From a virus: a stretch of DNA of 20,565 bases. Shown piece after piece: positions 1-20,565 of the stretch. Position numbers and translations under genes: made by a program. The notes below the pieces were generated by a model that was given only the letters and a program-made list of their open reading frames with translations, was not told where the DNA came from and searched no databases. The stretch is from positions 1-20,565 of IMG/VR virus record IMGVR_UViG_3300027881_000109; one strand, 5' to 3'. Position 1 is the stretch's first letter, and each line of letters begins with the position of its first letter.

Positions 1-559
1 GTCTGCTAAAGCAAGCACGGGCCTCTGTACTCCACGAGCTAGCGACTTGCTAGCTTGGAGATTTGTTTCAAGACTCGAATCGTACGAGTCGAAGATGATA
101 TCATCATAACCTTCGAGTATCGTCCAATACGTAGGAGCCTTGTCGTTCTTAATCTGTAGAGAGAAGCCACTGTCTCCTAGTGCCATCGTCTCGACATCAG
201 AGTCGGACGCTGTGTAGGACATAGCCATCTCTATGAATGTATCTGGGTCTCTGAAGGTGATAGTCTGGAAGTCTGGGTCATCACCAACGAGTACTCGTTT
301 GTCGTACCAGATCTTCTCTATGCTGTGGAATCCCTCAGGCCGAGTCATGAGACAAGGCGTAGCTGCTGCCGAAGCAGTCAGCTGAGTCATTGTCTCTTGC
401 GTCTTGATATCGAAGTCATCGACTAGACGGAAGAACTCCGACTGTACAACACGAGCCGCTTGATCGGACTCGACTGTGTCTGAGATTGAGTTGACCTCAT
501 CACCGTCAGTCACCGCTAGGATGTCTTGTACGATTTCAAGGAGTGTTGATTTAGCCATT
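1..559 (-). CDS. Virion head-tail connector / tail protein, N-terminal part (cut by window edge)
   Basis: This is an open frame of 186 codons with no stop before the window edge, so only the N-terminus is present. The protein begins MAKSTLLEIVQDILAVTDGD and continues with DEVNSISDTVESDQAA. This opening (a short helix, then a D/E-V-NSI-DTVES segment) is familiar from a family of phage structural proteins encoded downstream of the capsid gene and often annotated as connector or tail-tube-like. The exact role is inferred from family memory and position. The ATG at 557-559 lies inside the end of the upstream sulfotransferase-like gene, giving a 9-base overlap and probable translational coupling. 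It is the last visible gene of the leftward virion operon. I am confident it is a virion gene and less sure which connector component it is. Confidence 0.7.
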
Positions 560-1165
560 TGCCCACCATATGTCGTAGCCTAGGTTCTCGTAGAATTCGG
601 CTATGTCTGGAGTAATGCTCTCTACGAAGCAAGTCCAAAACTCTGTACCTTCACAGAGCTTCTCTATCTGTTCAATGTCTCTGTTCTTGACAGCTTCCTT
701 CATCGGTGTCCACACTGAGAAGGTGTTGTTGTCTTGCTCTAGGTCTAAGCCTACGAACTGACCCAACGTACTCATGCTATCAATATCCACTCTGTGGATG
801 TGTTCAAACTGTGAAGCAATCTGCAACTGTGTTTCGTACTGCCCACGCAGCTGGCCTAGCTTCTGCTTGTAGTAGTAATCCGTCTCGTGCATAGTCGGCT
901 CTACATTTCTGTACTGTGTGCACCAAGTCCCTATGGGATCGCGCACTGTCATCCAAGACTTCTCGGAGTTTTCAATGCACTCCTCAAGATACGGTATCCA
1001 GTCAGGTCCTATGTGGCAGAAGACAAAGTCCGTCCACTGCGACTTATTCTTATGACTGTGTTGCTGTGCAATCTTGATCTTGTGCTTCTTAAACGCTTCG
1101 TTCACAAAACGTGTCCCTGAGTGTGGGACGGTAGCGTGAAAGTATTTAGGGTACCACTTGTCCAT
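551..1165 (-). CDS. Sulfotransferase-like P-loop protein
   Basis: The product has 204 residues. Residues 13-20 read VPHSGTRF, which resembles the sulfotransferase 5'-phosphosulfate-binding loop (consensus near PKSGTTW), and residues 74-77 (VRDP, followed by IGTWCTQYRN) sit where the family's second PAPS-binding motif (R-x-P...S) is expected. The predicted reaction would be sulfate transfer from PAPS to an unknown acceptor. The usual lysine of the first loop is replaced by histidine and the usual serine of the second is not obvious, so activity is uncertain. I chose the ATG at 1163-1165 because GGGAG lies five bases upstream; a TTG 12 bases earlier overlaps that site. It sits inside the virion operon and overlaps the connector gene by 9 bases, which is odd for an enzyme. 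It could instead be a non-catalytic P-loop-like protein. Confidence 0.55.
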   Translation of the reverse strand: MDKWYPKYFHATVPHSGTRFVNEAFKKHKIKIAQQHSHKNKSQWTDFVFCHIGPDWIPYLEECIENSEKSWMTVRDPIGTWCTQYRNVEPTMHETDYYYKQKLGQLRGQYETQLQIASQFEHIHRVDIDSMSTLGQFVGLDLEQDNNTFSVWTPMKEAVKNRDIEQIEKLCEGTEFWTCFVESITPDIAEFYENLGYDIWWANG

Positions 1166-1184
1166 CTGGACTCCCAAAGGTAGT

Positions 1185-1198
1185 CCCCCCGAAGGGGG
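1185..1198. repeat. GC-rich intergenic hairpin with GAA loop
   Basis: Five C and five G flank a GAA loop (stem 1186-1190 with 1194-1198) in the 46-base gap between two leftward genes. No run of T follows on the minus strand, so it does not look like a classical terminator. It is more likely an mRNA-stabilising or processing hairpin. Similar C5/G5 hairpins occur at 1485-1502 and 10868-10885. Confidence 0.6.
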
Positions 1199-1211
1199 AT
1201 CACCGTTTTAC

Positions 1212-1457
1212 TTAGTCAGCAAGCAAGCCATGGGCTCGTAGGACTTCAAGGATCGCTATGATCTTTCCGCCTAGTACACCATCGTTAGCTTCTAGCTCTG
1301 TTACCGTAGGGGTAGCACTCGTGGTGAGTGTATCTCCCGTCTGGGTAGCCCCGTCAAGGGCGTCCACGGTGTCAGCGATAGCTGCTGATTGATCAGCGAT
1401 CTGTGGAAGACCGCTAGTATCAGCAAGTTTGCTTTTTCCTTTAGCTGGCTGTGTCAT
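1212..1457 (-). CDS. Small capsid-associated protein, head-fibre-like C-terminus
   Basis: The product has 81 residues. The N-terminal half is low-complexity (Thr, Ala, Asp, Gln) and the C-terminus reads KIIAILEVLRAHGLLAD. A helix ending in ALLxxLRxxGLxAD is a recurrent C-terminal signature of short phage head-fibre and capsid-decoration proteins, in which it helps trimer formation; assignment here rests on that resemblance and on position two genes after the major capsid gene. The ATG at 1455-1457 has GAGGAA a few bases upstream. The gene is flanked on both sides by strong C5/G5 hairpins, which may set its expression apart from its neighbours. It could also be a small tail or adaptor protein. 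Confidence 0.6.
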   Translation of the reverse strand: MTQPAKGKSKLADTSGLPQIADQSAAIADTVDALDGATQTGDTLTTSATPTVTELEANDGVLGGKIIAILEVLRAHGLLAD

Positions 1458-1484
1458 AATAGGTTCCTCTATTTGCAGGGGTCA

Positions 1485-1502
1485 AGCCCCCTAAAGGGGG
1501 CT
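1485..1502. repeat. GC-rich intergenic hairpin, 7-bp arms
   Basis: Arms AGCCCCC (1485-1491) and GGGGGCT (1496-1502) are perfectly complementary around TAAA, in the gap before the head-fibre-like gene. There is no T-run on the minus strand. The core 14 bases (C5, TAAA, G5) recur in the opposite orientation at 10870-10883 inside the small-terminase gene. Confidence 0.65.
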
Positions 1503-1515
1503 ATCACCTATTAAG

Positions 1516-2070
1516 TTATACGGCTATCGTACGGCCAGCAGAGCCAAACGGCTTGCGGTATCGCAGCACAAACAGTATAACACCAGTCTGGAAAGCTCCA
1601 GTGTCATATGAAGGTGCAATAACGACATCGCTGTCGGAGATCAAACCAACTTGACCAGTTACACCAGATGCCAACGGAAGCATAGCTCCGTCGCACAAGT
1701 GGATTTCACCAATCGTGGTCATCTCAGCAACAGTAACGGCATCTACAATGCCATTCGCAAGGTCGACTACTTCACTAGCCTTACCACGAGACCACGTGCC
1801 GATGTCCAGCGTTCCCGAGCCACTTGACGTGGCAGCAATAACGGTCTGGATCGTAGCATCCATGAGGAACGAACCTCGTGGAATAACGTGAGCCTGCGGA
1901 GAGGCCGTGAGAGCAGTGGCAGCATCAGCCAATACAGTGAGATCAATTTCTTGCTTCACTGTAACGACTTCGCCTTCTGCTGTTACAGACGAACTTTCGT
2001 TGTCTGCGGAGTGCGTGCCAAAACCAACAGCCAAGCCATCGGAGTTTTCCCATACAGTATTTCTACTCAT
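1516..2070 (-). CDS. Probable capsid decoration / virion protein
   Basis: The product has 184 residues, beginning MSRNTVWENSDGLAVGFGTH. I chose the ATG at 2068-2070 because AAGGTGG lies about seven bases upstream; a longer frame reaching 2112 would run into the capsid gene and adds an Arg-rich stretch unlike the rest. The sequence is mostly beta-rich with small residues, including VIPRGSFLMDATI, LDIGTW and GAMLPLASGVTGQVGL, and ends FVLRYRKPFGSAGRTIAV. That composition and its place 11 bases after the major capsid gene fit a capsid-stabilising or decoration protein, as seen in many marine phages with this gene order. No catalytic motif is visible. The function is inferred from context only. 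Confidence 0.7.
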   Translation of the reverse strand: MSRNTVWENSDGLAVGFGTHSADNESSSVTAEGEVVTVKQEIDLTVLADAATALTASPQAHVIPRGSFLMDATIQTVIAATSSGSGTLDIGTWSRGKASEVVDLANGIVDAVTVAEMTTIGEIHLCDGAMLPLASGVTGQVGLISDSDVVIAPSYDTGAFQTGVILFVLRYRKPFGSAGRTIAV

Positions 2071-2081
2071 AGTCAGCCACC

Positions 2082-3038
2082 TTATACTTGGTCTGTGTCT
2101 GCGAGAACGCAAACAAGGTTTTCAGGACGGTACACTTTGAGGCCATAACGAGCAGTCGTGACATATTCCTCACGCTGCTTCTTGTAGTTATAACCACCAT
2201 CGACCTTAGGCATCTGCCTCATTGCGCCCATGAATGGGAGCAAGTCAGGAGTAGCCGCGCTGAAGAAGACGTTAGCCTTACCAGCAGCCGTAGTGACCGA
2301 GCTAATTGTTTCGTTGGCAGTCGGCAGGTAGTTCGAAACGAATACGTCAAAGCCAAAGATGTTCTTAACGAACGTCATGCCATTGCCGATACCCGATTCA
2401 ACGATACCTTCCCAACGGGGGTTGTTCGAGACGTTCACGATATTGGTCAACGTGTTGATCTCGTACTCGACCGAAGGGTCGACGATTGCAACCAGATTAG
2501 ACTGCGGCACATTGGCTTTCTTCAAAGCGTAGAGTGCTTTAGCAAAATCGGCTACTGCCATCGTTTCGTTGGTACCCGTAGCAACAAAGCGGTGATCTGC
2601 TCCGTTGATCTGGTTGGTGCTCGACGCTGTCTGACCGCCACTAGCGCCACCGGCAGCGAGTGCCAGTACGTCAGTTTCGATCTTCTCAGCGAGAGCCCGA
2701 GCCTGCGAGGGCAGGAACTTGGCTTCTAGCTGTGCAGCGTAGAACAAGTCTTGCCTTGCCTTCTCGGTGATATAGTGCCCAGAACTCAGGTACTCAGTGA
2801 TTGTGAAGGTGAACTCACCAGTGTCCAATGCATCGAAGGTTACGTCAGTATCCTCTGCATAGTCTCTGATTGTCGATTCGCCAATAGACGGGATGGTGAA
2901 CTGGTCACCATCTGGGAACTCACTCAGCCAGTTTACCCAGCCTTGCGCGTTCAAGTCGTCTTGGAGAACTTCCTTGAGTTGTGTACTCCAAATCTCCGAG
3001 CGAGTGAGAACCGCACTATTGCCTGTATTCATAGACAT
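2082..3038 (-). CDS. Major capsid protein
   Basis: The product has 318 residues and forms the icosahedral head shell, probably in the HK97 fold. It follows the scaffold gene, has a typical length, and shows features of phage coat proteins: an N-terminal helical arm (SEIWSTQLKEVLQDDLNAQG), a beta segment FTIPSIGE, a long spine-helix region from about residue 95 (KARQDLFYAAQLEAKFLPSQ), and a C-terminal P-domain stretch with VVSNYLP-like and RYGLKVYRPENLV elements. Asp/Glu-rich strands around DYAEDTDVTFDALDTGEFTF are common in this group. The ATG at 3036-3038 has GAGGAA seven bases upstream; a second ATG two codons later is too far from it. The next gene starts only 11 bases downstream. Confidence 0.9.
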   Translation of the reverse strand: MSMNTGNSAVLTRSEIWSTQLKEVLQDDLNAQGWVNWLSEFPDGDQFTIPSIGESTIRDYAEDTDVTFDALDTGEFTFTITEYLSSGHYITEKARQDLFYAAQLEAKFLPSQARALAEKIETDVLALAAGGASGGQTASSTNQINGADHRFVATGTNETMAVADFAKALYALKKANVPQSNLVAIVDPSVEYEINTLTNIVNVSNNPRWEGIVESGIGNGMTFVKNIFGFDVFVSNYLPTANETISSVTTAAGKANVFFSAATPDLLPFMGAMRQMPKVDGGYNYKKQREEYVTTARYGLKVYRPENLVCVLADTDQV

Positions 3039-3061
3039 GGTGTGTTTCCTCGTTTAGAGAG

Positions 3062-3805
3062 TTAGTTGTTGAAACGCTCTCTCAGGCCATTCATCGACCG
3101 TGTCAATTCCTGTTGAATTGCTTGGTCGTTGATATACTTCACATGCCCTACTTCCGCTTTCTTTGCGTCGAACCAAGCCTTAGTCTTGAACCCTTCAATT
3201 TCGAGGGGTCGAGATGCGTCTTGGTTCAGTGCTTCCGTGCGTGCATGGGGTAGTGCAGCAGTACTGCCTGAGGTAGCAGCTACAGTCTTTGGGTCAATCA
3301 GGGTGGCGAATGCTTCGGGACTATTCTCGCTCAGCTCGGCCAGTGCAGCTGGTGTCATATTCACCGCTGCTGCCCGCTCTGCCACAAGTGCTCTAGCGGC
3401 TTCAACATTGCCCTCTACAGCCTTGAGTACTAGCTCGTTCCCTATCGCCCGATTAGCTGCCTTGGTATCGGCGGTCTTCTCGGCCTGAAGTGTTGACTTA
3501 ATGACTTCTTGGAGTTCTTCAGCAGACATGGTCTTGCCACCTTCTGAACTTTGCTTTTCGGCGTTAGCCTTTTGGATTGCTTCCATGAGTTCCTCAACCG
3601 AAGCGGACTTGCCAGAGGCAAGGGTTGCTGCTTCGAGTTGTTCCTTCAGGGCTGCGTTCTCCTGTTCGATAGTCTTGATGTGTGCATCAGACGTTGCCTT
3701 TCCTTTTGCCAGTGCTTCCGCATCTGCGAACTTCTTGCCTTCACCTACGAGTGTATCCAGTACACTCTCGCTACCTTGGTCAGTAGCAAATACGTCAGTG
3801 GTCAT
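3062..3805 (-). CDS. Capsid scaffolding protein
   Basis: The product has 247 residues and is Ala/Glu/Lys-rich and largely alpha-helical. A probable coiled coil runs from about residue 40 to 115 (IKTIEQENAALKEQLEAATL and further heptads). The C-terminus is basic (LTRSMNGLRERFNN), as in scaffold proteins whose C-terminal helix grips the coat protein during procapsid assembly. It is immediately upstream of the major capsid gene in transcription order, the usual place. AGGAGGT sits at ideal distance before the ATG at 3803-3805, the strongest ribosome-binding site on this arm, as expected for an abundant protein. No protease motif is seen, so scaffold removal would rely on exit or on a protein outside this window. 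Confidence 0.88.
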   Translation of the reverse strand: MTTDVFATDQGSESVLDTLVGEGKKFADAEALAKGKATSDAHIKTIEQENAALKEQLEAATLASGKSASVEELMEAIQKANAEKQSSEGGKTMSAEELQEVIKSTLQAEKTADTKAANRAIGNELVLKAVEGNVEAARALVAERAAAVNMTPAALAELSENSPEAFATLIDPKTVAATSGSTAALPHARTEALNQDASRPLEIEGFKTKAWFDAKKAEVGHVKYINDQAIQQELTRSMNGLRERFNN

Positions 3806-3815
3806 GGTCGACCTC

Positions 3816-4079
3816 CTATTTCAGTTGTATCAGTTTGATAATCTCACGCAGCACTTTGCGTCGAGAGATATTGGCTGCGTGAATCAATTGCCAATTCGAT
3901 TTCGAGAAGTCTTCATCGTCCCTGTCGGACGAGTCGATCAACTCGTTTAATATCCGCTCCAGCCTGCGCTGGAACAGAGTTGAGTTCTTGAGAGCCTTCT
4001 CGCTCTCTTGCTGGAGTTTATCCAATTCCCTAGCGTCCTTGGCTTCAGCCCTGTCTTCTTTGAACCATCTTCCGTCCAT
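3816..4079 (-). CDS. Small helical protein of the head operon, unknown
   Basis: The product has 87 residues and is highly charged: DGRWFKEDRAEAKDARELDK is followed by Gln/Glu/Lys helices and a basic end (SRRKVLREIIKLIQLK). It is almost certainly all-helical, possibly coiled coil. The ATG at 4077-4079 shares one base with the stop of the upstream gene (TAATG) and has AGGAAG just upstream; a GTG two codons earlier is less likely. It lies between a virion protein and the scaffold gene, a place where phages often keep a small assembly factor or a scaffold helper, but no family is recognised. Confidence 0.65.
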   Translation of the reverse strand: MDGRWFKEDRAEAKDARELDKLQQESEKALKNSTLFQRRLERILNELIDSSDRDDEDFSKSNWQLIHAANISRRKVLREIIKLIQLK

Positions 4080-4903
4080 TACCACTTCCTTTCGTTAGCT
4101 ATTAGTACTATATCAAGTCCTGCCGATACAGAAGCGGAGCCTACGTCAACCTTAGCTTCTACGTGCGCAGATGATCCAGCGGGAACTTGCACATACGGGT
4201 GGAATGCCTTAATAAACGAGCCGCCAGTAACCGTAGCTTCAAAGGCTACTCTTTGTACGCCTATGCCATCTGCTGGAGTGTCTCTCGTAGTCATGTAGAA
4301 TATGTAACTACATACCTTACTGCCATCAGCAGCAATGTAGCCACCAGTAACGTACCCTGTTTTGTCAAACGGCACAGTATATATCATCTGCTGTGTTTGA
4401 CCTTGCTCTGCCGCTATGTGCACTTGAATGGCTGCGGCAGTATCAGGGACACCAGCCGTAGTACCTCCCCAAGTGGTAGAGTCATCCGCAACATACAGTA
4501 TACCAAGGTTGTATCCTGTGGTGTTAGTAGCGCCTACGCTGTAGATGAACGCACGGTTGATGAAGGAGAAGATTAAGTTAGAAAGTACTGGTGTCGTACC
4601 ATTCAGTAGTACTACGTCCTGTATTTCTAAACCATCAGCACCAAGTCCTTGTATGACAAGTGATCCTGCTCCATCTCCCGCAGGGGAATCTTCGGTACTA
4701 GTAGACGCAACCTCAACTAATGTGGCTGCGGGCATAGCAACCCATTTGTCTCCTTGTTCCCATACGTCCTCATAGTCTGTCCCTACGTCATGGTTAGTTC
4801 CAAACTTATTGATATGAGTGACTTCCTGATAAGCACCCCTCGCTATATCCAAACCGGGGTCTACTAGCTGATTGCCGTTCCTATCAATGATGGATGTCGT
4901 CAT
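4079..4903 (-). CDS. Virion structural protein common in marine podoviruses
   Basis: The product has 274 residues. The region around residues 28-60 (EVTHINKFGTNHDVGTDYEDVWEQG) followed by VEVASTSTEDSPAGDGAGSLVIQGLG, LLNGTTPVLS and INRAFIYSVG matches the pattern I know from a family of marine phage structural proteins: KFGxNxDV, EDVW, GAGxxxIxGL, LNGTTxV and RAxVxxxG appear in the same order. The protein is beta-rich throughout. Its precise role in the particle (head completion, tail or fibre base) is not settled for that family. The ATG at 4901-4903 overlaps the portal stop by one base (TAATG), and its own stop overlaps the next start the same way. Confidence 0.75.
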   Translation of the reverse strand: MTTSIIDRNGNQLVDPGLDIARGAYQEVTHINKFGTNHDVGTDYEDVWEQGDKWVAMPAATLVEVASTSTEDSPAGDGAGSLVIQGLGADGLEIQDVVLLNGTTPVLSNLIFSFINRAFIYSVGATNTTGYNLGILYVADDSTTWGGTTAGVPDTAAAIQVHIAAEQGQTQQMIYTVPFDKTGYVTGGYIAADGSKVCSYIFYMTTRDTPADGIGVQRVAFEATVTGGSFIKAFHPYVQVPAGSSAHVEAKVDVGSASVSAGLDIVLIANERKW

Positions 4904-6693
4904 TAGCCTAGTAACTCCGCTTCTGCTTCGTCGTCAGCGAACTGCTTGTCCGCTACCTGCTTGATATTCTCGTCCTGCGCTTGCGTAGCAAGCTGCTGCG
5001 TCTTCTGTCGTTCTGATACTCGGATGTTATCCTGCACCAGTTCGAACTCTTGCAGTCCGAGGTTCTCCTCCATCAGTTTCGCTATCTTGAGCGAGCTGAT
5101 GTGAGCCTTCACGTCTTCGTCTTGGTAGGCTGCGCTGTTGACAAAGCCTAGGATATTCTGTACGACCTGAGCCTGCTTAGCAAAGTGTCGTGCCCCGATG
5201 GGGTACAGCTTGCCCTTGCTGTTCAGCATCTTCGGCGTTACCTTCAGGAACTGAGCTACTGCGAAGTCGTCGTCAAGTACCTTGACTACTTCCATTGCGT
5301 TGATGTTGCGTCGTGCCGACTCAAGCATCTGGTTTAGAAGGGGCTCGACGAAGTGTTCCTCGAAGTACGTGATCTTCTGTTGGAACAGTCTACCGGCTGC
5401 ATTCTGCAACTCTTGAACTTCGAAGGCTGTCTTCTCGCCCGGAGTTCGGATGCCCATAGCTTCCCTAGGGGCTCCTACGAGTTGCTCCATGTCCGTCATC
5501 ATCTGCTGCTTCTGGAAGTCAGCTTGCAATGCCGTTGCGTCTGGACGAAGAACATCGACGTGCGAGTCGACATCACCAAAGATGCGCTCGCCCGGTCCCC
5601 AGTTCCAGTCCTCTACCATGCCGCGCTGGTACACCACTGGGTGAGCTATCTGATCGAAGACATCAGCTTTCAAGTTCTCCAAGTGGTCCAGTCGGTACTG
5701 CATACCAACCAAGTTATCCAGCGGCCCCATAGCCATCAGGTTATCGGGTCGTAAACGCCAACCGACGTGCTCCTTGTTCGAACGGCCCAACCATGAGTCG
5801 ATTGGTTCATCGCTCACTACCTTGCGCCGGTCCATCACAATGATACGTCTGTTGGTCTTTACTTCCCCGCTTTCGACATCGAAGGTATCTCCTTCGAATT
5901 CGAGTAGCTCAACCATGTCCGATGAGTAGTACCCAGATAAGCTGCCGAATCCATCAATGACGAATCCTTCTGACTTCTCCAAGTCCGAGTCAGAGTAGGC
6001 TGACAAGTCTTGCCTAACTCGCGTAGTGTTTGCAAGAGCTTCATTGACCCAAGCGAAAGCTGGGTCGCTTTGTGCGGCTATAAGGAGTGATCCCATAGAG
6101 ACAATTGTTCGGGTGACTTTGGCTGCGTCCTTAAACGTAGCCGCAGACTGATCGAAGTAGATGTCGTAAGGGGATATGCGGTGGAGCTTGGGTCCACTAT
6201 AAATCCCCACAGCTGTCCCATCTGGTGTAATGTGAGTGTCATTCTCGTACGTGACTTCAGCGAACGAATTGCCATAGTCGATGTAATCATATAGTGCCTC
6301 ACTGATCATTGCCTTGAAGCCTGACTCACGGATCTTCTGCTTCATGTAGGACTCGATCATCCTAGCTGAATCACGGGTAGCAGCGTCTTGTGTGGCTGCT
6401 TCCCACTTGAACCAGTTATCGTGGGGGAACAATGCCGCCAAGTAGTTGGCGTGGAGGTTATCCCTGATCTGACAGATCTTGGGGATGCTCGTCTTATTCT
6501 TCCAAGGTAGCTGGTTGTTGGATGTCTGGGTCGTATCAGTCTGGAAGATGTAGTTGCGGAGTTCCCGCATGTCATTGTTCCAGTCCTGCCGTAGGTTCCG
6601 GTACGATACGTACTTGTTGACTACGAAAGACGACAACGCCTCCCCTTGAAGGGTAGCGTTGATCTCTTGTACTTTCTTGGATGTTCTAGCCAT
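4903..6693 (-). CDS. Portal protein
   Basis: The product has 596 residues and would form the dodecameric ring at the DNA-entry vertex, to which terminase and tail attach. Early residues (PWKNKTSIPKICQIRDNLHANYLAALFP, about 63-90) match the start of many podovirus-type portals. Residues 332-345 (QYRLDHLENLKADVFDQ) resemble the stem helix region, and residues 403-462 (EQLVGAPREAMGIRTPGEKTAFEVQEL and the following long helix) are the conserved portal C-terminal motif. The C-terminus is Gln/Asp/Glu-rich and disordered-looking. It starts 29 bases after the large-terminase stop with only a weak AGGG site, and ends in a TAATG overlap with the next gene. Confidence 0.9.
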   Translation of the reverse strand: MARTSKKVQEINATLQGEALSSFVVNKYVSYRNLRQDWNNDMRELRNYIFQTDTTQTSNNQLPWKNKTSIPKICQIRDNLHANYLAALFPHDNWFKWEAATQDAATRDSARMIESYMKQKIRESGFKAMISEALYDYIDYGNSFAEVTYENDTHITPDGTAVGIYSGPKLHRISPYDIYFDQSAATFKDAAKVTRTIVSMGSLLIAAQSDPAFAWVNEALANTTRVRQDLSAYSDSDLEKSEGFVIDGFGSLSGYYSSDMVELLEFEGDTFDVESGEVKTNRRIIVMDRRKVVSDEPIDSWLGRSNKEHVGWRLRPDNLMAMGPLDNLVGMQYRLDHLENLKADVFDQIAHPVVYQRGMVEDWNWGPGERIFGDVDSHVDVLRPDATALQADFQKQQMMTDMEQLVGAPREAMGIRTPGEKTAFEVQELQNAAGRLFQQKITYFEEHFVEPLLNQMLESARRNINAMEVVKVLDDDFAVAQFLKVTPKMLNSKGKLYPIGARHFAKQAQVVQNILGFVNSAAYQDEDVKAHISSLKIAKLMEENLGLQEFELVQDNIRVSERQKTQQLATQAQDENIKQVADKQFADDEAEAELLG

Positions 6694-6722
6694 GTGAGCC
6701 CTGTATTATAAGCCTTTTGCGG

Positions 6723-8261
6723 TTATGCTGCAACTCCACCGAAGCGCCCGTGGGTCACTATGGTGGATGCTCTCCGTTTCAAGCCCCTATCTATCGGGAT
6801 GCGTACGATACCCATTACTGAGTGCAGTGCATCCTTGATGTCATCGAAGGCCGGGTTGTGTTGGATAAGCTCCTGCTCTAGGTCCTCGCAGAGGCCCCCG
6901 TAGTAGTGCCAGATGCTCATGTTCTCGTATCGAGGAGCCAGCGTGTTGTGAATGCGCTCCTCCTTGTTGCCCATTGTCCGAGTTGGTCTGAAGTCGTCTA
7001 CACTAAGGAGTAAACCGTCTTGGCGGATATCATCTCTGATACGCTCTGCGATCACCGCTTGTCCTGCCGTTACTTCAGCTCTGAGTTTCTTAAAGCCCCA
7101 TTTCAGATGGGCTTCTCGGATTATGTCGTAGTATCTCTTGGTCTTGTTTGTACGCTCACGCTTAATGTCGAGTACGTAGATATTTCCATCACTATCGACG
7201 CCCACAACAACAAGGACCGTATAGTCCGCTGTTGATCGGAGCGAAAACGCGAAATCAATAGCCGCGAACACTGCGAGTGGTCTACCGTTGTACGTCCACA
7301 CTCCGTCTCGCTTAGTAACCATCTCTCTGTTGTAGTACTGGAAGTACTCACTTCCTATCGCTTCCTCACCCGGATCGTTAGGGTTATTGTAATACTGGGC
7401 GTAGTATTGAGTGCGGTCAAGATACTTCCCACGTTTAGTAGCAAGGACGCGGGCGTTAAAACCGAACCAACGACCGTCACCGCGCTGTTGCCTAGGCCAA
7501 AGGTATTCACCCGTTCCGTCACCCATATCCTCTACTTCTTTTTGCCACACTTCATAGATAGGCTTAGAGTCAAGGACCTCCCCGTCTTTGTCCACAACGT
7601 CTTGTGTTGCGGCGACGAGAGTGCCGTATAGATCTTTAGGATGGTATCTCGTCCCAACAATCCACTCACGTGCGTCAGTGGTTTCAATGGATGCCAGTAG
7701 GCTATACTGAGACTCGACTTTCTTTCTACCATCTGTGGTATACGCATTCTCGTTGACAACGACATCGTCAAGCACGGCGATGTTACAATGGAGGCCCGTA
7801 ATTGATGTAGTAAGGCCAGCCGTAAATACGGTCGAGTCACGGACTCCTTCCTTTGTCCGTTTCGGATGATCAACGCAGATTTCTGAATTGGTCCACTTCT
7901 CACGTTTGCCTTCGTCGGGTAGCACCATCTGCGGCCAGTACCGCTTATACTTCGGGTGCACCAAGATGTCCTTGATGAATTTTAATTGCTTCTCTGCTAG
8001 CCCACTCGTGGCAGAGATATACAGGACCGTCACAGACGGGTCTCTTGTTATCTCCCAAGCCACTCGATAGGCTACCATCGTTGACTTCTGGTGATCTCGT
8101 GGGATCAATGCCATCTGATGATCTTCCGCACCATCACGAGTCCACCATTTGATGAGATCCTCGTGGCACTTGCCGAGGACCCTATGCGGGGCCACTAGTC
8201 TGATGAATGTCAGGAGATCGTCTTCCGCCGCGCTCCGTATTTGGTCAATAGTCGAAGCCAT
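6723..8261 (-). CDS. terL: Terminase large subunit (packaging ATPase and nuclease)
   Basis: The product has 512 residues, full length for the family. It pumps DNA into the procapsid and cuts the concatemer. The N-terminal ATPase has a Walker A variant PRDHQKST at 54-61 (many phage terminases keep R and K at the ends of a non-canonical loop), Walker B IAVLDD at 161-166, and the coupling motif VGTRYHP at 202-208. The C-terminal RNase H-like nuclease shows the metal-binding acids D336 (in AAIDFAFS), a probable acidic site at E396 (RAEVTAG) and D474/D477 (DDIKDALH). The ATG at 8259-8261 overlaps the stop of the upstream propeller gene by one base. The small subunit is two genes upstream, separated by the propeller pair. 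Confidence 0.93.
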   Translation of the reverse strand: MASTIDQIRSAAEDDLLTFIRLVAPHRVLGKCHEDLIKWWTRDGAEDHQMALIPRDHQKSTMVAYRVAWEITRDPSVTVLYISATSGLAEKQLKFIKDILVHPKYKRYWPQMVLPDEGKREKWTNSEICVDHPKRTKEGVRDSTVFTAGLTTSITGLHCNIAVLDDVVVNENAYTTDGRKKVESQYSLLASIETTDAREWIVGTRYHPKDLYGTLVAATQDVVDKDGEVLDSKPIYEVWQKEVEDMGDGTGEYLWPRQQRGDGRWFGFNARVLATKRGKYLDRTQYYAQYYNNPNDPGEEAIGSEYFQYYNREMVTKRDGVWTYNGRPLAVFAAIDFAFSLRSTADYTVLVVVGVDSDGNIYVLDIKRERTNKTKRYYDIIREAHLKWGFKKLRAEVTAGQAVIAERIRDDIRQDGLLLSVDDFRPTRTMGNKEERIHNTLAPRYENMSIWHYYGGLCEDLEQELIQHNPAFDDIKDALHSVMGIVRIPIDRGLKRRASTIVTHGRFGGVAA

Positions 8262-9307
8262 TAGGGTATGTACTCAAACTTGAATATCTTGACAGGAGTG
8301 TCGCTTGCCACATATATAGTGTTCCTGTCATCAGCAAGCCATATGTCTCTAAGCGTTCCTACCATTGGTGCTGATAGATCTAGTGTCTCCACTGTGTCTA
8401 GGACCAGCGTTGATATATCGCCAGCGGTGCCATACTCACCTACGTACAGTGTTTCATTGTAATTGGTGTACAGCCACTTGTCATCCGGGGTCTGTCTGAA
8501 TGACTGTGCTCTGGAAAGACCAGTAACCGGGGGCTCTATGTCTAGTGTGACGACACCAGTAATTGAATCCAGATCATATGCTGTGCCAAGAGACGCTTGG
8601 CCTATACTAGACTGTGATCCTACGAGTACTAGCATATACGCCTTGCTTCCGTCAGCATTGAACCAGCAGTTGCCATCAGGTGATCCTGTAGAACCAAACT
8701 CTGACTTGTCTGCTTGAGTCTGCAATGTGTCACCAGCGGCTACTTCATAAGCGGTACCAGCTGCATACTGCTTCATATCGTCAGAGCTGTCGATCAGAGA
8801 ATAGTTATTGCCCAACTGATTCCATCTGAAAGCTGCTGGATTAGTAAATGCCCTAGTGCTAGAAAGCACAGCAGTAGAGAAATCGAATGCGACTGACAGA
8901 TCATATACGTAGATGTCGTCATCAGCGTCATTACTGAGAGCCAGCTTGAGACCATCCTGTGTCATATCAAAGGAAGTAATCTTAGCACTAGCTTGATCTG
9001 TGATGAGAGCATTCAGATCATACGTAGCGCCGCCATCGGTCCACGTCTCTGTCAAGACGAAGTCGCTGGGGTTCTTTGGTGAGCCACCTGCGACACTGTC
9101 CTCGAAAGGCTCACTGGTGTCGCCTACGCCTAGCGTCACTTTATGCTGGTTCCACATGTCATCTAGTGACCCTGTGTAACCCTCTGCCCGCAACGCTTTG
9201 AATACGTCATCAGGCGTAGTAGTCTGTTCGGTGCCTCCAGTCAGCTCCTGCATCCGTGGGTCTGATGCCCTCGGAGGCCAAATATGTCCACCGTCTGAGG
9301 CAGCCAT
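8261..9307 (-). CDS. Beta-propeller virion/adhesin-like protein, paralogue B
   Basis: The product has 348 residues. Residues 1-75 are a compact domain (MAASDGGHIWPPRASD, QELTGG, GSLDDMWNQHKV, DTSEPFEDS) that is nearly the same as the N-terminus of the next gene upstream. The rest is a divergent propeller: blade motifs such as FDMTQDGLKLAL, CWFNADGSKAYM, FRQTPDDKWLY and WLADDRNTIYVAS alternate with GTAYDLDS- and GTAGDIST-type linkers. Propellers in phages usually bind partners or host-surface ligands. A surface or fibre role is inferred, not shown. It begins and ends with TAATG overlaps and so is made with the terminase genes. The linker signature is more degenerate here than in the paralogue. 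Confidence 0.72.
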   Translation of the reverse strand: MAASDGGHIWPPRASDPRMQELTGGTEQTTTPDDVFKALRAEGYTGSLDDMWNQHKVTLGVGDTSEPFEDSVAGGSPKNPSDFVLTETWTDGGATYDLNALITDQASAKITSFDMTQDGLKLALSNDADDDIYVYDLSVAFDFSTAVLSSTRAFTNPAAFRWNQLGNNYSLIDSSDDMKQYAAGTAYEVAAGDTLQTQADKSEFGSTGSPDGNCWFNADGSKAYMLVLVGSQSSIGQASLGTAYDLDSITGVVTLDIEPPVTGLSRAQSFRQTPDDKWLYTNYNETLYVGEYGTAGDISTLVLDTVETLDLSAPMVGTLRDIWLADDRNTIYVASDTPVKIFKFEYIP

Positions 9308-10329
9308 TACAGTAGCTCCAGCATGTACATCTTGTCTGCGCCACCTTGCCCGATACCGTATATCGTGGTCCCGTCACCATCTGGGTGCATGAACATCCCA
9401 TGAGGGCTGAGTGCGAATCCTGAAAGTACTATTGCGTTGCCTGAGTAGGCAGCTGTGGTAAGATCCCACGCTGTACTCAAATTGTATTGAGCGCAATCCT
9501 CGTCTGTGAGATCAGCTACATAGAGCCTAGTGCCTGATGGATCAAGGGTCATTGCGTAGCCAGAACCAGCTCCGGGTACCTCAGTCTTTACATCAAAGGA
9601 GTCGACGACTGAGCCCGTTGTCAGGTCCCATGCGGTGCTAAGGTTGGCTTGGATAACAAGGCCGTTACCACTGGCATAAACTTTATCACCGTCTGGGTTC
9701 ACGTATAGACCGTGACCTGAAGTGATACCCGTCATAGAGAGGGTAGCTACTGCGGCACTGATCGTTGACAGATCTCCCGGTGTACTCAATGTGTATGCTG
9801 TTACTGTGTTAGTGCCTGCTGTGATCGTCCATAGGATGGACATGTCTGCATTAAGCCACACATCCATTGGTCGACCGAGGTCTGCTGTTGGCGACCCATC
9901 ATAGACACTAGACGTGATATCGTATGGTGTACTGAGAGTCAATGATGTGACTATGTCGCCTGTGTCAGAGCAATGGAATACCCGTGTGCCATCGGCACTC
10001 ATCCAGAAGCCGTGGCTAAGAATAGGTACAGTAGAGAAGAAGATCGTGGCGTTGGGATCGAATAGATCTATGTCTGATCCTACGGCTCCACCACCACCTC
10101 CACCACCTGCGGCTATGGAGTCAGTAAAGGGCTCGCTGGTATCAGTGATACCGAGAGCAACCTTATGCTGCTTCCACATGTCGTCGAGAGATCCAACATA
10201 CCCAGCAGTACGCAGCGCAGCAAATACATCACCGGGCTTGCTGGCTTGAATGCCTGCCCCGGTGAGTTCTTGTATGCGTAGGTCCGATGACCTAGGGGGC
10301 CACACGTGGCCTCCGTCTGATGCTGCCAT
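9307..10329 (-). CDS. Beta-propeller virion/adhesin-like protein, paralogue A
   Basis: The product has 340 residues. The first 75 residues share roughly 50 identities with the neighbouring paralogue and end in DTSEPFTDS. A seven-glycine linker at about 75-81 separates this domain from a regular propeller. At least five blade strands are visible (GFWMSADGTRVF, VWLNADMSILW, GLYVNPDGDKVYA, AMTLDPSGTRLYV, GMFMHPDGD), spaced by four LST-x-x-DLT-type linkers (STPYDIT, STPGDLST and two copies of NLSTAWDLTT). This linker is characteristic of phage propeller proteins of unknown ligand. The layout suggests a particle-anchoring domain carrying a binding head; that is inference. It is coupled by TAATG to small terminase upstream and to its paralogue downstream. 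Confidence 0.75.
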   Translation of the reverse strand: MAASDGGHVWPPRSSDLRIQELTGAGIQASKPGDVFAALRTAGYVGSLDDMWKQHKVALGITDTSEPFTDSIAAGGGGGGGAVGSDIDLFDPNATIFFSTVPILSHGFWMSADGTRVFHCSDTGDIVTSLTLSTPYDITSSVYDGSPTADLGRPMDVWLNADMSILWTITAGTNTVTAYTLSTPGDLSTISAAVATLSMTGITSGHGLYVNPDGDKVYASGNGLVIQANLSTAWDLTTGSVVDSFDVKTEVPGAGSGYAMTLDPSGTRLYVADLTDEDCAQYNLSTAWDLTTAAYSGNAIVLSGFALSPHGMFMHPDGDGTTIYGIGQGGADKMYMLELL

Positions 10330-10901
10330 TAGTTTAAGCCTATGCGATCTGCGTCTTCGAGGAGACTCTTGTCTTCCTCGGTGACTTGTTTGAGAGCTGC
10401 TTCTTTCTCAGCCTTAGACGGACGACCCCTCTTGGCAACTTGTCCGTCACCATACCTACCAGCCAGCCACTTGGTTGCTTGCTGTGCTTGGGCGCTAGTA
10501 GGGTCATCAGCAATGTGCTTCTTCATCTCGTAGAAGCGTTCGGACTCCAGCTTCGTTCGAAGCTCAGCCCTCCATATGTTTAGGTGGTCCATGAACCACT
10601 TGGACTTCATCAAAGAAGACCAGTGATCCCAAGACCCAAATAGTCTGATCGCCACTTGATATTCGGTGGGATCTGATATCTCCATGTACTTCAAATACAA
10701 GGAGCTGTAGATATGCCCGTCCTTCGTGTGGTCATAATGCTTCAACGTGAAGAAGGCCGGATACGCCGGGTTGGGCGATTCGATGAACAAGGACTTGGTA
10801 CGGAACCGTCCCATAGAATCCTTGAAGGCTTCGAAGATATCCGGCCCCACTTCTACTACAGTGGGTCCACCCCCTTTAGGGGGTGTCTGAGACTTAGCCA
10901 C
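10329..10901 (-). CDS. terS: Probable terminase small subunit
   Basis: The product has 190 residues. It would recognise the packaging site and load the large subunit. It is assigned from position at the head of the packaging genes, from a sequence I associate with marine-phage small terminases (FKDSMGRFRTKSLFIE, then SLYLKYMEISDPTEY and FGSWDHWSSLMKS), and from the charged C-terminal tail (RGRPSKAEKEAALKQ, containing an AT-hook-like RGRP). No clear helix-turn-helix can be proven by eye. I chose the GTG at 10899-10901, which overlaps the preceding TAG by one base and has AAGG four bases upstream, giving a start MAKSQTPPKGGG; a longer frame to 10997 only adds Arg-rich residues. A C5/G5 hairpin lies in its first codons. 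Confidence 0.65.
   Translation of the reverse strand: MAKSQTPPKGGGPTVVEVGPDIFEAFKDSMGRFRTKSLFIESPNPAYPAFFTLKHYDHTKDGHIYSSLYLKYMEISDPTEYQVAIRLFGSWDHWSSLMKSKWFMDHLNIWRAELRTKLESERFYEMKKHIADDPTSAQAQQATKWLAGRYGDGQVAKRGRPSKAEKEAALKQVTEEDKSLLEDADRIGLN
10868..10885. repeat. GC-rich hairpin inside the start of the small-terminase gene
   Basis: Arms CACCCCC (10868-10874) and GGGGGTG (10879-10885) are perfect around TTTA. On the mRNA this hairpin covers codons about 6-12, close enough to the GTG start to affect initiation. The same C5/TAAA/G5 core is found at 1487-1500. Confidence 0.55.
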
Positions 10902-11092
10902 TACGCCTTGTCCAGCGGGGTGCACTTGAAAGCTGTGCCTACGACGGTAGGGCTCTTGAGAACGCTCCGTTCTACGTTTGCTCCTGCTTCGTTGCATAGT
11001 TCGATGGTATCGTACTCCTGTGCGAAGTCATAACACTTGTTCATTGACGGATCTGCCATAAAGAGGCAGACCGTGAGGACGAAAGCATACAT
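10901..11092 (-). CDS. Small exported or membrane-anchored protein, unknown
   Basis: The product has 63 residues. The N-terminus is short and hydrophobic (MYAFVLTVCLFMADPS), resembling a signal segment without a clear cleavage or lipobox site. It is followed by a Cys-containing, mixed-charge part (C19, C33, C57) that could form a disulfide in the periplasm. The ATG at 11090-11092 overlaps the stop of the preceding small gene (TAATG), and its TAG overlaps the small-terminase GTG, so it is firmly within the operon. Small exported proteins in this place are sometimes lysis or superinfection genes, but nothing here identifies one. Confidence 0.6.
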   Translation of the reverse strand: MYAFVLTVCLFMADPSMNKCYDFAQEYDTIELCNEAGANVERSVLKSPTVVGTAFKCTPLDKA

Positions 11093-11262
11093 TATGTAAG
11101 CTCGTCCAGTATATCTTTACGAGACCGCTTAGGAGAGGGCTTGTTAGAGCCCGGAGTGGTTCTCTTGTTGTTGACAGCCTTATCTCGGCGTCGACGAGCT
11201 GCTTCCAGCTCTTTCTCCTTCGCTAGGATCGCTTTCTCGTGTTCTGTCGGGGGTCGGGCCAT
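11092..11262 (-). CDS. Small, very basic protein, unknown
   Basis: The product has 56 residues, MARPPTEHEKAILAKEKELE at the start, then AARRRRDKAVNNKR and a Ser/Pro/Lys-rich tail ending KDILDELT. It would be a charged helix plus a flexible basic tail, the kind of composition seen in nucleic-acid-binding or assembly peptides. The ATG at 11260-11262 has AAAGGA about eight bases upstream and its TAA shares a base with the next ATG, which supports it as a real gene. It is the first gene after the terminator-like hairpin at 11287-11320. The function is unknown. Confidence 0.6.
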   Translation of the reverse strand: MARPPTEHEKAILAKEKELEAARRRRDKAVNNKRTTPGSNKPSPKRSRKDILDELT

Positions 11263-11286
11263 GATAAGTGTCCTTTATGTGAAAGA

Positions 11287-11320
11287 ACCCCGCAGTGACT
11301 GCTTCAACAGGGTGCGGGGT
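11287..11320 (-). terminator. Rho-independent-like terminator after the lipoprotein gene
   Basis: Read leftward, ACCCCGC (11320-11314) and GCGGGGT (11293-11287) form a perfect 7-bp stem around a 20-base loop, followed by TTCTTTC. It lies immediately after the lipoprotein stop codon. The loop is longer than ideal, so it may be leaky and let some transcripts continue into the packaging genes. Confidence 0.5.
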
Positions 11321-11638
11321 CTAGTATGGTGCCCAGTGGTCCCGTAAGACCACTTTGCAACTGTTATTCTTGAGATCCATCTTGATGTGCATAGGATTGT
11401 ACACCCTGTGCTCACCCGAATGGTCTATGTGCCAAACTGGTAGGTTGTTCTGTCTGTAGACTCTTTGGCAGAGATTCCAGTTCTCTTTGTCGATCAAGCG
11501 GCGCTCTTGCCGCACTTCTAATTGACATATTTGCCTTTCTAGGCTATCTACAGGCTTATCTTGACAATCAGGATATATGGTTTGGCAGCCCCCTAGGGCG
11601 AACAAACACACAACTAAAATTGAGAATATCCCTTTCAT
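11321..11638 (-). CDS. Phage-encoded lipoprotein
   Basis: The product has 105 residues. The N-terminus is a textbook lipoprotein signal: MKGIFSILVVCLFALGGC, with a charged start, a hydrophobic core and lipobox LGGC, so cysteine 18 should be lipidated and the protein anchored on the periplasmic face of a membrane. The mature part has a short Cys/Asp-rich region, a Glu/Arg helix (ERQICQLEVRQERRLIDKE) and a His/Trp-containing C-terminal part. Phage lipoproteins often act in superinfection exclusion or as outer-membrane spanins; nothing decides between these here. It is the first leftward gene after the control region, downstream of a good promoter and upstream of a terminator-like hairpin, so it may be expressed separately from the late genes. 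Confidence 0.75.
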   Translation of the reverse strand: MKGIFSILVVCLFALGGCQTIYPDCQDKPVDSLERQICQLEVRQERRLIDKENWNLCQRVYRQNNLPVWHIDHSGEHRVYNPMHIKMDLKNNSCKVVLRDHWAPY

Positions 11639-11640
11639 AT

Positions 11641-11657
11641 ATCATTCTCCGAATGAT
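11641..11657 (-). promoter_or_regulatory. Hairpin placing the lipoprotein ribosome-binding site in its loop
   Basis: Arms ATCATTC (11641-11647) and GAATGAT (11651-11657) are perfect around a 3-base loop. On the leftward mRNA the loop and the first base after it are GGAG, the only Shine-Dalgarno candidate for the ATG at 11636-11638. Folding would present or restrict the site, so translation may be controlled here. Confidence 0.5.
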
Positions 11658-11685
11658 TCTAAGAGTCCCAAAGGGACTACTTATC

Positions 11686-11714
11686 AATATATCCCCGACA
11701 TCTTACTCACTCAA
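11686..11714 (-). promoter_or_regulatory. Leftward sigma70-like promoter
   Basis: On the minus strand, TTGAGT (11714-11709) is followed by a 17-base spacer and TATATT (11691-11686). This is close to consensus with ideal spacing, about 48 bases before the lipoprotein ATG. The -35 part lies inside the left arm of the 11701-11768 inverted repeat, so a protein bound there, or a cruciform, would block it. It is the only promoter I could find in the region with near-consensus boxes and correct spacing. Confidence 0.55.
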
Positions 11715-11768
11715 AGAGTAAACGAACTCTTAGAGAGTTCTATAACTCGAACTCTTTTGAGAGTAAGA
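11701..11768. repeat. Nested inverted repeat (operator- or cruciform-like)
   Basis: The outer arms 11701-11719 and 11751-11768 are complementary over about 17 positions with one extra base on the left. Nested inside is a perfect 7-bp hairpin, GAACTCT (11724-11730) and AGAGTTC (11734-11740) with loop TAG. The half-site GAACTC appears again at 11748-11753, so it may be a repeated binding site. It overlaps the -35 element of the leftward promoter. Confidence 0.6.
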
Positions 11769-11782
11769 CAAGTTTGAGAGGG

Positions 11783-11800
11783 AAAAGTTCCCGAACTTTT
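11783..11800. repeat. Perfect inverted repeat, 8-bp arms
   Basis: Arms AAAAGTTC (11783-11790) and GAACTTTT (11793-11800) flank CC. The A/T ends on both sides would allow a weak bidirectional terminator or an operator. The inner GTTC/GAAC is shared with the neighbouring 11701-11768 element. Confidence 0.55.
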
Positions 11801-11914
11801 AACATCCACGTGTTCATGCGGGCTCCAGCCCGAACGCTCACATTTCTGTGAGAAACTTTTGACCTCGCTTTCCCTCAGAGACGACTCCCCTAGCTCCCCT
11901 CCCCTCCCCCTTAC

Positions 11915-11935
11915 CATAATAGCTCTGCTATTATG
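11915..11935. repeat. Perfect inverted repeat, 9-bp arms and 3-base loop
   Basis: Arms CATAATAGC (11915-11923) and GCTATTATG (11927-11935) flank TCT. The inner AATAGC/GCTATT is shared with the repeat at 11998-12016, so the pair may bind the same protein; the centres are 82 bases apart. Confidence 0.6.
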
Positions 11936-11997
11936 ATAAATAGTCGACCTGTTGCTTTTTTGCCACATACGGTATTAACCCCACGCCTACGAGACTT

Positions 11998-12016
11998 TCA
12001 ATAGCAAAGCTATTGA
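11998..12016. repeat. Perfect inverted repeat, 8-bp arms and 3-base loop
   Basis: Arms TCAATAGC (11998-12005) and GCTATTGA (12009-12016) flank AAA. It shares AATAGC...GCTATT with the repeat at 11915-11935. No T-run follows on either strand, so a terminator is unlikely. Confidence 0.6.
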
Positions 12017-12054
12017 TAAACCTTTAATTATCTCCCCTCATTTCAAGGTTGTAC

Positions 12055-12083
12055 AATATATTACAGCGGAGCTGTACTATATT
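12055..12083. repeat. Inverted repeat, 13-bp arms with one mismatch
   Basis: Arms AATATATTACAGC (12055-12067) and GCTGTACTATATT (12071-12083) pair except at one position, around loop GGA. The AT-rich ends with TAATAT- and TACTAT-like hexamers on either strand could belong to divergent promoters, but no matching -35 boxes are evident. Confidence 0.55.
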
Positions 12084-12135
12084 CCGTGCCGCCCGCGTGT
12101 CCTGCCCGGTAATGACCACGTACGCAAAAGAGTTT

Positions 12136-12177
12136 GGTCCACCTCCCCCTGAACAAAGTGAAGGGGGAGGATGGACC
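12136..12177. repeat. Long stable hairpin with loop GAACAAAGTGA, before the first rightward gene
   Basis: Bases 12136-12150 pair with 12162-12177 over 15 bp with a single bulged A, including six consecutive C/G pairs or more. The 11-base loop GAACAAAGTGA differs at one position from the loop of the hairpin at 12931-12973. It lies in the 5' leader of the first rightward gene, 26 bases before its start. No T-run follows rightward, so it is more likely a leader structure or processing site than a terminator. Confidence 0.65.
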
Positions 12178-12202
12178 ACCCCCCAAAAACCGGAGACCGA
12201 CG

Positions 12203-12385
12203 ATGCCAAACCGAGACCTGATCGACCTGCTTGACGAACTCCACGGAGTTCGGTTACAATGTAGCGACCAAGTGGAACTTGGTTGTTCACCTGCCGAGGC
12301 TGCTGGCCCTGTCGAAGACAGGGACAGGAGTTGGGCCGACCACGACGGAGCACCTGAGTTCCGTTCCTTGAACGGAGAGCACTGA
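12203..12385 (+). CDS. First rightward small gene, unknown
   Basis: The product has 60 residues, starting MPNRDLIDLLDELHGVRLQC, with one predicted N-terminal helix and a polar, acidic, probably flexible remainder ending FRSLNGEH. The ATG at 12203-12205 has CGGAG eight bases upstream; an in-frame ATG at 12134 would translate the long leader hairpin and is rejected. Its TGA overlaps the next ATG by one base (TGATG). The DNA carries four perfect inverted repeats in about 180 bases, at 12235, 12267, 12307 and 12360. No family is recognised. Confidence 0.6.
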   Translation: MPNRDLIDLLDELHGVRLQCSDQVELGCSPAEAAGPVEDRDRSWADHDGAPEFRSLNGEH

Positions 12386-12753
12386 TGGATTACCACAAGC
12401 ATAGCACGATAGCGGACTCTCTGAGTCCGATAGCACTGGCCGAGATAGCCCAGTCCTTTGGACTGGACATGGAGCCAGAGGACTACATGAGCGACGAAGT
12501 ATTCATCACTGATGAATACCTTGAGCGTAACCACGGCATGGTCACTAGTGACCATCACTGGGACCAAGCATGGCGCTTCGGCATTGTCGTTGACAATGAC
12601 TGTCCTATGCAAGGCTTGTTCGGGTTCTATAAGAACCCGGATGATCCTTGGGATGGCAGCTACTACGTGCCATGTGACTACGACGTTGAGATACCTTTGG
12701 TATCTCTTGACAACCCACCTAAGCTACTCAGCATAGCTGAGCAGGAGGCTTGA
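12385..12753 (+). CDS. Acidic early protein, unknown, gene full of hairpins
   Basis: The product has 122 residues and is acidic, with many Asp, Glu, Tyr and Trp (for example PEDYMSDEVFITDEYLERNH and DDPWDGSYYVPCDYDVEIPL). It has no membrane segment and no recognised motif; acidity of this kind is common in DNA-mimic and anti-host proteins, but that is only a thought. The ATG at 12385 overlaps the upstream TGA and has GGAG before it. Eight perfect inverted repeats lie in its 369 bases, and the codons seem to be chosen so that neighbouring segments are complementary. The stop is followed at once by the next gene. Confidence 0.7.
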   Translation: MDYHKHSTIADSLSPIALAEIAQSFGLDMEPEDYMSDEVFITDEYLERNHGMVTSDHHWDQAWRFGIVVDNDCPMQGLFGFYKNPDDPWDGSYYVPCDYDVEIPLVSLDNPPKLLSIAEQEA

Positions 12754-12754
12754 C

Positions 12755-12883
12755 ATGAACGGTTATCACCGCAAGCAAGATGGCAGTATCAGGTCCGATC
12801 TCTTTGAGATCGGTTGTGCTTTTGGAGTAGCCATCCTTATAGGATGGGCAATACTCAGCACCATGAATGGTGCTGGACTGTGA
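12755..12883 (+). CDS. Small single-pass membrane protein
   Basis: The product has 42 residues, MNGYHRKQDGSIRSDLFEIG, then a hydrophobic segment CAFGVAILIGWAILSTM (about 21-37) and a short tail. AGGAGG lies six bases before the ATG at 12755-12757, an excellent site, and the gene follows the previous stop by one base, so it is very probably real despite its size. It is predicted to sit in the inner membrane, N-terminus inside by the positive charges. Three perfect hairpins lie in its 129 bases. The role is unknown; small early membrane peptides of phages often modify host membrane proteins. Confidence 0.65.
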   Translation: MNGYHRKQDGSIRSDLFEIGCAFGVAILIGWAILSTMNGAGL

Positions 12884-12930
12884 GGCCAGATGAGAGACTA
12901 CTGAGAAAATCACCACCGAAGGTGGTGTCT

Positions 12931-12973
12931 GTTCCCCTACGACCTCGAACGAAGTGAGAGGTCTAGGGGGAAC
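12931..12973. repeat. Long hairpin with loop GAACGAAGTGA
   Basis: Bases 12931-12946 pair with 12958-12973 over 15 bp with one bulge on each side. The 11-base loop GAACGAAGTGA is the same as that of the 12136-12177 hairpin but for one base, although the stems differ. It lies in a 146-base gene-free gap (12884-13029) that otherwise holds only the last small hairpin of the array and the next ribosome-binding site. No T-run follows. Confidence 0.65.
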
Positions 12974-13029
12974 AGCCCCGACCGAACCGAAAGCCCACAG
13001 AGCAGGCCAGATGGCCGAAGGAGTTTGAA

Positions 13030-13368
13030 ATGGGTACAGCACGAGCTAGTAACAAGGACATCCTTGATGCCCTTGACGCAGGATTCGACCGCCTTATCAC
13101 GGCGCTTACTGCTAACGCAGTATCACCAGCAGCACCAGCTGCTACTCCTACCGAAGGTAGTAGCATCGACGTTGACCCAGAGTATCTGGCTCACATGACT
13201 GCTAAAGCAGCGGATCATGCTACTGCCAAGGGTGAGGACGTAGTCCTCTATGCTCGACGCAACAAGGCTGGCACTCTGAAGCTGGCTTATGCACTGCGAG
13301 CACGGTTTGATACCGTGGTTGCGAAGCAGCCTAGCTGCATCGGTCCAGTGGAGGAGTTCAAGGTATAA
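13030..13368 (+). CDS. Ala-rich helical early protein, unknown
   Basis: The product has 112 residues. The N-terminal part (NKDILDALDAGFDRLITALT) is a probable amphipathic helix pair, followed by an Ala/Pro/Thr linker (SPAAPAATPTEGSS) and a second, more charged helical part with RRNKAGTLKLAYALRARFD. It has no catalytic motif or membrane segment. AAGGAG lies seven bases before the ATG at 13030. The hairpin habit continues more weakly inside it (13107-13122, 13148-13160, 13234-13248, 13326-13338). It is followed by a strong terminator, so genes 12203-13368 form one transcription unit. Confidence 0.65.
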   Translation: MGTARASNKDILDALDAGFDRLITALTANAVSPAAPAATPTEGSSIDVDPEYLAHMTAKAADHATAKGEDVVLYARRNKAGTLKLAYALRARFDTVVAKQPSCIGPVEEFKV

Positions 13369-13386
13369 CCTTGGAGCTACCATCAA

Positions 13387-13413
13387 GGGCACCCCTTTGG
13401 GGTGTCCTTTATT
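13387..13413 (+). terminator. Rho-independent terminator
   Basis: GGGCACCCC (13387-13395) pairs with GGGGTGTCC (13399-13407) over 9 positions including one G-U pair, with loop TTT and trailing TTTATT. It lies 18 bases after the stop at 13368 and closes the first rightward unit. A new promoter would then be needed before 13455; I could not identify one. Confidence 0.75.
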
Positions 13414-13454
13414 GGTCGTTCTCCGACGATGTGGTTCCTAACCGATGGGATTAA

Positions 13455-13796
13455 ATGGCATGGGCTTACGCCATCCAGCCGCACCTTTACGTGAGCCACG
13501 CCCTTATCAGGGCCACCACATATAAGCATTCTCGGTGGCATGATGAGTGGAAAGGCGTGGCTTGCTTTTTCTATGTATGGAACGAGGGCAATTCAATGCA
13601 GATCACAAGGCGCAGTGGCTTGACAGGCGTAGTTCACACACGTGAGATAGACGTGGAACGTGAGCAAGTAGAGGCATGGGAAGGTGGTATGCTAATACAA
13701 GAGGCTATGCCTCATGTATCTAAGGATGACCGTGAGTTCATCATGTCTGGCATCACTCCAGAGGAGTGGGAAGCAGCCTTCATTGAAGGCTCGTAA
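13455..13796 (+). CDS. Early protein with REFxxSGxTPEEW motif, unknown
   Basis: The product has 113 residues. The C-terminal 45 residues include QVEAWEGGMLIQEAMPHVSK and then DDREFIMSGITPEEWEAAF. This run (AWE-G--IQ-A-PH, REF--SGITPEEW) is a signature I recall from many small phage proteins of unknown function, in which it follows a short N-terminal domain. The N-terminal half here is Tyr/His/Trp-rich. The ATG at 13455 has only a weak GGGA site about five bases upstream. A perfect 7-bp hairpin (13775-13791) lies over its last codons. The next 133 bases have no gene but contain a possible structured RNA. Confidence 0.65.
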   Translation: MAWAYAIQPHLYVSHALIRATTYKHSRWHDEWKGVACFFYVWNEGNSMQITRRSGLTGVVHTREIDVEREQVEAWEGGMLIQEAMPHVSKDDREFIMSGITPEEWEAAFIEGS

Positions 13797-13807
13797 CACC
13801 AAACGAT

Positions 13808-13903
13808 AGGGGTCCTGTCTATTAAACGCTGTAAGTCGTACGATGAGACAGATGGTACCGACGCTCTCCTCTCAGTCGCATGAGTGGAACGGCAGTGACC
13901 CCT
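13808..13903 (+). ncRNA. Candidate structured RNA (three-helix), leader of the next gene
   Basis: The 133-base gap 13797-13929 has no plausible gene. AGGGGTC (13808-13814) pairs perfectly with GACCCCT (13897-13903), closing 96 bases. Directly inside, CTGTCT (13815-13820) pairs with AGACAG (13846-13851), and a third arm is suggested by CCG/CGG (13858-13860 with 13890-13892) and CTCA/TGAG (13871-13874 with 13881-13884). This would be a junction-type fold just upstream of the ribosome-binding site of the gene at 13930. It lacks tRNA features (no T-arm sequence, no two-base spacer after the first helix), and I cannot match it to a known riboswitch or ribozyme. The outer helices are solid by sequence; the third is weak. 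Confidence 0.45.
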
Positions 13904-13929
13904 GATTACATAGAACGTGGGAGAATAGC

Positions 13930-14130
13930 ATGAATGATTGGCAACGCAGTGCATGGTACCGTCCCGGTACATGGATGTTGCCTAGATGGTGGACTAACGG
14001 ACCACCCGTAAGGGATGGACGTGCTACTTATGCTGAGCAACAGCACTTCTACTCAAGCCCCTTCGCAGTCAATGTGTTGGGCCACACTGGTGGTATGACT
14101 AAGCCCCCACCTACTACGGAGGCACCATGA
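13930..14130 (+). CDS. Small Trp/Pro-rich protein, unknown
   Basis: The product has 66 residues, MNDWQRSAWYRPGTWMLPRW followed by WTNGPPVRDG and a polar, Pro-rich end (KPPPTTEAP). Five tryptophans fall in the first 22 residues. No domain is recognised. GGGAG lies seven bases before the ATG at 13930. The TGA overlaps the next ATG in ATGA, the pattern used through most of the following cassette. Confidence 0.6.
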   Translation: MNDWQRSAWYRPGTWMLPRWWTNGPPVRDGRATYAEQQHFYSSPFAVNVLGHTGGMTKPPPTTEAP

Positions 14131-14291
14131 AGATCACAGTACGAGGGCGTACGATTAACACGTATGCTACGGTAGGCAACAAGCGATTCTATATGCGCTT
14201 GTATGAGACGTTCAGTGACGAGCGTTTGGATGAACTAGAGCAGGAGTCTAAGGACCGTGAATCAGAAGCAACCAACCAACACGATAGCTAG
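14127..14291 (+). CDS. Small basic-then-acidic protein, unknown
   Basis: The product has 54 residues: a basic beta-like N-terminus (MKITVRGRTINTYATVGNKR) followed by an acidic helix (SDERLDELEQESKDRESEA). The ATG overlaps the previous stop (ATGA), giving coupled translation. It shares 35 bases with the start of the next gene if that gene begins at its GTG. No family is recognised. Confidence 0.55.
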   Translation: MKITVRGRTINTYATVGNKRFYMRLYETFSDERLDELEQESKDRESEATNQHDS

Positions 14292-14511
14292 CTTCAAGGA
14301 ACGATGGAAGCGGCACAGTGTAGCTGTGCCCTCTGTTGTGCGTACCATACACCGGGTAGCTAAGGCTAAGGACTGGACCAAGGCTAAGCCCAAGTCAGTG
14401 ATGCGTACGTATGAGGAGACGGTCCATGCCAATGATGTCTACCGTGAGGTAGTCAATGGCAAGGTGACGAAACCCTTATGGCATCGAGGTGCTAGGGTAG
14501 GTATGGCATGA
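14257..14511 (+). CDS. Small basic protein, unknown
   Basis: The product has 84 residues and is rich in Lys and Arg (FKERWKRHS, HRVAKAKDWTKAKPKS), likely helical and possibly nucleic-acid-binding by charge. The frame has no ATG near its beginning; the GTG at 14257-14259 is the best start, with AGGAG ten bases upstream inside the previous gene. The 35-base overlap is larger than elsewhere in the cassette, so the start is the least certain part. A perfect 7-bp inverted repeat, GGCACAG/CTGTGCC, lies at 14310-14328. The TGA overlaps the next ATG. Confidence 0.5.
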   Translation: MNQKQPTNTIASFKERWKRHSVAVPSVVRTIHRVAKAKDWTKAKPKSVMRTYEETVHANDVYREVVNGKVTKPLWHRGARVGMA

Positions 14512-14657
14512 AACTCAAGCACAAGTACATGATCCCGCCTCTTGAACAGAGGAACAAGGAAGCATGGTGGGATAGGTATGGGCCTGCTATTGTTATTGGG
14601 GGCACGCTGTTATTCTGTGTATCCTTCACTGCTCTCTTACTATGGGTGGCACCATGA
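14508..14657 (+). CDS. Small single-pass membrane protein
   Basis: The product has 49 residues. The N-terminus is cytoplasmic-looking (MKLKHKYMIPPLEQRNKEAW), followed by one hydrophobic span of about 22 residues (AIVIGGTLLFCVSFTALLLW). It is joined to both neighbours by ATGA overlaps, which supports it as a gene despite its size. It would be an inner-membrane peptide with a positive-inside N-terminus. The role is unknown. Confidence 0.6.
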   Translation: MKLKHKYMIPPLEQRNKEAWWDRYGPAIVIGGTLLFCVSFTALLLWVAP

Positions 14658-14866
14658 AGCAGCCATACAACTGTGCCTATGAAGGCAAATGCCCCGTTAA
14701 AAAGGGTGATAAGGTGAGTGTGCTCGTCGATCCAGCCAAGGAACAGTGGGCACCGGGCATAGTACGCACGTGCTGTGCCATACAGTTCACCGCTAGGGTA
14801 GCGAAGCATACCCTATTCTTTTTCTACTCTGACCAAGGTGACACTTGGAAGGTGATGCAACAATGA
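14654..14866 (+). CDS. Small SH3-like protein candidate, unknown
   Basis: The product has 70 residues, MKQPYNCAYEGKCPVKKGDK then VSVLVDPAKEQWAPGIVR. The spacing of short strands with VKKGDKVSVLVD and APGIVR gives the impression of a small beta-barrel (SH3- or KOW-like), which is only a shape-based guess. Cysteines at 7, 13 and near 44-45 could bind a metal. It starts at the ATG at 14654 in the ATGA overlap; an upstream in-frame start would lie within the previous gene's membrane segment. It ends ten bases before the next start. Confidence 0.55.
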   Translation: MKQPYNCAYEGKCPVKKGDKVSVLVDPAKEQWAPGIVRTCCAIQFTARVAKHTLFFFYSDQGDTWKVMQQ

Positions 14867-14875
14867 GGGGTAGCC

Positions 14876-15070
14876 ATGTACATCATTCGTAACGACCATC
14901 GCAATGCATACAAGACGTATGATGGATGGACTACCATAGCAGGTGGCTGCTTGACTGGGCTAGCTGATGTACTCAGGTTCACAGAACGTGAGGCTGAACT
15001 CAACAAGGACAAGCTACCTAGCGGCAGTAGATTTGTCTACTTCCCACGCCGTAGATGGAGAGACTTATGA
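14876..15070 (+). CDS. Small early protein, unknown
   Basis: The product has 64 residues, MYIIRNDHRNAYKTYDGWTT then a Gly/Leu helix region with RFTEREAEL and a basic C-terminus (FPRRRWRDL). The pattern of an N-terminal strand, a turn, a helix with an acidic REAEL motif and a final strand could be a small alpha/beta fold. GAGGGGT lies five bases before the ATG at 14876, one of the stronger sites of the cassette. The TGA overlaps the next ATG. Confidence 0.55.
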   Translation: MYIIRNDHRNAYKTYDGWTTIAGGCLTGLADVLRFTEREAELNKDKLPSGSRFVYFPRRRWRDL

Positions 15071-15372
15071 AGGAATTAACATTCGCAAGACACCAGAACG
15101 CATCGGACTTCTGTACTACGGGGGCCACACACATCTCGTTGTGTCGTCGTATTATACGACAGTTCTTCGGCATCCCTGCCAATTGCACTGAGTTTACACT
15201 CGTGCTCAGTAAAGGACACCGTCCTAATGCCTATCGCATTGAAGATGCGGGTGGTGACTGCTACTGCTACATCGGTGGACACAAGAAACAGATGTACAGT
15301 GGTGCATATGGCAGGCTGACATATTTCCTGAGCTTGGGATACAAGTTTGTTCAAGTGGAGTATGAGTCATGA
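15067..15372 (+). CDS. Early cassette paralogue 1, unknown
   Basis: The product has 101 residues. It shows the pattern HISLCRRIIRQFFGIP, then FTLVLSKGHRPNAYRIE, and it ends YFLSLGYKFVQVEYES. The same order (a strand plus short helix with L-C and FG-hP, a strand with a small-residue turn before Pro, and a final aromatic strand) is found in the genes at 15369 and 16630, so the three look like diverged copies. The ATG at 15067 overlaps the previous stop (ATGA). A perfect short inverted repeat lies at 15146-15160. No outside family is recognised. Confidence 0.6.
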   Translation: MKELTFARHQNASDFCTTGATHISLCRRIIRQFFGIPANCTEFTLVLSKGHRPNAYRIEDAGGDCYCYIGGHKKQMYSGAYGRLTYFLSLGYKFVQVEYES

Positions 15373-15725
15373 AGGAACGACAAGAGTTTAAGATCAGACG
15401 CTTTGGTACCAGTAAGGTAGCATCGTGGCAACGTAGTAGTGGAAGCAATAGAGATCTCTTATGTGGCAGAGGTACCAACAGTACGCTGATCATACCGAAG
15501 GAGGTACGTGAAGCCTTCGTCGTGTTCACTAGCAAGCCCACTTCACAGAACTACCCTATCGTAGAGTATACGAAGGTGTTTCATTGGGGGTACGGTGGTG
15601 CGGAGCGTGTAACATGCCACAGGTTAGAGGGATACAGTGGTTCATTCATGTGTGCTGCACAAAAGTTACTGGAACGTATGTACAAGAAGGGCTACCGCTA
15701 TGTCCACATCGAGTACGATGTATGA
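15369..15725 (+). CDS. Early cassette paralogue 2, unknown
   Basis: The product has 118 residues. It has STLIIPKEVREAFVVFTSKP in the middle and ends LLERMYKKGYRYVHIEYDV, matching the end of the preceding protein (LGYKFVQVEYES) in pattern. Adjacent diverged copies suggest an old tandem duplication. It is likely a small soluble alpha/beta protein. ATGA overlaps join it to both neighbours. No catalytic motif is visible. Confidence 0.6.
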   Translation: MKERQEFKIRRFGTSKVASWQRSSGSNRDLLCGRGTNSTLIIPKEVREAFVVFTSKPTSQNYPIVEYTKVFHWGYGGAERVTCHRLEGYSGSFMCAAQKLLERMYKKGYRYVHIEYDV

Positions 15726-16051
15726 CTAACCTAAGCCCACTGTTCAGGGTGTTCCTGATCGTGTGCCTCATGGTAGTAGCCTTCACTTGCGTCCAAGGGT
15801 GTGCTAACACACACGTGTATGCGCAAGGATTCATTGGGCTACGTACTAGTGAGCATCATGGCTTCGAGTCATGCTCTAAGGAGAACGCTGGTGTGAGGGT
15901 AGGCATAGAACGTAAGGTCAGTAAGCACGTGAGTGTAGCAGGTGAGTACGAGCACGTATCTCATCTGTTATGTGGCAACCCATTCAATGACAAGCCAGAG
16001 GCAGCAGCCGACCACGTTGGTGTTGTTGTCACTGGTAGGTGGGACCTATGA
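15722..16051 (+). CDS. Lipoprotein-like, probably beta-barrel-like surface protein
   Basis: The product has 109 residues. The start MTNLSPLFRVFLIVCLMVVA then FTCVQGC forms a signal peptide with a lipobox-like VQGC; Gln at -2 is unusual, so processing is probable but not certain. The mature part alternates hydrophobic and polar residues (QGFIGLRT, AGVRVGIERK, VSVAGEYEHVSH, HVGVVVTGRWDL), as in small outer-membrane strands. It is predicted to lie in or at the outer membrane. Phage lipoproteins in early units often block superinfection; that is inference. I chose the ATG at 15722 in the ATGA overlap, since a longer frame from 15584 would cover the previous gene. Confidence 0.6.
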   Translation: MTNLSPLFRVFLIVCLMVVAFTCVQGCANTHVYAQGFIGLRTSEHHGFESCSKENAGVRVGIERKVSKHVSVAGEYEHVSHLLCGNPFNDKPEAAADHVGVVVTGRWDL

Positions 16052-16227
16052 GCATCGACATACTTGACAGACTCACTGAGCTAGAGCATGAGGCCAACTC
16101 TATCATCGAGATGATGCATAGACTCAAGGATGCGTACGCCTGCGGCTACCGCCAAGTAGATGAGAACGACGAGCTTGTCACTGGAGGTGACAATGTACAC
16201 AATATAGCAGAGGCAGTGAGGAAATGA
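16048..16227 (+). CDS. Small coiled-coil protein, unknown
   Basis: The product has 59 residues. Residues 3-30 (IDILDRLTELEHEANSIIEM and following) have the heptad pattern of a coiled coil. The rest is short and acidic. It starts at the ATG in the ATGA overlap at 16048; an upstream GTG adds three residues and is less likely. It may form a dimer or pair with another small protein of the cassette. No family is recognised. Confidence 0.55.
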   Translation: MSIDILDRLTELEHEANSIIEMMHRLKDAYACGYRQVDENDELVTGGDNVHNIAEAVRK

Positions 16228-16415
16228 GAGTCTTCTATATACAATGCAGAGGGACAGCTAACATGTGGTCACGCAACAGGTGGGCTACACCCTTTACTAT
16301 CCCTGATCTCTATGTGAGTGAGGCTAATGCCCAACGACAGATAGACACAGGCAAGGCAGGCCGCTCGTCACTGTACCACATACCTGTGGTACGTGAAGGG
16401 GACCTCTCGCTATGA
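16224..16415 (+). CDS. Small early protein, unknown
   Basis: The product has 63 residues, MRVFYIQCRGTANMWSRNRW then TPFTIPDLYVSEANAQRQID. The sequence suggests a strand, a loop, then a helix beginning at SEANAQRQID, a layout common in small phage proteins that mark or bind another protein. Both ends overlap neighbours by ATGA. No motif allows a function. Confidence 0.55.
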   Translation: MRVFYIQCRGTANMWSRNRWATPFTIPDLYVSEANAQRQIDTGKAGRSSLYHIPVVREGDLSL

Positions 16416-16630
16416 GGTACATCATGGATGGACTATGGGACAACGCAGCTAAGGCTGGTCCCATCACTGGCTCTGGTCCCGGCTTCGAACGTGCGATGAG
16501 CATGTTCACAGCTAGGCAAGACAGGCTAGCTAGGCGTGGAAAGTGGCGCAAGGCACCAGCTAAGTGGAAGACAAACGACGGGACACACATTGATCCCGAG
16601 TGGTACATCATTAACTATGGAGTAGAGTAA
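16412..16630 (+). CDS. Small basic protein, unknown
   Basis: The product has 72 residues, with a Gly/Pro-rich part (GPITGSGPGF) followed by a basic helix (RQDRLARRGKWRKAPAKWK) and an aromatic end (DPEWYIINYGVE). The basic helix could touch nucleic acid. ATGA overlap at the start and TAATG at the end keep it inside the coupled cassette. No family is recognised. Confidence 0.55.
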   Translation: MRYIMDGLWDNAAKAGPITGSGPGFERAMSMFTARQDRLARRGKWRKAPAKWKTNDGTHIDPEWYIINYGVE

Positions 16631-16950
16631 TGAAAGTTGAATTCAAATTCAAGTACAGCGACCGGCTAGGCTTTAATATGGGCAGCATACACTTATGCGG
16701 TAGTGAAGTGTGCCGCTTGTTCGGTGTAGAACGTGAGCCAGTTGATCTGGTAGTCAGTACACGTAAGCCTAGTGGTGAGGACTACTACGAAGCTACGTTG
16801 CGTGAGCGAGGCCGCATACGATACTATAACATGACCAAGGCCGAGTCAGGTCAATGTGCTGATTACTCTGCTTGGGATATTGCACTCGACCGCATGGTAA
16901 TCAAAGCACTCAACCATGCTGACAAGGTATACTTCTGGATGATGCAATGA
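16630..16950 (+). CDS. Early cassette paralogue 3, unknown
   Basis: The product has 106 residues. SIHLCGSEVCRLFGVE followed by VDLVVSTRKPSGEDYYEA parallels HISLC...FFGIP...FTLVLSKGHRPNAY in the gene at 15067, and the last strand KVYFWM corresponds to its aromatic end. So this is a third, more distant copy, separated from the other two by four unrelated small genes. The ATG overlaps the previous TAA by one base. Function unknown. Confidence 0.6.
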   Translation: MKVEFKFKYSDRLGFNMGSIHLCGSEVCRLFGVEREPVDLVVSTRKPSGEDYYEATLRERGRIRYYNMTKAESGQCADYSAWDIALDRMVIKALNHADKVYFWMMQ

Positions 16951-17138
16951 AGACGTATAAGATGGGCTTCACTGCCAGTATCATGGGTACTACGAGTGGT
17001 GAGGTATCACTCGACATCAAGGGTGATGAGCCTGATGATGAGGAGTTAGACAAACTCTACGAGATGGCACAAGAGAAAGCCCATGATACTAGCTGCGCTA
17101 GCCTAGACATTGACGTGTACTTAGGAGAGGAGCCGTGA
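16947..17138 (+). CDS. Small acidic protein, unknown
   Basis: The product has 63 residues, strongly acidic in the middle (DIKGDEPDDEELDKLYEMAQ) with beta-like ends (KTYKMGFTASIMGTTSGEVS and LDIDVYLGEEP). The alternation fits a small beta-alpha-beta fold. ATGA at the start and GTGA at the end join it to its neighbours. It is possibly distantly related in shape to the other strand-helix-strand proteins of the cassette, but I see no sequence proof. Confidence 0.55.
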   Translation: MKTYKMGFTASIMGTTSGEVSLDIKGDEPDDEELDKLYEMAQEKAHDTSCASLDIDVYLGEEP

Positions 17139-17497
17139 GCTATTGCAGATGGTCAAGTGACCGCTTCCAATGCGATGTGTATGTATACGAGAGTGACTCT
17201 GGTTTTGTCACACACATAGCAACACGTAGGTCTGAGAAGTCACCCGTCATACCTTGGAAGACTATCAAGTGGCCTGTCATAGGCAGGTTCAGATGGTGGC
17301 TGTACAACAGACGCTATAGGCACTGGTCTGATAACCGCACAATGGTTGACATTGGACTGGAGTGTGACGGTGAGTCATACAACCATGACACTGCCGGTGA
17401 GTGTGCTACTCACCTAGAGCACCTCAAGAGCCTCGGTTACATGGTACCACAGTATGCTATTGATGCATTGTGGGAGGAGGATGAAGATGAGGGCTAG
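17135..17497 (+). CDS. MSYCRWSSD-family protein, unknown function
   Basis: The product has 120 residues. The start MSYCRWSSDRFQCDVYVYES followed by GFVTHIATRR is the hallmark of a family found in many phages and bacteria (MSYCR-SSD---CD-Y-YE---G--THVA-RR), still without known function; the paired cysteines at 4 and 13 are conserved there. The middle is basic and aromatic and the end is a Glu/Asp tail. The start is GTG at 17135-17137 in a GTGA overlap, with GGAG upstream. This is one of the few cassette genes with a recognisable wide distribution. Confidence 0.7.
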   Translation: MSYCRWSSDRFQCDVYVYESDSGFVTHIATRRSEKSPVIPWKTIKWPVIGRFRWWLYNRRYRHWSDNRTMVDIGLECDGESYNHDTAGECATHLEHLKSLGYMVPQYAIDALWEEDEDEG

Positions 17498-17702
17498 TAC
17501 TGCTGCTCTGTTCTTAACCATAGCTATACTGTTATCTCTCACCACCCTTCGGGTGGTTGAGATACTATCAGAGCATAGACTACAAGAACTATCATATCAA
17601 CGAGAAAGAGACTGCGCACCTGCGTGGCAACCACCAACCATACCCAACTGTGACGACGCCACTTGGGATCGTATCATCAATGGGTGTGAGGAGGAGGACT
17701 GA
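17487..17702 (+). CDS. Small membrane-anchored protein
   Basis: The product has 71 residues. An N-terminal hydrophobic segment (ASTAALFLTIAILLSLTTL) acts as an anchor or signal, followed by a charged helix (VVEILSEHRLQELSYQRERD) and a Cys/Trp-containing end. I chose the ATG at 17487-17489 because AGGAGG lies six bases upstream; an ATG two codons earlier touches that site. It overlaps the previous gene by 11 bases. A perfect 7-bp hairpin with loop TTC (17541-17557) lies over the end of the membrane segment. It has the general layout of an inner-membrane spanin, but there is no partner gene or endolysin nearby, so this stays open. Confidence 0.55.
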   Translation: MRASTAALFLTIAILLSLTTLRVVEILSEHRLQELSYQRERDCAPAWQPPTIPNCDDATWDRIINGCEEED

Positions 17703-17869
17703 TGGCACAGATCAGAGTGTACAGTGTACTCTATGTCGAGGGACTAGGGGCTCGCATCAAGGTGCTTGAGGCAGCACTCGAACGTATAGCAGACAGAACC
17801 GAGAGCATTGAGGAAGCCCAATGGGTAGCCAACAATGCACTACTGAGAGAGGACGATGACAATGAATAA
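17702..17869 (+). CDS. Small helical protein, unknown
   Basis: The product has 55 residues, MAQIRVYSVLYVEGLGARIK then a long amphipathic helix (VLEAALERIADRTESIEEAQ) and an acidic end. The heptad spacing suggests a coiled coil. The ATG at 17702 overlaps the previous TGA (TGATG) with GGAGGA five bases before it, which makes it convincing despite its size. The function is unknown. Confidence 0.6.
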   Translation: MAQIRVYSVLYVEGLGARIKVLEAALERIADRTESIEEAQWVANNALLREDDDNE

Positions 17870-18098
17870 CGTAAGTGAATGGGCAGCAGCCCTCTTAATA
17901 CTCGCCATCGTACTGGTGGTGTTCATGTTTGGTGGGGTGCTACTCACTGGCATAGCAATCGTTCTATTTTGCGGGCTCGTGGTAGCTGCGACCGTAGATA
18001 TTCTGAACGCTGGCTGGGGCTGGCTCTCCTCTCTTTTCCCTTCGACGAAGGAGAAGGGAAAAGGAGAGGAGGAGAGTGGTGGTTCGACTAAAGATTAA
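17862..18098 (+). CDS. Two-pass membrane protein, holin-like
   Basis: The product has 78 residues. Two hydrophobic spans (AAALLILAIVLVVFMFGGVL and GIAIVLFCGLVVAATVDIL) are separated by a very short turn, with a charged Lys/Glu/Ser tail (STKEKGKGEEESGG). Size, two membrane helices and a charged C-terminus match class II holins, which open the inner membrane at lysis. No endolysin is in the window and the gene sits in the early-type cassette, so the assignment is tentative. The ATG at 17862 is preferred by distance from GAGAGG; an ATG at 17856 is possible. Its last codons form a long hairpin. Confidence 0.55.
   Translation: MNNVSEWAAALLILAIVLVVFMFGGVLLTGIAIVLFCGLVVAATVDILNAGWGWLSSLFPSTKEKGKGEEESGGSTKD
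18024..18074 (+). promoter_or_regulatory. Long hairpin that buries the next gene's ribosome-binding site
   Basis: Bases 18024-18043 pair with 18053-18074 over 20 bp with two single-G bulges, around a 9-base loop. The 3' arm contains AGGAGG (18067-18072), the ribosome-binding site for the GTG at 18079. A competing small hairpin (CCTTC/GAAGG with loop GAC, 18039-18051) could form instead. Ribosomes finishing the upstream membrane protein would melt the stem, so this looks like a translational coupling switch. Confidence 0.6.
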
Positions 18099-18408
18099 GA
18101 CGCATGAGTGCCATGATATAGACAGGTACGCTCTCGTGTGGCCCGGTTCACCGTGGTGTGACATCTTGCAAAGTGGAGAGGATGGCACTATGAAGGAGTG
18201 TGACATGCAGTTAGAGCTGCGCTTCGAACCTAAACTAGAGGACTGGTATAATGAGCTTGAATCAGAAGTCATCGCTCAAGATATACCGACGTATGAGTCA
18301 GCAGGTATGGATACATCACATACCCCAGTGGCATCGGTATTGTATACGCCACGATCATACAGCGGAAAGATCAATGTCCCTCTCATTACACTTGACGAGG
18401 TGCAATAA
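18079..18408 (+). CDS. Early protein, unknown
   Basis: The product has 109 residues, MVRLKIKTHECHDIDRYALV then WPGSPWCDIL and a mixed, rather acidic body (LEDWYNELESEVIAQDIPTY). The start is GTG at 18079-18081, six bases after AGGAGG; another GTG three bases earlier is too close to it. The start overlaps the previous gene by 20 bases. The site is covered by the hairpin at 18024-18074, so expression should depend on translation of the upstream gene. No family is recognised. Confidence 0.55.
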   Translation: MVRLKIKTHECHDIDRYALVWPGSPWCDILQSGEDGTMKECDMQLELRFEPKLEDWYNELESEVIAQDIPTYESAGMDTSHTPVASVLYTPRSYSGKINVPLITLDEVQ

Positions 18409-18535
18409 TGTCAAAGCAACCAAGTGCCCCCAATGTGGGAGTGGTAGACTCACATACCGACACACCATCTACAGTACAGAAGGAACATGTCGACAGTGTA
18501 CCTATCGTTTCTCGTACAAACGGAGCGCGGCTTAA
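18374..18535 (+). CDS. Small zinc-ribbon protein, overlapping another frame
   Basis: The product has 53 residues. Four cysteines in two pairs (CPQC, then after 17 residues CRQC) form a clear zinc ribbon: TKCPQCGSGRLTYRHTIYST, EGTCRQCTYRF. Such domains bind nucleic acid or proteins. This is unlikely to arise by chance. The ATG at 18374 has GGAA about seven bases upstream and lies inside the previous gene; most of the frame lies inside the gene at 18408, in a different phase. If instead one base is missing near 18410, the protein would begin MSKATKCPQCG from the ATG at 18408. A sequencing error, a true overlap or a frameshift are all possible. Confidence 0.6.
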   Translation: MSLSLHLTRCNNVKATKCPQCGSGRLTYRHTIYSTEGTCRQCTYRFSYKRSAA

Positions 18536-18689
18536 AGATTACACCAATCATCCTGAGACAGAGAACTACGACCTCATAGCCAAGGTCATATGGATGATCA
18601 ACACATACCCCGGATGGAGTGAGGACGGTACGTTCACATTCCCTGACGGTGAGACATGGGCTAAACTAGAAGGAGAGGATAGTGAGTGA
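18408..18689 (+). CDS. Early protein overlapping the zinc-ribbon gene, unknown
   Basis: The product has 93 residues if started at the ATG at 18408, which overlaps the previous TAA and has GAGG upstream. The first 43 residues (for example PNVGVVDSHTDTPSTVQKEH) look like out-of-frame reading of the zinc ribbon, whereas the last 50 (HPETENYDLIAKVIWMINTY, PGWSEDGTFTFPDGETWAKL) look like a real protein: a helix, then a TFTFPDGETW strand pattern. No ATG, GTG or TTG start lies between, so either the whole overlap is translated or the real C-terminal gene has lost its start through a frameshift. Confidence 0.55.
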   Translation: MSKQPSAPNVGVVDSHTDTPSTVQKEHVDSVPIVSRTNGARLKDYTNHPETENYDLIAKVIWMINTYPGWSEDGTFTFPDGETWAKLEGEDSE

Positions 18690-18864
18690 TCCACTAGATA
18701 CTGGTTGCTCTAGTCATGCTTGTTTGATTAAACGACCTGAAGGCATGGGCACTAACAGTGGTGCTTGTTATTGTAGCCATTGGAAGATTAGGTTGTTAGT
18801 CCATCGATTGCGACGAGAGATCACAGATCTCAAAGGAGAGGACAATGAAACGACTGGAAGCTAA
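18682..18864 (+). CDS. Small Cys-rich protein, possible zinc binder
   Basis: The product has 60 residues. The core CSSHACLIKRPEGMGTNSGA then CYCSHW has four cysteines and two histidines in close order. The run SHxCLIKRPxGMGTNxG-C-C is one I have seen in several phage proteins of unknown function. The start is GTG at 18682-18684 with GGAG six bases upstream. The C-terminal half is a basic helix (WKIRLLVHRLRREITDLKGE). It overlaps both neighbours by a few bases. Metal binding is likely; DNA binding is a guess. Confidence 0.6.
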   Translation: MSDPLDTGCSSHACLIKRPEGMGTNSGACYCSHWKIRLLVHRLRREITDLKGEDNETTGS

Positions 18865-19108
18865 CCTACCCAAGCACCTCAGGGTGCATGTGGTACACTT
18901 ACATGAAGGTAATGTAAGTCGGAACCAACTGAAGAAGATAGGACATACCAATGCACGGTACGTCACCATAGCTAGGCTATTGGATGACGACACCGTAGTA
19001 GCAGAGGGACTGTCCGCTTGTTCACAGAAGGACAACCCATCCCGTAAGATAGGCAGAGCTGTCGCTATTGGGAGGGCACTCGCCAGTTACGAGGGAGCAG
19101 CAGCATGA
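18845..19108 (+). CDS. Small basic early protein, unknown
   Basis: The product has 87 residues. The N-terminal half is basic and His-rich (RLEANLPKHLRVHVVHLHEG), and the second half contains VTIARLLDDDTVVAEGLSAC and then KDNPSRKIGRAVAIGRAL. The motif ARLLDDDTVVAEG...C...D-PSRKIGR-IA-GRAL resembles small phage proteins related to regulators or modifying factors, without a known function. GGAGAGG lies before the ATG at 18845, which overlaps the previous gene by 20 bases. The TGA overlaps the next ATG. Confidence 0.6.
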   Translation: MKRLEANLPKHLRVHVVHLHEGNVSRNQLKKIGHTNARYVTIARLLDDDTVVAEGLSACSQKDNPSRKIGRAVAIGRALASYEGAAA

Positions 19109-19332
19109 GTACAGGTGACACAGTAGTAACGGACATCGGGCTAGCCGATGAGCTAACGATGGACGATCTGGTGCGTACGGTAGTAGCCCAGATGTTTGAG
19201 AACGACAACGACGTAGCTACCCTTGAGGTAGTACTGAATGGTACTGATGCCAAGGAACCACCCAAGTTGGAGATCGAACTCCGACTCATGAGCATCAATG
19301 GACAACCAACGAGGAGAAGTGAAGATGGCTAG
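19105..19332 (+). CDS. Small acidic protein upstream of the AAA+ gene, unknown
   Basis: The product has 75 residues and is acidic: DIGLADELTMDDLVRTVVAQ followed by strand-like VATLEVVLNG and LEIELRLMSI. It has no catalytic motif. ATGA overlap joins it to the previous gene, and it overlaps the AAA+ ATPase start by 8 bases, so it may be made together with the ATPase and possibly work with it. That link is context only. Confidence 0.6.
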   Translation: MSTGDTVVTDIGLADELTMDDLVRTVVAQMFENDNDVATLEVVLNGTDAKEPPKLEIELRLMSINGQPTRRSEDG

Positions 19333-20443
19333 TCCGCAAGGTGGCTCACTCAAGGGGCTCTATGATCCTGACATCATCGACTCTATTGTGCAGCATAAGA
19401 AGGACGAGGTCGAAGCGACCAAAGAGGACCCCTTTGTAATTGATGATGCCTACAAGTTCGCTCAACAGGAAGGCACGGTCATGTTTAGTGAGGCATTCTG
19501 GATGCCGAAGGAGATACCGGACATCCCATTGCCCATGTTTAAGGTGGAGGACTGGCATGAAGAAGCACAGCTACATATCCCAGACAAGGACCCCAACTGG
19601 GTGTGGAATAAGGGCGTTACTGAAAGGCTCGCACTCGCACTCTATTGCGGTGACACTACTCTACTTCATGGGCTCCAAGGAACTGGCAAGTCATGCCTCG
19701 CTGAGCAATGGTGTGCTACATTTGTCGTCCCGCTCTGGCGTATGTCATGCAACGTCGAGACAAGAGAAGCACACTTCCTTGGCTCTGCATCCATCGACTA
19801 TGAGGAGGTGAACGGTGAAGCCAAGATGTTCATTAAGCAAGAGCCTACCATCCTCACTGACAGTCTTAAATATGGTGGACTATTTCTCGAAGACGAAGCC
19901 TTCAGGCATAACAGCGCACTTGTGCTCCAGTCTCTTAGGGAGAAAAACACAAGGACCGTCCTTCTACCAGACGCACCGGGTCGTACAGCAGATGAGCGTA
20001 GGCTCGTTGCAACTGAAGGTAGATGGTGGTACATACTCACTGACAACACATGTGGGACTGGTGACGAGACAGGTGTCTTTGACGCTCAAGTGCAAGACGC
20101 TTCTACCTTGGACAGAATCGGTGCCTGTATCGAGGTCAGATACTTGGGCAAGTCTGATGAGAAAGACATCATGCGCAAGCACACTAGCCTTAGTGACGGG
20201 CAAATCTCAGGTATTATAGACTATGCCAAGCTAGTACGTAAGGCGTTCGAGAACCAATCGCTACTGTCTACGTTCTCAGTACGCTCACTGCTAGCATGGG
20301 GTGAGAAGGCTGAGATGACACAGAACTTGGAGCTTGCACTCCGTCTTACATGGTACGAGAAGCTATGCACTGACGACAAGGCTGTTGCTCGTGAGATGTA
20401 CCATCAGGTGTTTGCTCGGAGACTAATCAAAGGTGACGCATGA
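19325..20443 (+). CDS. CobS/MoxR-type AAA+ ATPase
   Basis: The product has 372 residues. AAA+ motifs are complete: Walker A GLQGTGKS (116-123), Walker B LFLEDE (186-191), sensor 1 at LTDN (N241), an arginine-finger candidate R264 in STLDRIGA, and a sensor 2 candidate R320 in FSVRSLL. The order and the insert before sensor 1 resemble the CobS subunit of cobaltochelatase and the MoxR family; many marine phages carry such a gene. These ATPases remodel a partner with a VWA domain, and the next gene is a candidate. Whether the phage protein acts in cobalamin chemistry is doubtful. I chose the ATG at 19325 (MASPQGG), with GAGGAG upstream; an ATG at 19298 adds nine residues. Confidence 0.85.
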   Translation: MASPQGGSLKGLYDPDIIDSIVQHKKDEVEATKEDPFVIDDAYKFAQQEGTVMFSEAFWMPKEIPDIPLPMFKVEDWHEEAQLHIPDKDPNWVWNKGVTERLALALYCGDTTLLHGLQGTGKSCLAEQWCATFVVPLWRMSCNVETREAHFLGSASIDYEEVNGEAKMFIKQEPTILTDSLKYGGLFLEDEAFRHNSALVLQSLREKNTRTVLLPDAPGRTADERRLVATEGRWWYILTDNTCGTGDETGVFDAQVQDASTLDRIGACIEVRYLGKSDEKDIMRKHTSLSDGQISGIIDYAKLVRKAFENQSLLSTFSVRSLLAWGEKAEMTQNLELALRLTWYEKLCTDDKAVAREMYHQVFARRLIKGDA

Positions 20444-20565
20444 GTAAAGACGTATCCATCCTCGACTTAGATCGCATCACGCAGGTACTACACCGCAGGT
20501 GTGAGTCAATGGACGTAGGTCTAACGTGGTCCAAGCAGGCCACCACTGCAATGACAGATGGCAGG
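20440..20565 (+). CDS. Start of the gene after the CobS-like ATPase, possible CobT/VWA-type partner (cut by window edge)
   Basis: Only 42 residues are present, MSKDVSILDLDRITQVLHRR then CESMDVGLTWSKQATTAMTD. The WSKQATTAMTDG segment resembles the strand-loop W-xxA-TDG seen near the start of metallopeptidase/VWA-type proteins encoded beside phage CobS-like ATPases. The ATG overlaps the ATPase stop (ATGA), which fits a two-subunit machine made in step. The VWA domain itself, if present, lies outside the window, so the call leans on context. Confidence 0.5.
   Translation, partial: MSKDVSILDLDRITQVLHRRCESMDVGLTWSKQATTAMTDGR

Follow-up and report, generated by a model that had tools for sequence, protein, structure and literature searches.

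A dense array of short, evenly spaced hairpins in the early region of a Zobellviridae-type phage, with a proposed structural role in DNA

The window, which is the whole of a 20,565-base virus record, encodes a terminase that is 55-57% identical to those of Zobellviridae phages of Lentibacter, Roseobacter, and Celeribacter (ICBM, CRP-4, SIO1), and its homologous terminase, portal, capsid, and other genes are common to all ten phages of this type that served as controls. Late genes run leftward from ~11,640 and early genes run rightward from 12,203. Short hairpins crowd this divergent junction and the early genes beyond it, beginning 3 bases past the start codon of the last leftward gene (11641) and ending at a terminator-like hairpin (13404). 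The features are as follows.

11641..13404, no strand: whole hairpin array, 21 triloop hairpins (arms of at least 6) and 32 perfect inverted repeats (loop 0-5)
11641..12202, no strand: noncoding stretch of the array that separates the divergent late and early genes
12135..12178, + strand: longer imperfect hairpin just 5' of the first early gene, with a long stem at the same place in relatives
12203..12385, + strand: early gene 1, 60 aa, dN/dS 0.49 against the relative G001; hairpins at 12235-12252, 12267-12283, 12307-12323, and 12360-12376
12385..12753, + strand: early gene 2, 122 aa, 54% aa identity to G001, dN/dS 0.17; hairpins at 12413-12429, 12450-12466, 12499-12519, 12538-12555, 12582-12598, 12621-12639, 12688-12706, and 12727-12741
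12755..12883, + strand: early gene 3, 42 aa, one hydrophobic segment; hairpins at 12795-12813, 12831-12847, and 12856-12875
13030..13368, + strand: last array gene, 112 aa
13390..13404, + strand: last hairpin, CACCCC-TTT-GGGGTG followed by TCCTTTATT, the terminator-like right end of the array

The array genes are real genes, as they are under purifying selection, with dN/dS values of 0.13-0.49 against relatives. The 112-aa family, which has the conserved motif VVLYARRN..GETKLAYAL, occurred in each of the seven array genomes that were compared, as well as in contig L072 (747-1073), and it was found in 0 of 10 control phages, in 0 of 50,697 phage records, and nowhere in the genome collection. 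It had no significant match in Pfam or PHROG. We regard its product as a candidate array-binding partner. The long imperfect stem before the first early gene, also seen in L007, L009, G001, and G002, may be a separate leader element. Elsewhere in the window, two adjacent late genes on the - strand (8261-9307 and 9307-10329) have near-identical starts (MAASDGGH[I/V]WPPR...) and are likely a tandem duplication of a tail or fiber-type gene. The early region also holds a CobS-like AAA+ ATPase followed by a CobT-like gene (19298-20443 in the window and 12436-15662 in G001); such genes are common to Vibrio phage ICP2 and to T5S1 and absent from SIO1-like phages.

A previous sequence-only reading of this DNA had reported 16 perfect inverted repeats in 12235-12927. 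Scanning for perfect inverted repeats with arms of at least 6 and loops of 0-5, we counted exactly 16, covering 285 of the 693 bases, and 12 of them have a 3-base loop. The corresponding averages over 1000 dinucleotide-preserving shuffles were 0.78 inverted repeats (maximum 5) and 0.13 triloops (maximum 2). An array does lie there, but that interval is too narrow. Over the true extent, 11641-13404, the 21 triloops compare with 0.33 in 1000 dinucleotide shuffles (maximum 3), and the 32 perfect repeats compare with 2.0. Within the four array genes, 12 triloops were observed versus 1.04 after synonymous shuffling (maximum 5 in 1000), which rules out a side effect of amino acid or codon usage; the late genes of the window have 4 versus 1.4 by the same measure. 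The arms are mutually unrelated, as had been claimed, with no repeat families seen. What had been missed were the constrained hairpin centers (C-NNN-G, with R-N-A on one strand), the regular spacing, and the recurrence of the array in relatives.

Relatives were collected as 29 IMG/VR loci fetched by terminase, on contigs that differ in completeness. Seven lineages carry a clear array, namely, G001 (L003), G002 (L004), G005 (L009), L007, L006, G008 (L014/L072), and L013, and one more (G009, which is L017) carries it weakly; the arrays of L009, L010, and L011 are identical. Each of these uncultured phage genomes has a single dense cluster of ~2 kb, at the same divergent late/early junction. Pooled, these clusters contain 166 triloop hairpins where 3.3 are expected (50-fold), and they show a weaker, 6-9-fold enrichment for loops of 2, 4, and 5. 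In the kilobase that precedes the 112-aa gene, hairpin density stays level at ~15 per kb, and past the array edges it drops to ~0.5-1 per kb. No cluster was found in T7, in the 50 of 70 kb of N4 covered by the scan, or in the ten Zobellviridae-type controls scanned for hairpins (ICBM1, ICBM2, P12053L, CRP-4, SIO1, ICP2, MEP401, VP41s3, T5S1, and ctOsX528). As probes for further relatives, the 122-aa and tail proteins gave no matches, and the contigs found with CobS either stop before reaching the array or already belonged to the set. An assembly or amplification artifact was rejected because the open reading frames that contain the hairpins are under purifying selection, and because contigs from different samples have hairpins at homologous codons.

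Two smaller observations concern the DNA outside the arrays. In G001, G002, and others, loops of 3-5 are in ~2.5-fold excess there, which is not seen in control phages. In addition, several relatives have a single CCCC-TAC-GGGG hairpin slightly outside the array on its late side (G001, reversed, at 5343; G002 at 26089; G005 at 12825; L013 at 6007; and also G008/L014).

The hairpins obey a narrow set of rules, which we expressed as a class with arms of at least 6, the center C/T-[RNA or TNY]-G/A (degenerate letters), and at least 6 members in 2 kb. The closing pair is 5'C-G3' in 84% and T-A in 12%. Among 153 loops, the end bases are G..A in 48, T..C in 30, A..A in 28, and T..T in 31, with all others making up 16. 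Since these four classes account for 137 of the 153 (78 for G..A/T..C and 59 for A..A/T..T), the hairpins read C/T-R-N-A-G/A on one strand or the other. The two orientations are about equally frequent (76 versus 61), and they follow no order from one end of the array to the other. The central loop base is A/T, and no other stem or flank position in the pooled hairpins carries much information. Loops fall in codon phases 0, 2, and 1 in 53, 28, and 8 cases, which would be the order in which wobble positions aid stem building.

Stem length, stability, and spacing are also constrained. Stems of 5, 6, 7, 8, and 9 bp number 18, 43, 52, 23, and 8, giving a mode of 6-7 bp, and the counts of stems of 4 bp or less, and of stems that carry other loops, come close to background. 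Shorter stems are richer in GC (0.61 at 6 bp and 0.48 at 8 bp; Spearman -0.32, P 0.0002), and folding energy is therefore held in a narrow range, with a spread of 1.51 kcal/mol versus 2.14 kcal/mol in random stems of the same lengths (0 of 200 random sets were as low). The mean distance between centers is 45.0 bp in the window, 43.5 bp in G001, and 38.1 bp in G002 (~43 bp overall), with coefficients of variation of 0.27, 0.26, and 0.35, respectively, where 0.53-0.59 is expected. Spacing is over-regular in L007 and G005 as well, marginally so in L006, and not regular in G008.

Comparison with relatives shows stems in which both arms have changed together. Three examples from the window are as follows.

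12450..12466, no strand: CCAGTCC-TTT-GGACTGG; in G001, AAGGCC-TTT-GGCCTT (two compensated pairs)
12582..12598, no strand: CATTGTC-GTT-GACAATG; in G002, CATCGTC-CTT-GACGATG at the same codons (compensatory pair)
12911..12927, no strand: CACCACC-GAA-GGTGGTG; in G001, CAACACC-GAA-GGTGTTG, and in G002, CAACAACC-GAA-GGTTGTTG

Other pairs of relatives have likewise compensated while remaining intact on both sides (CACTTCC-AAA-GGAAGTG and CACTACC-AAA-GGTAGTG; CCCCAGT-TTC-ACTGGGG and CTCCAGT-TAC-ACTGGAG). In the 61 comparisons that could be aligned, counting both directions, the arms were identical in 18, compensation was complete in 13, and the hairpin was not kept in 30, and some hairpins moved or disappeared while the protein was kept (GLPLVDDEGY and GLPLIEDEGF). 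Arm changes between relatives are frequently compensated, and it is the hairpins, rather than their sequence, that evolution keeps. Among in-class 6-bp stems, 132 are perfect, 2 have one internal G-T, 2 have A-C, and 6 have another mismatch; these mismatch counts are close to background, whereas ~46 G-U stems would be expected for RNA if ordinary structured RNA has an assumed G-U share of 8%. Synonymous shuffles and compensation in relatives were the two tests by which the sequence-only reading had proposed that its hairpin idea could fail, and the idea survived both.

Because of the class rules, the even spacing, the restricted energy range, the compensation, and the intolerance of G-U, we favor selection for hairpins in DNA, and we consider it likely that the hairpins are selected at that level. 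A clue to their working form comes from phage N4, where hairpin extrusion requires a 3'G:C5' closing pair and a loop with 5'G and 3'A, takes place at physiological superhelicity, and is gyrase dependent in vivo (PMC4496689). As the letters of the array hairpins match the N4 rules, extrusion as mini-cruciforms is, on balance, the probable working form. The match covers the C-G closing pair and the G-N-A/T-N-C loops, and it extends only in part to the ~40% of array hairpins with A-N-A/T-N-T loops, which fall outside the N4 data. Sheared A-A pairs occur in DNA loops of this kind. Extruded cruciforms and single-stranded hairpins on either strand are not separable by sequence alone. It is also the case that G001 encodes a T7-type endonuclease I, a cruciform cutter, as do array-less controls, and its presence sits oddly with many extruded cruciforms.

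For the array contigs, host, physical ends, and direction of DNA entry were taken from relatives. Two cultured relatives, ICBM1 and ICBM2, have their direct terminal repeat, which marks the physical genome end, at the same late/early junction. We infer from this that the window's physical genome end lies at the 11641..12202 junction, and thus that the array probably extends over the early end of a linear genome, an end that in related architectures would enter first.

The explanation we propose, which we hold to be about evenly poised between right and wrong as a whole, is that selection has written a DNA hairpin array into the early genes and the adjoining end region as a structural device. 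Under negative supercoiling, hairpins would extrude from the duplex as mini-cruciforms, and the array would act on the early, probably first-entering, genome end, and not as a promoter set. By simple arithmetic, ~35 hairpins of ~16 bp could absorb ~50 negative supercoil turns if all were extruded. The entered DNA would then be knobbly at regular intervals, and such DNA could hold the incoming end, buffer the topology of the early region, or give a structure-specific protein something to grip, the co-occurring 112-aa product being a candidate. Assigning the array a structural or topological role, on the genome as it enters or in its early phase, is itself tentative; such a role is favored over a promoter role, with a protein-binding array as its strongest rival. 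A more mechanical version, in which gyrase winds the entering early end negatively and the mini-cruciforms that emerge every ~43 bp serve as supercoil-driven DNA pawls that buffer supercoiling and rectify DNA entry, is in our judgment unlikely.

The strongest rival, close to the recognition array for a hairpin-binding protein that the sequence-only reading had also raised, holds that the array is bound by a structure-specific protein, which would build a nucleoprotein complex on the early or terminal part of the genome, with the 112-aa product, HU, phage SSB, and endonuclease I among the possible binders. Structure conserved without sequence, regular spacing, and a 112-aa family found only with the array all speak for it. 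Nevertheless, co-occurrence within one clade may only reflect shared ancestry, and the structure model of the 112-aa product is of medium confidence (pLDDT 69) and has no significant fold match, including in the PDB. We rate this reading as fairly unlikely. The idea that the palindromes are operators for a dimer that binds duplex DNA was rejected because arm complementarity is kept while no arm sequence is kept.

Alternatively, the hairpins might be entry sites as in N4, where a phage or host polymerase or a primase would start after recognizing extruded or single-stranded hairpins. The sequence-only reading had raised N4-type hairpin promoters, and the structural class, the C-GNA-G letters, and the early-region position do agree with promoters of the N4 virion RNA polymerase (vRNAP). 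The same scan of the N4 early region picks up the in-class hairpins GTTGC-TTC-GCAAC and AAGAAGC-TCC-GCTTCTT, which we take to be N4 virion polymerase promoters. The promoter role itself is not supported, given random orientation, the lack of a conserved base outside the loop and closing pair, and the failure to find a vRNAP homolog. Orientation is random although the operon runs one way, and no stem or downstream base is conserved, whereas N4 promoters need -8G and +1C (PMC4496689); neither these bases and a central purine nor a single orientation was found in the array. The ~35 sites are also far above the three of N4. A search with PF00940 found no single-subunit RNA polymerase in the array phages; this profile finds T7 RNAP and N4 RNAPII and is blind to the N4 virion polymerase, so the relevant test is tblastn with the N4 mini-vRNAP region, which gave no match in 7 array records, some of which are fragments, although a very distant homolog could be missed this way. 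The large internal virion protein has no polymerase similarity. Taken together, entry sites of this kind seem improbable.

It is also conceivable that the hairpins arose neutrally, with template switching at nascent-strand hairpins perfecting near-palindromes, as the sequence-only reading had suggested. Such quasi-palindrome correction is known, for example, in transcribed yeast DNA (PMC3820800), and it would account for perfect arms, rare intermediates, and hairpins that move between relatives. It would leave energy independent of stem length and spacing unselected, and we found the opposite on both counts: stem energy is tuned against length, with a stem-length mode of 6-7 bp, and spacing is over-regular. 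Also, loops are confined to four letter classes, and coding density (17.3 per kb) is not below noncoding density (12.9 per kb) despite purifying selection. Tuned stability, a defined stem length, and even spacing thus weigh against this origin, to which we give little chance.

We give similarly little chance to genome-end processing or an origin, that is, concatemer cutting, terminal-repeat duplication, or the start of replication at the late/early junction. Hairpin ends are known in T7 concatemer processing, the terminal repeats of ICBM1 and ICBM2 are at this junction, and the window has a skew minimum near 12 kb. This minimum is confounded with gene direction, however, and one or two sites would suffice for such a function, whereas the array spans more than 1 kb of genes.

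A structured early mRNA that resists nucleases, avoids Rho, or binds a protein is very improbable. The array does coincide with an early transcription unit that ends in a terminator-like hairpin, and its + strand folds strongly, but the opposite strand folds equally well, with RNA folding energies of -293.2 and -292.7 for the two strands versus -231 in shuffles. Loops are likewise strand symmetric, and the noncoding end region belongs to the array. Stems have no excess of G-U, compensated hairpins show no transition bias (15 transitions to 14 transversions), and Rfam, searched with 11300-13700 to a limit of E 1, had no matching family. The lack of G-U pairs and the strand symmetry contradict this suggestion of the sequence-only reading, which is already largely refuted, and the evidence points to DNA itself, seen from both strands, over RNA.

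Two further candidates were set aside. A terminator cluster does not fit T tails on only some hairpins or stems inside genes, and evasion of CRISPR, in which hairpins would spoil spacers from the first-entering end, would fit poorly with a spacing that would spare many spacers.

If the proposed reading is right, protein-coding DNA would be under strong, measurable selection for DNA secondary structure over ~2 kb and at even intervals, with compensatory evolution maintaining it. Small cruciforms could then be studied in a natural system, to learn if they arise and have a function in living cells; until now, a few N4 promoters have been the only setting for that question. Phages would, in addition, have a way by which they could control entry, topology, or early expression without sequence-specific sites, and, should the pawl version be correct, a mechanical or topological device would be encoded in the codon choice of the first genes.

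We know of no such DNA hairpin array, and we found no description of one in the open papers searched; similar arrays may exist in other phage groups. REP/BIME mobile palindromic repeats also place many small hairpins close together, but their copies share sequence, whereas the arms of the array are unrelated and its sites lie in genes. Quasi-palindrome correction by template switching yields perfect short inverted repeats with small loops, as seen here, but it is a sporadic mutation that predicts no energy tuning, even spacing, or restricted loops at a conserved place. Among the Zobellviridae (Siovirus and Veravirus, with SIO1, P12053L, ICBM1-3, and CRP-4, and Icepovirus ICP2), the terminase is 50-57% identical, and the late genes, the divergent late/early architecture, and, in ICP2, the CobS/CobT-like genes are the same; the array and the 112-aa gene are absent from all ten relatives scanned. 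In N4, three directional promoters with conserved bases are read by a 3,500-aa virion polymerase, unlike the ~35 randomly oriented hairpins within coding sequence, with no conserved stem or flank base, that make up the array. The N4 (Schitoviridae) promoters nevertheless share with the array a stem of 5-7 bp, a 3-base loop, C-G closing, G-N-A on one strand, and a place in the early region of a podophage, and their hairpins are extruded by supercoiling (PMC4496689).
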